DNA of 64,000 nucleotides, from the IMG/VR virus record IMGVR_UViG_3300027970_002011, positions 1-64,000 of that record. One strand, 5' to 3'. Position numbers and translations under genes: made by a program. This DNA is from a virus. The notes under the pieces are model-generated. The model saw only the letters and a list, made by a program, of their open reading frames with translations, was not told where the DNA came from and made no database searches. Within the stretch, counting starts at the first letter, position 1. Each line of letters opens with the position of its first letter. Shown here one piece after another: positions 1 through 64,000 of the stretch.

Positions 1-902
1 GGATATTCTTTACTAACATAACTTGTTTTTTGATTTTGATAGTCAAAGAACTTATGTTCTAAAATCCTTGTGAATGGTGTATCACTGTCAGTATAATTAA
101 CCACGGGATGTCCTTGAAAACTGTGTGAAGTAATATGGACGTTCTCCCACCTCAAACTACGGTATTCTAATCTACCATGTTCGTAATCAAAAAACTTATC
201 AATTGGTCCTGTGTAGATTATCTTATCCGCAGCCTCTTCCCACATTCTTTTGTTTTCAAAGAAGTCTTGGTTCAAGAACACATCAACATTGTCCAATAAC
301 TTTTCAAATATCTGTGTGTACCCGCCAACAGGAATACCTTGGTATCTATCATTGAAGTAATTATTGTCCCATGTAAACCTTACAGGTATTCTTTTGATGA
401 TTGACGCAGGTAGTTCCGCACATTTCTTCCCCCATTGTTTCTCGGTATATCCCTTAATAAACTTCTCATATATGTCGGTACCAACCATAGACAAGGCTTG
501 TTGTTCTAAGTTAGTTACAGGACCCTTATACCTTTGTTCCTCTATCTTCGCCTTTGCTTGTTCTTCTGTCTTCACACCCCACAGTTGGTAGAATGTCCAC
601 ATATTAAATGGGAGGGTGTATAACTCTTCTTTGTAGTTTGCTATGGGTGAATTAACAAACTGTTTAAAATCTGCAAATTGATTTACCCAATCCCATATCT
701 TTTTACTGTCTGTATGAAAGATGTGTGCACCGTATCGGTGAACATGAATTCCGTCAACATCTTCGGTATAACAGTTACCCCCAATGTGACTTCTTTTATC
801 TATTACAAGTACTCTATGATTTTTACCCAACTCGTAGGCACAGGTTGCTCCGAAGAGTCCTGCGCCTACGATTAGGTAATCATATTTGCTATTCGAAATC
901 AA
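1..902 (-). CDS. glf: UDP-galactopyranose mutase, partial (C-terminus beyond left edge)
   Basis: Flavoenzyme that interconverts UDP-galactopyranose and UDP-galactofuranose for surface glycan synthesis. Reverse translation gives an N-terminal FAD-binding Rossmann motif YDYLIVGAGLFGA, then HRYGAHIFHT, YTEKQWG, NNYFNDRYQGIPVGGY and EYRSLRWE, all family hallmarks. About 300 codons are visible and the end lies off the left edge. No ATG fits: the frame opens after a stop inside the upstream glycosyltransferase gene and offers GTG (911), TTG (908) or TTG (902), so the start is uncertain and overlaps that gene. With the two glycosyltransferases it forms a glycan module; the acceptor (host LPS or virion protein) cannot be told from sequence. 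Confidence 0.94.
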   Translation of the reverse strand, partial: MISNSKYDYLIVGAGLFGATCAYELGKNHRVLVIDKRSHIGGNCYTEDVDGIHVHRYGAHIFHTDSKKIWDWVNQFADFKQFVNSPIANYKEELYTLPFNMWTFYQLWGVKTEEQAKAKIEEQRYKGPVTNLEQQALSMVGTDIYEKFIKGYTEKQWGKKCAELPASIIKRIPVRFTWDNNYFNDRYQGIPVGGYTQIFEKLLDNVDVFLNQDFFENKRMWEEAADKIIYTGPIDKFFDYEHGRLEYRSLRWENVHITSHSFQGHPVVNYTDSDTPFTRILEHKFFDYQNQKTSYVSKEY

Positions 903-2052
903 ATTCAACACCGTCAGAACTTAATACTGGTTCCTCAATTCTACGTTTGAGTTTATCTGACCACTCTTGTAAGAAATTTGATGTGTTATGGTAACAACGG
1001 TCTTCAATCAAGAAACACATCTGAGGGAATGGATTCACTCTTTCTTGTCCCATCATAATTTGTAAGTATCCATAGATTTCATCGTATCTTCTTTGAGTTT
1101 CCAAGAAGAAACACAGGTAGAGTAAGTGTTCGTTTCTTATTGGAGCGAACGCCTCTGCCTGATGAAAACACTTTTCAGCTTTTTCCAAGTCACCAATTAC
1201 TTCCCAAGCCTGACCCATCAAGATAAATGCGAAGTAAGCCATCTCATCAATTCTTGCAGGTCTACCAGTAACATAATAGTTGTGAGAATACTCCATGAAC
1301 TTTTCGTAGTAGAAAATACATCTTCTAGCAAATTCTTTTGAGTGGTCTAAACCAAATGGAAGTTCGTCAGACTTACCCCAACAATCAGAGTATGATTTTG
1401 CAACATACCAAAGGTGATACAAATCTTCTTTAACGGTATTACCAACCACTTTGTCAATCTCAAGTTCCAACGCGTCTTTCAAGAACTTTCTTGGAACATT
1501 CCAAGTCTGTCCGTCACTGTGAACCACATGTCTGAATCCTTCAGGGAGAGTAACTCTAACAAACCCTTCACCGATTTCAGGTAAGTGGATTGTTTCGTGT
1601 CTTTTATCGTGTTGGAAGAACCATGGTCGGTCAGCATTCCACAACCAAGTTCGGTAGTATCTCATACCGTTTGCATGTGCAATTACGTTATAAGAATCCA
1701 CACTCAAGTCATCCAATACGGACCAATCAAAATCTTCATCAATCTCAAGAATCTCATCAGCGTCCATCCTCAAAATCCATTGACATCCGTGGTCTGTTTG
1801 GAGACATGTCTTCAAGGTATGGTCTCGGTTCCAACCTGGATATTGCCATTCAATCTCATAGAGTAAACCAGGGATTCCTTTTTCCGCAAAGAAGTTACGG
1901 ATAATGTCCTGAGTTCCGTCTTTTGAACCGTTATCTTGGATAACCCAATAGTCAATGTGTCTCCACACTGTTTCTAACATTCGGGTTATTGTTGGTGCCT
2001 CGTTGGCAACCATTGCGTTTAAACACAATTTAATTTTCTTGTTATTATTCAT
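889..2052 (-). CDS. Family 2-type glycosyltransferase with C-terminal TPR-like region
   Basis: 387 aa, cytoplasmic, transfers a sugar from a nucleotide donor. The GT-A fold shows as CLNAMVANEAPTITRML near the start, VIQDNGSKDGTQDII (nucleotide binding) and RMDADEILEI with the DxD-like metal-binding DAD around residue 97. The last third holds helical repeats (AWEVIGDLEKAEKCFHQAEAF) like a TPR, as in SPO1/LpxA-type multidomain glycosyltransferases. ATG start at 2052 overlaps the end of the upstream glycosyltransferase by 8 nt, so the two are probably co-translated. Donor and acceptor unknown; the adjacent mutase hints at galactofuranose. Confidence 0.9.
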   Translation of the reverse strand: MNNNKKIKLCLNAMVANEAPTITRMLETVWRHIDYWVIQDNGSKDGTQDIIRNFFAEKGIPGLLYEIEWQYPGWNRDHTLKTCLQTDHGCQWILRMDADEILEIDEDFDWSVLDDLSVDSYNVIAHANGMRYYRTWLWNADRPWFFQHDKRHETIHLPEIGEGFVRVTLPEGFRHVVHSDGQTWNVPRKFLKDALELEIDKVVGNTVKEDLYHLWYVAKSYSDCWGKSDELPFGLDHSKEFARRCIFYYEKFMEYSHNYYVTGRPARIDEMAYFAFILMGQAWEVIGDLEKAEKCFHQAEAFAPIRNEHLLYLCFFLETQRRYDEIYGYLQIMMGQERVNPFPQMCFLIEDRCYHNTSNFLQEWSDKLKRRIEEPVLSSDGVEFDFE

Positions 2053-3292
2053 AGATGTAATTCATTACTTGTTCTTCATTATGATACTTTCTCACTCCCC
2101 CACGGTTTTGAAACTTCTGAGAGTGACCCAGTTCTTCATCCCAATTCCAATCTTCAAAACCCAACTCAATGATTCTCTCATGAATTCGTTTGTCATAGTG
2201 GTCTCGGATTAATCTTGCTCTACGATTGATGTCTGTCGCATTGTTATCAACCGTTGAATTTTTATTGTTATATTGGATGTATAACATTTTTTTGACGTGA
2301 ATCATTCGTGTATGTAGAAATGTATGAACAATAAGTTCAAAGTCATCAGCAACAGGTGTCAACTTGTTGTGTCCACCAATCTCATGATATAGTTTTCTCT
2401 CCCACATTCTTACATGGTTTGGCATTGATATGTTAAACCGTATGGACAATGGATTGATATCGGGGTACCAATGTGCCAATCTCTCCACACCATCAACCAT
2501 AACTTTGGTATGACCTGCATATCCAAAGTCAAAGTAATTGTCGTGTCTCGCATACCAATCACCTGACCAATCGTGGTCATAGTATTTGAATTCACCATCC
2601 TCGTAACACTCGGTCACGTCTGTGTATAGGAAACCAGCATCGGGGTATTGAAGGATGGCATCATGAGAGATTTGTAAACACTCTGAAGTTAATGCATCAT
2701 CATGGTCCAACTCAACCAACCAATCCCCATCACCAAGTGTTGCCGCTCTGTGTTTTGCCAAACCAACGTTACCACCTGTAATTGGATACAACTTGTGAGG
2801 TTTTACCCTGTAGTCCTTCTCAGCAATTTTCTTGAGGATATTCCACGTAACATCATCAGGGGAATCATCCAACACAATCCATTCCCAATTGGTGAATGTT
2901 TGTTTTTTCATACTCTCATAGGTTCTGTAAATCCTTTCGTTTGTCTTATACGTTGGAGTGAATACTGAGAACCGTGGACGTATGTATTCGGTGTTTCTGA
3001 AAACAGACTGACATACAATCACATTTGCCAAAACCATATCAGGTAACGGTTCATCATAATGAATGTGAAATCTCGTTAGATGAAAATGTGGTATTTCAAT
3101 GTTCTCATCAAAAGAAATAATTAGGTCAGGTTTATACTGTGTATAATCTTCAATGACTGTATTCTCATAGGGTAAAGAATAAATCACAACCTCATCATGA
3201 AGGTGTTCCTCCCAGTAAATGTCTGAATGTAATATAATCTCCCCCAAAGTGTGCCAACCGTAAACGATTGCCGATGGTTTTTTTGTTTGCAT
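2045..3292 (-). CDS. Family 2 glycosyltransferase
   Basis: 415 aa. An N-terminal part of about 105 residues without recognised motifs is followed by a GT-A domain: FSVFTPTYKTNERI, WEWIVLDDSPDD, GNVGLAKHRAATLGDGDW and the metal-binding VELDHDDALT. The C-terminal part contains WERKLYHEIGGHNKL, like the acceptor-side segment of family 2 enzymes. First gene of a three-gene sugar operon (this gene, the second glycosyltransferase, the mutase). A possible promoter lies directly upstream at 3301-3328. Could modify host O-antigen to exclude other phages, or glycosylate virion proteins. Confidence 0.9.
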   Translation of the reverse strand: MQTKKPSAIVYGWHTLGEIILHSDIYWEEHLHDEVVIYSLPYENTVIEDYTQYKPDLIISFDENIEIPHFHLTRFHIHYDEPLPDMVLANVIVCQSVFRNTEYIRPRFSVFTPTYKTNERIYRTYESMKKQTFTNWEWIVLDDSPDDVTWNILKKIAEKDYRVKPHKLYPITGGNVGLAKHRAATLGDGDWLVELDHDDALTSECLQISHDAILQYPDAGFLYTDVTECYEDGEFKYYDHDWSGDWYARHDNYFDFGYAGHTKVMVDGVERLAHWYPDINPLSIRFNISMPNHVRMWERKLYHEIGGHNKLTPVADDFELIVHTFLHTRMIHVKKMLYIQYNNKNSTVDNNATDINRRARLIRDHYDKRIHERIIELGFEDWNWDEELGHSQKFQNRGGVRKYHNEEQVMNYIYE

Positions 3293-3300
3293 ACAATAAA

Positions 3301-3328
3301 ATTATAGGTAAACAACTCTACGAGTCAA
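3301..3328 (-). promoter_or_regulatory. Possible sigma70-like promoter for the glycosyltransferase operon
   Basis: On the minus strand TTGACT (3328-3323), 16 nt, then TATAAT (3306-3301), 8 nt before the ATG at 3292. This is the proteobacterial consensus, not the Bacteroidota form found elsewhere in the window, so it may be chance in AT-rich DNA. Confidence 0.3.
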
Positions 3329-3359
3329 TTGAGTTTTTTCAAGAAAAATATTTATTTGA

Positions 3360-3440
3360 ATGTTACAGGAACTATTACCACTGATATTGGTTTTTCTACT
3401 CCTTGGGATGCTCAGTGTTGCAGTTCGTAATAAAAAATGA
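3360..3440 (+). CDS. Possible 26-aa membrane peptide
   Basis: ATG to TGA encodes 26 residues: MLQELLPLILVFLLLGML, then SVAVRNKK. It is one hydrophobic helix with a basic C-terminal tail, like small phage membrane effectors. A TATTTATT motif (3349-3356) sits 3 nt before the ATG and a hairpin follows the stop. It is the only plus-strand frame in a minus-strand region, so it could be chance. No function assigned. Confidence 0.4.
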   Translation: MLQELLPLILVFLLLGMLSVAVRNKK

Positions 3441-3464
3441 AGGGTCTCCTTTTACAGAGACCCT
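3441..3464 (-). terminator. Intrinsic terminator
   Basis: AGGGTCTC/GAGACCCT stem of 8 bp (3441-3448 with 3457-3464). On the minus strand it is followed by TTCATTTTTTA, placing it just after the stop of the gene ending at 3471. It would work less well on the plus strand. Confidence 0.75.
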
Positions 3465-3470
3465 TACACT

Positions 3471-4214
3471 TTAGGACAACATTTCCAACATGATACTCCT
3501 GTCACCCTCCCACTTTTTGATTTGTGACCTTGGAATCCAAAACTCCATCAAACCAATCTCTTCCACTCTTTTGAGGTAGTCCTCACGGTATTGTTCCGCC
3601 TGAGACCTGTCGGTGATGTATGGGACCCTCATGTGTTTAGAACAAATCTTACCCATACCAGTCAACATTGAGAACTCATCAGTCAAAGTTTTAGCACAAC
3701 ACATACAAACCTTACTACGTTTTACCGTCATCTTACCTTGGAACTTCACAGCCTTTGGTGATATACCCAACATCTTGGTGATATCAATTAAGGTTGGGTT
3801 AAACTCAAGACCGTAAGTCTCTTTGAGTTGTTGACCAATCTTACGACCAATCAAGATAGTCTCACCAGGAGTCGGAATACGTAGTTTAAGAACCTTGTCT
3901 TTGTATTCCTCCTTGTCAATCTGAGCAATTGCTGCTGTGATTTGTTTGTCAGTCAAAGTTCCCCACTTTTGGAACTTCTCGGCGATGTCCTTTACGAACT
4001 TACTTTCCCCTGTGTATTCTACGATACGTTTGAGTTCGGGACGCTCATCTACAGTAATCTTGGTTGGTTGACTGTTAAGACATTTTTCTGCGGCTTCCAT
4101 TTGTTTTGGTGTTAAACGTCCCCATTGGTCAAGGGAATCTTTCATTTTGTTGATAAAACTGTTGTTTCCTTGGTAGTTACGAACTTTCTCGGTGATTTTG
4201 ATGGTGTCTGTCAT
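3471..4214 (-). CDS. Early protein with duplicated WGxLT-KQ motif and DUF6011-like zinc finger
   Basis: 247 aa. Residues ~15-50 and ~65-100 are internal repeats: INKMKDSLDQWGRLTPKQMEAA and VKDIAEKFQKWGTLTDKQITAA (read as IxxMxxxxxxWGxLTxKQ). Near residue 170 comes a Cys-rich segment, CMCCAKTLTDEFSMLTGMGK then IC, matching the C-x2-C...GxGxxC pattern of DUF6011 zinc fingers found in phage and replication-associated proteins. It has its own host-type promoter (4235-4265) and terminator (3441-3464), so it is probably a monocistronic early gene. Nucleic-acid binding is inferred; function unknown. Confidence 0.85.
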   Translation of the reverse strand: MTDTIKITEKVRNYQGNNSFINKMKDSLDQWGRLTPKQMEAAEKCLNSQPTKITVDERPELKRIVEYTGESKFVKDIAEKFQKWGTLTDKQITAAIAQIDKEEYKDKVLKLRIPTPGETILIGRKIGQQLKETYGLEFNPTLIDITKMLGISPKAVKFQGKMTVKRSKVCMCCAKTLTDEFSMLTGMGKICSKHMRVPYITDRSQAEQYREDYLKRVEEIGLMEFWIPRSQIKKWEGDRSIMLEMLS

Positions 4215-4234
4215 GGTGTTTGTTATTTGTTATA

Positions 4235-4265
4235 CAAAGATACAAATAAACTTCATCCCCACAAG
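4235..4265 (-). promoter_or_regulatory. Host-type (Bacteroidota sigma A) promoter
   Basis: Minus strand: CTTG (4265-4262), 19 nt, TATCTTTG (4242-4235). This matches the Bacteroidota TTTG/TAnnTTTG consensus. It lies 20 nt before the ATG at 4214. Confidence 0.75.
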
Positions 4266-4279
4266 CAAAAAAGAAAAAA

Positions 4280-4304
4280 ATCCCCTCTTTTTTTCAGAGG
4301 GGAT
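4280..4304 (-). terminator. Intrinsic terminator
   Basis: ATCCCCTC/GAGGGGAT stem of 8 bp (4280-4287 with 4297-4304). On the minus strand it is followed by a run of T (the A-rich 4267-4280). It ends the unit of the gene at 4313-4780. Confidence 0.85.
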
Positions 4305-4312
4305 TCTCACTC

Positions 4313-4780
4313 TTAGTTTTGAGTGAAGGCTTTGTCTGCCCAAGTTTTGGCTCCCATGAAATCCCAAATGTTCATATCACACATTTTGGGGTGAGAACTT
4401 CTCATATCACCAACTGTCATAACTTCCAAGAACCCTTTGTCAATACCGTTCCACTTACCACCTTTGGTAGTGAATACGTTGAACCAATGTCCACTTTCGC
4501 CCTTCACCTGAATGTTAATCAAAGCATCTTTCTTGTAACCAGCAATAACTGAGTGAGGAGTTCCTTTGGTGTCGTGGATAGTGATGAATCCTGCCTGACA
4601 TTTTCCTGCCACACGGAATTCGTATTCCTTGTCTGTGTCTTTAAGGAAGTTAGAGACCGTAACCGACAGACGTTTGCCGTCTATGATGGTGTCAAATGAG
4701 CCGTAGAATACGTCTCCTGACATTACGCCTTCAGTTACTTTGATGATTGATTTGGTCGGGGTAGAGATTGTGTTTGTCAT
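4313..4780 (-). CDS. Hypothetical early protein
   Basis: 155 aa from the ATG at 4780. The frame extends to 4816, but the promoter's -7 element overlaps that extension, so the inner start fits. The sequence is soluble and beta-rich (VFYGSFDTIIDGKRLSVTVS; EYEFRVAGKCQAGFITIHD), with no membrane segment and no motif I recognise. It has its own host-type promoter (4804-4834) and terminator (4280-4304), the same pattern as the next gene downstream, which suggests individually regulated early genes. Function unknown. Confidence 0.85.
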   Translation of the reverse strand: MTNTISTPTKSIIKVTEGVMSGDVFYGSFDTIIDGKRLSVTVSNFLKDTDKEYEFRVAGKCQAGFITIHDTKGTPHSVIAGYKKDALINIQVKGESGHWFNVFTTKGGKWNGIDKGFLEVMTVGDMRSSHPKMCDMNIWDFMGAKTWADKAFTQN

Positions 4781-4803
4781 AGTAGTGGTTGTTTTTAACA
4801 CTA

Positions 4804-4834
4804 CAAAGATACGCACAAAATCCGAACCGCCAAA
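4804..4834 (-). promoter_or_regulatory. Host-type (Bacteroidota sigma A) promoter
   Basis: Minus strand: TTTG (4834-4831), exactly 19 nt, TATCTTTG (4811-4804). This is a perfect match to the Bacteroidota consensus, 23 nt before the ATG at 4780. Confidence 0.85.
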
Positions 4835-4842
4835 CTTTTTTT

Positions 4843-5148
4843 TTAAATTCTACAAGAACCGTCACAAGCTTGTCCAACGCCATCAATAAAACCCCTTCTC
4901 ATATCAACGTGTGTGTTTTTGGTATAACTTGTTTTTCTACCACAAATAACACAACTTTCATACTCATCATCAGAACGTTCTTCAATACCAACGACATGTC
5001 CGTAATCATCAGTAACTAACTTGACATGTTCGTCATAATTTTTCAAACGGTTATCACGCTCATTCCAATACTTTTCTCTAACGTATTTTCCGAGTTCCAA
5101 ATCATTTGGTCTTTCCAAAATTTCAAGGTTTGTAATTTTTATTTCCAT
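4843..5148 (-). CDS. Hypothetical protein with C-terminal zinc finger-like cysteines
   Basis: 101 aa from the ATG at 5148 (MEIKITNLEILERPND); the open frame reaches 5172 but the inner start is more typical. The C-terminus carries CVICGRKTSYTKNTHVDMRR and then QACDGSC, a C-x2-C...C-x3-C arrangement that could bind zinc. Acidic-basic middle (VREKYWNERDNRLKNYDEH). It is divergent from the plus-strand gene at 5231. Function unknown. Confidence 0.75.
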   Translation of the reverse strand: MEIKITNLEILERPNDLELGKYVREKYWNERDNRLKNYDEHVKLVTDDYGHVVGIEERSDDEYESCVICGRKTSYTKNTHVDMRRGFIDGVGQACDGSCRI

Positions 5149-5208
5149 TTTTATTTTAATAATACATACCAAATATTGAAAAAAAATACTATCAATTCAC
5201 TTTTACTG

Positions 5209-5216
5209 TATTTATA
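5209..5216 (+). promoter_or_regulatory. TATTTATA promoter-like motif
   Basis: TATTTATA on the coding strand, 14 nt before the GTG start at 5231. No TTTG is visible 19-21 nt upstream. Member of the recurrent motif described in the findings. Confidence 0.5.
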
Positions 5217-5230
5217 TTAAAAGTCAGACT

Positions 5231-6007
5231 GTGACCAACGAGAAAATTTATCAATACGTTTTGAAATACTCTTATGTGTTTGACCAAATACCAAACATAC
5301 TTGACCTTATTACCGTACAAATTAATAAATTGTGGGAATGGGAGTATGGTGGAAGATTTAGGAAATTTACAAATGATGATGATTCCAAATTTGCAATTAT
5401 GTTATTTCTACATAGAGAAGGATATTCTTATGACCAAATTATTAATAAAGTTAAAAATACTACCGCAATAATCCTTGGTTCCGAAAACGAAGCCCAAATT
5501 TCAGATACTTGTGATGAATGCGGTGGAGATGGTCGTTATGATTGCTCAATGTGTGATGGTAGTTCAACAGTTGAATGTGATGACTGTGATGGAACAGGAG
5601 AAGTGGATGGTGAGCCTTGCTCCTCGTGTCAGGGTGGAGGTGAACTTGATTGTGGTGAATGCGATGGAGATGGTTATAATCAATGTCATGAATGTGATGG
5701 AGACGGTGTAGTCGAAAACCCCGACAAAACTATGTTTACAACAATAACTTATCTAACCTTCAATCCTGTGATTGCCAACTATTTTAGAGAAAATTTAAAT
5801 GGTGTTGTTCCCGAAATTTCAAACTCAATTTACAATGACTTACATAAATTAGATGAAAGTGATTTTGAAGTTGAATTATTAAACGATTATAAAAAGGTGT
5901 CCAATTATGTTATTGAGGTAACTTCAGACCCTGAGGAATTAACTGAACTAATTTCGGACGCAACTGCCGAAATTGAAAAAAAATACTTATGGATTTTAAC
6001 GGCATAG
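5231..6007 (+). CDS. DnaJ-type zinc-finger protein without a J domain
   Basis: 258 aa, GTG start. Residues ~95-160 carry a run of CxxCxGxG-like repeats: CDECGGDG, CSMCDGSS, CDDCDGTG, CSSCQGGG, CGECDGDG and CHECDGDG. This is the cysteine-rich zinc fold of DnaJ, but with more repeats and very acidic, and there is no HPD J domain. The N-terminal 90 residues are helical and the C-terminal 90 acidic. It overlaps the next gene by 19 nt (shared operon). Phage proteins of this type may bind unfolded protein or nucleic acid; the role here is unknown. Confidence 0.88.
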   Translation: MTNEKIYQYVLKYSYVFDQIPNILDLITVQINKLWEWEYGGRFRKFTNDDDSKFAIMLFLHREGYSYDQIINKVKNTTAIILGSENEAQISDTCDECGGDGRYDCSMCDGSSTVECDDCDGTGEVDGEPCSSCQGGGELDCGECDGDGYNQCHECDGDGVVENPDKTMFTTITYLTFNPVIANYFRENLNGVVPEISNSIYNDLHKLDESDFEVELLNDYKKVSNYVIEVTSDPEELTELISDATAEIEKKYLWILTA

Positions 6008-6519
6008 TAAAATTTTTAAAATCCCGCGGTGGATACCCTAACCCAAATATGAATTTATATTTGGAGATGTTTGACATGACTCAATCAGAATTTCTCATGT
6101 CTATGAACGAGTCTTTAGGTGAAGAAGGTACCAAAACATTATTAAATAAGTCAATCAAAAAATTAACTAAAGACGGACCATTTAGGTTTAATATTGATAG
6201 TTTAGAACCTGGGTCATACGTTGAGTTGGATTTTACAAATTCATCCGTTTATGTTGAAGAAATTAATGATGAAAGATATGTAACAGCCATAATAGAAAAT
6301 TGGGACATACCAAATTCAAATATAATCTACTCACATATAAATGACGATGGGGAAGAAGAGATAAAACATTTTGATATTGATGGTTTATTAGATTTTTTAT
6401 GGGATGAAAACCCGTACGACTACTCCGATGCATTAAATGAATGGATATCATTTCTTACAAAACAAATCAGTTCATATATGGGAATCCCAATAGGATTATC
6501 TGATAGAGTAAAAAAATAA
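5989..6519 (+). CDS. Hypothetical acidic protein
   Basis: 176 aa, ATG inside the end of the upstream zinc-finger gene (19-nt overlap), so probably translationally coupled. Acidic and soluble, no motif recognised; segments such as ELDFTNSSVYVEEINDERY and ENWDIPNSNIIYSHINDDG suggest a beta-rich core. A strong terminator follows the stop directly. Function unknown. Confidence 0.85.
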   Translation: MDFNGIVKFLKSRGGYPNPNMNLYLEMFDMTQSEFLMSMNESLGEEGTKTLLNKSIKKLTKDGPFRFNIDSLEPGSYVELDFTNSSVYVEEINDERYVTAIIENWDIPNSNIIYSHINDDGEEEIKHFDIDGLLDFLWDENPYDYSDALNEWISFLTKQISSYMGIPIGLSDRVKK

Positions 6520-6520
6520 A

Positions 6521-6544
6521 AAAGGTCAGCCGAAACTGACCTTT
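6521..6544 (+). terminator. Intrinsic terminator
   Basis: AAAGGTCAG/CTGACCTTT stem of 9 bp (6521-6529, 6536-6544), 6-nt loop CCGAAA, then TTCTTTT. It directly follows the stop of the gene ending at 6519. An A-run on the other side could make it work in both directions. Confidence 0.85.
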
Positions 6545-6584
6545 TCTTTTGGGACTGACCGAATGACAGTCAATCACTCCACCA

Positions 6585-6601
6585 CCTGACATTATGTCAG
6601 G
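6585..6601 (-). terminator. Hairpin after the 6605-6898 gene, possible terminator
   Basis: CCTGACA/TGTCAGG perfect 7-bp stem with a 3-nt loop, 3 nt after the stop codon on the minus strand. No T-run follows, so it may instead protect the 3' end. Confidence 0.35.
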
Positions 6602-6604
6602 AAA

Positions 6605-6898
6605 TTATTTGGTAACTAAAGCTTCCACCTTAGATTTCATATGTTCTGACAAACTAAGTTCACCAACTGTTGGTGTAACCAAGGAAGTCAAAACAATAGA
6701 GTCAACCAAATACTTGTAAGGAATGTGAACCAAGAAGTCGGTACCATTGAAGAAATCTAAATCTCCTTTGAGTTCCAAACAACCGTGAACCATTTTCAAA
6801 AATAACTTAAACTGAACACCATCAACAAAAGTTTCATTCAAGAGGGTTCCGAACTTCTCGTTCTCAATCCGAATATTGTATGTGAAATTTATTTTCAT
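6605..6898 (-). CDS. Hypothetical early protein
   Basis: 97 aa, ATG start, soluble, beta-rich start (MKINFTYNIRIENEKFGTLL). No recognised motif or membrane segment. A perfect host-type promoter (6917-6948) lies 18 nt upstream, which classes it as an early, probably monocistronic gene like those at 3471 and 4313. Function unknown. Confidence 0.8.
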   Translation of the reverse strand: MKINFTYNIRIENEKFGTLLNETFVDGVQFKLFLKMVHGCLELKGDLDFFNGTDFLVHIPYKYLVDSIVLTSLVTPTVGELSLSEHMKSKVEALVTK

Positions 6899-6916
6899 AT
6901 CTGTTATTTAACACTA

Positions 6917-6948
6917 CAAATATAAAAAGAACTTTTCAATTCGTCAAA
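6917..6948 (-). promoter_or_regulatory. Host-type (Bacteroidota sigma A) promoter
   Basis: Minus strand: TTTG (6948-6945), 20 nt, TATATTTG (6924-6917), then TAGTGTT, the same downstream bases as at the 4804-4834 promoter. Confidence 0.85.
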
Positions 6949-7007
6949 TCTTTTTTTAAAAAAATAGGGAACCTCGATTTTATGACCGTAGTCAACCCAT
7001 TCTTAGT

Positions 7008-7078
7008 TGCGATGCCTTGGAATCGAACCAAGCTATGTGGGCTTATGAGACCCATGGAACACCTTGCCCCCCGCCCGC
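7008..7078 (-). tRNA. tRNA-Met-like gene (anticodon CAT), acceptor stem poorly paired
   Basis: The minus strand shows a T arm CTTGG-TTCGATT-CCAAG (7032-7016) and an anticodon arm TGGGT-CTCATAA-GCCCA (7054-7038) with anticodon CAT. A D arm with the GG loop pair has about 3 bp. Acceptor 5' GCGGGCG (7078-7072) pairs with 3' GCATCGC (7015-7009) at only four of seven positions, and positions 8-9 are GG rather than TA. CCA is not encoded. It follows the HNH endonuclease gene by 4 nt. It could be a functional elongator or Ile2-type tRNA with odd pairing, or a decaying one. Confidence 0.5.
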
Positions 7079-7082
7079 CATT

Positions 7083-7622
7083 TTATAACTTTAAATATCC
7101 GTGGTCAAACTCCCAATGATGGTTCGGACAAAGTCCTACTAAATTATCTTTTGAGTTTATTTCTGTTATCAAGGATTCATCACTGAACGAAGATACAGAT
7201 TTTATATGACAAACTTGAATGTGTTTATCATAACCACAAACTTTACAAGTTTTATCTCCTTTATTTTTTTCATACACATATTGCGCATGTTTTCTAATTT
7301 CGGCTCTAAACTTATAATAAATCCCTTTCTTTTCAAAAAACTTTTTTTTTGTAATTCCATTAAAGAAACTAAATCTTTCGGGTCTTACAATCTCTTTTTT
7401 TTCTTCTTTTTGTTTTTTCTCTCTTTCTAAATTATTAAACTTAGCAGAACAAGAACTATTACAAAAATATTTTTTTCTTACTTCAGAAACTTTTTGGTTA
7501 TCATTAACCCTTATTACCTCACCACAAGATTTACATATATTTGGTGATTGATAATAATCTTCTAATGATTTTTCTCTTCTTTTTTTATTTCCGATTTCAG
7601 CGGCTTTTTGGTATCTGTTCAT
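7083..7622 (-). CDS. HNH endonuclease (free-standing homing type)
   Basis: 179 aa. The N-terminal half has a zinc ribbon, CKSCGEV (~31) with YFCNSSCSAKFNN (~53). The C-terminal HNH fold reads CKVCGYDKHIQVCHIKSV, then NLVGLCPNHHWEFDHG, giving the H-N-H catalytic residues and the structural cysteines. Cleaves DNA, probably to spread itself; such genes sit beside tRNA genes and in gene gaps of T4-like phages. Here it lies between the tRNA-like gene and the RNA-rich gap. Both promoter types are present upstream (7627-7669). Confidence 0.88.
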   Translation of the reverse strand: MNRYQKAAEIGNKKRREKSLEDYYQSPNICKSCGEVIRVNDNQKVSEVRKKYFCNSSCSAKFNNLEREKKQKEEKKEIVRPERFSFFNGITKKKFFEKKGIYYKFRAEIRKHAQYVYEKNKGDKTCKVCGYDKHIQVCHIKSVSSFSDESLITEINSKDNLVGLCPNHHWEFDHGYLKL

Positions 7623-7626
7623 ATAT

Positions 7627-7669
7627 TATAAATATCACAAATATACCGAAAAACCACCACACAACCAAA
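7627..7669 (-). promoter_or_regulatory. Composite promoter: host-type plus TATTTATA
   Basis: Minus strand: TTTG (7669-7666), 20 nt, TATATTTG (7645-7638), a perfect host-type promoter. It is followed by TATTTATA (7634-7627), 4 nt before the ATG at 7622. Either could drive the HNH gene, early or late. Confidence 0.75.
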
Positions 7670-7693
7670 AAAATACCTCACAATATATTTTAA

Positions 7694-7763
7694 TGATTAC
7701 AATCCCACTTCCCCACGGTCACCTATCCACGTCATGCGCTGGTTGTACCAGCGGGTGTAATCA
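7694..7763. ncRNA. Structured element of unknown nature (70 nt)
   Basis: A closing stem TGATTACA/TGTAATCA of 8 bp (7694-7701 with 7756-7763) encloses a perfect hairpin CGCTGGT-TGT-ACCAGCG (7737-7753) and about 35 nt rich in CC (plus strand) or GG (minus strand). Both stems form from either strand, so the strand is unknown. It does not fold as a tRNA. It lies between the small RNA terminator and the HNH promoter. No start codon or ORF of note. Confidence 0.4.
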
Positions 7764-7789
7764 AATTTTTAAAGAGCTAAACAACATCC

Positions 7790-7880
7790 GATAAAAAATC
7801 CCACAACTTTCTATGTTTTCTCAAACACTCGTTGTGGGATTGTGAACCGAGGATTTAACTCCTCTTCTTCCGAGTGTCTC
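7790..7880 (-). ncRNA. Candidate small RNA gene with H-type pseudoknot and terminator
   Basis: About 90 nt on the minus strand between a perfect host-type promoter (7882-7913) and a T-run. The 5' end contains ACACTCG (7877-7871) and a hairpin GAGGA-GTTAAA-TCCTC (7864-7849). The 3' end is an 11-bp terminator stem AATCCCACAAC/GTTGTGGGATT (7841-7831 with 7807-7797) followed by TTTT. The 23-nt terminator loop begins with CGAGTG(T), complementary to the 5' ACACTCG, so a 7-bp plus 10/11-bp pseudoknot can form. No ORF. Not a tRNA. Expression is inferred. Confidence 0.6.
7797..7841 (-). terminator. Terminator of the candidate small RNA
   Basis: Perfect 11-bp stem (7797-7807 with 7831-7841), 23-nt loop, followed on the minus strand by T (7796-7793). 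Confidence 0.8.
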
Positions 7881-7881
7881 A

Positions 7882-7913
7882 CAAAGATAAAACAATTTTT
7901 TCAAATTGTCAAA
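7882..7913 (-). promoter_or_regulatory. Host-type promoter without a downstream ORF
   Basis: Minus strand: TTTG (7913-7910), 20 nt, TATCTTTG (7889-7882). The -7 octamer is identical to those of the 4214 and 4780 genes. It points at the small RNA region and no ORF follows before 7622. Confidence 0.75.
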
Positions 7914-7963
7914 GGGGCTAAGTGAAACTTTTTTGTGGGGTGTCTCTACCTTTCGGTGGAGAT

Positions 7964-7971
7964 TATAAATA
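7964..7971 (-). promoter_or_regulatory. TATTTATA motif downstream of the Nudix gene
   Basis: TATTTATA on the minus strand, 20 nt after the Nudix stop. It is followed at once by a hairpin TCTCCACC-GAAA-GGTAGAGA (7962-7943, one mismatch). It could start a longer, late form of the small RNA. Confidence 0.4.
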
Positions 7972-7991
7972 TAGTTATACTATTGAAAAGT

Positions 7992-8420
7992 TCAATCTTT
8001 TTCAAAAATATTTTGTAAAATTGTTTTTAAATACACTCCTGTATCCATATTATTGACTTTGTCCAATCCAAAATACCCACATTCAGTATGTTCATGTCCA
8101 TCTTGAGCAGTTTCAAGGTTAGGGTACATATACTCGTGAGTATTCAACAAATAAACATACATCATACCTTTTATACTACCGTCTGTCTTTTTCTTTTTTG
8201 GTAGTATACCCACAAAATCTAAATCATAGTTATCTATGTTAATATCGGTCTCTTCGTAAAACTCTCTATATGCAGCTTCTTTAGTTGATTCATCTTTTTC
8301 AATGTGTCCTGAAGGAATTGACCACATATTAGGGTAAGATGACTTGCCGTTTCTTTTGCACAACAAACATTCACCGTTAACTTTAACGACCACACCACTC
8401 AACCTTTTATAATTTTCCAT
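7992..8420 (-). CDS. Nudix hydrolase
   Basis: 142 aa. The Nudix box is complete: GHIEKDESTKEAAYREFYEE fits Gx5Ex7REUxEE at residues ~39-58. The family hydrolyses nucleoside diphosphates linked to another moiety; here the substrate might be an oxidised nucleotide, an RNA cap or a nucleotide sugar. It starts back to back with the plus-strand DUF192 gene; the 14 nt between them hold a palindromic TATTTATAAATA motif serving both. Structured RNA follows its stop. Confidence 0.93.
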   Translation of the reverse strand: MENYKRLSGVVVKVNGECLLCKRNGKSSYPNMWSIPSGHIEKDESTKEAAYREFYEETDINIDNYDLDFVGILPKKKKTDGSIKGMMYVYLLNTHEYMYPNLETAQDGHEHTECGYFGLDKVNNMDTGVYLKTILQNIFEKD

Positions 8421-8431
8421 ATTTATAAATA
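8420..8431. promoter_or_regulatory. Palindromic TATTTATAAATA between divergent genes
   Basis: Perfect 12-nt palindrome containing TATTTATA on both strands. It lies 3 nt from the Nudix ATG (8420, minus) and 7 nt from the DUF192 ATG (8435, plus). At this distance transcripts would be nearly leaderless. Confidence 0.55.
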
Positions 8432-8434
8432 ATC

Positions 8435-8785
8435 ATGAAAGTTAAAATAGACGATAACACCTTTAATGTAAAGGTTATGGACGATTACCGTAAACGTGCT
8501 GAGGGTATGATGAACAAAACTTTTAACGAATATTTTAACGGTATGTTGTTTCTGATGACCGACCATACTAATTGTTTTTGGATGAAAAATTGTATAATAC
8601 CTTTAGATATTATCTACATTGACGACCAAATCATATCAAAGGTTCACCACAATTGTCCACCATGTGTTGATGAAGACTGTGAGAGTTACTGTGGTAGAGG
8701 TTATATTATATTGGAAATTGAAGGTGGTACTTGTAAAAGTTTTAATATTAAAAAAGGAGATTCTGTTAAGTTTCTCGTTGATTAA
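8435..8785 (+). CDS. DUF192 family protein
   Basis: 116 aa. DUF192 signature: RKRAEGMMNKTF, then GMLFLMTDHTNCFWMKNCII and PLDIIYIDDQIISKVHH, with the FWMKN core around residue 48. A CPPCVDEDCESYC insert near residue 70 replaces the usual loop and could bind metal. Most bacterial members are exported; this one has no signal peptide. Function of the family is unknown. Convergent with the DHH gene (4-nt overlap). Confidence 0.85.
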   Translation: MKVKIDDNTFNVKVMDDYRKRAEGMMNKTFNEYFNGMLFLMTDHTNCFWMKNCIIPLDIIYIDDQIISKVHHNCPPCVDEDCESYCGRGYIILEIEGGTCKSFNIKKGDSVKFLVD

Positions 8786-10194
8786 TTTTCCTTTTTACTT
8801 TCCTGAATTTTTTCCTTTAAGACTTTAAAGAACTCTTGTCCAATCATCTTAACAAATTTGATGTATGGTGCGTCATCTCTTTCAGGGTCATATCTATATG
8901 GTCCTGATGGTGGTCTTTGTGCTCTACCCAAATAATTAAGTCCCGAAATATTGGTAATACATTTGTGTCCACCTGAATTGGCTTGAATCAAATCCCAAGC
9001 ATTTACACCAATCTTATCCAACAATTTCATTTCAGGTTCACTTAACTCTGAGAATGGTTTGTCAATGATTGTTTTTAAACTATCTAATATTTGTTCTCCA
9101 TTATCCATCATCATAATCTTACCACCATAAATGGCATCAAAATCTTTGAATGTGAATCCAACTGATTCTGTACCCATACCTGATTCTGCAATGTATTTGA
9201 TTGTTGATAATGGAATTGTTCTATCTTGAAGTTGTGCTTTCCACTTATTCAAAACCTCGTCTTTAACTTCTCCAAGATTTACACCTTTGAGCTCTCTATC
9301 TTTTTTGAATGGATTACAAGATGCTTGTACCAAACCCAAAGGCCACATGATAATCAAAAAGTCCGCCTCAGGATTGTTTCTAAAAGGAGTATATCTGTCG
9401 TAAGAACCAGTACCTTTCAAAGTTCCCATACCATATTGAAGAATGATTCCATCTTCAACTTTCACATTTCGGTGATTTGCCATTGAGTCCATATAGTCTT
9501 TGGAATTTCTTTGGAGTCTTTCAGGTGTCTCGCGAGTGTTCACACTCATCCAAGTCTTTATGTTATTAAGAATTGAATAAAGTGACGGCTCAGAGTCCAT
9601 CACTAAACTCTCTAAGAAACCTTTTTTGTTTTTAAACGCCAAGAGTAATTTGTTAGTCACTAACCCTAACAACATTTTGTTTCTCGCCAAACCTTTTTCC
9701 TTGTCTAATCTAAATAAAAAGTTAACAACTTCTTTTGTTGTTAAGTCATATTTTGCAAAATCAGCAGAGTCAACAGTAGAAATCAACAGAATGTCTGAAC
9801 TTGGGAACAATTCTTTTGGTGAAATTATTTGAGATATAGTCTCAACATTTGAACGGGCTTGTCTAAATGATTTTGAAGCATCTTTTTCAGCACCTACTTG
9901 AGTATCGTGGTGGTCTGTATGAATAACAAACATCGGTTTACCGTGAGCAAAATCTACTAACACGGGCATTACATCACCACTAGCATCAGGTTTCTTTACT
10001 GCAAACTCTTTTTCACCATATTGGATAACCTCAGAATCTACAACATCAATACCATTATCCTCAAGGTATTTCTTCATAGCAATTGCTGTGGTAACACCAT
10101 CTAAATCTTGGTGAAAATATATTTTAGCCTTTGGGTACCTTTTTGCCAAAGCATTAATATCACGTAAACCCGATTCTTTAATAATTTTTTTCAT
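8782..10194 (-). CDS. DHH-family phosphoesterase (RecJ/NrnA-like)
   Basis: 470 aa from the ATG at 10194; the frame also opens at a TTG at 10203, but the ATG gives a TGATG coupling to the upstream stop. DHH motifs: YFHQDLDGVTTA (DxDG, ~32), VIHTDHHDTQVG (DHH, ~100) and VDSADF, with the C-terminal DHHA1-like ANSGGHKCITNISG. These bind two metals and hydrolyse phosphodiesters: ssDNA exonuclease (RecJ), oligoribonucleotides (NrnA) or cyclic dinucleotides. The phage version could recycle nucleotides or counter cyclic-nucleotide defence; the sequence does not decide. Confidence 0.88.
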   Translation of the reverse strand: MKKIIKESGLRDINALAKRYPKAKIYFHQDLDGVTTAIAMKKYLEDNGIDVVDSEVIQYGEKEFAVKKPDASGDVMPVLVDFAHGKPMFVIHTDHHDTQVGAEKDASKSFRQARSNVETISQIISPKELFPSSDILLISTVDSADFAKYDLTTKEVVNFLFRLDKEKGLARNKMLLGLVTNKLLLAFKNKKGFLESLVMDSEPSLYSILNNIKTWMSVNTRETPERLQRNSKDYMDSMANHRNVKVEDGIILQYGMGTLKGTGSYDRYTPFRNNPEADFLIIMWPLGLVQASCNPFKKDRELKGVNLGEVKDEVLNKWKAQLQDRTIPLSTIKYIAESGMGTESVGFTFKDFDAIYGGKIMMMDNGEQILDSLKTIIDKPFSELSEPEMKLLDKIGVNAWDLIQANSGGHKCITNISGLNYLGRAQRPPSGPYRYDPERDDAPYIKFVKMIGQEFFKVLKEKIQESKKEN

Positions 10195-10601
10195 CAATCC
10201 CAACCAAAATAATGTGCAATTTTATCAAATAAATCACCGTAATCAGAAATACACTGTTTGAATATTACTTTATCCTTGTCAGGCATCGCATCCATAGTGT
10301 CTTCACCCCACACACCATCAGCAGGATAAACATCAATCATTGACTGGTATTTGACAATTGCCTGAGCACTTTTTGATTTTGGGTAGTTACCGATTGAACC
10401 GTCAATTTTCAACGGTTGACCGGCATCATCCCTAACACCTTTTTTATTTAAAAAACATTGGATTCCACAATTGTAATTGTATCGTTCAATAGTGGTCATA
10501 CCATTATTGAAATCTTCTTTCAAATATTGTCTTGAGGTTGCTTCAATGTGCATGCCAAGAATTCTACTCTTTTCTTCCTCTGTTATTACAAACTTTTTCA
10601 T
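10194..10601 (-). CDS. Peptidoglycan-binding-like domain protein
   Basis: 135 aa. The N-terminus MKKFVITEEEKSRILGMH resembles a leader shared by several proteins of such phages. Residues ~60-105 resemble a PG_binding_1 repeat: KIDGSIGNYPKSKSAQAIVK, then YQSMIDVYPADGVWGEDTM, where DGxxGxxT is the signature. It may bind cell wall as a virion or lysis factor. Coupled to the DHH gene (TGATG) and 1 nt from the ferritin-like gene. Confidence 0.75.
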   Translation of the reverse strand: MKKFVITEEEKSRILGMHIEATSRQYLKEDFNNGMTTIERYNYNCGIQCFLNKKGVRDDAGQPLKIDGSIGNYPKSKSAQAIVKYQSMIDVYPADGVWGEDTMDAMPDKDKVIFKQCISDYGDLFDKIAHYFGWD

Positions 10602-10602
10602 A

Positions 10603-10974
10603 TTAATATTTAAGAGTTAATAAATATTTTAATTTGTTAACTAATCTTAACATCTCATCTCTAAGATTTAATAAATCAGTATCAAATTTTGAGTTCAGAC
10701 CTTCAGTCATTGAAAACAAAAACTCACATATTCCATCAATAAAATTTTGCATAGATAATTTATTTATATCTTGAAACATTATTGAAAATTCTGCAGGAAA
10801 CTCAGGTCTCCCATATTTTCCCATCATGGCTTCAACAAAGTCATCAATCAAAACACCTAAACCTTCGTAAATGTCTCCGTATGCTTTATGTTTAGCATCA
10901 AACGTAGTTTGCCAATGTAAAAATCTAAATTGATTTTGAACTTGGACTAATTTTAAAATATATTCTTCTTTCAT
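10603..10974 (-). CDS. Ferritin/Dps-like four-helix protein (DUF5856-like)
   Basis: 123 aa, all-helical. VQVQNQFRFLHWQTTFDAKH, then KAYGDIYEGLGVLIDDFVEA, matches the start of Dps-like ferritin folds (HW-x-T-x4-H-x8-Y/D-x2-DE-like); phage members are grouped as DUF5856. Iron binding or DNA protection is possible but the metal site is incomplete. It shares one nucleotide with the upstream gene's stop. Confidence 0.7.
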   Translation of the reverse strand: MKEEYILKLVQVQNQFRFLHWQTTFDAKHKAYGDIYEGLGVLIDDFVEAMMGKYGRPEFPAEFSIMFQDINKLSMQNFIDGICEFLFSMTEGLNSKFDTDLLNLRDEMLRLVNKLKYLLTLKY

Positions 10975-11966
10975 TATACTGGACTCATTAATCTTGTTAA
11001 TGCTGACGTAATCGGCGACATGGATATTTTTTCACCCGTAGCAGCTAAACTCTGTGGTGATACTTGAGTTGTTGTAGTTCCACCCAACTCAGTTTTTAAT
11101 GCTTCTTGACCTTCAGGAGTTGATTCATACTGTTTCATCGCAGCTAACATCTGTTCCTTACTCATCATACCTGAAAGTTCTTCAGGTCCAACAAAATTAC
11201 CAAGACCTAAAAAATCCAAAAATCCGAGATAGAATTTTGTTTGACCCATTAGTACTCTTGTTCTTAGAGAACTTTTCCCAAACAGGTCAGAGAATCTACC
11301 AAACCCAAGACCACCACCATAAAGGAATCTTTGAAGGATGTTTGGTTTACCTAATATTGCCGGGTCCATAAACTTTTCTCTTTTCAAAGCAGATTCTAAA
11401 CCTTGAACCAATTTCATTTGTTCTTGAGGTGTTTTGTTTACCATTAAACGTCTAACACCCATGGACCTTTTTGACGCACTACTAAATAAGTTTGACCAAC
11501 TCTGAAGAGCTTTTTTAAATCCTGATAATAATCCTCCCATATTCGGAATTTTATCAATTACTGTGTCAACTCTTGAAGTCCAATTCTGAGCGGTTTTAAA
11601 TAATTTGTTTGCAGGTCCTTCAACTTTTTCTAACATCTTAAGATTCTTAAGAGCCAATTCAGTATTACCAGCATTAATGGCTTTTTCAGCATTTCTAAGG
11701 TACTTAGTCCCTTGACTTCCGGCTTTCATAGTTCCCATAGCAGTTTTACCAACCGCATCACCAATATATGGTACTGCAGATATTAAAGACAAAAACGCAA
11801 ATAGGGTATCACCCTGTCTATAATAAGAAATGGCATTTACAAAGTCAGTAATTCCTGTCGGGTCAACAATACCCAAAATATCCAAAACATTATTGTACCA
11901 CTTCTCTTCAGTTAGTCTCTGTTTTAGATTGTTAAGTTGTATTTCCGTTAATACTATTTCACCCAT
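10974..11966 (-). CDS. Putative virion or internal protein with hydrophobic DPTG segment
   Basis: 330 aa from the ATG at 11966. The frame opens to 12080, but that extension overlaps a well-conserved plus-strand small gene, and TATTTATA lies 21 nt before 11966. Residues ~30-75 read IVDPTGITDFVNAISYYRQG, then LFAFLSLISAVPYIGDAVGK, a segment seen in phage and polymorphic-toxin pre-domains (pre-toxin-like). The rest is helical and basic with no recognised domain. Could be a baseplate or ejected protein; function unknown. Confidence 0.75.
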   Translation of the reverse strand: MGEIVLTEIQLNNLKQRLTEEKWYNNVLDILGIVDPTGITDFVNAISYYRQGDTLFAFLSLISAVPYIGDAVGKTAMGTMKAGSQGTKYLRNAEKAINAGNTELALKNLKMLEKVEGPANKLFKTAQNWTSRVDTVIDKIPNMGGLLSGFKKALQSWSNLFSSASKRSMGVRRLMVNKTPQEQMKLVQGLESALKREKFMDPAILGKPNILQRFLYGGGLGFGRFSDLFGKSSLRTRVLMGQTKFYLGFLDFLGLGNFVGPEELSGMMSKEQMLAAMKQYESTPEGQEALKTELGGTTTTQVSPQSLAATGEKISMSPITSALTRLMSPV

Positions 11967-11987
11967 TTTTTGAATATAAACACTAAT

Positions 11988-11995
11988 TATAAATA
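11988..11995 (-). promoter_or_regulatory. TATTTATA promoter-like motif
   Basis: TATTTATA on the minus strand, 21 nt before the ATG at 11966. Confidence 0.5.
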
Positions 11996-11997
11996 CT

Positions 11998-12150
11998 ATG
12001 ATACAACTTAATATAAAGGTTGGTGACACAATTTTGATGGGTAGATTTAAAAATAAAAAGGTGATAGTAAAAACTATCACCCTTGACCAACATGGTTTAC
12101 CATTGGTGAACGGAAAACCAATTTGTAATTTTAGATATACGAAAGATTAA
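11998..12150 (+). CDS. Small conserved phage protein (50 aa)
   Basis: ATG to TAA encodes MIQLNIKVGDTILMGRFKNK, then KVIVKTITLDQHGLPLVNGK and PICNFRYTKD. The pattern VGDTIxxGRFKNKxxxVKTI...DxxGxPxxNGKxixNFR is one I recall from small proteins of T4-like marine phages; function unknown. It sits between a divergent gene and a convergent methyltransferase gene, with a hairpin just after the stop. Confidence 0.85.
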   Translation: MIQLNIKVGDTILMGRFKNKKVIVKTITLDQHGLPLVNGKPICNFRYTKD

Positions 12151-12185
12151 AATGTCCAGTTTTTTTGTTAAAAAACAAGACATTT
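12150..12185. terminator. Hairpin between convergent genes
   Basis: AAATGTC/GACATTT outer stem (12150-12156, 12179-12185) with an inner T-run/A-run helix. It overlaps the TAA of the plus-strand small gene and follows the stop of nothing on the minus strand. Probably a bidirectional terminator. Confidence 0.4.
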
Positions 12186-12192
12186 ATATTAT

Positions 12193-13059
12193 TTAGGATT
12201 TTTCAGGAAATTCTAAAACCTGTTGTCTTTTTTGTTGAACAAAGAATCCAACCCTTTCTTTTGCCACTTTAGCGTAGTTAGAACTGATTTCAATACCAAT
12301 CCAACGACGGTCTAAAGTTTCTGCCGCAACCATAGTTGTACCTGAACCAGCAAACGGGTCAAGGACAATATCATTCTTATATGTGAGAATCTTAATTGCC
12401 TTGGTTGGGATGTCCATTGAGAAGGTCGCCTTTGTCAATGAACGAGTATCGGCAAAATAATTCCACTGTCCAAATACCAAATCAATAAACTCACGTTTCT
12501 GTTGTTCGGTATACATCATCTTGGCTCTCATGTTACCGTCTTTACCTTCAACCTCACCCATCTCACCAACCCATTCAGGTTGTCCTTTAACAATCTTAAT
12601 ATGTTTCTTCTTGTATGCCAAGATAACACACTCCTTTGGATTATAGATGTAAGGTGCCGAGGGACTCATCCATGACCCCCACGCTGTGGTACGACTTCTG
12701 TGTGGTGATTCCTCTTCAAGGTCCACAACTCCGAAGAACTTGTAACCAATCTGTTTCATAATTTGCCATATCTCACTTAACATGAAGATTCTTCCGCCCT
12801 TGGCTTGTCGGTTAATCTCATACGGGATATTTAAAGCAATCCTACCGTCATCTTTCAACACACGGTATGCTTGTTCCATCCACGACTGTGTGAATTTTGA
12901 ATATTCTTCCCAAACCATATCGTCATCGTGAACATCATAATCAATCCCAACACCATATGGTGGTGATGTTACAATCAAATCTACAGACCCTTCTTCCATG
13001 GTCTTCATCACTTCAATACAATCTCCGTTTACTATTTTTCCTAAATAATTTTCTGTCAT
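12193..13059 (-). CDS. DNA methyltransferase, TSPPY type
   Basis: 288 aa, beta-class order: catalytic motif VTSPPYGVGIDYD at residues ~30-42, target region, then the SAM motif VLDPFAGSGTTMVAAETL near residue 240. SPPY is usual for N4-cytosine or N6-adenine transfer. Phages use such orphan enzymes to evade host restriction. No restriction nuclease is nearby. Last gene of an early operon that starts at the promoter 14496-14527, 1 nt after the previous small gene. Confidence 0.92.
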   Translation of the reverse strand: MTENYLGKIVNGDCIEVMKTMEEGSVDLIVTSPPYGVGIDYDVHDDDMVWEEYSKFTQSWMEQAYRVLKDDGRIALNIPYEINRQAKGGRIFMLSEIWQIMKQIGYKFFGVVDLEEESPHRSRTTAWGSWMSPSAPYIYNPKECVILAYKKKHIKIVKGQPEWVGEMGEVEGKDGNMRAKMMYTEQQKREFIDLVFGQWNYFADTRSLTKATFSMDIPTKAIKILTYKNDIVLDPFAGSGTTMVAAETLDRRWIGIEISSNYAKVAKERVGFFVQQKRQQVLEFPEKS

Positions 13060-13060
13060 T

Positions 13061-13261
13061 TTAATATATTGTTACCTTATGTCCCCTAACAATAATAGGA
13101 TTTTCTGTTTCAAATTCCAACCAAGCTTGATTATTATCAATAAAAGTTTTTGTTTTAACCGACACTTCAAATTCAACACAGTTGATGGAAAGTTTTTTAT
13201 CCTCGGATTGTATTACCCAACCATCTAAAATTGAACCTCTTGCTGCTAATTTATATTTCAT
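13061..13261 (-). CDS. Hypothetical protein, paralogue of the next gene
   Basis: 66 aa, ATG start, beta-rich. Its layout W-VIQ-x3-KKLSINCVEFEVSVKTKTF followed by HKVTIY matches the 71-aa gene upstream (WKVFIDKQLLKVDSIEF, then KKITLEDY), so the two probably arose by duplication. Overlaps that gene by one base. Function unknown. Confidence 0.75.
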   Translation of the reverse strand: MKYKLAARGSILDGWVIQSEDKKLSINCVEFEVSVKTKTFIDNNQAWLEFETENPIIVRGHKVTIY

Positions 13262-13476
13262 TATTCAATAACCAAACAATAATCTTCAAGGGTAATTTTT
13301 TTAGCATCACAAGTAATATGACCTGTTTCTCTACCATCATCCCTATACCCAATAGAAGAGTTTATCTGACACAGAAATTCTATTGAATCAACTTTTAAGA
13401 GTTGTTTATCAATAAACACTTTCCATGGTCTGTCTCCGTTTTTGTGGTTTGAATTATATCTTGCCTCAACCAGCAT
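13261..13476 (-). CDS. Hypothetical protein, paralogue of the previous entry
   Basis: 71 aa, beta-rich. WKVFIDKQLLKVDSIEFLCQ and AKKITLEDYCLVIE align by eye with the 66-aa neighbour. The start overlaps the end of the DUF3310 gene by 11 nt. Small early operon member; function unknown. Confidence 0.75.
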   Translation of the reverse strand: MLVEARYNSNHKNGDRPWKVFIDKQLLKVDSIEFLCQINSSIGYRDDGRETGHITCDAKKITLEDYCLVIE

Positions 13477-13690
13477 TTTCTATGTTATCAATCTTTCTTT
13501 GAAGATACCAAAGAGCCTTTTTTAAGTCTTGTAATTCTTTATCACTACCTTTCTTACCAGCCCTTGAGATATACTTCACCGTATTCCCAAGATGGAAGTC
13601 AAGTTCCCACGCCTCAATTACTTTGATAACTTCATACACATTATCCTCACCGCCATAATGAGCTGGGTGATTTACCATTTCATTACTCAT
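13466..13690 (-). CDS. DUF3310 family protein
   Basis: 74 aa covering the whole family: VNHPAHYGG, VIKVIEAWELDFHLGNTVKY and ISRAGKKGSDKELQDLKKAL with WYLQRKI. DUF3310 is common in tailed phages next to nucleotide-metabolism or early genes; the molecular role is unknown. Overlaps both neighbours by a few bases, so translated as part of the operon. Confidence 0.93.
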   Translation of the reverse strand: MSNEMVNHPAHYGGEDNVYEVIKVIEAWELDFHLGNTVKYISRAGKKGSDKELQDLKKALWYLQRKIDNIENAG

Positions 13691-13905
13691 TTTAGTGTAA
13701 AATAATAATCTTTAATTTTAATTGATTTAGTATAACCATGTCTAACCGAAAAAAGAGGTTCTTTTGTCCAACCTACTTTAAATCCAAGTATTGACATCCA
13801 ACCATTCTTTTCACCATTCACATATGAATATAGGTATTTTTCCCCAAATTTCAAATGTGTCTCACGAGCAATCTTAGCTCTGATTTTGTACAGTTTGAAC
13901 GACAT
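13687..13905 (-). CDS. Hypothetical small protein
   Basis: 72 aa, ATG start, basic N-terminus (MSFKLYKIRAKIARETHLKF), then a beta-like segment GWMSILGFKVGWTKEPLFSV. No motif recognised. It overlaps the upstream gene by 32 nt and the downstream gene by 4 nt (ATGA), typical of this operon. Confidence 0.7.
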   Translation of the reverse strand: MSFKLYKIRAKIARETHLKFGEKYLYSYVNGEKNGWMSILGFKVGWTKEPLFSVRHGYTKSIKIKDYYFTLK

Positions 13906-14074
13906 AATATTTTGACGACAATGGAGATTCTATTATCAAACCTTCTTCAACAAGGTCATCCAATTCTTTTTGTGTTGTCTCTAAATCTTCCTTCAAAATG
14001 TATTTTGAAATGTAGGAGATGTGTAGAGGTTGACGTAGTTTAGAGAGTAAACTATTTAGTTTTTTTCCTTCCAT
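13874..14074 (-). CDS. Small winged-helix-like protein
   Basis: 66 aa. LNSLLSKLRQPLHISYISKY, then ILKEDLETTQKELDDLVEEG and LIIESPLSSKYYVV fit a winged helix: helix, recognition helix and a beta wing ending in YYVV. May bind DNA; no close family recognised. Overlaps both neighbours. Confidence 0.65.
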   Translation of the reverse strand: MEGKKLNSLLSKLRQPLHISYISKYILKEDLETTQKELDDLVEEGLIIESPLSSKYYVVQTVQNQS

Positions 14075-14285
14075 AAGATTTCTTCTCTACTTCTTTTGAT
14101 TTCTTTTTCTTGGTGTCTTCTTCGTGAATTACTTCCTTTTCACCGGTAGACCCCTTGAACTCTGATTTTGGAATGAAGGTCCAATAACCTGTGGACACTC
14201 TTTGGTCAGCATCTTTGTCAGATACACGAAGCATATGACCGAGAGCATACCTTCCGAATTGTTTTGTTGTTTTAATACATTTCAT
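14052..14285 (-). CDS. Hypothetical small protein with Lys-rich tail
   Basis: 77 aa. A folded part (FGRYALGHMLRVSDKDADQR, GYWTFIPKSEFKG) precedes a charged tail, EEDTKKKKSKEVEKKSYGRK, that is probably disordered and may bind nucleic acid. Overlaps the next gene by 23 nt and the previous by 4 nt. Function unknown. Confidence 0.7.
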   Translation of the reverse strand: MKCIKTTKQFGRYALGHMLRVSDKDADQRVSTGYWTFIPKSEFKGSTGEKEVIHEEDTKKKKSKEVEKKSYGRKKTK

Positions 14286-14491
14286 AGAAATAAATTTTGG
14301 TTTTGTTTTTTAAGTGTGTAAAAGATTTGGGTTTCATCATGACCCTGTTGAAATAGATTAAAAACATCAGATGATAAGGTATCCATAAAAATAAAAGCAT
14401 CAACCCTCGGAGAGAACAAAGTCTTCAAATCGGAATTTTCCAAATGAACTTTCACTTTCTTTTGGTCTACGAATCGTTTTGTGAATCCCAT
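14282..14491 (-). CDS. Hypothetical small protein, first gene of early operon
   Basis: 69 aa, ATG start only 4 nt downstream of the -7 element TAATTTTG, so its mRNA would be nearly leaderless. VDQKKVKVHLENSDLKTLFS and SSDVFNLFQQGHDETQIFYT give a helical, soluble protein without known motif. It leads a run of eight tightly overlapping genes ending with the DNA methyltransferase at 12193. Confidence 0.75.
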   Translation of the reverse strand: MGFTKRFVDQKKVKVHLENSDLKTLFSPRVDAFIFMDTLSSDVFNLFQQGHDETQIFYTLKKQNQNLFL

Positions 14492-14495
14492 GAAA

Positions 14496-14527
14496 CAAAA
14501 TTAGGAAATAATTTTTAAACTGTCAAA
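14496..14527 (-). promoter_or_regulatory. Host-type promoter of the small-gene/methyltransferase operon
   Basis: Minus strand: TTTG (14527-14524), 20 nt, TAATTTTG (14503-14496). The -33 element lies inside the 3' end of the upstream gene; the ATG at 14491 follows by 4 nt. Confidence 0.75.
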
Positions 14528-15286
14528 CGATTCCCAATCTTCTTTTGGAACACTTTGAAGGATATACGCCAATAGTTTTCTCTTTAACATCGGAACCAAA
14601 GTCTGTTCAAATGGAAAATTCTCATTGGTATTTACCTCAAATATCGGTAACTTGGTGAAATCCACCAAGTCCTTCCACGATGTTGCATCTTTAACTAACG
14701 TGGTAACTCGTTGACCTTGAGGGTCACCACTCCATACCATATCAAAATAAATCTTGGCGTCTGATTTGGTTCTTTTCATCTTTCTGATTGAATACTCCCA
14801 CAAAAATACTTGTTTCTTACTTTTGTTGGGATAATAGATGTATCCGTGACCAACCCCCATGTTGTCTTTGTTTTTCTTTAGATTGATGGTTGTTGATTCA
14901 TATACTATGGACCAAATGGACTTCCCAATATTAAAGGTGTCCATCAATCTGTTACCAGAAAAAACCAATGTCTTTTCTAACTCACCAAAATCACTGTCTT
15001 GTAGTTCGGGTAACTTAAGTGGTTGAAGTTCTTTCAAAAGAATCTCATCATCACAAGATTCAAATTTCTTTTTTGTTTGTAGTAATCTTTTTTCTTTAAC
15101 TAAAGATTGAACATTTGCTAAGTGAAGTGCCAACTCAACAAAATCAGGATAAATTTTAAACTCGTCAAAATTTTCCTCACATTTTTGAATGTAATTAAGT
15201 AAGGTATATTTGTTATATTCAAAATCTATTGGTTGCGAGAGCATCCAATCAGGATTTAATTTAAATGATTTTTTCTTCCTCGCCAT
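14501..15286 (-). CDS. Hypothetical protein (261 aa)
   Basis: Soluble, mixed charge, ATG start with basic N-terminus MARKKKSFKLNPDWMLSQPI. Segments YIQKCEENFDEFKIYPDFVE and LHLANVQSLVKEKRLLQTKK are helical; the middle VSNRL/IWSIVYESTTINLKKN region is beta-like. No domain recognised. The early promoter of the following operon overlaps its 3' end. Function unknown. Confidence 0.85.
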   Translation of the reverse strand: MARKKKSFKLNPDWMLSQPIDFEYNKYTLLNYIQKCEENFDEFKIYPDFVELALHLANVQSLVKEKRLLQTKKKFESCDDEILLKELQPLKLPELQDSDFGELEKTLVFSGNRLMDTFNIGKSIWSIVYESTTINLKKNKDNMGVGHGYIYYPNKSKKQVFLWEYSIRKMKRTKSDAKIYFDMVWSGDPQGQRVTTLVKDATSWKDLVDFTKLPIFEVNTNENFPFEQTLVPMLKRKLLAYILQSVPKEDWESFDSLKIIS

Positions 15287-15313
15287 TTACATAAGAATAA
15301 AACACCATTTTAT

Positions 15314-16342
15314 TTATTCAACTCTTATGATAAAATAATAAACACCCTCTACTTTTTGTTCATCAACTTTACCATCATAAAGAGACATTATCTCATAACC
15401 ATCACTATCAATCCACCCTTCAATCAAATCATCTTCATAAATAAAGTATGAAAGTCCTAAATCCCATTCCCTAATAAAACTTAAAGTATCGTCCATAGCA
15501 TCACTTACCCTCCCATCAATCACTTGATTAATTAAATCATCAGGAAAATCACCTTCGGGACTTTCTTCTATTTCTTCTATCTTTTGCTCAAACTCATAGA
15601 TGGCATTATTTTCCAATTGGGATATTTTATTTTCAAATACCCCACGTAATTCTCTTGGCGATTTTTCCATTAATTGTTGTAAATTAACAATCTCACCCCT
15701 AACTTTTTCAATCTGATAATTCAAATACTTTATTTCATTATCTTGAACATATGAAGTTTCTCTTTGTGACTTGTCCAACCAACTTTCAGGGTCTTGGTAA
15801 ATCAAGTCATTATACATGTCCTCAGCATATCTTTGAACACTATCATCATCAATATAATTTTCAAGAAAATTGTTTGAGAAAAAATTTATACCTTCACTCT
15901 CAATCATTTCTTTTGCGTATTCCTCAGCAGACCACTTCACTTCTTTTTCATTACCTATAGCATATTGGCTATTATCCCATGAAGTTTCAAAAATTTCCAT
16001 ATTACTATAGAATTCTTCATTTTTTGGGATGATATCATACACATCATAATAATCATTAAACTCAGATAACTCTTCATCAATTTGTTCTAACTGTTGTTGT
16101 AAACTAGTCTTTAACCCTTGGGTGTCATTTTGCATTTCATCTTCAATTTGACTTTTTCTTAACTCAAGTTGTCTTTTTCTTTCTTTACCTTGTTCATCCA
16201 ACGCATTTATCTCATTACTATAGACCAAATGGTCAAATAAAGCGTGCGCCATTAACCCTTCTTTAGGACAATCAGGTCCCAATTTCCAAAGGTCCTTGTC
16301 TCTTCTTAATTCCGCACTGATATTATTTACTTCTGAACTCAT
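15314..16342 (-). CDS. Hypothetical acidic coiled-coil protein
   Basis: 342 aa from the ATG at 16342. The frame also opens at a TTG at 16384, but a TATTTATC motif 7 nt before 16342 favours the ATG. Rich in D/E, with coiled-coil stretches (QIEDEMQNDTQGLKTSLQQQ, NLQQLMEKSPRELRGVFENK). The composition and aromatic-acidic style resemble the plus-strand gene at 17227. No motif recognised; function unknown. Confidence 0.8.
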   Translation of the reverse strand: MSSEVNNISAELRRDKDLWKLGPDCPKEGLMAHALFDHLVYSNEINALDEQGKERKRQLELRKSQIEDEMQNDTQGLKTSLQQQLEQIDEELSEFNDYYDVYDIIPKNEEFYSNMEIFETSWDNSQYAIGNEKEVKWSAEEYAKEMIESEGINFFSNNFLENYIDDDSVQRYAEDMYNDLIYQDPESWLDKSQRETSYVQDNEIKYLNYQIEKVRGEIVNLQQLMEKSPRELRGVFENKISQLENNAIYEFEQKIEEIEESPEGDFPDDLINQVIDGRVSDAMDDTLSFIREWDLGLSYFIYEDDLIEGWIDSDGYEIMSLYDGKVDEQKVEGVYYFIIRVE

Positions 16343-16371
16343 TACAATTGATAAATATTCGGAGATGTCTA

Positions 16372-16379
16372 TATTTATA
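16372..16379 (+). promoter_or_regulatory. TATTTATA promoter-like motif
   Basis: TATTTATA on the plus strand, followed by G, 29 nt before the GTG start of the GIY-YIG gene. Confidence 0.5.
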
Positions 16380-16408
16380 GTCAATAAACCTTTAATTTAG
16401 ATAAACTC

Positions 16409-16996
16409 GTGAATTGTGGTATCTATAAAATAACTAATGTAGTAACCAATAAAGTTTATATTGGTAGTAGTTTGAATTTATCTAAAAGGGAGTACAAACA
16501 TTTTTGGATGTTGGATAAAGGTTTACATGATAATTCTTACATTCAAAAGTCATATACTAAACACGGTAAAGATAGTTTTAAATTTGAAGTTATTGAGTAT
16601 TGTGAGTCTTTTAAATTGATTGATAAAGAAAATTATTATATTAATTATTATAATTCAAACGATAGTCGTTTTGGTTACAATTTAGCTATCGTAAATGAGT
16701 TTAGACGAAATACCTACAATGATGAAGTTAAAATTAAATTATCAAAATATAATTTAGAAAAAAACGGAAATTTTGATAAATATTCATTAACAAATATTGA
16801 AACTAACGAGTCATTTATTTTTGAATCATTAGTTGATGGCGCAAACTATTTAATAATGAATGGATTTACCAATGGTAGTCCAAGAAATGTTAGAATGAAA
16901 ATCTCAAACTCATTAAGAGAGAAAAAAGTTAATAATGGTTACAACGGTTCCATAAGAAAAACTTGTTATAAACATAAATTCAAAATAATAAACTAA
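16409..16996 (+). CDS. GIY-YIG homing endonuclease
   Basis: 195 aa, GTG start. The GIY-YIG module fills the first 90 residues: GIYKITNVVTNKVYIGSSLN, then R-x3-H (KREYKHFWML), the HGKDSFKFEVIEYC strand and the catalytic-region E in LIDKENYYINYY. The C-terminal half, NIETNESFIFESLVDGANYL, resembles a NUMOD DNA-binding helix. Free-standing selfish endonuclease placed between two divergent units. AT content is higher than in its neighbours, which suggests transfer. Confidence 0.92.
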   Translation: MNCGIYKITNVVTNKVYIGSSLNLSKREYKHFWMLDKGLHDNSYIQKSYTKHGKDSFKFEVIEYCESFKLIDKENYYINYYNSNDSRFGYNLAIVNEFRRNTYNDEVKIKLSKYNLEKNGNFDKYSLTNIETNESFIFESLVDGANYLIMNGFTNGSPRNVRMKISNSLREKKVNNGYNGSIRKTCYKHKFKIIN

Positions 16997-17014
16997 ATTT
17001 AAAACTAACAAATT

Positions 17015-17161
17015 ATGGGTGGATGCGGCTGTAAAAACAAAAACAACACTAACACAAATCAGATTCAAGCGCCAGTGGTTAAACCCCAGGCTCAACCTGT
17101 TAATGAAAACATCAAAGATGCCATTAAAAGAACAGTAGAAAAGTATTACGTAAAGAAATAA
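17015..17161 (+). CDS. Small MGGCGCKNK protein (48 aa)
   Basis: ATG to TAA encodes MGGCGCKNKNNTNTNQIQAP, then VVKPQAQPVNENIKDAIKRT and VEKYYVKK. A glycine-cysteine N-terminus with a Pro/Gln linker and amphipathic C-terminal helix is a pattern I recall from small phage structural-region proteins; function unknown. It follows the endonuclease gene by 18 nt and ends before a strong terminator. Confidence 0.8.
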   Translation: MGGCGCKNKNNTNTNQIQAPVVKPQAQPVNENIKDAIKRTVEKYYVKK

Positions 17162-17185
17162 ACTAATCTGAGATGTTTTTTAGTG

Positions 17186-17212
17186 AAGGGTAGAGAAATC
17201 TACCCTTTTTTT
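17186..17212 (+). terminator. Intrinsic terminator
   Basis: AAGGGTAGA-GAAA-TCTACCCTT stem (17186-17194, 17199-17207), with the T-run continuing to 17212, 25 nt after the small gene's stop. Confidence 0.9.
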
Positions 17213-17213
17213 A

Positions 17214-17221
17214 TATTTATG
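17214..17221 (+). promoter_or_regulatory. TATTTATG promoter-like motif
   Basis: One-base variant of TATTTATA, directly after the terminator T-run and 5 nt before the ATG at 17227. Confidence 0.4.
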
Positions 17222-17226
17222 AAAAT

Positions 17227-18216
17227 ATGGCGTTTATTGACTTAGTAATTCAAGATTTTAATGAAGGTGATTATGACCTTTTAGAAACCGCATTTAATGG
17301 GGATGTCAACACATTTTTTAATTATGTTAATAAAAAAGGTAAATTTGAAGAGATAATTGCCGATGATTATAATCATAACGATTATGAAAACGATTACATT
17401 CTGTGGGTTTCTAATAACAAACCAGAAATTTTCCGTAAACTTATTGAAGATAAATTATCCGATGTAACATACATTGATGGTAAATGGTATTTTATAACAT
17501 CTGATAGAGGGGATTTATCCAAACTTTATTGTGATGATAGAGATATTGGTCGTAACACAATAGAATCTATATTGTCAGGTGAATATGATAGTTCTGATTA
17601 TTGGGATTCAGGAATAGATGTCTATGACAACGTAATTGATGATTTAAACGACCAAAACAAACAAACTTTAATTGAAAGATTATTAGAGGAATTGAAAGAT
17701 GAAGAAATCTTACCATCAACAGATTTACTAAAAGAAATTGCATCGTCTCAAGGTCATGATGAGTATGTATCTTTAGACACTGAAACATTAAGTAGAATAA
17801 TCAATGATAAAAAATCTATTAAAGAAATCTTACCCGATGATTTAGAAAGTGAGTTGGTGAGTTTATACTGGAGTGCCTATAATGTGGCATATGAAGATGA
17901 ACTCTACGAATCTATTTGGAGTGAACTTGATTCTATATTTGAAGGTAATGGTGAATGGACTCAAACACCTTCCCCTTATGATAAAAATAAATTTACCCAA
18001 AAATTTCAAATACCTTTTATAGATTTAGAGTCAATTGTAAAAGATTATCTTGAAGATAATCTTAGATATAAAGATAGAACCTTGGAGTATTGGGGTAATA
18101 TTATTAATATAATTGATGATACACATGAGTGTTTAAGAGTTAGAGTACCTGAATATGCAGATTGGACTGAAACCAAACAAAATATCAATTCTCTTTACAA
18201 CGATTACATTTCTTAA
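17227..18216 (+). CDS. Hypothetical acidic protein (329 aa)
   Basis: Very rich in D, E, Y and N, soluble; segments such as DVTYIDGKWYFITSDRGDLS and EILPDDLESELVSLYWSAYN. No known motif. The style resembles the minus-strand gene at 15314, so both may belong to one family of acidic early proteins, perhaps DNA mimics, but that is only a guess. Convergent with the first collagen gene (4-nt overlap). Confidence 0.82.
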   Translation: MAFIDLVIQDFNEGDYDLLETAFNGDVNTFFNYVNKKGKFEEIIADDYNHNDYENDYILWVSNNKPEIFRKLIEDKLSDVTYIDGKWYFITSDRGDLSKLYCDDRDIGRNTIESILSGEYDSSDYWDSGIDVYDNVIDDLNDQNKQTLIERLLEELKDEEILPSTDLLKEIASSQGHDEYVSLDTETLSRIINDKKSIKEILPDDLESELVSLYWSAYNVAYEDELYESIWSELDSIFEGNGEWTQTPSPYDKNKFTQKFQIPFIDLESIVKDYLEDNLRYKDRTLEYWGNIINIIDDTHECLRVRVPEYADWTETKQNINSLYNDYIS

Positions 18217-21200
18217 AGTAATCTTTTTTCTTTCGCCTTTACTACAAGTTTTTGAGCTCTGTCTTCAATTGAATTGATAATGACTTCTTGCTCTTTCAAA
18301 GCCTCAATACACACGGCAATCATCTCTTTGTACTTCATGGTGTAGTTGGTCTCTTCACTACCGAATACAAGTTCAGGGAAATATGGTAAAACTTCTTGAG
18401 CAATGAAACCAATGTTTTTGTGTCCAAGTTTTTCTTTATCATCCCAATTATAATAGAATTCAACACCACGAATTTTAATTAAACTTTCAAGTGCAGATTC
18501 AATAGGTTCGATATTTGTCTTTAATCTAATATCAGATGGTCCTTTAGGTCCTGTAGCACCTTGAGCACCTTGTGGTCCTGCAGAACCTGTAGCCCCTGTA
18601 GCACCTTGAGCGCCAAAACCACTGCCCGCCTTTCCTTGAGCCCCTGTAGCACCTTGAGCGCCTCCAGCACCAGGTCCTTGAGAACCTTGAGCACCTTGTG
18701 AACCTGTAGTCGGATTTGGAGCACCTTGAGCTCCTTGAGCACCAGCTCCTTCAGAAGGGAAACCTTGAGCACCTTGCGAACCAACAGCACCTTGAGCTCC
18801 TTGTCCTCCTTGTGGTCCTTGAGCACCTTGTGGTCCTTGTGAACCTTGGCCACCCGCAGCACCTGTTGAGCCACCTCCACCCTGAGAACCTTGTCCCCCT
18901 TGTGTACCCTGAGCACCTTGTCCTCCTTGTGAACCTGTGGCACCTCCACCACCAGTACCACCTTGCGAACCTTGTCCTCCTTGTGAACCTTGTGAACCTT
19001 GAGCACCTGTGGAACCACCACCACCCTGAGAACCTTGTCCTCCCTGAGAACCTTGCGAACCTGTGGCACCTTTACCTCCACCGCCACCTTGTGAACCTTG
19101 TCCTCCTTGAGAACCTTGTGAACCTGTGGCACCTCCACCACCAGTACCACCTTGTGCACCTTGACCTCCTGTCGGACCTGTGGCACCTTTACCTCCTTGA
19201 GAACCTTGTCCTCCCTGAGAACCTTGTCCTCCTGTCGGACCTGTGGCACCTTTACCTCCTTGTGAACCTTGTCCTCCTTGTGAACCCTGACCTCCTGTAG
19301 ACCCTTGAGAACCTTGAGCTCCTTGACCTCCTTGAGAACCTTGAGCTCCTTTACCACCTTGAGAACCTTGTGAACCTGTGGCACCTCCACCACCAGTACC
19401 ACCTTGCGAACCTTGTCCTCCTTGTGAACCTTGTGAACCTTGAGCACCTGTGGAACCACCACCACCCTGAGAACCTTGTCCTCCTTGTGAACCTTGTGCC
19501 CCCGCACCACCTTGTGAACCTTGTCCTCCTTGAGCTCCTTGACCTCCTTGAGAACCCTGAGCACCTTGTCCTCCTTGAGTACCTTGTGAACCTTGAGCAC
19601 CCTGGCTACCAACAGCACCTAACGAACCTTGAGCACCCTGACCACCCTGAGCACCTTGGAAACCTTGTCCTCCTTGAGCCCCTTGATTACCAGTAGCTCC
19701 TTGCGAACCGACAGCTCCTTGAGAACCTTGTCCTCCTTGTGAGCCTTGTGAACCAACCGCTCCTTGCGAACCTTGTCCTCCTTGAGTACCTTGTCCTCCC
19801 TGAGCACCTTGTCCTCCCTGAGCACCTTGTCCTCCTTGAGTACCCTGAGCGCCTTGCCCTCCTTGTGAACCTGTAGCTCCTTGAGCACCTTGTCCTCCTT
19901 GGGTACCCTGAGCACCTTGTCCTCCTTGTGAACCTTGTGAACCTGTGTTACCTTGGGAACCTTGAGCTCCCTGTACTCCTTGACCTCCTTGAGCCCCTTG
20001 AGCACCCTGAGCACCCTGTCCTCCTTGTGAACCTTGAACTCCTTGACCCCCTTGAGCTCCTTGTGAACCTGTATTACCTTGAGTACCTTGAGTTCCTTGT
20101 GCACCTTGTCCTCCTTGAGAACCTGTTGCTCCTTGAGCACCTTGTCCTCCCTGAGTTCCCTGAACACCTTGACCACCTTGAGCTCCTTGTGAACCTGTAT
20201 TACCTTGAGTACCCTGTCCTCCTTGAGCTCCCTGTCCTCCTTGAGCCCCAACTGCTCCTTGGGAACCTTGACCTCCTTGTGAACCTTGAGCACCTTGACC
20301 TCCTTGAGCCCCAACTGAACCGGGACTACCTTGTGAACCTTGTCCTCCTTGAGTACCCTGTCCTCCTTGAGCTCCAACCGCTCCTTGGGAACCTTGTACT
20401 CCTTGCGAACCTTGAGCACCTTTTCCTCCCTGAGAACCTTGAGCACCAACGGCACCTTGCGAACCAACGGCACCTTGCGAACCTTGCCCCCCTTGAGCAC
20501 CTTGATTACCTGTTGCTCCTTGTGAACCAACGGCACCTTGAGAACCTTGTCCCCCTTGAGCACCTTGATTACCTGTCGCTCCTTGTGAACCAACGGCACC
20601 TTGCGAACCTTGTCCTCCTTGAGAACCTTGTGAACCTGTATTACCTTGAGCACCAATAGGACCTTGAACACCCTGAGCACCTTTAGCACCTTGAGGACCT
20701 ACATTACCTTGACTTCCTTGTCCTCCTTGAAAACCTTGACCTCCTTGAGTACCTTGAGAACCTACAGGTCCAACAGCACCCTGTGAACCTTGAACACCAT
20801 CAGCGCCTACCGCACCTTGAGCACCTGTATTACCCTGAGAACCTTGTCCTCCTTGAGAACCTTGTCCTCCTTGAGAACCTTGTGAACCTGTATTACCCTG
20901 AGAACCTTGAACACCCTGAGCTCCTTGTCCTCCTTGAGAACCCTGTCCTCCCTGAGTACCTTGAGCTCCTTGTCCTCCTTGAGAACCCTGTCCTCCCTGA
21001 GCACCTTGTGAACCTACACCACCAACAGCACCTTGTGAACCTTGAGTCCCTTGAGAACCCTGCCCTCCCTGAGTACCTTGTGAACCTTGAGGTCCTTTTC
21101 CACCTTGGGCACCTTGTCCTCCTTGAGAACCAACATTACCTGTTGCACCTTGTGAACCAACCGAACCTTGTGGACCTGTAGACCCAAAATCACCTTGTTT

Positions 21201-21509
21201 TCCTTGACCTCCTTGAGTTCCCTGAGCACCCGCAGCACCCTGAGCACCTGTTGGTCCGGTATTTGTTGTGCCAGCCCAAAGAGCATTATTAACTACAGTA
21301 CCTGCAGTTGTTGCAATAGTACTAAAAACATAAAGATTGTTAAAAAATAACCTAAATTTAGGTGAGGTATTAATAACTTTAAAATAAACAGTAGTACTAA
21401 CTTTCCAATCAAGTACAGCACTGGAGTAAACCCAAGTTGCCTTAGTATTATTTGTATCATACAACTCAACAGTTGCACTACCTGGTAATATAACGATATC
21501 CTTAGCCAC
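18213..21509 (-). CDS. Collagen-like fibre protein 3 with S74-type C-terminal chaperone
   Basis: 1098 aa, GTG start. Residues 1-84 are a beta-rich attachment head ([10 protein letters not shown]...). About 85-990 are near-perfect Gly-X-Y triplets dominated by GAQ, GSQ, GGQ and GTQ, with VG and TG interruptions, which should fold as a collagen triple helix trimer. From residue 992 comes [12 protein letters not shown], the S74 intramolecular chaperone: catalytic Ser-Asp with Lys at +5, then GFIAQEV. It would self-cleave after trimer folding. Tail fibre or appendage; third of three tandem paralogues, overlapping the second by 8 nt. Confidence 0.92.
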
Positions 21510-24500
21510 CTATTTTTATACTTAAATCTTTAAGAAAATTATTCAATACTTCAACTCTTTTTTGGTTTTCAATTAATGCCGATATGCCAACCGAAACCAA
21601 TAGCTCATATTGTAAATTCTTATAACCATATTTATCTGTCCAAACTAAATCTGGATATTTTTCTTCAATTTCTTGAGCAATAAATCCAAGGTTTACACCT
21701 GTAATTAGGTATTTGTGTTCTGGTAAATAATCTGACAATTGAGGAATGTCCTCAACCCAATCAAATTTAACACCTCTCATGCTAACAATGTTTTGTCTAA
21801 CGTCTGTAAGAGGTTTAATGTTTGTTTTATATCTGGCATCTGATGGTGGTCCTTGAGCACCTTTAGCACCTTGAGTACCCTGTGGTCCTTTACCACCTTG
21901 AGCACCTGTACCTCCTTGCGGTCCTCTTTGGCCTTGAGAACCCTCGGCTCCTTGAGCTCCGTTACCACTCGGTCCTTTTGTACCAGTGGCACCTTGAGAA
22001 CCTTGTGCACCTGCCGGCCCTTTTGGACCTTGAGCACCTTGAGCACCTGGTGTTGGAGGACCTGTGGCACCAAGAACACCTGTAGTTCCTTGAGCCCCTT
22101 GGTTTCCTGCAACTCCTGTATTTCCCGCGGCTCCTTGAGCACCTTGTGTGGATGACGCAGCACCTTGAGTTCCTTGGGCTCCTTGAGCCCCTTGTACCGA
22201 ACTTTGAGCACCTTGGGCTCCTTGAGTTGTGCTATTAGCTCCCTGAGCTCCTGTATTACCTTGAGCACCTGTTGCACCTTGAGTAGAACCTTGAGCACCT
22301 TGAGCTCCTGTTGAACCTCCACCACCTTGTGAACCTTGAGCACCGGTGACACTACTTTGAGCACCTTGAGCTCCTTGACCTCCTTGAGAACCTTGACCTC
22401 CTTGTGCACCTTGTACAGAACTTTGAGCTCCTTGAGCACCTTGTCCTCCTTGGGAACCTTGACCTCCTTGTGCACCTGTACTAGCACCTTGAGCCCCTTG
22501 TGAACCCTGAGCCCCTTGGGCACCTGTGTTACCTTGTGCACCGGTACTAGCACCTTGAGCTCCTTGTGAACCTTGTGCACCTTGGGCACCTGTATTACCT
22601 TGAGCACCGGTACTAGCTCCTTGAGCACCTTGGGCTCCTTGAGCACCTTGTTTACCCGTAGCTCCTTGGTCACCTTGGACCGAACTTTGAGCACCTTGAG
22701 CTCCTTGTCCACCCTGAGCCCCTTGTCCACCCTGAGCCCCTGTATTAGCTCCTTGGGCACCTTGAGCACCTGTTGAACCACCACCACCTTGTGAACCCTG
22801 AGCACCCGTGACACTACTTTGAGCACCAGTATTTCCTTGTGAACCCTGAGCACCTGTTTTTCCTTGAGCACCCGTAACTCCACCTTGAGCACCTTGTGCT
22901 CCTTGAGCACCTTGTTTACCAACAGCACCTTGAGCACCTGTAATTGCTCCTTGAGGACCCTGAGTACCTTGAGCCCCTGTATTACCTGTCGCTCCTTGAG
23001 CACCTGTATTACCACCTTGAGCACCTGTGCTACCTTGAGTACCTTGAGCTCCTTGAGCCCCTTGGGCTCCCGTATTAGCACCTTGAGCACCTTGTGCCCC
23101 TTGACCACCTTGAGCACCTGTCGCTCCTTGAGCTCCCGTAGTTCCACCTTGAGCACCTGTACTACCTTGAGCACCTGTATTACCCGTCGCACCTTGTGCT
23201 CCCGTGGTTCCACCTTGAGCTCCTTGAGCCCCTTGAGCACCTGTATTACCTGTTGCACCTTGAGCACCTGTGACTCCACCTTGAGCCCCTTGAGCACCTT
23301 GTCCTCCTTGAGCACCTGTAACTCCCGTAGCTCCTGCGGTTCCTCCTTGAGCACCTATATTACCTTGGGCACCGGTATTACCTGTAGCACCTTGTGCACC
23401 CTGTACAGAACTTTGAGCACCTTGAGCACCTTGAGCTCCTTGAGCTCCTGTATTACCTTGGGCACCTTGAGAAGCACCTTGAGCTCCTTGAGCACCTTGA
23501 GCACCTGTATTACCCGTAGCTCCTTGAGCACCCTGAACAGAACTTTGAGCACCTTGAGCTCCTTGAGCACCTTGAGCACCTGTTTTTCCTTGAGCTCCCG
23601 TAACACCACCTTGAGCACCTTGAGCTCCTTGAGCACCTTGTTTTCCGACGGCTCCTTGAGCACCTGTATTAGCACCTTGAGCTCCTTGAAATCCTTGAGC
23701 TCCTTGTGCACCCGTACTACCTTGAGCACCTGTAACACCACCTTGAGCACCTTGAGCACCTTGAGCACCTTGTTTGCCTGTAGCTCCTTGGTCACCTTGA
23801 ACCGAACTTTGAGCACCCACAGAACCTTGAGTACCTTGGGCACCCTGAGCACCTTGTGCACCTGTGTTAGCACCTTGTGCTCCTTGAGAACCTGTTGGTC
23901 CCTGAGCACCTTGAGCACCTTGTGCACCTGTGTTAGCACCCTGAGCACCTTGAGCACCTTTAGGTCCTTGAGCTCCTTGTCCACCTTGAGCACCCGTACT
24001 AGCACCTTGTGCTCCTTGAGCCCCTTGTCCACCTTGAGCTCCTTGTCCACCTTGAGCACCAGGAGTATCATCCGTACCACCCTGAGTACCTTGTGCTCCT
24101 TGAGCACCTTGGGCACCTTGAGCTCCTGTGTTTGCACCTTGAGCACCTTGAGCACCTATCGGTCCTTGAGAACCTTGTGCACCTGTTGGTCCGATTACAT
24201 TACTTGCAGTTCCCTGACTACCTTGTGCTCCTTGAGCACCTGTGTTACCTTGAGCACCCGTGCTAGCACCTTGAGCTCCTTGAGCTCCTTGAGTACCTTG
24301 AGCACCTGTATTACCTTGAGCTCCTTGAGTGGTACTATTAGCACCTTGAGTTCCTTGAGCACCTTGTGCACCCGTTTTTCCTTGGGCACCTTGGACTGAA
24401 CTTTGAGCACCTTGAGTTCCTTGAGCACCTTGAGCACCTTGAGCTCCTGTATTACCTTGAGCTCCTGTGTTCGCACCCTGAGCACCCTGAGCACCTTGTG

Positions 24501-24975
24501 TACCCTGAACTCCTTGAGCCCCTGTGTTAGCCCCTTGGGCACCCTGTCCACCTTGCGTACCTTGGGCTCCCTGTCCACCTTGTGTACCTTGAGCCCCTTG
24601 AGGACCTTGACCTCCTTGAGCCCCTTGAGCACCCGTTGGTCCTTGAGTACCTTGAGCTCCTTGAGCTCCTTTAATATTGGCTTGTGAACCTATCCATTCT
24701 CCAAGATAGTTAATAATCTGAACATACGATGAACTACCATCCCACGCATAAATACCTTCACCATTACTTATGTCATTAACAGAAAAACCATTAGAAGTGA
24801 CTGCTTGAGTACCAATACTACCTACAGAAGAATCCGTGGATGATGAGAATGTTAAATCACCATTAGCATTAACTTTTTGAACCAACTGATTACCAGTGGC
24901 ATCCTCATAAATAATAAAAGGTACTCCACCTGAAAAGGTGTTACCTGAAGGGTATATTATAATATCATTAGCCAT
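21502..24975 (-). CDS. Collagen-like fibre protein 2 with S74-type C-terminal chaperone
   Basis: 1157 aa. Head 1-101 ([20 protein letters not shown]), collagen-like G-A-Q-rich triplets ~102-1040 with recurrent [13 protein letters not shown] and SSVQGAQ blocks, then [12 protein letters not shown] at 1045 with the Ser/Lys pair of S74 chaperones and [16 protein letters not shown]. The head resembles those of its two neighbours. Its start overlaps the upstream gene's stop by one base (TAATG), so all three fibres probably come from one mRNA. Confidence 0.92.
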
Positions 24976-27900
24976 TAGTAATTCTCAATATATTCCTCTA
25001 ACATAGTTAATCTTTCATCAACAGATGCAATGTTATTTTGATGTTCTTTAATACCTTCAACTAAATATGCATTAAGTTGGGGATAAAGGATATAATAAAA
25101 TCCATTATCTCTCATTTTTACTACTTCAGGGATGTGTTCTCTAACTTGTTGAGCAACAAACCCTAAAGAGTGTGTTTTGTTATTTTCTAAATAATAATTG
25201 TATTCAGGAGTATCTTCGGTCCAATCAAATTCAACAGGTTGTAACATCATCAATTTTGTTAATGAACCCTCTAAAGTTATAACTTCGTTTTTAAGTCTTA
25301 AATCTGATGAGTCATCACAACACATTAATATACATTCAGGGTTCACTTGAGCCTCACCAAACGACATAAATGCACCTCCAAAGAAGGGGTCACAACTATT
25401 ACAATCACCCCTATCATATACAGAATCATTAGACAAACATTGTGGGTTCATTGTAGATGAATAAACAGTATAAGAACCAACCTGATTAGTTAAAGTACAA
25501 TCCATATAAAGCTCATGCATACCCAAATTATAACATGTAGGTCCTGATGGTGGACCTGTATCACCTTGGGCACCTTGAGCACCTTGAGGACCTGTTATAC
25601 CCGTTGCACCTTGAGCCCCTTGAAAACCTTGACCTCCTGTTTGTCCTTGAGCCCCTTGAGCTCCTTGAGCACCAGGAACACCCACACCACCCTGAGTACC
25701 TTGAGCACCTGTAGGACCAGCAACTGCAACACCTTGAGCACCTTGTGAACCTTGTGATGGTAATCCCTCAGGACCTTGAGCACCTTGTCCTCCTGTTGCA
25801 CCTTGAGCACCAGGACTAATTCCTGTACCTCCTTGTGCACCTTGTCCTCCTGTTGGTCCAAAACCTCCTTGAGCACCTGTCGCTCCTGTACTACCTTGAG
25901 GTCCAAGATTACCTGTATTACCTGTCGGTCCTTTACCACCTTGAGCACCTTGTGAACCTGTGGCACCTCCACCACCTGTAGGACCAACCGCACCTACAGA
26001 ACCTGTACCACCTTGAGAACCCTGAGCTCCTGTGGAACCTTGAGGTCCAAGATTACCCGTAGCACCAGTATTACCTTGGGCTCCGGTATTACCCGTATTA
26101 CCTTGAGGTCCTATATTACCCGTAGCACCTGTATTACCTTGAGCACCTTGTGGTCCTGTTGCACCTTGCGAACCTGAGTGACCTGTAGCACCCTGAGCTC
26201 CTGTGGAACCTCCACCACCCGTAGCACCTTGTGCTCCTGAATGACCTGTAGCACCCTGAGCTCCTGTGGAACCTCCACCACCCGTAGCACCTTGTGCACC
26301 GGTATGTCCTTGAGCACCTACGTTACCTTGTGAACCTACAGGTCCTGTAGCACCTGTCGGACCTATATTACCTTGAGCACCAACATTACCTTGAGCACCC
26401 GTATTTCCTGTAGCACCTTGTGCACCTGTATTTCCTGTTGCACCGGCACCACCTTGAGAACCTTGAGCACCTGTAGAACCTTGTGGTCCAATCGCACCTG
26501 TATTACCTTGGGCACCCGTTGAACCTTGAGGTCCTGTTGCTCCTTGTGGTCCAACAGCCCCTTGAGCACCTTCATTACCAAATGCACCTGTTTGTCCTGT
26601 AGCTCCTTGTGGTCCTATTGGTCCTTGAGCACCCGTTGAACCTTGAGAACCTTGTGGACCCGTGGCTCCTTGAGGTCCAATAGACCCTGTACCACCCTGA
26701 GCTCCTTGAGCACCCGTGTTTCCCGTTGCTCCTTGAGCTCCGGTATTACCTTGAGCACCTTGTGGTCCTTTAGCTCCTTGTGGTCCAATAGCACCTTGTG
26801 GTCCAATAGCACCTTGAGTACCCGTTGAACCTTGAGAACCTTGTGGTCCGACGGCACCTTGTGGTCCAACTTTACCTTGAGCACCCGTTGAACCTTGAGC
26901 TCCTTGTGGTCCGACGGCACCTTGTGGTCCAACATTACCTTGAGCACCCGTTGAACCTTGAGCTCCTTGTGGACCTTTAGGTCCTTGTGGTCCAATTGAC
27001 CCTTGGCTTCCTGTATTACCTTGAGAACCCGTAGGTCCTGTGTTTCCTGTCGGTCCAAGATTACCTTGAGCACCGGTGTTACCTTGAGCACCTTGTGGTC
27101 CTGTATTACCTTGTGCACCTGTATGACCTTGAGCTCCTGTTGAACCTTGAGAACCTGTTGGTCCTGTGTTCCCTGTGGGTCCAAGATTACCTTGAGCACC
27201 TATATTACCTTGAGCACCTTGTGGTCCTGTATTACCTTGAGGTCCTACCGCACCTTGAGCACCTTCATTACCAAATGCTCCCGTGGTACCTGTGGCTCCT
27301 TGAGCACCGGTATTACCTTGAGCACCTTGTGGTCCTTGAGCACCTTGTGGTCCCGTATTTCCTTGTGGTCCTAAAGCACCTTGAGCACCTGTCGAACCTT
27401 GGGAGCCGGTCGGTCCTGTAGCCCCTGTTGGTCCTACTGCACCTTGTGCTCCTATATTACCTTGTGCACCCGTGTTACCCGTGGCTCCTTGTGCTCCTGT
27501 ATGTCCTATATTACCTTGAGCTCCTTGAGCACCGGTATTACCCGTAGCTCCTTGAGCACCTGTATGTCCCGTATTACCTTGAGCCCCTTGAGCACCTGTA
27601 TTACCCGTAGCTCCTTGAGCACCTTTATTACCCTGAGCACCGGTATTGCCTTGAGCACCTGTATTACCCGTAGCACCCGGAGGACCAATAGGTCCTTGAG
27701 CACCTGTATTACCTTGTGCACCTGCATTACCCGTAGAACCTTGAGCACCTGTATTGCCCGTAGAACCTTGTTTACCTTGAGCCCCTTGGTCTCCTTGAGC
27801 ACCTTGGTTACCAATTTTACCTTGAGCTCCTATGGCTCCTTGAGCACCTGTGTTACCTATGGCTCCTTGAGCACCTGTGTTACCTTGTGCTCCTACGTTA

Positions 27901-28544
27901 CCTTGAGCACCTTGTGGTCCTTGAGCTCCTGTAAGTCCTTGAGCTCCTTGAGCCCCTATATTACCCTGTGCACCCGTTGGTCCTACCGCACCCGTTGGTC
28001 CAATATTACCGATTGCACCTTGAGCACCTATATTACCCTGTGCACCCGTTGGTCCTACCGCTCCTTGAGCACCTGTATTACCAATGTTACCTTGAGCACC
28101 TGTATTACCCGTAGCTCCTTGAGCACCTGTATGTCCTGTATTACCTTGAGCACCTTGAGCTCCAACGTTTCCTTGAGCACCCGTATCGCCCACCTTACCC
28201 TGAGCACCAATATTACCTGTATTACCTTGAGCACCTGTATTACCCGTAGCACCTTGAGCGCCAACAATATTTGTTGTGGGACCTACCCATCCTTTAGTAC
28301 CATTTAAAACTTGGACACCATTGACAGATAGATTATCTGTAACATTAAGATTTCTAACTGTGAATTCAGTATCAGATAATTTGAATATTGTGTTAGCACC
28401 GACAATCCATTGAAAACTCGTTGTGGCTCCACCTGTTGCAAGCACACGACCAGTCATTGATGCAGTTCCACCATCAAAATAAAAATAAGGAACTGTTATA
28501 CTTGCTCCATCCCCATCGGGATAAATAGTAATATTTTTAGGCAT
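24975..28544 (-). CDS. Collagen-like fibre protein 1 with S74-type C-terminal chaperone
   Basis: 1189 aa, first of the trio. Head 1-94 ([20 protein letters not shown]), collagen triplets ~95-970 richer in GNTGAQ and GPQGA than the other two, then a Cys-rich globular insert ([13 protein letters not shown] ... CNSCDPFF ... CILMCCDD) absent from them, probably the receptor-binding or capping knob. SDLRLKNEV at 1080 starts the S74 chaperone ([15 protein letters not shown]). A TATTTATA motif lies 19 nt upstream and a terminator separates it from the redox genes. Confidence 0.92.
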
Positions 28545-28563
28545 CTTTGGATTTTATACTCTC

Positions 28564-28571
28564 TATAAATA
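28564..28571 (-). promoter_or_regulatory. TATTTATA promoter-like motif of the fibre operon
   Basis: GTATTTATAG on the minus strand, 19 nt before the ATG at 28544, in the only gap upstream of the 10-kb fibre operon and just after a terminator. The best positioned example of this motif. Confidence 0.6.
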
Positions 28572-28609
28572 CAATGAGTTCTAAAACAAATCAAGGAAAA
28601 AACAATAAA

Positions 28610-28635
28610 ATAAAAAAGGATGGTCACCCATCCTT
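28610..28635 (-). terminator. Intrinsic terminator
   Basis: AAGGATGG-TCAC-CCATCCTT stem of 8 bp (28616-28623, 28628-28635). On the minus strand a T-run follows (28615-28611). It is 4 nt after the glutaredoxin stop and isolates the fibre operon. Confidence 0.88.
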
Positions 28636-28638
28636 AAA

Positions 28639-28920
28639 TTATTTTATTAAATGTTTTTTTACTATGTCCAATGCCTCGGTGAGCTCATTATAATCTCTTT
28701 CGGGTGCGTATAAAAATGATTTACGTTTTTCACCACCATCTTTAATTATCATTAAAGCAGGTATGTATTCATTTTCAGTGGCTTTAATAAATAAATCATA
28801 CTCTTCCGAATATTTGTCAATATCTCTGTCAACAAACTTAATCTTATTTTCTTTAAGTAAGTCCTTAAACTCCGTGCAGAAAGGACATCCCTTCATAGTA
28901 TAAACAACAACCGTAGTCAT
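28639..28920 (-). CDS. Glutaredoxin-like protein
   Basis: 93 aa. VVVYTMKGCPFCTEFKDLLK gives the CPFC redox motif at residues ~12-15, and YIPALMII carries the cis-Pro loop. Reduces disulfides, probably for phage ribonucleotide reductase or for Cys-rich virion proteins. Overlaps the thioredoxin stop by 1 nt, so the two redox genes are coupled; a terminator follows. Confidence 0.9.
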   Translation of the reverse strand: MTTVVVYTMKGCPFCTEFKDLLKENKIKFVDRDIDKYSEEYDLFIKATENEYIPALMIIKDGGEKRKSFLYAPERDYNELTEALDIVKKHLIK

Positions 28921-29231
28921 TAATACTGTCCCATAAGTTCCATTATCTGTTGTTGTGTCAAAACTCCTGAATTAGTTTTAACTACTTCACCATCTTTGAA
29001 AATTTTTACTGTGGGTACTGAACGGATTCCCATCTCTGATGTTAATTCACGGTTTGAGTCCACATCATATTTGAACATCTCCATTGGGAGTTCTTGACCA
29101 CTGTCTGCAAGTTTTTGCATGTTACCCATTAATACTTTACATGGTCCACACCAAGTGGCGTACATATCCAAAAAGAAAGTCTCTTTGTTTGCAATTTTTA
29201 CTTTAATCTCCTCTGCGGTAAGTTGTTTCAT
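28920..29231 (-). CDS. Thioredoxin
   Basis: 103 aa, full-length family member. DMYATWCGPCKVLMGNMQKL gives the WCGPCK active site at ~28-33 and RSVPTVKIFKDGEVV the cis-Pro (~75). General dithiol donor; T4-like phages use their own for ribonucleotide reductase. Followed directly by the glutaredoxin gene. Confidence 0.94.
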   Translation of the reverse strand: MKQLTAEEIKVKIANKETFFLDMYATWCGPCKVLMGNMQKLADSGQELPMEMFKYDVDSNRELTSEMGIRSVPTVKIFKDGEVVKTNSGVLTQQQIMELMGQY

Positions 29232-29235
29232 AATT

Positions 29236-29550
29236 TTAAATATTTGTATTTTTTTTTGTTATTAGACTTTTAATAAAGAAATTTACATCTGTTGTTTGTT
29301 CAGGATAAAAATAAATATCCATAGTATATGTCGGACCCCCACCTCTTACGTAATGTAATATAAATCCGTTGATGGTCTTGTAAATAATCTCACGATATTC
29401 CTCTGAAGTGTGAACCTTATCAAAATAAAGACAGGTAATTTTACCATTGTCTGTATTTGGTAAACCACAATTTATACTTCTTATCACCGAAAATATTTTA
29501 TCGGTAGACTCTTCAATTTTTCGTACAACGAAATGGTGTTTTGGAAACAT
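29236..29550 (-). CDS. Hypothetical protein (104 aa)
   Basis: ATG start, soluble alpha/beta protein: KIEESTDKIFSVIRSINCGL, KITCLYFDKVHTSEEYREII and VRGGGPTYTMDIYFYPEQTT. No motif recognised. It ends 4 nt before the thioredoxin ATG and probably shares its transcript. Function unknown. Confidence 0.78.
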   Translation of the reverse strand: MFPKHHFVVRKIEESTDKIFSVIRSINCGLPNTDNGKITCLYFDKVHTSEEYREIIYKTINGFILHYVRGGGPTYTMDIYFYPEQTTDVNFFIKSLITKKNTNI

Positions 29551-29586
29551 ACTGTTAAATTTAAATTAAAAAATTAAATGAAAAAC

Positions 29587-29865
29587 TTAGTTTAGGAAAA
29601 TATTTCCGAATTTTGTTTCAAGTATGAATGACTCAATTTTTGATTTCTTTTTAGAACCACCATTAATCATTACACAAATGTCAATAAGTTGTTTTTGAGT
29701 AAGAGATATTTCTCTACCATCTTCAACGTTAGAATCTGCAACCTCCCTGACCTTTTCATAAAAATCATCTTTTAGATTTAAAGGTATGAGATTTGCCAAA
29801 TCATCAGGGTTCTGATTAAAGAACCTTTTAAATTCAGATAAATAGATTTGAACATCTACGTTCAT
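29587..29865 (-). CDS. Conserved-looking phage protein (92 aa)
   Basis: MNVDVQIYLSEFKRFFNQNP, then DDLANLIPLNLKDDFYEKVR and SLTQKQLIDICVMINGGSKK. I recall this pattern (bIQIYxxxxxxFFxxNPDDLxNLI...LTxKQLIDIC) from uncharacterised proteins of T4-like aquatic phages; no function. Helical, acidic. Confidence 0.8.
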   Translation of the reverse strand: MNVDVQIYLSEFKRFFNQNPDDLANLIPLNLKDDFYEKVREVADSNVEDGREISLTQKQLIDICVMINGGSKKKSKIESFILETKFGNIFLN

Positions 29866-29882
29866 AATACAAAAATCAAATA

Positions 29883-31214
29883 TTAGACTTCATCATCTTG
29901 TGAGAACTTATCCCACATACCTGTTTCCATTTCAGACCAACCATTCGCCTCTAATGACTTTGGTGCAGATACTCCTGTGTCCTTAAAGTTAATGAATTCC
30001 AAGTTTTCCATGGTTCCTAAACATTCAGGTAGACTTGTTAGTTGAGGATTACTCATAACACCTAAAATATTCAAGTTGTTCAACTGACAAATGTAATCAG
30101 GTACATTATTAATACAATTTACCAACACCAAGTGTTTAAGATTTTTGAACCTTGTAATTGAAGGTGGGATAGTGATAATAGTACCAGCGTTGTCTTTATT
30201 CTTAATTTTGATTTGTTCTAATGTATCAGGTAATGAATTAAACAATTCTTCCAATCCATAAAGACCTACAAACTTACCAACAGAACCTGAACCAAATCCA
30301 TCAATCTTCAAATCTTTACCAGAACCTGCCGTCAAACCTTTTGCAAATTCAGGTTTGAAGTATTGCTTAAGTTCTGCCATAGGACCGTTTAATAAGTCCA
30401 CCAAATTAACACTTCTATCATCTTTATCCATAAACTGATTAGAAGGGAAGTGAAATTGGTATCTTTCAATTGGTAATCCTGTTTGTGCAGATATCTTAGG
30501 GTCATTTGGATTGTACACAACATATAAAGGTCCGTCCTTGATGTAATTGTTAAACCAACTTAAACCAGGTGCAGAAGTACACCATCTCGTCTCTTGTTGA
30601 TTACCACCATAGAAACATGCAGCTTCTTTACCTCTTTCACCCTTATCTTCAATTTTTACAACTTTCCATGTTTCACCATCATAACTTGAGTCAGCACCAG
30701 GGTGAACAGGAAGACTCTTTCTTTCAGCCTTTGTTGTTACCGCCAAAGTTAAATCAAAGTCCTTAATCGCATCATATAATGCATCCACACTCAATTTATT
30801 AATATCTCTTTGTTCAACAGGAACTCTACCCTTAAATCTGTGAAACTTTTTCAAGTCATCAGTAACCTTATAAAGGTCTTCCATGAAACGGTCTTTCATG
30901 ACCTTTACTTCCTGGTCAAAACCATAATCACCAAATGCACGTTCTGTTGTAGGATTTAAATATTGTTTGATTAACCACGGTGTGTATTCACCAACTTTAA
31001 CCTTTTCCAATTCTTCTTTAGTTGCATTGTCTAAATTAACATTATTCAATCTTGATGTAGGGTCGGCATTGATAAGTTTGTAAAGCTCATCTTTTTTCAT
31101 TTTTGGAGCAATAACGTTCTCACCCTTTTTATTAGGTTTTACATACTTGTTCATCAAGATTTCAAATCTTGACTGTTCTAAAATTATTTGTTTTAATACT
31201 GACGTGAATTTCAT
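29883..31214 (-). CDS. Phage protein with ETRWCT domain and leucine-rich repeats
   Basis: 443 aa. The N-terminal helical part (MKFTSVLKQIILEQSRFEIL, YTPWLIKQYLNPT) is of a type I recall from T4-like phages. Residues ~205-270 hold GGNQQETRWCTSAPGLSWFN, KDGPLYVVYNPNDPK and ERYQFHFPSNQFMD, a fold also present in the gene at 49562 (see findings). The last 110 residues form leucine-rich repeats (LKHLVLVNCINNVPDYICQL, LNILGVMSNPQLTSLPECLG), a likely protein-binding surface. Function unknown. Confidence 0.85.
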   Translation of the reverse strand: MKFTSVLKQIILEQSRFEILMNKYVKPNKKGENVIAPKMKKDELYKLINADPTSRLNNVNLDNATKEELEKVKVGEYTPWLIKQYLNPTTERAFGDYGFDQEVKVMKDRFMEDLYKVTDDLKKFHRFKGRVPVEQRDINKLSVDALYDAIKDFDLTLAVTTKAERKSLPVHPGADSSYDGETWKVVKIEDKGERGKEAACFYGGNQQETRWCTSAPGLSWFNNYIKDGPLYVVYNPNDPKISAQTGLPIERYQFHFPSNQFMDKDDRSVNLVDLLNGPMAELKQYFKPEFAKGLTAGSGKDLKIDGFGSGSVGKFVGLYGLEELFNSLPDTLEQIKIKNKDNAGTIITIPPSITRFKNLKHLVLVNCINNVPDYICQLNNLNILGVMSNPQLTSLPECLGTMENLEFINFKDTGVSAPKSLEANGWSEMETGMWDKFSQDDEV

Positions 31215-31257
31215 CGTTATTATGTTTAATAATAAATATACAACCTTACAAGAAATA

Positions 31258-32106
31258 TTAATAATTCATTATTAATAACTCTTCTCCCATATTTTGTGTT
31301 TTACCTTTTTTTGCCGCTGCCGCTTTGGCAAACTCTTTTTTTACCCAACGATATTGGTTTTCAGGAAACCAATCGTGTAATAATTCAAAGTCATAGTAAG
31401 ACAACGAGAACTTACCTTGAACTTTTTGGAGAACATTTGCCAATCTTTCGTGGTCTTTCCTATCAAAGTCATGATTAGAATAATATGAACCTTCGCCAAC
31501 AATATAATATGGTGGGTCTGTGTAAAAATATGTTTCGGGTGAATCATATTTTTCAATAACAGTTTGAAAATCCATATTTTCAATATGGGTTATTTTCAAA
31601 AAATGTTCAATCCAAATTGGTTTACTTAATTTATTTTTGAAAGAAGTGAATTTTGAATGGTATTTACCTTTTAAATCAATAAATTTTGATTTTTCAGGAT
31701 TTGCACCTGAAAATACTTGAGATATTACATAAGCATATTTAGCAGCAACCTCATAATCAAATTGTTTTATAATAAAATTTTTAGCAAATATTTCGATTTG
31801 AAAACTTACAAATTGTTGTTCGCAAATAGAATTAGTTGGTGTTACACCTTTTTTTTGGACTTCTATTTTTTCACATTCTTTTAATAATTTATCAGGATTA
31901 CTTAAACACTGAAATAAATTGTAATTAAGAGGATTAAAGTCATTATAAACAACTTTCTTTAAATTAGGGTATTCTTTTAATTCCATATTAAAAAATACCC
32001 AAAACATACCTGAAAAAGGTTCAACATATGTTTCAATGTCTTTAGGAATAAATGGTACAATCCATTTACCTATTTTAGATTTTCCACCAATATATGATAA
32101 TGCCAT
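31258..32106 (-). CDS. dam: D12-class (Dam-like) DNA N6-adenine methyltransferase
   Basis: 282 aa. Order as in Dam: SAM-binding SYIGGKSKIGKWIVPFIP and YVEPFSGMFWVFFNMEL, phosphate-side KVVYNDFNPLNYNLF, and the catalytic TDPPYYI near residue 197. Methylates adenine in a short DNA site, usually GATC. T4-type phages carry a Dam for self-protection or regulation; T4 Dam is 259 aa. It is followed upstream by a LAGLIDADG endonuclease gene 1 nt away. Confidence 0.92.
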   Translation of the reverse strand: MALSYIGGKSKIGKWIVPFIPKDIETYVEPFSGMFWVFFNMELKEYPNLKKVVYNDFNPLNYNLFQCLSNPDKLLKECEKIEVQKKGVTPTNSICEQQFVSFQIEIFAKNFIIKQFDYEVAAKYAYVISQVFSGANPEKSKFIDLKGKYHSKFTSFKNKLSKPIWIEHFLKITHIENMDFQTVIEKYDSPETYFYTDPPYYIVGEGSYYSNHDFDRKDHERLANVLQKVQGKFSLSYYDFELLHDWFPENQYRWVKKEFAKAAAAKKGKTQNMGEELLIMNY

Positions 32107-32107
32107 T

Positions 32108-32719
32108 TTATATTATTTGTTTGAATTTTATAAATTTTCTTTCTAAGAAGGTCACCGCGTTTGAGTAAATATAATCTCTAAATTTCATAATATCCATAAT
32201 TTTACTAATTTTTACGATAGAATAATTTTCATATTTATACGATTTACCATATCCAAAAAAATTAACTATATCATCATTGAAATTATTATTTGAACATATA
32301 CTAACAGAAAATGAATTAGTTCTGTTTTTTACTTTGTGAATACTTCCATCTCCGTCAAAATATCCCCTAATAAAATGAGACATGTGTGGCTCATCTAATT
32401 TTGGTAACAATATTTTTTGAGTTTTATTATTAACACATCCTAACTCAAATAGTTTATTAACTAATAAATTTGAATATAACGTAACCATACAATATTCAGA
32501 TTTACCGTCAACACCACATTTTATTGGTTTTTCACATTCTATGTCTTTAAGAAATTTTTCAATGTGGTTTTTATCAGTATTTTTTAGTTTTAATTTTATC
32601 TCACCACTTTTACCATCTTTCATTCTTACGTAACCATCGGCATATAAAAACCCCAACCAATACGCCGATTTTTCATTTAAATCATGAAAAAAACACTCAT
32701 TAAAATTATATTTTCTCAT
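32108..32719 (-). CDS. LAGLIDADG homing endonuclease
   Basis: 203 aa with two dodecapeptide motifs: SAYWLGFLYADGYVRM (~18-33) and HFIRGYFDGDGSIHKV (~113-128), so a single-chain two-domain enzyme of the usual size. The Asp of each motif (ADG, GDG) would bind the catalytic metal. Free-standing, not in an intron, AT-rich, placed between the methylase and a 52-aa ribbon-helix-helix gene that overlaps its start by 14 nt. Confidence 0.9.
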   Translation of the reverse strand: MRKYNFNECFFHDLNEKSAYWLGFLYADGYVRMKDGKSGEIKLKLKNTDKNHIEKFLKDIECEKPIKCGVDGKSEYCMVTLYSNLLVNKLFELGCVNNKTQKILLPKLDEPHMSHFIRGYFDGDGSIHKVKNRTNSFSVSICSNNNFNDDIVNFFGYGKSYKYENYSIVKISKIMDIMKFRDYIYSNAVTFLERKFIKFKQII

Positions 32720-32864
32720 AATATTCTTTAACTAAGTTTTGAATGAATTTAGATATACTAACTTTTTCGTTTTTTAATTTGTCAAAAAGATGTTTATCAA
32801 TACTAATTCCGTATTTTACTTTTTTATCTTTATCTTCTTTATTAGGTCTTCCAATTTTTGTCAT
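32706..32864 (-). CDS. Small ribbon-helix-helix protein (52 aa)
   Basis: MTKIGRPNKEDKDKKVKYGI, then SIDKHLFDKLKNEKVSISKF and IQNLVKEYYEKI. A basic tail, a beta strand (VKYGISI) and two helices with SISKFIQNLV fit the Arc/CopG RHH fold, which binds operators as dimers. It overlaps the LAGLIDADG start by 14 nt, so it may control the endonuclease. TATTTATA lies 4 nt upstream of its ATG. Confidence 0.75.
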   Translation of the reverse strand: MTKIGRPNKEDKDKKVKYGISIDKHLFDKLKNEKVSISKFIQNLVKEYYEKI

Positions 32865-32868
32865 ATAG

Positions 32869-32876
32869 TATAAATA
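32869..32876 (-). promoter_or_regulatory. TATTTATA promoter-like motif
   Basis: TATTTATA on the minus strand, 4 nt before the ATG at 32864 of the ribbon-helix-helix/endonuclease unit. Confidence 0.55.
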
Positions 32877-32965
32877 TTACAAAATATAATAAAAGTGCGT
32901 CAAAAATCAAATTTATCTAACAAAAAACCAAAAGCAAGTTTCCAATGTTAAATTTTTCATCTGAC

Positions 32966-32997
32966 TTGTATTATGTGTAGTAAATGTTATATTTATG
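32966..32997 (+). promoter_or_regulatory. Host-type promoter overlapping a TATTTATG motif
   Basis: CTTG, 19 nt, TATATTTA (one mismatch to TAnnTTTG), overlapping TATTTATG (32990-32997). It points to the small secreted protein at 33045. Confidence 0.45.
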
Positions 32998-33004
32998 TTA
33001 AGAG

Positions 33005-33016
33005 AGTGTTAACACT
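33005..33016. promoter_or_regulatory. 12-bp palindrome, possible operator
   Basis: AGTGTTAACACT is a perfect 12-bp inverted repeat between the promoter-like sequences and the ATG at 33045. It is a plausible binding site for a dimeric regulator such as the neighbouring ribbon-helix-helix protein. Confidence 0.4.
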
Positions 33017-33044
33017 TTTCATAAACCAATAAATCTATAAACAC

Positions 33045-33275
33045 ATGAAAAAAATATTTTTGGTTATGATGATGGGATTAATGATATTACCATCATTCGC
33101 TCAAGGCGGAAAAGGAAAGAAGAAACACAAAAGACAACACAATACAGAAGTGATGTCTCCAGTGCGACCAATTCACAGAGAACGTTGGGTTGAACGAAAC
33201 GGTGATTTTTACGTAATTGTATCAAGAACCACTATTACTGAGGAGGATTATAGAAGAATCCAAAACAATAAGTAA
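33045..33275 (+). CDS. Small secreted basic protein
   Basis: 76 aa. The N-terminal signal peptide MKKIFLVMMMGLMILPSFAQ probably ends at SFA-Q or SFAQ-G; the mature part starts with GGKGKKKHKRQH, strongly basic, and ends with RWVERNGDFYVIVSRTT. The signal has the Bacteroidota style. Exported to the periplasm or surface by the infected cell; possible role in envelope modification or lysis, unknown. Its terminator lies inside the convergent metalloprotease gene (33322-33349). Confidence 0.82.
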   Translation: MKKIFLVMMMGLMILPSFAQGGKGKKKHKRQHNTEVMSPVRPIHRERWVERNGDFYVIVSRTTITEEDYRRIQNNK

Positions 33276-34163
33276 TTAGTCATAACAGTTCTTATAAGGT
33301 CTACAAGAGGCTTTTTGACTGAACCCCATGTCCCCACATGGGGTTTTTTCACAATATGACTTACCATACTTTCTTGGTTTCTTGAACTTACTGTCTTCTT
33401 TAAGTTCATTGCCAGTCTTATAATTTTTAATATCCGTAGAAATTTCAATTACGGTTGAATACAACATCTTAAGAAATTCCCCCCACATTTTAGGGTTGTT
33501 TGTCTTGATGAGCATTAAAACTTGAATTACGTGTGGTAACTCTTCATCTAAGGATTCTGATGAAATATCTAACAGAACATTTTTAGCAATCTCATCAGCC
33601 TCACCTTTAGCTGCAAAATATTTCACCAAGGATTTTAAACTGTTGAGTAACTCTTGTTTTGTTTTAACACCTAAAAGACTTTTATACTCATTGACAATCC
33701 CCTCTAAGATTTCATTACTGTACGCTCTAAATTCAAAATCATGCCCCCAATATTCATCACTACCAGCACTTTTATATTTTTCTATTTGTTTAGGACTTAA
33801 ATAAAGAGTCGTGTTCAAATCATTAACGTGTTGAATTTCGTGATAGATTACATTGTATAGGGACTTCTTATTTGGTATTAAAACTTTATCAGGATTGACA
33901 ACCATAAAAAGGTTATCTAAAGAACGTGGTTTGGTTGGGTCGTGTTGAAAAACTGCCCCCTGTTCACTAAAGTCACTTAAATAATAAACTGGTATATCAA
34001 ACTCAGCACCCGATGGGTCATTGACATAAATTGTACCTTTCAACGGATTTTCATCATCCAAGTCTTCATAGTCTTTCCAAATAACATCAATAACATTTTT
34101 GATGTCGGATATGGTTCTTTGATTTAACTTAACTCTTTTGGAACCCTCGTTGATTGTTTTCAT
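33276..34163 (-). CDS. HExxH metalloprotease-like phage protein with Cys-rich C-terminus
   Basis: 295 aa. LYNVIYHEIQHVNDLNTTLY gives HEIQH near residue 108, the zinc-binding HExxH pattern, followed by GHDFEFRAYSNEI, whose E/H could be the third ligand. The C-terminus YCEKTPCGDMGFSQKASCRP is a compact Cys motif I recall from structural-region proteins of aquatic T4-like phages. Possibly a virion maturation or host-entry protease; the activity is inferred. A TATTTATG lies 5 nt before the ATG. Confidence 0.78.
   Translation of the reverse strand: MKTINEGSKRVKLNQRTISDIKNVIDVIWKDYEDLDDENPLKGTIYVNDPSGAEFDIPVYYLSDFSEQGAVFQHDPTKPRSLDNLFMVVNPDKVLIPNKKSLYNVIYHEIQHVNDLNTTLYLSPKQIEKYKSAGSDEYWGHDFEFRAYSNEILEGIVNEYKSLLGVKTKQELLNSLKSLVKYFAAKGEADEIAKNVLLDISSESLDEELPHVIQVLMLIKTNNPKMWGEFLKMLYSTVIEISTDIKNYKTGNELKEDSKFKKPRKYGKSYCEKTPCGDMGFSQKASCRPYKNCYD
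33322..33349 (+). terminator. Terminator embedded in the convergent gene
   Basis: AACCCCATGT-CCCC-ACATGGGGTT (33322-33345), then T to 33349. A classic plus-strand terminator 46 nt after the secreted-protein stop. The same bases encode TPCGDMGF of the minus-strand gene. Confidence 0.85.
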
Positions 34164-34168
34164 ACAAT

Positions 34169-34176
34169 CATAAATA
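34169..34176 (-). promoter_or_regulatory. TATTTATG promoter-like motif
   Basis: One-base variant of TATTTATA on the minus strand, 5 nt before the ATG at 34163. Confidence 0.4.
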
Positions 34177-34179
34177 CCA

Positions 34180-35106
34180 TCAATTAGAATTCAAATCAGA
34201 TTTGTTGAACTTAACTCTCAATTTGACATACATATCCCCTGTTGGGTAACCTTTACCTTTAAGTCTTAAAGGTTTGTTTGTATCAAATTCATTTGGTGAC
34301 GGAATTTTAATATCACCATCAGGGTGTGGGATATGATATACATCATTTTTAAGTTCATCATAATTGAACTCTAAATTATAAATCAAATCATTACCCATCT
34401 TTTGAAACTCTTTTGTGTTGTCCATAACAACCTGAATTATCAAATCACCATAGAAACCATATGAGAAATCACCCTTTTGAGAAATACGTAGGAACTGACC
34501 GTCATCAACATTCTTTGGGATGGTAATTTTAATGGTTTCAAATTTTGGTTTGGTACCAACACCACTACATGAATTACAATATTTTGTTAGGATTGAACCT
34601 GTCGTACCACAGTGTCCACATCCACGTCTAACAACTTGTTGTAAGAATCCTGAACCCATAACTTGAGTAGTGAATCCTTGACCTTGACAGTGATGACACG
34701 TGACTCTATCACCACCACTACCCCTACAATCACCACACGGATGGTTTCGTTGGAAGTTTAAGTCTTTCTCCACACCCTTATACGAATCTATCGGTGTGAG
34801 GTTTAGTTTGACAATCTTATCGGCATTTTTTCTTGGACTTTGTGGTCTTTGACCCCCACTAAACATGTTTTTAAAGAAATCCTCAAATTCAGTTCCATTA
34901 AATGGGTTGTTTTTCTGGCTTAAGTAGTTATTCTTTTTAGTAGGGTCTGAAAGAACGTCGTAGGCTTCGGCTATTTCACGAAATTTTTCACCACCCTCAG
35001 GATTAACATCAGGATGGTATTGTTTAGACAATTTTCTATAAGCACGTTTAAGTTCTTCATCAGTGGCATTGTCCTGCACACCTAATATTTCATAGTAATC
35101 TTTCAT
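34180..35106 (-). CDS. dnaJ: DnaJ co-chaperone
   Basis: 308 aa, complete type I Hsp40 but shorter than bacterial DnaJ (~375). J domain at 1-65 with YHPDVNP (HPD), a short G/F-poor linker, four zinc motifs [24 protein letters not shown] and CNSCSGVG at ~123-190, then two substrate-binding beta domains ([22 protein letters not shown]). It would recruit the host DnaK for capsid folding or replication-complex remodelling. Its ATG shares two bases with the ATG of the divergent gene at 35105. Confidence 0.95.
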
Positions 35107-35752
35107 GTTAGTAAATCCAAAGTATCAAATAGTTCTTTTCAAAGATAAGGTTAAGAAAAAGATAATAAAGAAGTTTAACAATTTCAAAAATTGTGAAAAC
35201 TTTTTTAATTTATTATTGGAAGAATCTGACAAAGTTATCTTCCCAAAACAAATTGAGGGTACTGTAGAATGTAAATTTGAATTGGGTATACTCCAAGATG
35301 GTTATAAGTCTGATATTCCACAATACACCACCGATGAATTTGGTAGGAATGTCAAAATACAATTGATTGATAATAAATGGGGACTAATTAAGGTATCCAT
35401 ATACAATCAAGAAGAAAAGATTTACGATATCAAAAACAAAAAGAAGGTCACAGTATCACAATTAATTTCAAAACATTTAAGGGGTGACGGTCTAAAGATG
35501 ATTAACTCACTACACAATAAAATCATCATACAAAAAGATGATGATTTTTCAGTATTTACAACTAAGTCACCATCTGAGACATCAAGATTACTTGATTGTC
35601 TTACCGAACACTTTATAAAATCACAAAAGAAAGACTGTCTTATTGTAAAAGACACATCAACGGCTCAGAAAAAATATTTAATAGATTTTTTAAATAGTAA
35701 TGGGTTTGATAAAAAACTACTTTACAGACAATACACTACTTTTCCTCGGTAG
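35105..35752 (+). CDS. Hypothetical phage protein (215 aa)
   Basis: [20 protein letters not shown] begins a basic N-terminal third; then [20 protein letters not shown] and [20 protein letters not shown]. No motif I can name. The ATG lies in the sequence CATG shared head to head with dnaJ, so each promoter must lie inside the other gene or translation must be leaderless. Convergent with the next gene (17-nt overlap). Function unknown. Confidence 0.8.
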
Positions 35753-36011
35753 GCTCCTCAAGAGTTTCTTTGGGAGTTTCCTCAACCTCTTTTTTCAACA
35801 TGAAGTAAAATTCAACACCTGAGATATCAATCAAGAACTGTTTGTGATGTCTATCAATCTCCCTGAAATGACCTAAGATTTTGTCGTATTCGGGTTTATC
35901 TAATTCAAAAACCATCATCCTATCATAATTTGGAAATAGGTCATTGATTGCGTCAGATAACAACGCTAATTTTTCTAATTCCCCCAAAGGAGCTTCTGTA
36001 TTCTGTTCCAT
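35736..36011 (-). CDS. Hypothetical small acidic protein
   Basis: 91 aa, helical, with an acidic Pro/Thr/Glu tail ([16 protein letters not shown]). The start overlaps the upstream gene by 37 nt. No motif recognised. Confidence 0.72.
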   Translation of the reverse strand: MEQNTEAPLGELEKLALLSDAINDLFPNYDRMMVFELDKPEYDKILGHFREIDRHHKQFLIDISGVEFYFMLKKEVEETPKETLEEPTEEK

Positions 36012-36169
36012 ATTGAATTTTTCGGTTTTTGAAATAAATCAGTTTTTTTCATTTGAATGAGTTGTTGAGTAAATCTTTCCTTTTCCCTCATCAACTCAGC
36101 TTGGTCTTTTTGTTTTTCCTTATTCAGCCAGTCCAATAGTTTCTCCTTGTGGTTCATCTGTCTCAACAT
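35975..36169 (-). CDS. Hypothetical small basic helical protein
   Basis: 64 aa (60 if the second Met at 36157 is used), all-helical and charged: KEKLLDWLNKEKQKDQAELM. Overlaps both neighbours (50 and 37 nt). No motif recognised. Confidence 0.65.
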   Translation of the reverse strand: MLRQMNHKEKLLDWLNKEKQKDQAELMREKERFTQQLIQMKKTDLFQKPKNSIWNRIQKLLWGN

Positions 36170-36548
36170 TTAAATTTGCGGTTTCATCAAATCCAATTGA
36201 AAGATTTTGTAAATGTTTCAAATCAGTTTTTTCAAAAGTCTTTTTCAACTCTGCGACTACATTATGAAATAGTCTCTCTTTCTCTTCTCTTTCTCGGTTC
36301 AACTTAATTACCTTGAGAATCATTTCAACGTTTTTCTGAACAGTCTTTTCATCAAACTCACAAACAAAACTCATTCCTCTCCAACCTTCTTCTTTATAAT
36401 CAAAAGGAACTACTTGAAATTCTGTTGTAGTACTCTTTGGCATTGACCAGTTAGCTGGGAATTTAACATCTAGACTCATATGAGTCTCAAGTCGTCTTAT
36501 TGCAACGAAAAAATTTTCAAACTGATTTAATACTGTATAAAGTGTCAT
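36120..36548 (-). CDS. Hypothetical protein (142 aa)
   Basis: MTLYTVLNQFENFFVAIRRL starts a helical protein with a beta middle (FQVVPFDYKEEGWRGMSFVC) and acidic tail. The ATG overlaps the TGA of the upstream membrane peptide (ATGA), so it is translationally coupled. Function unknown. Confidence 0.78.
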   Translation of the reverse strand: MTLYTVLNQFENFFVAIRRLETHMSLDVKFPANWSMPKSTTTEFQVVPFDYKEEGWRGMSFVCEFDEKTVQKNVEMILKVIKLNREREEKERLFHNVVAELKKTFEKTDLKHLQNLSIGFDETANLNVETDEPQGETIGLAE

Positions 36549-36724
36549 GTCCTAATAATATAAGTGATAATATAACTCAAGGAAAGTCCAAAAAACAAAA
36601 GGTCCCTACTGGAGAAATCAATTTCTTTCCCCAATAGGATACCCATGAGCTTAATGAAATTTTTGAATAGGACAAACAATGAAAAAATAAAAATAAATAA
36701 GAACAGTGTGTCCGTATTAAACAT
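36545..36724 (-). CDS. Small two-helix membrane protein (59 aa)
   Basis: MFNTDTLFLFIFIFSLFVLF, then KNFIKLMGILLGKEIDFSSR and DLLFFGLSLSYIITYIIRT: two hydrophobic segments of about 17-19 residues joined by a charged loop. ATG 1 nt after the histone-like gene's stop and ATGA overlap with the next gene, both signs of a real gene. Holin-like size and layout, but it is far from the endolysin. Function unknown. Confidence 0.7.
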   Translation of the reverse strand: MFNTDTLFLFIFIFSLFVLFKNFIKLMGILLGKEIDFSSRDLLFFGLSLSYIITYIIRT

Positions 36725-36725
36725 A

Positions 36726-36899
36726 TTAGTCTTTTTTTGAATGTTCCAAAATTTCAGCTCTTAATTGTTGTAGTAAACTCTTAAGTTCTTGAGCAGATTT
36801 ACGAGCTCTTGTACCAGCGCTCTTGTTACCTTTGTAGAACTTTTCTGAATCAACAGATAGAGTTTCACAAGCTTCCTTAATTTTTTGTAATGTTTCCAT
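36726..36899 (-). CDS. Histone H1-like (Hc1-type) DNA-binding protein, 57 aa
   Basis: METLQKIKEACETLSVDSEK, then FYKGNKSAGTRARKSAQELK and SLLQQLRAEILEHSKKD. The core KGNKSAGTRARKSAQELKSL matches the conserved helix of the Hc1-like histones of Bacteroidota (consensus KGNKxAGxRARKxxxELExL), which compact DNA. A phage copy could package or reorganise DNA, or steer host transcription. A weak TTG-N19-TATTTTTA promoter lies upstream. Too short for usual gene-length cut-offs. Confidence 0.8.
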   Translation of the reverse strand: METLQKIKEACETLSVDSEKFYKGNKSAGTRARKSAQELKSLLQQLRAEILEHSKKD

Positions 36900-36947
36900 A
36901 AATTATTTTAAATTAAAAATAGTGGATTATGTTCTCTCGTCAATAGA

Positions 36948-37415
36948 TTAACCAATATGAATTACTTTATTTTGTAATGTTTTGTATAATTCGGTTAAAA
37001 TATCTAAATCAGATTTTGCGAACGGTTTATTTAAATCAAACAACTCCTCAATAAATTCAGGAATTGCTTCCCGATAATTACCTTGAGATTGTGAGTAAAA
37101 ACTATCGTGAAAGAAATTCCACAAATATTCTTTGTGCTCACCATCAGAGTCAATCAATATGTTTTCTTTTTCATAATCTTTTATCATTTTACTCCAACAC
37201 CAATCAAAATGGTTCTTCTTATCGTGGTTGGATAATACTACTTTAGTTTCGTGACTTTCCTCACCAAAATATGTATCAATTATTAAAATCGCTAAAGAGT
37301 TGAAGATATCGCCGAAAAGTTCAACTCTTTCCGGGATGATGTTATGCACGCTGAACCATATATCAACTTCACTAAACGGAAGTGACTTGGACATCCAATT
37401 ATAAAAATTCTCCAT
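36948..37415 (-). CDS. Hypothetical protein (155 aa)
   Basis: Helical acidic protein: FYNWMSKSLPFSEVDIWFSV, SNHDKKNHFDWCWSKMIKDY and AIPEFIEELFDLNKPFAKSD. The HFDWCW stretch is unusual but I recognise no family. Its ATG lies in the 3' arm of a 13-bp hairpin (37405-37435), which ends the upstream gene and may limit its translation. Confidence 0.8.
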   Translation of the reverse strand: MENFYNWMSKSLPFSEVDIWFSVHNIIPERVELFGDIFNSLAILIIDTYFGEESHETKVVLSNHDKKNHFDWCWSKMIKDYEKENILIDSDGEHKEYLWNFFHDSFYSQSQGNYREAIPEFIEELFDLNKPFAKSDLDILTELYKTLQNKVIHIG

Positions 37416-37435
37416 AGGGTCTCTATGGAGAATTT
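37405..37435 (-). terminator. Terminator overlapping the next start codon
   Basis: 13-bp perfect stem (37405-37417 with 37423-37435), 5-nt loop. On the minus strand a TTT run follows. The distal arm contains the ATG (37415) of the next gene. Confidence 0.75.
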
Positions 37436-37460
37436 AATATAAAATTAAAATTATTAAAGA

Positions 37461-39029
37461 TTATTGAGTTTTTTGGTTGTATCCAACGATATTCATCATT
37501 CTTGAAATCTGTTCATTCATAAGATTTGTTTTCTTATCTTCTTTAGATTCCAATTGTTTAAAAATCTTTTCGGATTTTTGAGAACCTTTTTTCAATTTCA
37601 AATCACCATCTTCAGTTCCTTCACCAGCTTGGTCAACAGGTTGAGGATATCTCTTATAAGATGCATTCATTTGTTCTGCACCATATACGTTATCCTTGAA
37701 ATTTTTATACATTTTTTCACCAAGTTCAGATGATACAACATTACCTAAGTCATTACCATCTTTGTCTTTTGTAGCGTTTCCTGTTTTTGAAGAACCTTTC
37801 AAATTTGCCTCAATCCACTCATCATTTGGTTTGATTTCATCATAAACCAAATTTGTTTGACCTGGGTAAGCAAATGCATCAATATACTCTTCAACCGCGT
37901 CTGAAGGTTTGTAAGCTTTCTTATCCATTTCCTTCATTTCACCATTACCTTTAGGGAAATGTTTAGGTTCTGTTGTATATCCCTCAACATTACTATCTTT
38001 AGACCATTTTTCAAGTTTCTCTTTAGTTGCCTTTAAACTTTCTTGGTTTGTATTTTTGTTCTGTTTAGATACTTTTTTCAAGTCAGCATCTGCAGCTATT
38101 TTATTTTGTTCCATAACAAGTCTTTCAATTAATTCAATAACTTCAGATTCTGTCATTTGAACACTTTCGTGTTTAGCACCTTTGAATCCTCCAATGTTTT
38201 TAGCAAAATTAGCCATTTTAACAACTTTACTGTCATCTGACTTCATTGCTTTATCAATACATTTTTTAGTAACTTCACCGTCTTTATCTAAACCTTCTTT
38301 TTTACACCACTGACCAAATTTACCTGAAGTACCTTTCTTTTCCATTTTTTTGGTTACTTTTTGAATAAAATTATCTTTTTCACCTTCTTCACCAATAAAC
38401 ATATGTGATGAATATTCATCATCATCATCTTTGTACTCGTCAAAATCATTATAATCCTTTTTTGGAACCATAGTTTGTTCTTTGTCTTTTTTAGGATATA
38501 ATCCCGTATTTCTTTTTAAAGCATTTTTTATGAAATTGGATAAAAAATCTCCATCATCAGTTTTCTCAGGATAAACTTGACCTTCTTTAACTTCATAAGT
38601 TTTACCGTCAACTTCAAAAGACGATTTACCGTCTTTTTTAGCTTTTGCTAACGCTCCTGAAAACGCATTACCTTCTTCCATATCATTTTCATTGAACTCT
38701 TTCGCAACTTTCCTTTCATAGTTATATCCTACGTTCTTCACTTTACCAACTTTTTTAGGACTATCTGTTGAGAAATCTCCATAGGGTTCAACCTTTTCAA
38801 TTTGGTCATCACCCATAGTGTATTCTTTCATATCTTTTTTAGTTCTTAATTTTTTGAAGTCATCGGCGGTAATTTTACCTTTTGGTTCGGCAACATCAAT
38901 TTTGTGTTGTCCACCATGTAACTTAGATTTTTTTTCAATCTCAGATACAAGATTTCCAACTTTTTTATTTAAAGTTTCATCAAGGACTTGTTTCACAACT
39001 TTATCCAAATATTTTTCAAATCTATCCAT
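37461..39029 (-). CDS. Probable structural or scaffold-like protein (522 aa)
   Basis: Very charged, mostly disordered or helical, rich in K and D/E. Contains KFGQWCKKEGLDKDGEVTKK, a repeated-looking TESEVIELIERLVMEQ helix and PSDAVEEYIDAFAYPGQTNL. I recall similar low-complexity proteins from the head or neck regions of aquatic T4-like phages, but no family is named. TATTTATA 16 nt upstream suggests late expression; a terminator hairpin follows the stop. Confidence 0.78.
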   Translation of the reverse strand: MDRFEKYLDKVVKQVLDETLNKKVGNLVSEIEKKSKLHGGQHKIDVAEPKGKITADDFKKLRTKKDMKEYTMGDDQIEKVEPYGDFSTDSPKKVGKVKNVGYNYERKVAKEFNENDMEEGNAFSGALAKAKKDGKSSFEVDGKTYEVKEGQVYPEKTDDGDFLSNFIKNALKRNTGLYPKKDKEQTMVPKKDYNDFDEYKDDDDEYSSHMFIGEEGEKDNFIQKVTKKMEKKGTSGKFGQWCKKEGLDKDGEVTKKCIDKAMKSDDSKVVKMANFAKNIGGFKGAKHESVQMTESEVIELIERLVMEQNKIAADADLKKVSKQNKNTNQESLKATKEKLEKWSKDSNVEGYTTEPKHFPKGNGEMKEMDKKAYKPSDAVEEYIDAFAYPGQTNLVYDEIKPNDEWIEANLKGSSKTGNATKDKDGNDLGNVVSSELGEKMYKNFKDNVYGAEQMNASYKRYPQPVDQAGEGTEDGDLKLKKGSQKSEKIFKQLESKEDKKTNLMNEQISRMMNIVGYNQKTQ

Positions 39030-39045
39030 AACGGTCGTTTTAATC

Positions 39046-39053
39046 TATAAATA
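39046..39053 (-). promoter_or_regulatory. TATTTATA promoter-like motif
   Basis: ATATTTATAG on the minus strand, 16 nt before the ATG at 39029. Confidence 0.55.
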
Positions 39054-39071
39054 TCTAAACTTACAGAATGA

Positions 39072-39812
39072 TTACTTTTTCTTCTTTTTAAAATGATTAT
39101 AAAGAATCCTTTTTATTATTTGTTCTTCAACACCCAATCTTGTACTCACATTTTTAATTGCTTCATCTAAAGATGACTTATTTTTGTAAACAACAGCACC
39201 AGCTCCTTGATTACAATATGGGAATGTTAAACATTTCTTTTTAACTTGTGCGAACTTACCACCTTTGTAAATTGGTTTTTTACCACCTCTCCAATTCTTA
39301 TCGTTTTTAGCAACAAATGCCGGTGTTGAATATTGACCCGAAGACGCTGTGGTAGTTGCTTCCGTTGCTTCAATTTTCTTTAAATTATCGTAATAATTTG
39401 GGTCTTCAAAAAGATGGTCTTTAGCAATTTCCATTGCAACATCAACACTATTGGTATGTTCCATTTCAACTTTAATACCTTTCACCAATTGACTCTTCAA
39501 ATGTTTTACCATATCATCAATATGGTCATATCCTTTCTTGTCGTGTTTTTTTGCAATGTCTTTTAATGTCTTGTTTTTTGAAAGACCTCCAGGTATTTTT
39601 TCCTCTTCTTTAGTTTCTTCCTTGGCAAATAATGGTGCCGAAAATGCTCCCGCAGAAGCCGCCCCTGTAGCTTCAGTGGTTTCTTCATTTTCAGTCATCT
39701 CATCAGAATACTTATCTAAATCTGACACAACATCAATATCTTTTGATATTGTTGGGTCGTTTATGTAAGCCTTTTCAAGACTCTGTTTGAATAAATTAGA
39801 TGATGATTTCAT
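39072..39812 (-). CDS. Probable structural protein with repeated EAT..S.P.F.AK motif, DUF5661-like
   Basis: 246 aa. The motif EATGAASAGAFSAPLFAKEE (~48) recurs as EATTTASSGQYSTPAFVAKN (~150). Between them lies VKGIKVEMEHTNSVDVAMEI and AKDHLFEDPNYY, the DUF5661 pattern. The C-terminal part has a KGGKFAQVKKKCLTFPYCNQ segment. The duplicated motif may be processing or assembly sites; function unknown. 4 nt after the previous gene in the same direction. Confidence 0.78.
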   Translation of the reverse strand: MKSSSNLFKQSLEKAYINDPTISKDIDVVSDLDKYSDEMTENEETTEATGAASAGAFSAPLFAKEETKEEEKIPGGLSKNKTLKDIAKKHDKKGYDHIDDMVKHLKSQLVKGIKVEMEHTNSVDVAMEIAKDHLFEDPNYYDNLKKIEATEATTTASSGQYSTPAFVAKNDKNWRGGKKPIYKGGKFAQVKKKCLTFPYCNQGAGAVVYKNKSSLDEAIKNVSTRLGVEEQIIKRILYNHFKKKKK

Positions 39813-39816
39813 TTGA

Positions 39817-40062
39817 TTATGCGTTCTTTAATCTTGGTTCCCAATAACTTCTATTCATCCACATGAATTGGTAGAATTCTCGGAACATTCTAAGTGTAAT
39901 GTCTTTAATATCACCCTCAAGTTTACCTCGTTTAATTTCTTTAGCAATCTTATCAATTAACTTATCTTCAAATTGTTTTAATGTATTGCTCTCCAAGAAA
40001 CTTTTCATCTCTTTTCTAATCAATACTTCAACTTCTTTTACTTCTGAACTAGTTAGTGCCAT
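39817..40062 (-). CDS. Small helical phage protein (81 aa)
   Basis: MALTSSEVKEVEVLIRKEMK, then FEDKLIDKIAKEIKRGKLEG and MFREFYQFMWMNRSYWEPRL. The last segment (LFREFYxxLWxRRxxW-like) is a pattern I recall from small proteins of T4-like aquatic phages near structural genes. TATTTATA lies 15 nt upstream. Function unknown. Confidence 0.8.
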   Translation of the reverse strand: MALTSSEVKEVEVLIRKEMKSFLESNTLKQFEDKLIDKIAKEIKRGKLEGDIKDITLRMFREFYQFMWMNRSYWEPRLKNA

Positions 40063-40064
40063 AG

Positions 40065-40496
40065 TTATTTTGTTATGTATAAATAGGTTAATGTACCAAT
40101 TAAAACTCCTGAAATTATATTAGTAAAAGTTCTTTTAGCTTTGATTCTCTTTAATTCCTTTTGGGTAATCTTGAGTTCTTTTTGATAAATTTCTGTCTTC
40201 TTTTTTTCATCTGATATAATCAAATTGTAATTTTCTTCTTTCAACTTCATCTTATCAATTACAGAATCTTTTAAAGAAACAATGTTCTCAAGTTCAATAA
40301 TGTGTTGATTGGACATTTTCAATTGAGCAAATGCCGAATCCCCCCTCAATAAATCAATTACTATTTGTTTTGCCACAGGGACTGGCAAAACTATCTTTTG
40401 TGTATCAGTATAACTCTTTGTAACGGTCTGCGAAAAACATGTCGAGCTCAACATGACCATACTTAGAAGCATCACTAATTTTTTTACTAAACTCAT
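40065..40496 (-). CDS. Spanin-like envelope protein (unimolecular or outer-membrane type)
   Basis: 143 aa. The signal peptide MSLVKKLVMLLSMVMLSSTC has a loose lipobox (SSTC); the middle (residues ~60-115) is a long coiled coil (KEENYNLIISDEKKKTEIYQ); the C-terminus FTNIISGVLIGTLTYLYITK is a membrane helix. Lipoprotein start plus C-terminal helix is the layout of u-spanins, which fuse inner and outer membranes at lysis. It overlaps the upstream TM-coiled-coil gene by 92 nt in another frame, like Rz/Rz1. Confidence 0.65.
   Translation of the reverse strand: MSLVKKLVMLLSMVMLSSTCFSQTVTKSYTDTQKIVLPVPVAKQIVIDLLRGDSAFAQLKMSNQHIIELENIVSLKDSVIDKMKLKEENYNLIISDEKKKTEIYQKELKITQKELKRIKAKRTFTNIISGVLIGTLTYLYITK
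40078..40085 (-). promoter_or_regulatory. TATTTATA promoter-like motif
   Basis: TATTTATA on the minus strand, 15 nt before the ATG at 40062. It lies inside the last codons of the spanin-like gene. Confidence 0.5.
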
Positions 40497-40779
40497 TTCC
40501 TATTTGGGTTTTTGTTTCTTTTATGGTTTCAACTCTTGTCTCCACTACCTTAATTTCTTCACTTACTTTATCAATGTCCGATTGAATTAGTTGTTGGTTA
40601 AACTCAACCATTTCTATATGGGACTGTAAAGAATCAAGTTCTCTTTTACTTTCTTTTGATATCTTAACTACCGTTGTTATTTGTATCAAATACCAAAGTA
40701 TTACTAAAACAAGAATAACCTTGAGAACATTTTTCAAGGTTAAATCTTTTTTATCAAATATTTGATTAGGACTAATCAT
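40405..40779 (-). CDS. Rz-like inner-membrane spanin candidate
   Basis: 124 aa from the ATG at 40779 (the frame opens to 40842, inside the upstream gene). One N-terminal membrane helix (VLKVILVLVILWYLIQI), then a charged coiled coil (RELDSLQSHIEMVEFNQQLI; IKVVETRVETIKETKTQIGN). Type II topology as for i-spanins. The 3' end overlaps the next gene by 92 nt in another frame. An endolysin gene lies two genes upstream. Confidence 0.65.
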   Translation of the reverse strand: MISPNQIFDKKDLTLKNVLKVILVLVILWYLIQITTVVKISKESKRELDSLQSHIEMVEFNQQLIQSDIDKVSEEIKVVETRVETIKETKTQIGNEFSKKISDASKYGHVELDMFFADRYKELY

Positions 40780-41356
40780 AATCTTCAGGAGCTTGTTTTC
40801 TTGCCGCCAATACTTTAGACCACTTGGATTTAAACTTTTCATAAAAAGTCTTCAACTTATTAATCATCTCTAAAGTTGAATCGTCAATTTTTAACATGTT
40901 ACCATTAATATAGATTCCACTGTCCTCACCAATAGTATAAATGAACTCAACATCACTGTCAATGATTTTACCTGACCATTCTACCGTGTTTGGATAAACG
41001 TTCAATTGATTGAAATCAACCAAGTCAGATACTTCTTCAGTGAATTCATCAATGGTGTCTTGGAATGAAACTTTATCATCTGAAGTAATATCGGTTTCAG
41101 CCTTTGTCTTACCATGAATCGCCATTATTGAACCAGAAATTTTATATCTCTGCACAAAATTAGTTTCTTCTTCCTCACCTCTGTTTTTTGGTTTTTCAAT
41201 GGCGGTTTCAAATGTATTGTCATCAATACTTGCTTCAATGTCAGCTGCGACATTTATTGGTCCAAGTTTTTCGGCATTAAGTTGTTCGTTGATTAGTCTT
41301 GCTCTTTTGACTAAATCTTTAATAGAGTCATACCTTTCGTTCATATAATTGTTCAT
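40772..41356 (-). CDS. Hypothetical phage protein (194 aa)
   Basis: MNNYMNERYDSIKDLVKRAR starts a helix; the centre is beta-rich (RYKISGSIMAIHGKTKAETD; DVEFIYTIGEDSGIYINGNM) and the C-terminus helical. A second Met at 41344 is an alternative start. It overlaps the endolysin stop by 29 nt. A structural or lysis-linked role is possible; no family recognised. Confidence 0.78.
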   Translation of the reverse strand: MNNYMNERYDSIKDLVKRARLINEQLNAEKLGPINVAADIEASIDDNTFETAIEKPKNRGEEEETNFVQRYKISGSIMAIHGKTKAETDITSDDKVSFQDTIDEFTEEVSDLVDFNQLNVYPNTVEWSGKIIDSDVEFIYTIGEDSGIYINGNMLKIDDSTLEMINKLKTFYEKFKSKWSKVLAARKQAPEDYD

Positions 41357-41945
41357 TTTCTAATTCTTTTTTAAAGTTATCAAAATCAAATGCCGGACTA
41401 ACATCTGTATATCTTTGATGGTAATTACTTCTTGTTGTTACACCTTGAAATAATTCTATACCATCAACTTTTACATTGTGTCCAACGAATTTATTAGGGA
41501 TTTCAAAATCTTTACACAACATCTTACACAACTGAGCCGTTTTGATAATCTGCTCGTTTGTATATGGTTGCCAAAAATTATAATCTCTCCATTTTTTTTC
41601 GTAAACCTCTTGTTTATAAATATTACCAAACCAATTAAGGTAAAACGATGATAATGGTTTTTTATTTAACCAACCCAAATTTTCAAGGACAATTGAAATC
41701 CCCGCACTTTTCATTGAATTATCTGAAAAGAATTCTGAACTGTATTTCGGATTTAACAACTCATAAATCACACCTTCCTGTGAAATTACATAGTTAGGTA
41801 TCTTTTTGTATTTACCATTATACCTAAATTTAAGAGAGGTCAAGTATTCACCGACCTCCCTTGAAGTATGACAAAGAATTATTTGTCTTTTTTTCTTGGG
41901 TTTACCAAACCCTTTAAAATTACCATATTTGATAATATCAACCAT
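41328..41945 (-). CDS. N-acetylmuramoyl-L-alanine amidase (endolysin)
   Basis: 205 aa, Amidase_2/T7-lysozyme-like. Landmarks: QIILCHTSREVGEYL (first zinc His), NYVISQEGVIYELLNPKY, SAGISIVLENLGWL, FVGHNVKVDG and RSNYHQRYTDVSPAFDFDNF, where the last segment matches the HxxxxPxKxDPGPAF region. Cuts the stem peptide from peptidoglycan at lysis. No signal peptide, so it needs a holin; the adjacent multi-TM gene is the candidate. Confidence 0.82.
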   Translation of the reverse strand: MVDIIKYGNFKGFGKPKKKRQIILCHTSREVGEYLTSLKFRYNGKYKKIPNYVISQEGVIYELLNPKYSSEFFSDNSMKSAGISIVLENLGWLNKKPLSSFYLNWFGNIYKQEVYEKKWRDYNFWQPYTNEQIIKTAQLCKMLCKDFEIPNKFVGHNVKVDGIELFQGVTTRSNYHQRYTDVSPAFDFDNFKKELENEQLYERKV

Positions 41946-42648
41946 TTCTACCAGTATATCTTAATACTTTTTTCTCAGGTTGTGTAATGTTTTCATCTTC
42001 TTCCTCTGTTAATACAGAAAACTTATTGGATGTAATATGTTGTAATACGTCTTCAAGTTTTTCTAAATCTTCAGGTGTTGGGTTAATTTTTTCAGGTTCT
42101 TCATTCAATAACTCACCTTCCTTCTTACCCGCATCTTTAGAAATTTTCTCAATATCAACTTCTTCTTTTGGATTAACATTGTTTTTCCCTGTCTCTTCAA
42201 ACTTGACTAACATATGTAAGAATGATAATGAAATAAGTGGTAACATACCACCAGAAAACAACGCTAAGAATCTTTTATGTGAAACCATACTACCTGACTC
42301 AACACCAATATAAGAAACTATTGGGTCAACCATCTCCACCCAACTTTGGAATGACGCTGAGTTAACATCTATGTACTGATAAGCAAAGAAGATATTACCT
42401 AAGAACTGAATTAACGTAACAATACCAAATGGAAAATATACTTTATTTCCCATCTGTGCCGATATTGCGGCAAGAGCTGCCAATGCCGCAATTTCAATAC
42501 CAACTGACAAATATATTGCCCAACTAATTGGGTTTGTTATACCATACCAAGTTGTTACGTGAGATATTGAGACAAACGCAACTGTTAATATTGGTACTAA
42601 AAACGCAATATAGATTATGGTTTTGAAGTTTTTCTGAAACCAATTCAT
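41938..42648 (-). CDS. Four-helix membrane protein, holin candidate
   Basis: 236 aa. Hydrophobic helices at ~10-28 (IIYIAFLVPILTVAFVSISH), ~40-62 (AIYLSVGIEIAALAALAAIS), ~72-88 (FPFGIVTLIQFLGNIFFAYQ) and ~125-145 (ALFSGGMLPLISLSFLHML), then an acidic cytoplasmic tail of 90 residues. Overlaps the endolysin start by 8 nt. Position suggests a holin or lysis regulator, but the length and tail are unusual and it may be a general membrane protein of these phages. Confidence 0.7.
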   Translation of the reverse strand: MNWFQKNFKTIIYIAFLVPILTVAFVSISHVTTWYGITNPISWAIYLSVGIEIAALAALAAISAQMGNKVYFPFGIVTLIQFLGNIFFAYQYIDVNSASFQSWVEMVDPIVSYIGVESGSMVSHKRFLALFSGGMLPLISLSFLHMLVKFEETGKNNVNPKEEVDIEKISKDAGKKEGELLNEEPEKINPTPEDLEKLEDVLQHITSNKFSVLTEEEDENITQPEKKVLRYTGRNG

Positions 42649-42918
42649 TTATTTAATATCAAGTTTTTTTATTTCTTCGTCAATTTCAGTTTGTCTTCTA
42701 ACATCTAAAAGTTTTCTATCAGTTGCCTGAATCATTCTTTTTTCAGCCTCTAACCCACTTCTTTTCAACTCTTTAGTCATTTCTTCTTTAGTAACCAAAG
42801 TTTCCATTTGTTTATTTATTTTTGATAATTGTCTCGTATCTCCGCAACTTTTAAATAAACCTAAAACAGCAATTACTAAAATAATTACGTTAAAATTCTT
42901 TTTTACAAATTCTTTCAT
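42649..42918 (-). CDS. Small single-helix membrane protein
   Basis: 89 aa: a basic start, one membrane helix (NVIILVIAVLGLFKSCG), then a charged coiled-coil tail. The ATG of the four-helix protein follows its stop with no gap. It may act in the same lysis or membrane complex (antiholin or spanin-like). Function unknown. Confidence 0.72.
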   Translation of the reverse strand: MKEFVKKNFNVIILVIAVLGLFKSCGDTRQLSKINKQMETLVTKEEMTKELKRSGLEAEKRMIQATDRKLLDVRRQTEIDEEIKKLDIK

Positions 42919-42938
42919 AGTTTTTTTATTAATAAATA

Positions 42939-43739
42939 TTATAGATACTCAAACAGGTCGTTAGACTCATTACGAAGTTTACGTAATGCCTTTTCTTTAA
43001 TTTGTCGTACACGTTCTTTTGTCAGTTTGAAGTCATTACCGATGTCCTCTAAAGTTCTTGTTTGACCTGACAAACCAAAGTAATCTTCAATAATAATTTT
43101 TTCTCTATCATCCAAGATTCCCAAAATTTCTTTTAATTTCTCTTTGAGTATTTCCTTTGTGTCAAATATTGAGTCAGGTAATTCTGCATCAGGATTCTTA
43201 ATCAAATCCAACAACGTATCACCTTCTTCATTTAGAGGTGCATCATAATTTATTGTCGTTGGGAGATTAACAAACTTATCAGGTAAATCCGCCCCGTTTT
43301 TTTCAACTTCTTTCTTGGCCTTCTGAAGTTCTTGTACGACGTTAACCGGGAGTCGGATAGTACGAGCATTTTCATTTAGAGATTGAAGAATTGATTGACG
43401 AATCCACCAAACTGCGTATGAAATAAAACGTAGTTGTTTAGTCCAATCAAAATTCCCAACCGCCTTTAATAGTCCCAAATTACCCTCAGCAATCAAATCT
43501 GATAATTCAAGCCCTTGGTTTTGATACTGTTTAGCCACAGTTATAACAAATCTCAAGTTACCAATTAAAAGTTCCTGTTCAATTTGTTTCTTTTCTGATT
43601 CTGTAATATCACCTGATAGAATTTTTTGAGCCAATTCACGTTCTCGCTCAACTGTCATTACTTTAATCTTGCGAATATCTTTAAGATATGTTGCAATTTC
43701 TTCTTGATTGATTGGAATTGTAGATATTTTGTCTTTCAT
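42939..43739 (-). CDS. Sigma-70 family RNA polymerase sigma factor (RpoD-like)
   Basis: 266 aa, with regions in order: 1.2 (IATYLKDIRKIKVMTVERER), 2 (LRFVITVAKQYQNQGLELSD; ISYAVWWIRQSILQSLNENA) and 4 (TLEDIGNDFKLTKERVRQIK). It resembles the short Bacteroidota RpoD rather than the diverged T4 gp55. The usual region 3 helices after RTIRLPVNVV are cut to about 20 residues with a KNGADLPDKF insert. It probably redirects host RNA polymerase, perhaps to the TATTTATA sites. Downstream of a host-type promoter (44299-44331) via the gene at 43741. Confidence 0.95.
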   Translation of the reverse strand: MKDKISTIPINQEEIATYLKDIRKIKVMTVERERELAQKILSGDITESEKKQIEQELLIGNLRFVITVAKQYQNQGLELSDLIAEGNLGLLKAVGNFDWTKQLRFISYAVWWIRQSILQSLNENARTIRLPVNVVQELQKAKKEVEKNGADLPDKFVNLPTTINYDAPLNEEGDTLLDLIKNPDAELPDSIFDTKEILKEKLKEILGILDDREKIIIEDYFGLSGQTRTLEDIGNDFKLTKERVRQIKEKALRKLRNESNDLFEYL

Positions 43740-43740
43740 G

Positions 43741-44280
43741 TTATTTAGATAGTTTTTGTAGTAATTTTTTTTCGTTTTCAGTTAAAGAGTTAAAACCAAA
43801 TTCTGTGATTTTATCCAATAAGTCATCCAAAGATAATGTTTTCTTTTTAGACTTTTGAATAATTGTTTTAATTTCATCCTCATCATCATCGTCATCATCA
43901 TCCTCTTCCATCATGTCAATAATCTCCTGTTGTAATTTTTCAAAATCACTATGAATTTTAACAGTGTCGGATTGAACATTGGAGTTTTCATTCTCTTGTT
44001 CTAAATCCGTTAAGTTACTTGCAAAGTCATTATTGACAAGTACGCTAACATTTTCCGAAGGTGAAACTATAACCATATCAACATGGTTATTCAAAACATC
44101 TTTAACATAACTGGTTATATTGTTTAAATTCCAGTCAGATTCAAAATGTGATATGATAAAGGTATTCGTATTTGAAAGTTTTAACTTTTTTGAGCTAACC
44201 ATAGGTGCGAGACAAATATTAATCGCCCTAACTCTATCATTGACTTGGAAATCACCCAACATTGTAATTAAATAATTCAT
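43741..44280 (-). CDS. Hypothetical acidic protein ahead of the sigma factor
   Basis: 179 aa. The N-terminal alpha/beta part (MNYLITMLGDFQVNDRVRAI, DMVIVSPSENVSVLVNND) is followed by an Asp run (eight or so D, ~residue 130) and the C-terminal helix LDDLLDKITEFGFNSLTENE, a motif like the DUF6576-type tails of Bacteroidota proteins. 1 nt before the sigma gene, so possibly its partner or regulator (anti-sigma role is only a guess). Confidence 0.8.
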   Translation of the reverse strand: MNYLITMLGDFQVNDRVRAINICLAPMVSSKKLKLSNTNTFIISHFESDWNLNNITSYVKDVLNNHVDMVIVSPSENVSVLVNNDFASNLTDLEQENENSNVQSDTVKIHSDFEKLQQEIIDMMEEDDDDDDDEDEIKTIIQKSKKKTLSLDDLLDKITEFGFNSLTENEKKLLQKLSK

Positions 44281-44298
44281 ATGTCTTTTTATTTACTA

Positions 44299-44331
44299 CA
44301 AATGTAATACCAAAATGGTAATAGAACCAAA
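44299..44331 (-). promoter_or_regulatory. Host-type promoter of the sigma-factor operon
   Basis: Minus strand: TTTG (44331-44328), 21 nt, TACATTTG (44306-44299), 18 nt before the ATG at 44280. Full consensus. Implies that the phage sigma gene is first transcribed by the host polymerase. Confidence 0.8.
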
Positions 44332-44332
44332 C

Positions 44333-44860
44333 TTATTTACGAAAAATCCAACAGTTTTCCATGATTGTTCGTGTGGGTAACATTTCGTCTACCGCTTTAA
44401 CAACACCAGGCCATGAATCCTCATAATCATGACCTGATAGTATTCCCCCCCTTTTAACTTTTGGTAACCACAAACCGATATCTTCTTTAACAGATTCGTA
44501 AGTGTGTGTTAAGTCAATGAACACGACATCCAAACTTTCATCTTCAAATTGACTTACAACTTCTGAAGACAACCCTCTGATTGATTTGTAGGTTCTTTCC
44601 CCCATGTTTTTTTTAAAAACTTCATAGATATCAACTTCAGTTGCCAACTTATGTGTAGAGGTTAACTCATTAGGGGAACCCTTCCATGAGTCAATAATGA
44701 TTACATTACGATTAATGGCTTTGTCAACTAAATAAGATGATGACTTACCAAGCCACGCACCTAATTCAACCATTGTACCACCCTCAGGACATTGTTCTAT
44801 TAGGTAGTCATAACTCTTAAGGTGATTAAACCACCCTTTAATCTCAGTATAATCTTTCAT
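44333..44860 (-). CDS. SAM-dependent methyltransferase (Methyltransf_24-like)
   Basis: 175 aa, class I fold: MVELGAWLGKSSSYLVDKAI (motif I, ~30), VIIIDSWKGSPNEL, SLDVVFIDLTHTYESVKEDI and KVKRGGILSGHDYEDSWPGV. This is the pattern of CmcI/macrocin-type O-methyltransferases that act on sugars or small molecules. In this phage it may methylate a glycan made by the sugar genes. Overlaps the recombination nuclease stop by 1 nt. Confidence 0.85.
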   Translation of the reverse strand: MKDYTEIKGWFNHLKSYDYLIEQCPEGGTMVELGAWLGKSSSYLVDKAINRNVIIIDSWKGSPNELTSTHKLATEVDIYEVFKKNMGERTYKSIRGLSSEVVSQFEDESLDVVFIDLTHTYESVKEDIGLWLPKVKRGGILSGHDYEDSWPGVVKAVDEMLPTRTIMENCWIFRK

Positions 44861-47190
44861 TATTGTATGACTCTTGATACGTTTTCTTCTTTTTTAATTC
44901 TAACAACATTGTCAGCCCAGTTCGTAACCAAAGGATTGTGTGTGATTACAAATACCTTTTCAAAGTAATCTTTAATCTTAGTGAAGAACTCTCCAACTAA
45001 TTCTAAGTTATCGTTTGAAATTTTTCCAAACACCTCATCCCAAACAATGATATTTGGTTTTGGTAATGAACATATCTTACTCAACACGGCTCTAAGTGCC
45101 ATACTCGCAATTGTTCTTTCATAACCTGAACCTGATGACATCAACTTTTCAATACCCGTTGAATTGTCAATCATGATGAACTCCACTTCATTCTTATCAT
45201 TGATTCTAATCTCCAAGTTAAAGTAACAAGAATCTTGTAACAATCTTTGAAGTTCTTGATTAATCAATGGCATCATGGTTTTCATGATGATTTTTGAAAT
45301 ACCGTTCTTACCAAACAATTCCAAGTAGATTTTATAAATCTTTTCCTTCTCAAATTCAACTTTAATCTTTTCAATGATTTCAGAATTTGTTTGAATCTTG
45401 GCCGTTGCTGAATTAATATCATTGTTGTTATTGATTTGGGCTCTTTCAAGTTCTCTCTTTCGGTTAATCAATTCATCAATACGTAATTGAGCCTTAATAA
45501 TCTTTGCCTCAAGTTCTTGGTTCTTCTTAATCTTTTCTTGAGACTCAATGTATCTTTTAAGTACATCTTGTTTTTTCTCAAGTTTAAGTTTTTCTGCTTC
45601 CAATCCAACCTCAAATTTTTCCTTAATGAGTTTGTTACGTTCATACTCATCAAAGTCTTTTTTGAGTTGCGTGTAGGACTTTTCTTTGAAATCAAGGTCT
45701 TTCCACTGTTTTGATAACTTGTCAACCTTCTTCTCACAATCACCCAACTCATCAATCTTTTTCTTTGTCAGTGCGGCTTCCATCAATTTGATTCCACAGT
45801 GCTCACACTGAATCCCATCTCCAAACTTCTTAACCAATTCTTCAATATCTTCAACTTTTTTCTGAGCAAGAATAAGTTCACCGTTTGTGGTTTTCATCTC
45901 ATTTCTAATCTCATCATGTTTGTCCTCATGATAGTATGATGTGGGTTCCTTAATTATAACACCATTGATTTGGGTTTTAATTTTTTCACATTCCCTTTCT
46001 GAGTTTGAAATTTCACTTTGTATGTTGATTGGGTTTAAACCTAAAAGTTCTTTATCTATGTCAGAGTATTTCGCATTTAACAAACCGTCTTTATATTCTT
46101 GACCAGTTGATAATCTTTCGGTAACATCAACAATCTCCTTTTCAACATCAACATTAGTCTGTTTAAGGGTGGTGATTTTTTCTTTCAATAAATCAATATC
46201 ACCCTTTAATGTCTCAGTATTGTAGACATTAGACATCATACTTTTGGTAAAGGTAGAAACGATTTCTTTACCCGTCTCTTCTTTTATTTTCAAGAATTCA
46301 AGACCCATAAACCTACTCAGGACTTGTCCACGAGCAGTTGGTTTAGAATCAATGAGTTCCTCCAAATTAGTAGATGTAGTTAAAATAGTCATCAAGAAGT
46401 CATCCATATCACCAATAGAATTCTTAATAAACTTCTCAGTTTCTCTTCTTTGTTCTCCTGTAAAGTTTTGGTAAGAACCATCCCCCAATTTTTTTAAGAA
46501 ATCCAATTCGGTTTTGACATTCCAATCACCAGACTTAGACTTCTTTCTTTCAATTGTACGAGAAACCACATACTCATCGCCATCAATAACGATGTCACCC
46601 CTAACCTGTACTTTATTAGAGTCACGGAACCTATTGAAAATTTCTTCCGCCTTCTGTGTTTTAGTGGTGGTGTTAAAGAATAGAAACATCAATAAGTCCA
46701 CAGTTAAAACTGTTTTACCACCAAAGTTTGGTGGGTCTGATTCCACAACAGTTATACCGTTACACTTCTCAAAGTCCAACACTTGATTGTCACCATAACT
46801 CAAAAAGTTAGAGAAGTGAATCTTCTTAATATACCACTTTTGAAATGGTGTAACCTCAACATTCTGTTGAATTAACTTATTCTCAACCGCCTCATCAATT
46901 TTTACAATGTCATCATACTTATCACCACTACCCTTACTTTCCAAAAAAGATTTCATCAACTCACGTTGATAGTTCTTATCCATAATGTTAAATGAAACAT
47001 CCACAGTTTGTTGTCCTGTTTCAGTTTGTTTTGTCTTGGTAATGACATTAACATTTAATGAATTGTATTTCTTTTGAAAATAAGTTTTTACACTCTTAAT
47101 TCTCTCTTGAGTGAAGTTTTCAGGCGTGTCTTCCCAAACAACCTGAATGTAAGGATTTTCGTATTCTTCTAATTTTATTTTTTCTGACAT
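44860..47190 (-). CDS. Recombination endonuclease subunit, gp46/SbcC/Rad50-like
   Basis: 776 aa from the ATG at 47190 (the frame opens to 47232). About 120 N-terminal residues not found in the core family precede the ATPase head: IHFSNFLSYGDNQVLDFEKC, Walker A with GGKTVLTVDLL, two long coiled coils around the zinc hook QCEHCGIKLM, the signature SGSGYERTIASMALRAV and Walker B NIIVWDEVFGKIS. With the gp47-like subunit it resects DNA ends for T4-type recombination-dependent replication. Rad50-family members of T4 are ~560 aa, so this one is long. Confidence 0.95.
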   Translation of the reverse strand: MSEKIKLEEYENPYIQVVWEDTPENFTQERIKSVKTYFQKKYNSLNVNVITKTKQTETGQQTVDVSFNIMDKNYQRELMKSFLESKGSGDKYDDIVKIDEAVENKLIQQNVEVTPFQKWYIKKIHFSNFLSYGDNQVLDFEKCNGITVVESDPPNFGGKTVLTVDLLMFLFFNTTTKTQKAEEIFNRFRDSNKVQVRGDIVIDGDEYVVSRTIERKKSKSGDWNVKTELDFLKKLGDGSYQNFTGEQRRETEKFIKNSIGDMDDFLMTILTTSTNLEELIDSKPTARGQVLSRFMGLEFLKIKEETGKEIVSTFTKSMMSNVYNTETLKGDIDLLKEKITTLKQTNVDVEKEIVDVTERLSTGQEYKDGLLNAKYSDIDKELLGLNPINIQSEISNSERECEKIKTQINGVIIKEPTSYYHEDKHDEIRNEMKTTNGELILAQKKVEDIEELVKKFGDGIQCEHCGIKLMEAALTKKKIDELGDCEKKVDKLSKQWKDLDFKEKSYTQLKKDFDEYERNKLIKEKFEVGLEAEKLKLEKKQDVLKRYIESQEKIKKNQELEAKIIKAQLRIDELINRKRELERAQINNNNDINSATAKIQTNSEIIEKIKVEFEKEKIYKIYLELFGKNGISKIIMKTMMPLINQELQRLLQDSCYFNLEIRINDKNEVEFIMIDNSTGIEKLMSSGSGYERTIASMALRAVLSKICSLPKPNIIVWDEVFGKISNDNLELVGEFFTKIKDYFEKVFVITHNPLVTNWADNVVRIKKEENVSRVIQ

Positions 47191-47236
47191 AGTAGTTAAA
47201 TCGTAATTAATTGGTGGATTAAATAAGTCCATAACA

Positions 47237-47422
47237 TTATTGTCCTGACATTACAAATCCTGTGTTTTCTTCTGTCGTACCCGTTGAAGCTTGTTCTCTT
47301 AGGTCCTCCAAATACTTCTTCAATTTCTCATTGTAAAGTTTTTCATAGGTGTGTTGAGCACTTTTGATTTTTTGGTTGCGAGCAGCAACTTTTTTTCTGT
47401 GTTCTTTTTCTCTTTTTCCCAT
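47237..47422 (-). CDS. Small basic coiled-coil protein (61 aa)
   Basis: MGKREKEHRKKVAARNQKIK, then SAQHTYEKLYNEKLKKYLED: a basic helical N-terminus and a Gly/Thr-rich tail. I recall this type from small proteins near gp46 in aquatic T4-like phages; function unknown. 2 nt after the membrane gene upstream. Confidence 0.75.
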   Translation of the reverse strand: MGKREKEHRKKVAARNQKIKSAQHTYEKLYNEKLKKYLEDLREQASTGTTEENTGFVMSGQ

Positions 47423-47424
47423 TT

Positions 47425-47745
47425 TTATTTTTCGTTTTCAAACCATTCAATAATTGAGTTCACCGCCCATACACCTCCCGATGCCAATAGTCCGTCAAAG
47501 AACCATGAAATCCATGTTGGTGTGTCATACAAGAAACTTGTAGGTGAAAATAAAGTTAGACCCAAAAAGAATCCAACCCATGTTGATGTACACATCATAC
47601 AAGAAATCAAACCTGAGATGAATTTCAAAATTGGTGAAAGTTCCGCCCAAGCGTGTACCCATTGTCTTTGTGTGTCAAAGATAGAACCGTAAACCAAAAT
47701 TTGGCTCAGTCCATACGCTAAAATAATCCAAGTGAATATTATCAT
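47425..47745 (-). CDS. Three-helix membrane protein with CMMC motif
   Basis: 106 aa. Helices at 1-20 (MIIFTWIILAYGLSQILVYG), ~38-65 (FISGLISCMMCTSTWVGFFL) and ~80-98. The SCMMCxSTWxGFFLG stretch is like the DUF1360 membrane family, often seen in T4-like phages. Role unknown; it may anchor or modify the inner membrane. Confidence 0.78.
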   Translation of the reverse strand: MIIFTWIILAYGLSQILVYGSIFDTQRQWVHAWAELSPILKFISGLISCMMCTSTWVGFFLGLTLFSPTSFLYDTPTWISWFFDGLLASGGVWAVNSIIEWFENEK

Positions 47746-47753
47746 AATTTATT

Positions 47754-48575
47754 TTATTTATAAAGTTTATTGTCCAAGTTGGACCCTTTTAAATATAAGG
47801 CTTTTTGGTCTTGTTGTAACTTATTTAGTTCGTTAATTTTACTTTTTAATTCAGAAATTTCAACATCTCTATCAATTACTTGTTGCCTAATTTTTTGTAG
47901 AGTCTCTTGAAGTTTATTTGTGTTATCGGGATTGTCGGTCTTTTGTTTAAGAATGTCTAAAGAATGTCTAAGTTCATCTAGTTCTTCATCTTTCTTAGAC
48001 ATTTTATAGTGGAAAATATTTTCGTTTTCTGTGGTTATAGTGGAAAATTCTCGCTCTTTATCGGTAATTTCACCCTCTTTAGTGGAAAATTTTCGTCTAA
48101 GTTCATCTAGTTCACTATCCTTTTTAGACATTCCATTTTCCAACTGTTGTATTTTTAACAACAGTTCATTTTCACTACTGTTGTCGTAAATTGTTACAAT
48201 TTTTTCGACAGGAACCTCTTTGATAATTTCCTTGATAACTACTTTGTCAACGGGAACCTCTTTGATAACCTCAACCAATTTTTCAACGGTTACAACTTTT
48301 TCAACGGGGACCTCAACGTATTCAATCTTAACCACTTCTTTGATAACCTCAACAGGTATTTCCACCCGTTTTTCACGAATTACCTCTTTTTCCACCCATT
48401 TTTCTTGAATCCCACCCATATTTCCCAAAAGTCCATACTTTTCAATACGGTAACCTTGTTTGAATGAATCCTTTATTAAAGTATCAATATCCAAACCGTT
48501 TAAAGCACAGAAGGATTCTAAGTCTTTTAACTCTTCCTTAGTTAATACTATTGCCTTCTGTACTCCAAAACTCAT
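47754..48575 (-). CDS. Coiled-coil protein with VPVEKVV repeats
   Basis: 273 aa. A short N-terminal helical domain (VLTKEELKDLESFCALNGLD), then about 80 residues of alternating Val/Glu/Lys repeats (VEIPVEVIKEV, VEVPVEKVVTVEKLVEVIKE, VPVDKVVIKEIIKEVPVEKI), and a C-terminal coiled coil. Such repeats form extended beta or polyproline-like rods. Lies between the two recombination nuclease genes, overlapping the gp47-like stop by 1 nt. Function unknown. Confidence 0.8.
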   Translation of the reverse strand: MSFGVQKAIVLTKEELKDLESFCALNGLDIDTLIKDSFKQGYRIEKYGLLGNMGGIQEKWVEKEVIREKRVEIPVEVIKEVVKIEYVEVPVEKVVTVEKLVEVIKEVPVDKVVIKEIIKEVPVEKIVTIYDNSSENELLLKIQQLENGMSKKDSELDELRRKFSTKEGEITDKEREFSTITTENENIFHYKMSKKDEELDELRHSLDILKQKTDNPDNTNKLQETLQKIRQQVIDRDVEISELKSKINELNKLQQDQKALYLKGSNLDNKLYK

Positions 48576-49354
48576 TAGACGTTTGCTAACTTTTCCTTAC
48601 CCGTCTCTAAGTCTTCGTAAGAAGATATCTTGAATGACAAAAAAGGTTTTGGATTTGGCAAATCAACGAAGGTGTATTCATCGGATTCCAAGTCATAAAC
48701 ACCATAACCATGCTTTGTAATACTTTCCCCAAAATTTTGTTGTACAGTTGAACCTATCATATATGCTTTCTTACCCCCTGGGATATCAAATACTTGACGT
48801 TTGTGAATATCACCGCAGAGTACCAAATCACACCCTTCAAACTTCGAAGCCTCAAAACCATCTTCAAATTTGTAACCAATGTCTGTTGAAAGCCCGATAA
48901 CAGGTCCATGAAATAATCCAATCTTAACCCTATCAGTTTGAGGAATCTCAGGTTTAATGTTGTGGTCCATAAGCGAGTAAACCACCCATTCAATGTTCTC
49001 ATCTTCGTAAGAACCTCTGTTTTTATAGTATACAATGTTTTCATTCTTAAGTGAATCAATAATCGGAGACAAAGCATCCAACCTTGATTGGTTATTTTCA
49101 AGGAAGTCGTGATTACCAATAATTAGAATGGTTTTAGTAATTGATGCACATTCGGTTAAAATCCAAGCAACAAACTCTACCAATTCAGGTGTCATTTGAT
49201 TCTTTGAATGTACCAAATCACCAGTAAAAACAATACGGTCAGGTTTTAAAGCTTTCCACTCACTCAAAGCTTGTGTTAAGATTTGTTTATACAAGTCGTG
49301 GTCTTTAAATAGACGCACGTGTAAATCCGAAAAGTGAATTAATCTTTTTATCAT
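48575..49354 (-). CDS. Recombination nuclease subunit, gp47/SbcD/Mre11-like
   Basis: 259 aa from the ATG at 49354 (the frame extends to 49390). Metallophosphoesterase motifs: IHFSDLHVRLF (DxH), VFTGDLVHSKN (GDxxH-like), LIIGNHDFLENNQS (GNHD), LFHGPVIG, CDLVLCGDIHKRQVF (GDxH) and MIGSTVQQNFGE. This nuclease works with the gp46-like ATPase. It is shorter than T4 gp47 (339 aa), lacking much of the C-terminal capping part, unless the neighbouring gene supplies it. Confidence 0.94.
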   Translation of the reverse strand: MIKRLIHFSDLHVRLFKDHDLYKQILTQALSEWKALKPDRIVFTGDLVHSKNQMTPELVEFVAWILTECASITKTILIIGNHDFLENNQSRLDALSPIIDSLKNENIVYYKNRGSYEDENIEWVVYSLMDHNIKPEIPQTDRVKIGLFHGPVIGLSTDIGYKFEDGFEASKFEGCDLVLCGDIHKRQVFDIPGGKKAYMIGSTVQQNFGESITKHGYGVYDLESDEYTFVDLPNPKPFLSFKISSYEDLETGKEKLANV

Positions 49355-49557
49355 TCTGGCATTGCAAATTCTGAGTTGATGTGACCACAACTGTCACACT
49401 TATAGATTGGGAACGGCACAATTCCGTCGTTCATTGAACCAGTCATAAGTTTAGACACTTTTTTGAATTGGAATGCTTCAACAAAAGTGGTGTTTTCACA
49501 CTGTTCACATTTAAGTGTTTCAGCGGTTTTTAGATTTATAGTTAATTTTTGTTCCAT
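49351..49557 (-). CDS. Small zinc-ribbon protein
   Basis: 68 aa from the ATG at 49557. LKCEQCENTTFVEAFQFKKV, then IYKCDSCGHINSEFAMPE: two C-x2-C pairs about 35 residues apart form a zinc ribbon, with SKLMTGSMNDGIVPFPIYKC between them. I recall this family next to gp47 in aquatic T4-like phages. Possible nucleic-acid or nuclease-partner role. Overlaps the gp47-like start by 4 nt (ATGA). Confidence 0.85.
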   Translation of the reverse strand: MEQKLTINLKTAETLKCEQCENTTFVEAFQFKKVSKLMTGSMNDGIVPFPIYKCDSCGHINSEFAMPE

Positions 49558-49561
49558 ATTA

Positions 49562-50434
49562 TTAGAAATTTTCAATTTTTGTTATCATTTGTTTCATGAC
49601 TTGCTCAATCATATTAATAACATTATCTTGGTTCTCACCATCGTGTCGTGTTACAATTTTCAAATCTTTTTTAAGTTCATCCAAATCCAAATTTTTAATC
49701 AGTCCAATTTTCTTGTCAACATTATTCTTAGCCTTACGATATTGAAACCTATTAAGAGCCTCCACACGAAATATAAAAATGAATTTAGACAAGTCTTCAT
49801 ATTCCCACCCGTTTTTGTTAACCAAATGGTCTTCAATCGCACTATCTATCTGATTGTATATTTGGACAGTACCACCAAGAGCATTTTGAGTTTCCTCGGT
49901 AAAGAATGCCAATTTATTGTAATTACTATTCTTCTGCTCACCCTTTCTAATTAGATAAGCTAAGAAACCATTCTTAGAATATCTTACAAAAGAAAAGTTA
50001 TCAGTTTTTGCCGCAGTACACCACTTTGTATTAGAACCATATTTTAAAGAACCTATTTTAGTTAAAGGCTCCAAAAACAAATAATTCTTATCCTCATAGA
50101 GAATACGTATGTGTTCATCACGATTGAACTCAGAATCAAATTTTTTATTTCTAGCAGTTTCAACAACAGACAATAATGTTTGCCAAGATTTATATTTTTC
50201 ATGATACAAATCTTTTTCTTCAATCAAATGAATGTATAATTCAAAATCTTTTACCGTATCAATAATTTCTCTACTAACATAGTTTAGATTTTCGTTTTTT
50301 CTATTGACCCACATACTACAAAAGTATCTCAAATACTTTGTGGTTTGAGTGTAGTCTGCATTGGAAAACTTATTAAACATCACCTTCCCAATCTGTGACT
50401 CATATTGTTGTCTTAATTCATCTCTCTTAGACAT
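49562..50434 (-). CDS. Phage protein with NTKWCTA domain
   Basis: 290 aa. A helical N-terminus (TTKYLRYFCSMWVNRKNENL) is followed by LKYGSNTKWCTAAKTDNFSF, VRYSKNGFLAYLIRKGEQKN and YNKLAFFTEETQNALGG, the same domain as the LRR gene at 29883, then a helical basic C-terminus. The WC pair and following Y...G..Y.I pattern resemble a segment of PcfJ-type proteins. Function unknown, but its presence twice in this window suggests a specific role. Confidence 0.8.
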   Translation of the reverse strand: MSKRDELRQQYESQIGKVMFNKFSNADYTQTTKYLRYFCSMWVNRKNENLNYVSREIIDTVKDFELYIHLIEEKDLYHEKYKSWQTLLSVVETARNKKFDSEFNRDEHIRILYEDKNYLFLEPLTKIGSLKYGSNTKWCTAAKTDNFSFVRYSKNGFLAYLIRKGEQKNSNYNKLAFFTEETQNALGGTVQIYNQIDSAIEDHLVNKNGWEYEDLSKFIFIFRVEALNRFQYRKAKNNVDKKIGLIKNLDLDELKKDLKIVTRHDGENQDNVINMIEQVMKQMITKIENF

Positions 50435-50469
50435 AACTTAATTTTTTATAAAAAATACAAAACTTTTTT

Positions 50470-51330
50470 TTACTTACCAAGTATTGTTTTCATATTCATG
50501 TTCATAATCGTTGACATAATATCTTTTGGAACTCGGAACTCTTGATAGGTCTCATCGTCCTTGAGTAATACCACAATACATCCCAGTAGTTTGATGTTCT
50601 CATATTTTGTCCCTTCCAACATCTTAACCAATAACTTACCGTAAAAAGGTAGTTGAAGATAGTAGTGACCCAATGCGTTGTTTGGGTATGAATCAAACGG
50701 AGCATACATTGATTTTGTAAACCTATTGGTTTCAAAGTTTTTTTCTTTATTTGTCTTCCAATCCGTAATCAACAAACCAAACTCATCACCTTTAGCATTC
50801 GTAGTCAACCATACCTTGTCAGGTTGCCCTGTATATCCCAACTCAGGATGACCCAACACCATTTCCGTATCTAACAAAACCAAACCTCGTTGTTCTGACA
50901 AATCAAGGTAATGTTTACCAGCACGAATCATGGAGTCACTTTTCGCTTGAGCAAAAATGTCACATTCAAAAACAGGTTGACGAACTTCCTTATAACCCCC
51001 ATTTCGGGCGATGGTCTCAGTTTCCAAATGAAAGTGAGTTCTACTTCCCAAGTTGGTGGATTCAAGTCCAAGTTGTTTCCACTCTTCCATCAAACGTTCG
51101 GATTCAATGTAATCACCACCAGCCTTTTTCAAAGCAGCTTCTTCAGTTGGGAACTCATCATAAAACTTCTTTAACACCTTTGATACTGATGGGAAGTTAT
51201 CACGGACGTTACCATCCAAATCTTTCATCAAGTATTTGTGTTCATCTTCAAAGAACTCTAATCCAAATTCTTCTCGTTTCTTCTCAATAATCAAACGGAT
51301 GTCTTCCGCAGTCTCGTTTAGGTTTATCAT
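50470..51330 (-). CDS. PD-(D/E)XK nuclease (Cas4/RecB-like)
   Basis: 286 aa. Motifs in order: LGSRTHFHLETETIARNGGY (GxxxHxxxE), LGHPELGYTGQPDKVWLTTN (G-x-P-D, motif II Asp), LLITDWKTNKEKNFETNRFT (D-x-K) and NALGHYYLQLPFYGKLLVKM (Q-x3-Y). This is the exonuclease fold of Cas4, RecB and phage DNA exonucleases. No Fe-S cysteine cluster is evident. It sits between the primase and the WCTA gene, so it probably acts in replication or recombination. Overlaps the primase stop by 4 nt. Confidence 0.88.
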   Translation of the reverse strand: MINLNETAEDIRLIIEKKREEFGLEFFEDEHKYLMKDLDGNVRDNFPSVSKVLKKFYDEFPTEEAALKKAGGDYIESERLMEEWKQLGLESTNLGSRTHFHLETETIARNGGYKEVRQPVFECDIFAQAKSDSMIRAGKHYLDLSEQRGLVLLDTEMVLGHPELGYTGQPDKVWLTTNAKGDEFGLLITDWKTNKEKNFETNRFTKSMYAPFDSYPNNALGHYYLQLPFYGKLLVKMLEGTKYENIKLLGCIVVLLKDDETYQEFRVPKDIMSTIMNMNMKTILGK

Positions 51331-52241
51331 TTTATTTCGTAGTAGTATTCGTCAATCTTGCCTTTTAAGTCACATACGTCCTTATCCTTCGGCAATTTAA
51401 GGATTTTAATTTTATTATACAAGCGTCCACCATTTAAATTGTGATAGACTCTAAGTGCGTTCTCCCAAGCGTCACCATCCAAACAAATATGAATATCACC
51501 CTGTACCTTTTCATATAGGGTGGTAAACAAATTCTCAGATAACATCTTTCCTAGCATAGGGATTGGGTTGGGTAAAAAGAAACCGTCAAACACACCTTCA
51601 CAAAGATACACATCTTTTGTCCAATCTATTCTACTTTCGTTAAAAATAATTTCATCTTTTGGAACTGATGGGTTTTTGTATTTCATTTTCTTTGGTGTCC
51701 ACGCCCTGGCAATAAAGTAATTCAATTTGCCATCCATGTCATATGACGGAACAATAATCCTGTAGGCATAATCACCGGTAACTGTATATCCAATGTCGTA
51801 TTTCTGAATTATCTCATCAGTGATACCACGAGAATAAAGATAGGTAATCGCCTCACGGTGTGGTATAAACCTTATGTTAGAGTCTTCAAACTTTTTATAA
51901 CCTTCAGGGAGTCGTGCCCATACTTTTGGTTTTTCTCTAACAAACTCTTCAGATGGACGGATAAGTTCGTATGTCTTCTTTTGTTGTTTGGTTCCAAAAT
52001 GGTCAAGTAACTTACCGAGGGGTCCTTGGGTTCCGTTAGTTTCGGAACAAGCCCAACATTTGTAAACCCCTCGGATGTAATTGATTTCCAAGTTACCCTT
52101 ACCATCAGACTCAAGACCCTTTTCTTGGGCACATACGGGACAGTCAAAAGATATCTGTCCCTTTGACTCATAGTGCTGTTTCTCATTACCTAATACGTCA
52201 ATGAGAAGTTCTACTATTACCTCGTTTTCTTGAGTCATCAT
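51327..52241 (-). CDS. DNA primase (DnaG/gp61-like)
   Basis: 304 aa. Zinc domain FDCPVCAQEKGLESDGKGNL with GVYKCWACSETNGTQGPLGK (two C-x2-C pairs, ~30-75), then the polymerase part YLYSRGITDEIIQKYDIGYT, and a TOPRIM with the acidic residues VYLCEGVFDGFFLPNPI and HICLDGDAWENALRV (DxD). Makes RNA primers for lagging-strand synthesis. ATG at 52241 or 52238 abuts the promoter -7 element (52243), so the mRNA is probably leaderless. Confidence 0.92.
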   Translation of the reverse strand: MMTQENEVIVELLIDVLGNEKQHYESKGQISFDCPVCAQEKGLESDGKGNLEINYIRGVYKCWACSETNGTQGPLGKLLDHFGTKQQKKTYELIRPSEEFVREKPKVWARLPEGYKKFEDSNIRFIPHREAITYLYSRGITDEIIQKYDIGYTVTGDYAYRIIVPSYDMDGKLNYFIARAWTPKKMKYKNPSVPKDEIIFNESRIDWTKDVYLCEGVFDGFFLPNPIPMLGKMLSENLFTTLYEKVQGDIHICLDGDAWENALRVYHNLNGGRLYNKIKILKLPKDKDVCDLKGKIDEYYYEIK

Positions 52242-52242
52242 T

Positions 52243-52274
52243 TAAAGATAGTAAACTTCACTATCAATTCCAAA
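52243..52274 (-). promoter_or_regulatory. Host-type promoter of the primase operon
   Basis: Minus strand: TTTG (52274-52271), 20 nt, TATCTTTA (52250-52243; last base deviates from TAnnTTTG). The start codon follows within 1-4 nt. Confidence 0.6.
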
Positions 52275-52644
52275 TAATATTTTTGATTTTGATTGTACCA
52301 TACGATTTCACATCCAAACCAACAAGCTCACAAAATGACTCTACTGAATCTTCAAGTCTCCTTCTAAAAAATTTATTCAGTTTAACCTTGGATATACCAT
52401 TTTGACTAAGAATCTCACTACTTAACCAATTACTTCCACTACCCACACTAGCATAAATTTTACCTTCAAAAATTATGTCCACCTCATGAAAAAAAGGCGC
52501 CCAACTCCATTCGGTTTTGTACTTACGAACTTTTTTAATTTTAAGTTTACCATCGACATGACTGTTACTAACCATAACACCTCTTCTGTTTATTTTTTGA
52601 ATCAGAGTGTTTAGTTTTTGGTCCTTAATGAGTTCTTTTTTCAT
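52264..52644 (-). CDS. Hypothetical protein (126 aa)
   Basis: MKKELIKDQKLNTLIQKINR begins a basic protein with SWAPFFHEVDIIFEGKIYAS and LNKFFRRRLEDSVESFCELV. No motif recognised. A perfect host-type promoter lies 4 nt before the ATG, so it is an early gene with a probably leaderless mRNA. Its 3' end contains the -33 element of the primase promoter. Confidence 0.78.
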   Translation of the reverse strand: MKKELIKDQKLNTLIQKINRRGVMVSNSHVDGKLKIKKVRKYKTEWSWAPFFHEVDIIFEGKIYASVGSGSNWLSSEILSQNGISKVKLNKFFRRRLEDSVESFCELVGLDVKSYGTIKIKNIIWN

Positions 52645-52648
52645 ACCT

Positions 52649-52680
52649 CAAAGGTATGCCAAGTTTGTTAAACTACCAAA
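52649..52680 (-). promoter_or_regulatory. Host-type promoter with start-codon palindrome
   Basis: Minus strand: TTTG (52680-52677), 20 nt, TACCTTTG (52656-52649), then AGGTATG with the start codon. CATACCT/AGGTATG is a perfect inverted repeat (52642-52658) centred on the -7 element and could be an operator. Confidence 0.75.
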
Positions 52681-53269
52681 TTTTTTCTGTATTCATATAA
52701 CCAAGAACACAGGTATATGAATCGCTCATATCAAAATTTTCTTTCTTAAGTGTGTTGTTCTTAGTATAGAGCCAAGTAATTTGTGGTTCTTTTTTGGCAA
52801 CTTGTTGCCAAATGATTTCTTTCTTGTCGGCGTTTTTGGGATACCCGCCAAATAAAACAAACTTGTTCTTATCGTTCTTTTGAACTAATTCAGGAAATGC
52901 CGCCTTACGAGCATTGTAAGTTGAAATAAGTTCAGGTATAACACCCAACACATCCCAAACCTCTTTACAGATTAGAGTATTGTATCTCATAAGAGTTCCT
53001 ACAGTATAAACATTATTTGAGTTCAACAATGGTTCCTCAATAATAACTTTGGTAATACCAAAATCTTTATACTCAATTAATTTTTGACGAACAATTTCAC
53101 TCTTACGAATTAGTTCTTCAATCTTATTTTCACTCTTTGGTTTTGGTACCGGTGATACGTGCGTTAATTCCAATAATTGTTGGGATGGTATATCAAAAAG
53201 TGCAATACCGATTGTTTTAGTACTTACATCTAAACCAAGTACTTTTGGTGTGTTTTGGAATTTTGCCAT
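52673..53269 (-). CDS. RuvC-like Holliday junction resolvase
   Basis: 198 aa, RNase H fold: VLGLDVSTKTIGIALFDIPS (first catalytic Asp, ~14), KVIIEEPLLNSNNVYTVGTL (Glu), AAFPELVQKNDKNK and FDMSDSYTCVLGYM (final Asp pair). It would resolve branched intermediates before packaging, the job of endonuclease VII in T4. The stop is 1 nt from the next structural gene's end on one side, and the early promoter lies in its 3' end. Confidence 0.85.
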   Translation of the reverse strand: MAKFQNTPKVLGLDVSTKTIGIALFDIPSQQLLELTHVSPVPKPKSENKIEELIRKSEIVRQKLIEYKDFGITKVIIEEPLLNSNNVYTVGTLMRYNTLICKEVWDVLGVIPELISTYNARKAAFPELVQKNDKNKFVLFGGYPKNADKKEIIWQQVAKKEPQITWLYTKNNTLKKENFDMSDSYTCVLGYMNTEKIW

Positions 53270-53270
53270 A

Positions 53271-55460
53271 TTAAAAGTCTAACTTCACTACAAACTGTTG
53301 AATACCCTGTCTTTTAACGGGAGATTGTAGCTTAGAAATAACTATAAGGTCTTTGGCGGAATCGTAAAGTCCAATTTCCGTAATATATGGATTTGTACCT
53401 AACACATACGATGGATTTGATGAAGAAGTGAACTGATTTTGTCCCAAATTAATCAAATACTTCATTTCATAAATGGTTGCTTGAATATCCGTTTCTAAAT
53501 TACCATAGAAGAAATACTCATCACCAAAGTTCAAAACATTTGGTTCATTTAACTCAGGTAAGTCAATATAGTTTGCCAAGTTGTAAGTTGTTGCTCCTGT
53601 GTAATCTTCAAGTGATACTTGGAACACTTGACCTGTCACACCACTTACAGGAATAAATCCATTAACCAAAGTTATCTGACTTGTTACATCAATTTCTTTC
53701 CATGCAGTAGCACTTGGTTTTGTGTCACCCGATATTTTCTGAACCAACAACTTCATTGAAGTTGCGGTAAATCCTGTTAGTGGGTCTTCACCCATAAACG
53801 GAAACTCATCTCCGAATCTAACTGCAACATTCTGTGAAATTGTACCAACAGTTTTAATAGGTCCTGAAATCTTAGAGTAGTAATTACAATGTAATGAGTC
53901 TGTGAATCCTGTGGTATCAAATCTATATGTTAACCATAGTTTATCAGCTTCGTTATTTAATATACCTGTAGATGTCTCATCAGTGAAACAAGAGTTTGGT
54001 GTTAATAAACTTAATTGTGGTGCGGGTAATGTCCAATTTCTATTTGCTTTATATGACATCGCAGCAATAACTTCCTCATCATCAATAATCACAATTTCTT
54101 GGTCAGGGAAGACTTTACCAATACGATTCAAATTACCATTAGCATTTGCATTTAAATCATATAAATGATAGTATCTAATACCCGGGTCATTCATGTCAAG
54201 ATTCTCAGTTGACTTTATGTATTGAGGATAACACAAGTCATAACCTGGAGGGTCAATATAAAACACTTCACCAATTGTAGTTCCTGTGGTTTTGTGCCAC
54301 ATCAATGTTGGAATTGTCAATTTAAAACTTCTTGCTAATCCTGGGTCAGTTGTTGGGTTCTGTGGGTCAAACGGATTTGTTGCAAATTTCTCACCATAAA
54401 CATTATCAATAGATTGATTTGTGTAGTGAATAATTGCAATGGCTTTTTGTTCTCTTGGTTCAACAATAATTTTATCGTTAAATGAATTGTAGTAGAACGT
54501 AGAACTTGTATCAGTTTGACCACTATTTTGTTGGTAACCCAAATATTCTTTAGTCCCAATATAATCCACCGAACCATAATATGGATATGACTCATAAATG
54601 TTTGAGAATACACCCGCAGGGCTTTCACTCCATGGAATATTCATATTCCAAATAGGTGTTATCTCACGTTGGGATACATCACACGGACTTTCAAAATTAA
54701 ATGAATCGTTTTGCCAATAAGGTGCCGGTGTTACAGTATCATACAACTGAGTCATTCCTGAAGGGTAAATTAAAACTCTACCAATGGTTCCGCCAGGTAA
54801 ACTTGAATAATCAGGTACCGACCTATCCAAAGTCAAATTCCAAGTTGTTGTTCCTGTAGTTCCTGTCGTAGGGTTTAAACTAACAATTTGATAAGTTAAA
54901 ATTGGTGATGTTGTGAATTCTCCAGTATTACTACCATTACCATCCAAATACATAACGATGATATCACCAATACTTGGTGTTCCTGATGTGGTCGCCGCAA
55001 AATCATAATTAATAGTTACACCACTTGTTTGACCCGTTAAGGTTCCCATATCAACAATATAATTTGATGTTACGGTATAGGCCGATGAAGTTTGTGCTGA
55101 GAAGGGATATGATGAACCTGTGAAAAATCCTAAAGGCGATTGTGAATTGTAAATAGGTTCAACTTGAGCATCCATAAATGGAATACCATATGTGTTACCT
55201 GAAGTACCATCAACATATAACGGGTATTTAATATTTTGTTTGTTTGATTGTGGTGAACCGGTATCATTTTGAGCATTAAATGCCGGCATTAAAATACTAT
55301 TATTTGTTAAATTATAATTCGGTACTGCAGTATAATTAACCTCACTATCACCGATTGAAAAATATGATACTACGAAATTACCCTGCGATATATTTCTTCT
55401 ACCAACATCAGTGATTCTTGTGTTGATTAACCCCGCGGTATTTTTGATAATGTATGCCAT
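53271..55460 (-). CDS. Large virion protein (729 aa)
   Basis: Beta-rich, few charged residues, many T, N, G and S, as in baseplate or tail-sheath-associated proteins. The N-terminus MAYIIKNTAGLINTRITDVG, then RRNISQGNFVVSYFSIGDSE, resembles a family I recall in aquatic T4-like phages upstream of adhesins. The C-terminus FVVKLDF closes a beta strand. No enzyme motif. Probably the platform to which the PT-rich appendages attach, from its position directly downstream of them. Confidence 0.85.
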   Translation of the reverse strand: MAYIIKNTAGLINTRITDVGRRNISQGNFVVSYFSIGDSEVNYTAVPNYNLTNNSILMPAFNAQNDTGSPQSNKQNIKYPLYVDGTSGNTYGIPFMDAQVEPIYNSQSPLGFFTGSSYPFSAQTSSAYTVTSNYIVDMGTLTGQTSGVTINYDFAATTSGTPSIGDIIVMYLDGNGSNTGEFTTSPILTYQIVSLNPTTGTTGTTTWNLTLDRSVPDYSSLPGGTIGRVLIYPSGMTQLYDTVTPAPYWQNDSFNFESPCDVSQREITPIWNMNIPWSESPAGVFSNIYESYPYYGSVDYIGTKEYLGYQQNSGQTDTSSTFYYNSFNDKIIVEPREQKAIAIIHYTNQSIDNVYGEKFATNPFDPQNPTTDPGLARSFKLTIPTLMWHKTTGTTIGEVFYIDPPGYDLCYPQYIKSTENLDMNDPGIRYYHLYDLNANANGNLNRIGKVFPDQEIVIIDDEEVIAAMSYKANRNWTLPAPQLSLLTPNSCFTDETSTGILNNEADKLWLTYRFDTTGFTDSLHCNYYSKISGPIKTVGTISQNVAVRFGDEFPFMGEDPLTGFTATSMKLLVQKISGDTKPSATAWKEIDVTSQITLVNGFIPVSGVTGQVFQVSLEDYTGATTYNLANYIDLPELNEPNVLNFGDEYFFYGNLETDIQATIYEMKYLINLGQNQFTSSSNPSYVLGTNPYITEIGLYDSAKDLIVISKLQSPVKRQGIQQFVVKLDF

Positions 55461-55486
55461 CTATATTAAATACTTACAAAGAAATT

Positions 55487-57475
55487 TTATACCCCACCGC
55501 CAGCTTGATTAGCCCCAAGAGCATGTTGCATTATTGCCGTTCCTTCACTATTCACAACTGAACAACAAATACATCCTGAGATAGATTGATTTGTGGTTGA
55601 TACTGTCACATTTTGTTTAATAACTGTTGAACATCCTTGGACATTTCTTGGTAGAGTAACTTCCATGTCAGATACTGATGTACCGCTAACAACATCATTA
55701 TAACCCATCGTAATTGTTGTATAGGTTGAAACATCAACGGTTTGAGTTTGTGTATTTGGTGAACAATATGGTCTATTAGTTGTTGATGAACTTGATACTG
55801 GTGTAGTTGTTAATGTTGTGTTGTTTTTCTTAACCACATTTGTATAATCAATTATACCGTCACCAGGTCTTTGAACCAATTGGTCGTTATTAATTAACAA
55901 ATCAAATGTGATTTGTGTACCTTGTGGGATTGGTGGTATAATATTAACCTTCCAAGTCATTGACTCTTGATTTACTCCAATTGGATTTGATAGTTTCTGA
56001 ACACCAATACTATAAGTTGTAACCGATGCTTGGTTTGCAACTGTTGTTACTTGAGAGTACTCATCACCATTTGAATCTTTTACCACAACACTATAACTTC
56101 CACCACACAAATCAGAGAATATGTTTGATGTTTGGTATGTTGTTCCATTGTTAATAGAATATTGGTAAGGTCCTGTTCCTCCAATCGGATTAATTAAGAT
56201 TGAACCGTTACAAACTGCTTCACAGTCTGCCAAACTTGTAAGAATTTGTGCCGATAAGAATACCGCAGTTGCACATGATTCATCCTGAACACTAACAGTT
56301 GCAGGAATTTCTGAACCAACTGAATACCAACCACTCAATGGTGGTACTGTTGGTGATTGTGAGTTAAGTGTTCCACCATATGCTGTGTATCCACTCGTTA
56401 CCCACACACCTTGAGTTGGGTTCCATACAACATTGTATCCTGAACCATTTGTCCATGATGGTTTACCATTGACAACACCATTTGGTGTAAATTCAATTTG
56501 AACAGGAACTTGTTCTTGCCAAATAATATTAAAACAAAGTGTTGGATAAACTGGTGATGGTGTTGGTGTATTTGTTGGTGTAAGTGTTGGCGTTGGTGTT
56601 GGTGACGGAACTATCATTGAACATGTTGTAGTCGCTGTAAAATCACCATAAAAATCAACAACAGTTACTGTGTATTCACCCCCATCTAAATTAAATAGGT
56701 ATGGTGTTTTTTGTCCACCCTCCCAAGTAATATTATAAGGAGCAGTTCCACCTGTTATTCTCAAATATAATTTTCCATCGTAACTTGTTGAAGACGATGG
56801 GTTGGTTCCATAACATTCAACCCCAAGTGGAAACAATGTAATTACATCACAATTGTTCGCTAATTTTGTAAAGGATTGATTACTTGGAGTAATCGTTGGA
56901 GTAGGTGTTAAAGTTGGTGTGGGTGTTGGTGTCTTTGTATTTGTCGGTGTTGGTGTAAGAGTATTTGTTGCCGTTATTGAAGGTGTGGGTGTTGGTGTTA
57001 CACAAGACGTTGACGCTGGTACCCCCAATTTAACAACACCGTTGTATGGCTTTGTGTAATCAAAAATAATTGCGGTTTCTTCTCCGTTTCCTTCTTGAAA
57101 CACTCCACAACAATCATAATAATAGTATTGTCCTGTTGTATAACCTGAACCACAAACTATTAATGTTGGTGTTGGTGTGTGGTTTGGGGTTCTTGTTGGG
57201 AATGGACTTGGGGTAAACGAAGGTTCAGGAGTTTCCTCACAAGGATAAAGTAATATACCCTCAAAATTAATATAACCTGTTCCACCATTTTCAATATAGA
57301 CATCCTCAGAATCTGAGTAAGCACCGTTCTCTAAACAACCACAAACACTTGAAAATTGTCCCGCACCAATAACATGACTTTCAAGAGATAAGGTGGTACA
57401 ATTATAGGTATAATAAATCTGATTTACATCAGAATTATTCCATACCATCCATCTAACACAAGTTGTACAAGCCAT
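55487..57475 (-). CDS. PT-rich adhesin-like protein with SprB-type repeats
   Basis: 662 aa from the ATG at 57475 (a TTG at 57484 also opens the frame). A Cys-rich N-terminal domain, PT linkers ([17 protein letters not shown]), then two SprB-like modules: GKLYLRITGGTAPYNITWEG ... GGEYTVTVVDFYGD (~235-280) and GGTGPYQYSINNGTTYQTSN ... GGSYSVVVKDSNGD (~430-475), each with a GGT(A/G)PY start. SprB repeats belong to the Bacteroidota gliding and adhesion machinery. Likely a tail appendage. TGATG coupling to the gene upstream. Confidence 0.88.
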   Translation of the reverse strand: MACTTCVRWMVWNNSDVNQIYYTYNCTTLSLESHVIGAGQFSSVCGCLENGAYSDSEDVYIENGGTGYINFEGILLYPCEETPEPSFTPSPFPTRTPNHTPTPTLIVCGSGYTTGQYYYYDCCGVFQEGNGEETAIIFDYTKPYNGVVKLGVPASTSCVTPTPTPSITATNTLTPTPTNTKTPTPTPTLTPTPTITPSNQSFTKLANNCDVITLFPLGVECYGTNPSSSTSYDGKLYLRITGGTAPYNITWEGGQKTPYLFNLDGGEYTVTVVDFYGDFTATTTCSMIVPSPTPTPTLTPTNTPTPSPVYPTLCFNIIWQEQVPVQIEFTPNGVVNGKPSWTNGSGYNVVWNPTQGVWVTSGYTAYGGTLNSQSPTVPPLSGWYSVGSEIPATVSVQDESCATAVFLSAQILTSLADCEAVCNGSILINPIGGTGPYQYSINNGTTYQTSNIFSDLCGGSYSVVVKDSNGDEYSQVTTVANQASVTTYSIGVQKLSNPIGVNQESMTWKVNIIPPIPQGTQITFDLLINNDQLVQRPGDGIIDYTNVVKKNNTTLTTTPVSSSSTTNRPYCSPNTQTQTVDVSTYTTITMGYNDVVSGTSVSDMEVTLPRNVQGCSTVIKQNVTVSTTNQSISGCICCSVVNSEGTAIMQHALGANQAGGGV

Positions 57476-58122
57476 CAGGGACAAATAATAAAGTCAATTA
57501 TGATTCCTGTTGAATCTATTTGTACCGCGTATGTATTAGCACCAAATGTCATTTTTCTCCACCTATTAATTTGATTTACCGGATTGTATAAAACACCCCC
57601 AAGATTTGTTGAATAAACCTCCGCACCCAATACAGGTATTGTTGGTGTATCAACATAATAAGTATAGTATTGAGTCACCAAAAGTGAATCATCACAAACA
57701 CCTGAAGAACCAACATATAAATTAGCACCTATGGTGTGTCCATAAACTAATGGAGTTGGAGTTGGAGTAGGTGTTTTAGTTGGCGTTGGAGTCGGTGATG
57801 CAACTACACTGGTTGATACAGTTGGTGTAACAGTTGGTGTCACCGTTTTAGTTGGTGTTGGAGTTGCCGTCTTAGTTGGTGTTGGCGTTTGTGTGGGCGT
57901 TGGAGTTGGTGTTATGGCAACTGTATGATAAACTATACAACCAGCAACGTCCACAACTTTAATTATAAAATTTTCTGTAGCATATGTGTCATCAACTTCA
58001 AACACATATGGTGCATTTGCAACAGTTGAGACATAGGTACAACTACCACTTAAAGCATCACAAACATACACATCAAAAGGTGTGTTAGCTGTAATTGTAG
58101 TTATTTCTATATTAACTGGCAT
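57475..58122 (-). CDS. Short PT-rich appendage protein
   Basis: 215 aa. The N-terminal domain [20 protein letters not shown] with [14 protein letters not shown] is the same fold as the start of the next protein ([34 protein letters not shown]), so the two share an attachment or receptor module. PT linker ~70-120, C-terminal Cys/Trp domain ending [28 protein letters not shown] 4 nt before the ATG. Confidence 0.85.
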
Positions 58123-58126
58123 CAGT

Positions 58127-58134
58127 TATAAATA
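58127..58134 (-). promoter_or_regulatory. TATTTATA promoter-like motif
   Basis: TATTTATA on the minus strand, 4 nt before the ATG at 58122, in an 18-nt gap between appendage genes. Confidence 0.5.
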
Positions 58135-58139
58135 ATATT

Positions 58140-59399
58140 TTATTGGTATTTTATGTATACCGGTTGATTAACAACAAAATTTATTGGTGAACCCGAAATC
58201 AATACAAGTTGTCCCGCTTGAAGTGGTGCTGTTTCATCATGGAAGAAGTTAGAACCATCAACCGCGAAACTATTTGTATTACCACTATAAGTTGCCGTAG
58301 CACCACTTTGAGAGAATGATATTGAATAAGAACTTGTTGTTAACAAGTTGGAATAATAACTGTATCTGCTTGTACCACTAATGTCAACATAACTCCAATA
58401 AACCGCTCTATCAGAAATTCCGAATTGATTTGGTGTTGTAATACCTGTTGATGTTATGTAGTTTAAGAACACTGTTTCACCGGTAGGTGGAGTGTTAAAA
58501 TTCGTATTCAAATCATACGCAAAACCAAGTAATGGTCCTCCTGATGGAGTTACCGTTGGTGTTGGTGTAGTACTCGGACTAAGACCAGGTGTTACTGACG
58601 GTGTTGGTGTGGGCGATTGAGTCGCCTCAGGAGTTATTGAAGGTGTTACCGAAGATGTTGGTGTAGGACTAACAATCAAGGAACTAGTCGGAGTAATAGT
58701 GTTTGTTGGAGTAACTGATGGACTTACTGTTATACTCGGTGTAATTGTTTGAGTTGGTGTTAAAGAATTTGTCGGAGTTACTGTTGGTGTTACTGTAACT
58801 GTTGAAGTTGTCGTTATTGTTGGAGTTGGTGTTTGAGTTGATGTTGGTGTTTGAGTTGGAGTTTCAGTTGGGGTTGGGGTTTGAGTCGCTGTTTGTGAAG
58901 GTGTGTTAGTTGGTGTGTATGTTGGAGTAACTGTAGGAGTTGGTGTCTTACTTGTTGTTGGAGTAAGTGAGTTTGTTGGCGTTACTGTAGGTGTTAACGA
59001 GTTCGTGGGGGTTGAAGTTTTAGTAGGTGTAACGGTTGGAGTTGAAGTTTTGGTTACAGTTGGTGTCGGTGTTTGTGTTGTAGTACTAGTTGGTGTTACA
59101 GTGTTTGTTGGTGTGAGTGATGGAGTTAAACTTATTGACGGTGTAACAGTCGGCGTTGGTGTTGGAGTTACGGTATATGCAATTGATGTGATACCTGTTA
59201 TCACACAATTTTCATCATCCACAACTTTAACCATGTAACTATCACCATTGTTGTACGGTGATGGTATATCAAATATGTATGGTAAATCGCCAGTCACAAT
59301 AGTTGATATGTAAAAGCATGAGGTACCACCACTTTGACAGATATAAACATCATATGGTGACGTTCCTGTAAGAGAATTGATTGTAACTTTTATTGCCAT
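58140..59399 (-). CDS. PT-rich appendage protein
   Basis: 419 aa. N-terminal domain shared with the 215-aa gene (~1-70), a Thr/Pro/Ser-rich stalk of about 210 residues ([20 protein letters not shown]), then a C-terminal beta domain (~290-419) with [20 protein letters not shown]. The stalk has hardly any charged residue and is dense in Thr, a good O-glycosylation substrate. 1 nt after the large appendage gene. Confidence 0.87.
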
Positions 59400-59400
59400 T

Positions 59401-62400
59401 TTAACATTCGGTTATTGTTGATGGTGTAATACTTTTAACCATCAAAGGACTTGTTGATACCGTATCAGGTAATGAAGTGTAAGGACAAATATCACAAGTT
59501 GACGAGTTGTATACTTTAGAACCTGTTGTTTGACCTTGTTGGATTGTTACTGTAAGTTCAGTAGTACTGTTACCTAAACAGTCAAAAGTTTCCATTTCAA
59601 ATACCACTTGTACGGTTTGTGTTGCAGCTACAGGAATTCCGTTATTTAATAATGTAACCGTTATTTTATTTTCTGTTCTTGTATATCCTCCACACTGGTC
59701 AGGTAAGTTATTATTATAATTCGCATCATCCCAAGAAATACAAGCGATTTGACTATTAGTACCTGTTGAACCAACACAAGTTTCACAATCTTGGTAAACA
59801 ACTGTTTGTAGTCCCGCGAAATAATCACCACTGTAGTTTATGATGTTGGTATTACCCACAGGGTAGTAACTTTGGTATTGTCCAACATATACCCAACAAT
59901 TACCTTCTGAGTCTTTGAATGATTTAGTTGGTGTTAATGCAAATTCAACAAATGAAGTTTGAAGAACTGTTGTCTGAGAATATCCAAAACTATTCTGAGA
60001 ACAAGATTGGAATACATATATCCATGCCACGTTAGTTGATGATGGTGTTGGTGTTAATGTCGGTGTAATTGAAGGTGTTGGTGTCATTGTTGGTGTTAAT
60101 GTTGGTGTTGGTGTAAACGCAACTTCACAATCCACACAATTACCATACATGGCTTTAACTTCACTAACGGTTGAGTTAGAAGATAAATTCTCATCATTTC
60201 TAACATAAGTTAAACAGAAGATATCCCCGTTAAGTACTCCTAAGAATGTTGTACCAGCAACTAAAGGTGTTCCACTAAACACAAGTGAATCATTTGTATA
60301 GAACTCAAGGTCACTTTGACAATCCTTCAATACTTTTGTGGTTACACAAGTAAATGCATCATCCACAAATCTGTATGTCACAGCCCCAGCAACATCCACA
60401 GTTCTTGTTGGACTTAAAGATAATGTTGGGGTTGGTGATGGAGTTTCAGGTAAGAATCTTTCAAAATCAAAATCAATACCCGTATTACATGTAGGTGTTG
60501 ATGGTGTCGGTGTTGGCGTAACCGCAAACTTAGTAAATTCAAAATTAACTACGTCACAAGTTATTGATGGTGTTGGTGATGGATATGGAACATAGTCACA
60601 ATCAAAATACGCAACAAAATCTAAAGTGTTACAATTTATCGGCGAAGGCGTTGGTGTTGGACAAATTCCTGTTGTAAAGTAGTTGGCTGAAATGTCAGGA
60701 CAAGGATTATAACATGGGTGTGCTCCCTCTAATAAACAACTACCACCCAAAGTATCACTTAAACACCAAAACGAACCTGTGTAGTAAATGTAACCTGTTG
60801 TAACACTATCTCCTGTATAATAATATCTTGAGTTATATGTTCCCCCAATTTCATAGTTACCTGAGTAATCTACCAAATCAGGTAGACTGGTTCTCAAGCA
60901 AAATTCTGTAGTTGCACACACACCCACCGATGGTGTTGGTGTTGGAGTAGCATTTGGGGTTCTTGTTGGACTTGGTGTTGGATTAATTACACAAATACCT
61001 GTTTGAACCACAATTACCTCAGAAGGTGCAATTATAGTATCTTCACAAACACAATATGTTGTTACCTCTAAAGGTGCCAATTCAACGGTCAATTCATTTC
61101 CATAACAATCAATGTAACTAACTTCAGCAAAGGTAGTGTCACTAGTGTTTGTTATATCATATTCCAAACAATTACAAAGAATTGTTGGGGTATCTGTTAC
61201 TGAAGGTGTGATAGTTGGTGTAACCGAAACACTTGGTGTTATAGATACTGATGGTGTAACGGTTGGAGTTGTTGTTGGAGTAACTGTTGGTGTTTTTGTA
61301 ACTGTTGGTGTAACAGATACTGATGGCGTAACAGAAACCGAAGGAGTTACCGACACAGAAGGTGTAACTGATGATGTAGGTGTTAGTGTCGGTGTAACAC
61401 TTGAAGTTGGCGTTGTTGTTGGAGTGTTGGTTGGGGTTATAGTTGGGGTTGGTGTCAAAGAGGGACATACGTATGGTTGTAACGTAAAACAATCATTACA
61501 AGTTAAATAAAACGTAAGTGTATGTCCAACAGCATTATAAATTGGACCACTTGCAACATATGGTATTACTGTCGCACACCCTGTAAATGAAGGTCCTGTA
61601 ATACCATAGGTATCACCCTCATTTAAAATACCCGAAACATTTTGGAATCTAAATACGTTACTTGGGTTACAACAATCTTGAAATAAATAAATGTCATAAG
61701 GTTCCGATGGAGTAACCGTAGGAGTTACCGTTGGAGTTACTGATATACTTGGTGTAATAGAAGGCGTGTTTGTAGGAGTTACCGTTGGAGTCGTTGTTGG
61801 CGTATTTGTGGGAGTATGTGTTGGTGTTACAGACTCTGTTGGAGTTGGTGTAATTGTTGGCGTTGATGTCGGTGTATCCGATGGAGTTACCGATGCCGTA
61901 ATTGATGGTGTATTAGTAGGTGTAGAAGTTGGTGTGTCTGTTGGAGTAACCGATGGTGTGACTGTTGGTGTAACAGAAGACGTTGGAGTTATTGTATTAG
62001 TTGGAGTTATTGTATTAGTTGGAGTAATTGTATTAGTTGGAGTAACTGTTGGTGTTAAAGATTCTGTCGGAGTTACTGACGGTGTATTGGTTGGTGTTGT
62101 TGATGGCGTTAATGGTGGTGTACCTGTTGGTGTAACAGAAGACGTTGGAGTTATGGTATTAGTTGGTGTAATTGTTGGGGTAACAGTGTTGGTTGGTGTA
62201 GTACTATTTGTAGGAGTCACCGTTGGAGTTACGGATTCTGTTGGTGTCACAGTAACTGACGGTGTTAAAGAACTTGTTGGCGTAAGTGAAGGTGTATTTG
62301 TAGGAGTATTGGTTGGTGTATTTGTAGGAGTATTTGTTGGTGTAAGTGTTGGTGAATTTGTAGGAGTATTGGTTGGTGAATTTGTAGGAGTATTTGTTGG

Positions 62401-63390
62401 TGTTAAACTATTTGTTGGTGTATTGGTAGGTGTGATGGTTGGAGTATTTGTTGGTGTTTCAGTCGGTGTTGGTGTTAATGTTGGTGTTGGAGATGGACAA
62501 ATAACACACTCAGAACAATTTGAGAAAATTTCGGTAGATTGTATTAAAACAGAACCTGTACCACCTAAAGTAACACTCTGAACTTCCCAACAAGTGCCTA
62601 AATAAGAAATAACATTACCATTTATTGGTACCGTACATCCCGCAGCATCAATTGATGATGTATTTGTACCATCACAACAATCTATTAACGTTGCTGTCCA
62701 ATCAAAACAAGGATTAACTCCTTCACACTCAACACAAGAATTATGAAAAGTCTTGTAAACACCAATAGAAGCCCCTGGTGTTCCTGAAATAATTTCAAAA
62801 CAACATCCATCAACATCATATACAAGTCCAACACTTGAACTCGCATTTGGTACCGTAATGGTTAATTGTACAGTACCAGTACAACAGTCTTCTACTAAAA
62901 CATCAGTTAGAGTTTGTCCAGGAGATATTGTTGGTGTTGGAGTTTGTGTAGGAGTTTTTGTAACCGTTGGTGTTACAGTTGGCGTTTTTGTTTGAGTGGG
63001 TGTAACTGAAGGTGTTGTTGTTGGTGTTCTTGTTGGTGTTCTTGTTGGTGTTACAGTAGGTGTTTTTGTTTGAGTTGGTGTTGGTGTTGGTGAAGGAATT
63101 AAAGTAACCGCCAATGAACATGCACCAAGACCACACGCAGGGTCAGTACAATCAGTTGCGACTAACTGTAATGATGTTACTGTTCCAACAAAAGTACTAT
63201 TTCCAGAACCAGGATTAACTAAAGATGGTCCGTATACAATCTCAAAACAAACACCACCGCCGCCTACAGCCCTGAAAACATCACCAACAGAAATAATTCC
63301 CGATGGATATAACGGACTTGATACACTGTTAAGAGTAACAATATTAAAAGGGTTTTTACAACACTGTAATTGAATATATGCGGTTGCCAT
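59401..63390 (-). CDS. Giant multi-domain PT-rich appendage protein
   Basis: 1329 aa. Cys-rich beta modules alternate with Thr-Pro stalks. The modules start with CCxPF/CCTG ([58 protein letters not shown]) and end with a CxxC (SCVEC, NCSEC, TCNDCF, NCVDCE). The longest stalk (~330-590) is pure TPT/TNT/SVT repeats. The C-terminus is beta-rich with a [10 protein letters not shown] segment. Virion fibre with disulfide or metal-bound modules. The start is preceded by TATTTATT at 63408-63415. Confidence 0.88.
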
Positions 63391-63407
63391 CTAAGAAATC
63401 TCTACCT

Positions 63408-63415
63408 AATAAATA
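63408..63415 (-). promoter_or_regulatory. TATTTATT promoter-like motif of the appendage operon
   Basis: One-base variant of TATTTATA (GTATTTATTAGG) on the minus strand, 17 nt before the ATG at 63390, in a 64-nt divergent gap. Confidence 0.4.
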
Positions 63416-63454
63416 CCCAAATGATATTTTTCATCAAAAAAAGATATAGTTATT

Positions 63455-63679
63455 ATGAGATTAATAAAGGAATTCTTCAATATATTTATAATTGTGAGAC
63501 TTTTAAAAACAATCAAGAAAGTAATTGAGGAGGCTGAGGATAGATATCTCTCAGCATGTGAAAATAATGTTCCATTAAAAGAGTTGGACAAACTTGAGGA
63601 GAATTATAAAAAATCACTAAAGTTAATGGAGATGTTAGAAACAAAATCTCCTGAAAAAACAATCAAAAAGAAATCTTAA
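63455..63679 (+). CDS. Hypothetical small helical protein
   Basis: 74 aa. A hydrophobic N-terminal segment (FFNIFIIVRLLKTIKKVIEE) followed by a charged coiled coil (LDKLEENYKKSLKLMEMLET) and Lys tail. Could be membrane-associated. Divergent from the appendage operon and convergent with the kinase gene (17-nt overlap). Function unknown. Confidence 0.7.
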   Translation: MRLIKEFFNIFIIVRLLKTIKKVIEEAEDRYLSACENNVPLKELDKLEENYKKSLKLMEMLETKSPEKTIKKKS

Positions 63680-64000
63680 ATTTCTCATCGGGTAAGGATA
63701 CTCCTTTTTTACTTACCACATCTGAACAAACCTCGTTTGCAAAAGATATTGATTGAATTAAGTCATTTGTTTTGATATAGTAGGATACAAATGATGCAAC
63801 AAAAGTATCACCAGCGCCACTAACATCTATAGTATCTTGTGGTTTTGGTGACCTATAAATACTACCCATATACATCGCTCCTTTAGAACCCAAAGTTATT
63901 ATAAATTTATCGGGATGTTCGTCAACCAAATTTTTATTGTTATTATATTCTATTTCATTTTGTTTGACAAAAGAAATATTTTCAATAATATCCCAACTCA
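63663..64000 (-). CDS. PfkB/ribokinase-family sugar kinase, partial (HldE/RfaE N-domain-like)
   Basis: The C-terminal ~112 residues are visible; the frame stays open to the right edge (SWDIIENISFVKQNEIEYNN...). IITLGSKGAM and DTIDVSGAGDTFVASFVSYY carry the catalytic Asp and anion hole (GAGD) of the PfkB family. The DVSGAGDTF form and ISFVKQNEIEY suit the heptose-7-phosphate kinase domain of HldE, which makes ADP-heptose for LPS. With the sugar genes at the left edge this points to a larger glycan programme. Confidence 0.88.
   Translation of the reverse strand, partial: SWDIIENISFVKQNEIEYNNNKNLVDEHPDKFIITLGSKGAMYMGSIYRSPKPQDTIDVSGAGDTFVASFVSYYIKTNDLIQSISFANEVCSDVVSKKGVSLPDEKFKISF

Follow-up and report, generated by a model that had tools for sequence, protein, structure and literature searches.

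Features of the locus

The window, i.e., the whole 64,000-nt stretch of DNA that was analysed, is part of a 79.6-kb viral record. Between its ORFs at positions 7083-7622 and 7992-8420 lie 369 nt, which the initial annotation had described as a gene-free stretch with a small RNA gene on the minus strand. The gap contains no ORF, but besides the proposed promoter and terminator it also holds a boxA-like site and a structured RNA, RNA2. A NUDIX gene on the strand of the promoter (P1) ends about 80 nt upstream of it. The features are given below in the order of transcription; L numbers denote the loci used for comparison.

7922..7928, minus strand: upstream inverted-repeat arm GTTTCAC flanking the promoter (cognate versus permuted arm pairing, 59 units)
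7882..7913, minus strand: P1, promoter TTTG-N20-TATCTTTG, sequence TTTGACAATTTGAAAAAATTGTTTTATCTTTG (strict pattern kept in 38 of 44 distinct leader contexts)
7871..7877, minus strand: 5′ segment ACACTCG, possible pseudoknot strand, long-form leaders only (pairing comparison)
7849..7864, minus strand: 5′ hairpin GAGGA-GTTAAA-TCCTC, arms 7864-7860 and 7853-7849, long form only (predicted fold)
7797..7841, minus strand: terminator hairpin with 11-bp outer stem AATCCCACAAC/GTTGTGGGATT, arms 7841-7831 and 7807-7797 (fold, covariation, shuffles)
7828-7813, minus strand: inner hairpin GTGTTT-GAGA-AAACAT inside the terminator (fold, covariation)
7793..7798, minus strand: T-run of six T 3′ of the stem (all 36 variants have five or more T among the first 8 bases past the stem)
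7769..7777, minus strand: boxA-like GCTCTTTAA (matches E. coli rrn leader and spacer boxA; strict site in 39 of 44 contexts)
7695..7762, minus strand: RNA2, conserved structured RNA of 68 nt without an ORF, closing stem GATTACA/TGTAATC (28 distinct sequences including flanks)
7674..7683, minus strand: 5′-terminal remnant of a tRNA-Met gene, TTGTGAGGTA, truncated ahead of the HNH gene (comparison with L063 and L121)
7083..7622, minus strand: HNH endonuclease ORF between the two ends of the tRNA-Met locus (PF13391 HNH_2, 1.7e-8)
7005..7080, minus strand: atypical tRNA-Met-like sequence with a CTCATAA anticodon loop (90-93% identity to L021, L064 and L119)

By its consensus, which appears in published papers, we take P1 to be a promoter of the Bacteroidota type; the start at about 7877 presumes the start-site distance of such promoters. 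A looser pattern, TTTG-N18-22-TANNTTTG, occurs nine times in the window against 4.2 expected, and nine was reached in 2 of 100 shuffles; thus, the match alone is modest evidence, and it is the recurrence of the promoter in relatives that supports P1 as real. The annotated promoter is present at 7913-7882, and further copies of TATCTTTG start at 4811 and 4242 on the minus strand, in agreement with the annotated sharing of the −7 octamer. The partner of the upstream arm, GTGAGAC at 7882-7876, takes in the last bases of the −7 box and the first bases of the transcript. Cognate arms paired better than permuted ones (mean −7.7 versus −5.8; 0 of 2000 permutations) in 59 units of distinct initial sequence, with relatedness among them not removed. 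Many promoters of the RNA gene array sit between inverted-repeat arms, the 3′ arm being the transcript start; arm pairs seen in the array are GTTTCA/TGAAAC, GTTTAC/GTAAAC, CTTACAAA/TTTGTAAG and GTCCCAC/GTGGGAC.

The terminator hairpin has the GC-rich stem and the immediate U-run by which intrinsic terminators are recognized in sequence. Counting GU as a pair, 11-pair stems that include 5 or more GC pairs and are followed by a T-run occur twice in the window, here and at 4306-4278, both on the minus strand, and no comparable one was found on either strand of ten 64-kb dinucleotide shuffles. The annotated 11-bp stem with its T-run is therefore real and not a chance match. The 94-nt RNA from 7878 to 7785 folds at −29.6 kcal/mol, versus −18.4 kcal/mol for its shuffles (z −3.5; 0 of 200 as good). 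The GAGGA/TCCTC hairpin of the initial annotation is present in this fold, but in the longer RNA it gives way to another pairing: the predicted fold of the window's leader including boxA pairs the 5′-hairpin segment with the boxA region, burying boxA. The window's own leader is the exception among ten long-form leaders folded up to boxA, the other nine having the 5′ hairpin in their MFE fold. The element is not a tRNA, as had been stated; neither a tRNA nor an Rfam family was detected in the window at gathering cut-offs, including T-box and other known riboswitches, and only noise was obtained at E ≤ 5 in 6900-8100. A leader peptide was rejected: reading from the GTG of the −7 box, the window has 23 open codons, but in L016 and L018 the frame closes after 8, as judged by eye. 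Elsewhere in the window, at 5231-6007 on the plus strand, there is a DnaJ-type zinc-finger protein with a weak match (5e-5) to the Q-like antitermination family phrog_127, perhaps via the zinc finger only.

Variants and folding of the probable leader

Relatives were collected by searching IMG/VR with the DHH-type gene at 8782-10203, from which the best 80 of 596 were taken; pattern scans added further loci. This DHH neighbour matches only four records of uncultured phages, of 635-735 kb, and has no relative in the GTDB contigs. No DNA match to the window was found among 50,697 phage records. The element is absent from Rfam and conserved in related phage contigs.

The pattern used to collect leaders required the promoter box, a GAGA-type loop, one T after the stem and at least GTTCT downstream. 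It gave 36 distinct variants, after one false match of the 37 (L155, 200 nt) had been discarded; L099, L102, L103, L104, L109 and L111, with the leader pattern and no promoter or hairpin, were also dropped. Ten variants are long forms, with ACACTCGGA and the 5′ hairpin. The other 26 are short forms, in which the terminator stem starts about 10 bases after the −7 box; they lack the 5′ strand of the annotated pseudoknot, yet they keep the terminator and the inner hairpin.

Covariation was determined on alignment A1, which comprises 31 of the 36 variants in 30 distinct rows, the near-duplicates L045, L112, L147, L151 and L156 being left out. In its stems, 90.4% of the cells are paired, and 62 two-sided changes were counted versus 24.8 in shuffles, which do not remove relatedness. 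The two-sided changes fall at 11 of the 17 pairs among the 30 distinct sequences, and the covariation score was 0.41, compared with 0.03-0.16 when slid. Pairing reaches 94.5% in the outer stem, where the outermost pair is broken in 16 of 30 rows. The inner stem is 82.6% paired, with the three loop-side pairs firm and the other three broken in 9-13 of 30 rows. The GAGA loop is invariant in A1; L135, which was found by the covariance model and lies outside A1, differs there. In the aligned sequences, covariation is thus seen in the outer stem and in the upper part of the inner one. In the helix of the proposed pseudoknot, the ten long-form variants show no compensatory change.

The complementarity on which that pseudoknot was based is present: ACACTCG (7877-7871) matches CGAGTGT (7831-7825), C7831 also belonging to the terminator stem. 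Base shuffles gave 7 matching bases between these two regions in 313 of 20,000 cases (1.6%), and a 7-bp helix at any position of an RNA of this kind in 618 of 5,000 (12%). The pairing of ACACTCG with [CT]GAGTGT is possible in 10 of 10 long forms, the sole variation being a one-sided C-to-T change (G-U) in L016 and L018. Short forms have no such strand, and 20 of the 26 retain [AG]AGTG without any ACACTC. The 5′ segment and the loop of the long forms paired at −12.2 versus −4.8 in shuffles, and cognate and swapped loops were equal because both strands hardly vary; the same comparison of cognate and swapped loops gave no pairing signal in the short forms. On these grounds, the pseudoknot was dropped as the core fold. 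The T-run with the 3′ flank was also tried as a partner of the 5′ segment (−10.3 versus −6.4); it showed no cognate signal and is not claimed.

The GUGU of the loop strand doubles as the 5′ side of the inner hairpin, and the 3′ side of that hairpin varies. In the long form, ACACUCG and the AAACAU of the inner hairpin would compete for this GUGU, and two folds would be possible. The GUGU strand may thus be held by two pairings, which would explain its invariance and is the pattern expected of a switch. Toggling of termination by the pseudoknot is a fair hypothesis.

RNA genes downstream of the probable leader

The covariance model of the hairpin was searched in 129 of the 161 viral loci and in the window; most of the left-out loci repeat others. 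The 81 sense matches of at least 42 bits represent 44 distinct contexts, weaker, antisense and truncated matches being left out, among them L021 (41.2 bits, reverse strand), L075, L061 and L043. A tRNA or RNA2 stands within 160 nt on the same strand in 40 of the 44. In L022 and L112, the contig ends within 45 nt of the hairpin match, and neither a tRNA nor RNA2 follows the hairpin in L040 and L070. Because RNA2 or leader patterns had served to retrieve many of the 44, a less biased estimate comes from the 20 contexts obtained with the DHH gene, where RNA played no part in the selection: a tRNA or RNA2 lies within 160 nt in 17, one contig ends too early and two show neither. The leader directly precedes tRNA-Met in L009, L014, L015, L016, L018 and L019, and RNA2 followed by tRNA-Met in L034, L035, L071 and others. 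In forms with a single promoter, 5-17 nt separate the hairpin match from the start of the boxA-like site, which leaves no room for another promoter, and P1 is the sole promoter observed for the tRNA or RNA2. The hairpin is therefore better read as a leader than as an autonomous gene. Since both P1 and a strong terminator are conserved before the RNA genes, controlled or partial read-through would best explain the arrangement.

The small RNA gene proposed in the initial annotation stands as a promoter-to-terminator unit without an ORF; its autonomy does not, given the 40 contexts directly upstream of a tRNA gene or RNA2. As a free-standing gene, its product of about 85 nt would act in trans or bind a protein, with the tRNA and RNA2 using leaky read-through. 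The complete promoter and terminator, the 5′ extension conserved in 10 long-form variants, and the hairpins of L040 and L070 agree with this; the latter two are what a free sRNA gene would leave and count against the leader reading. L070 keeps the promoter, but that of L040 fails the strict pattern, and the hairpin is not conserved independently of its neighbours. The suggested pairing with a target in trans found no support in the window, the only DNA searched: no complement longer than 12 nt was found in the remainder of the window, which is no better than the 11-13 nt of 20 shuffled RNAs. The short-form hairpin, moreover, begins about 10 nt after the −7 box, with little free seed. A stand-alone sRNA is thus possible and less likely than an attenuator leader, to which it comes second; we consider it unlikely.

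The reverse count was made on 72 of the 80 DHH loci (80 being the best of 596). A tRNA or RNA2 on that strand was found in 47, of which 30 have the standard hairpin, 11 have a promoter in the loop (9 assigned by pattern, L067 and L080 by eye), and 6 (L026, L028, L031, L033, L069 and L078) have neither form. Among the 25 loci without tRNA or RNA2, 3 have the hairpin. The hairpin is therefore common, not essential, and RNA genes manage without it in those 6 of 47 relatives. ARAGORN called tRNA-Met in 47 of the 51 tRNAs of the DHH loci, the other four including those of L033. A second promoter within the loop of the leader hairpin was seen in L047 (6442-6560), L059 (11897-12014) and L119 (6171-6226); in such relatives, the downstream gene would be spared read-through because of the second promoter.

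The NUDIX gene on the same strand, ending about 80 nt before P1, together with the conserved T-run, would also suit an insulator, i.e., a hairpin that ends NUDIX transcripts and shields the RNA genes, with P1 lying upstream of it incidentally. Such a terminator, placed between P1 and the tRNA, would stop the transcripts of P1 as well, and in single-promoter forms the short distance to the boxA-like site leaves no space for a replacement. We regard an insulator as very unlikely.

RNA2 has the core CAACCAG.GCATGAC.TGGATAGGTGAC. Its 20-base core was found in 56 stretches of viral contigs, with 28 distinct versions (flanks included) in the loci examined, and no Rfam match was obtained for RNA2 in the window or for the divergent version of L026. 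Loci of the L026 type have RNA2, then a T-run and then a tRNA. A further conserved RNA of the array, with the start AACCTGTCC[CT]ATTA.GAGT after a boxA-like site, was seen in L026 (about 8020-8110) and other loci; its L026 copy matched no Rfam family. Among the matches listed, many of the array's RNA genes are preceded by a TTGA...TAnnTTTG promoter of their own and, immediately before the RNA, by a GTTCTTTRA-type site. The phage tRNA-Met genes (L009 12438-12511, L047 6592-6665 and others) look initiator-like by eye, with a mismatched first pair and fMet-like loops, judged against what we take to be the features of fMet; they also seem, by eye, to be without one of the three GC pairs of the anticodon stem.

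In the window, the usual 3′ flank of tRNA-Met stands after the atypical tRNA, which ARAGORN does not call as a tRNA either here or in L021, L064 and L119. On comparison of the sequences, the HNH gene occupies a former tRNA-Met locus, and little of the original cargo is intact because the HNH gene cut the tRNA. Positions 7794-8440 and 4201-6938 are about 98% identical to L006, L007 and L008 (L006 only to 4850), and 83-95% to L009-L014. The relatives carry tRNA-Met and GOLLD in the interval, where the window has RNA2, the HNH gene, the atypical tRNA-Met-like sequence and a promoter; its RNA2, tRNA and promoter parts resemble those of RNA2-type phages. As the alignments indicate, a cassette was swapped at 6939-7793, with a junction at the terminator T-run, and the lineage of the window lost GOLLD. 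GOLLD (RF02032) gave no match in the window, in its record, or in 7 of 7 near-identical records; these records may be fragments. Of the other lineages, all 11 records tested gave a match, and GOLLD lies further downstream in 8 of 9 loci scanned, the ninth, L067, being a 6.2-kb contig. L006 and the window share 127 identical leader bases with different RNA genes behind them; thus, the leader behaves as a reusable module.

The boxA-like site and comparison with known systems

Most relatives carry a GTTCTTTAA-type boxA-like site. In E. coli rrnB, a hairpin is followed by TGCTCTTTAACA in the leader, and the spacer has TTTGCTCTTTAAAAATCTGG; the window has TTTAGCTCTTTAAAAATTTGATT. For 16S leaders, 80 sequences were fetched from the matches listed, nearly all titled Bacteroidota, and the 72 with at least 250 upstream bases were used. 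GTTC[AT]TT[AG]A occurs at −200 to −50 in 40 of these 72 listed leaders (200 shuffles: mean 0.2, maximum 2), and 38 of the 40, among the matches listed, have an upstream TTG..TAnnTTTG promoter. A pattern nearer to the phage form was found within 400 bases upstream in 18 of the 72 listed leaders, versus 1.1 in shuffles. Recruitment of SuhB with NusB by boxA is not limited to rRNA, and the excerpted text of PMC4807359 argues that RNA maturation, and not antitermination, is the main role of boxA and Nus factors at rRNA (PMC4807359). By analogy, boxA may work in this way in these phages. It cannot aid the polymerase past the leader terminator, because the terminator precedes it.

The sequences compared establish the covarying stems and a recurrent order of promoter, hairpin with T-run, boxA-like site and structured RNA gene. 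The element is probably, in our assessment, the conserved attenuator-type 5′ leader of a phage operon of untranslated RNAs, consisting of promoter, attenuator hairpin, boxA and RNA genes, with the RNA of about 85 nt as the attenuated product. From this arrangement, we infer the start site, termination at the hairpin, regulated read-through, and binding of NusB/NusE by boxA. Transcription would start at about 7877 on the minus strand, and the polymerase would reach the conserved intrinsic-terminator hairpin within about 85 nt. Polymerases halting there would release a short leader RNA; those reading through would transcribe the boxA-like sequence, which would load host Nus factors and allow efficient making or folding of the untranslated RNAs downstream. 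The cargo would be RNA2 and the remains of the tRNA locus here, and RNA2 and/or tRNA-Met followed by GOLLD in relatives. Besides L040 and L070, several points count against this reading: the six RNA-bearing DHH loci with neither form of the hairpin, the second promoter of the promoter-in-loop forms, the position of boxA after the terminator, its burial in the predicted fold of the window's leader, the depleted cargo of the window, the argument of PMC4807359 on Nus factors, and the lack of a NusG-like gene in the 14 phage records searched.

A processing or 5′-end protection stem of the RNase III type, as in rRNA precursors, would share the order of hairpin and boxA with the E. coli rrn leader and would make the T-run secondary; the promoter-in-loop forms L047 and L059 do keep the stem without a T-run. 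The T-run is, however, present in 36 of 36 standard variants and is unneeded for processing, and T-rich sequence also occurs in the promoter-in-loop form L119. That the hairpin serves mainly in this way seems quite unlikely. A more specific version of the attenuator leader can be put forward tentatively, as a doubtful possibility: these phages may have a new class of RNA attenuator, in which a bistable fold (5′ strand versus inner hairpin) decides the transcription of an island of untranslated RNAs (initiator-like tRNA, RNA2, GOLLD), in an array with rRNA-leader-like units and promoters between inverted-repeat arms.

An rRNA-like attenuator-type leader before RNA islands would give a handle on the timing of these phage RNAs and on the host factors that they may borrow. 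We know of no function for GOLLD; the lineage of the window, with a natural loss of GOLLD beside flanks 98% identical to those of GOLLD carriers, offers a comparison for the need of it. The loci L009, L016 and L019 carry leader, tRNA-Met and GOLLD in series, whereas the window record has no GOLLD, and the leader and RNA2 lie outside the GOLLD model. The location of GOLLD near tRNA islands is already in print and its cage structure has been solved; the excerpted text of the 2025 structure paper describes no leader or promoter of its own (PMC12286853). In open-licence PMC, no paper was found that joins GOLLD with boxA, or GOLLD with Bacteroidetes and tRNA.

In the case of the LoaP/dfn-type leader, as described in the excerpted text of PMC12691694, a small 5′ hairpin is followed by an intrinsic terminator, which is also the order in the long form of the phage leader. 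The phage loops are GUUAAA (5′ hairpin) and GAGA (inner hairpin) and not the UNCG of that text, and the short forms, unlike the leader described there, have no 5′ hairpin (PMC12691694). A NusG-like antiterminator (PF02357) was found in 0 of 14 phage records, none of which is known to be complete.

Attenuation occurs in the rrn leaders of E. coli, whose leader hairpin is boxB. The phage leader differs from them in the T-run terminator between promoter and boxA, so that boxA is not upstream of the leader terminator, and in its cargo, which is tRNA, RNA2 and, in relatives, GOLLD instead of rRNA; the binding of Nus factors is putative. In both, promoter, hairpin and boxA are followed by an untranslated structured RNA, and the phage boxA sequence matches that of the rRNA leaders of E. 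coli and many Bacteroidota.
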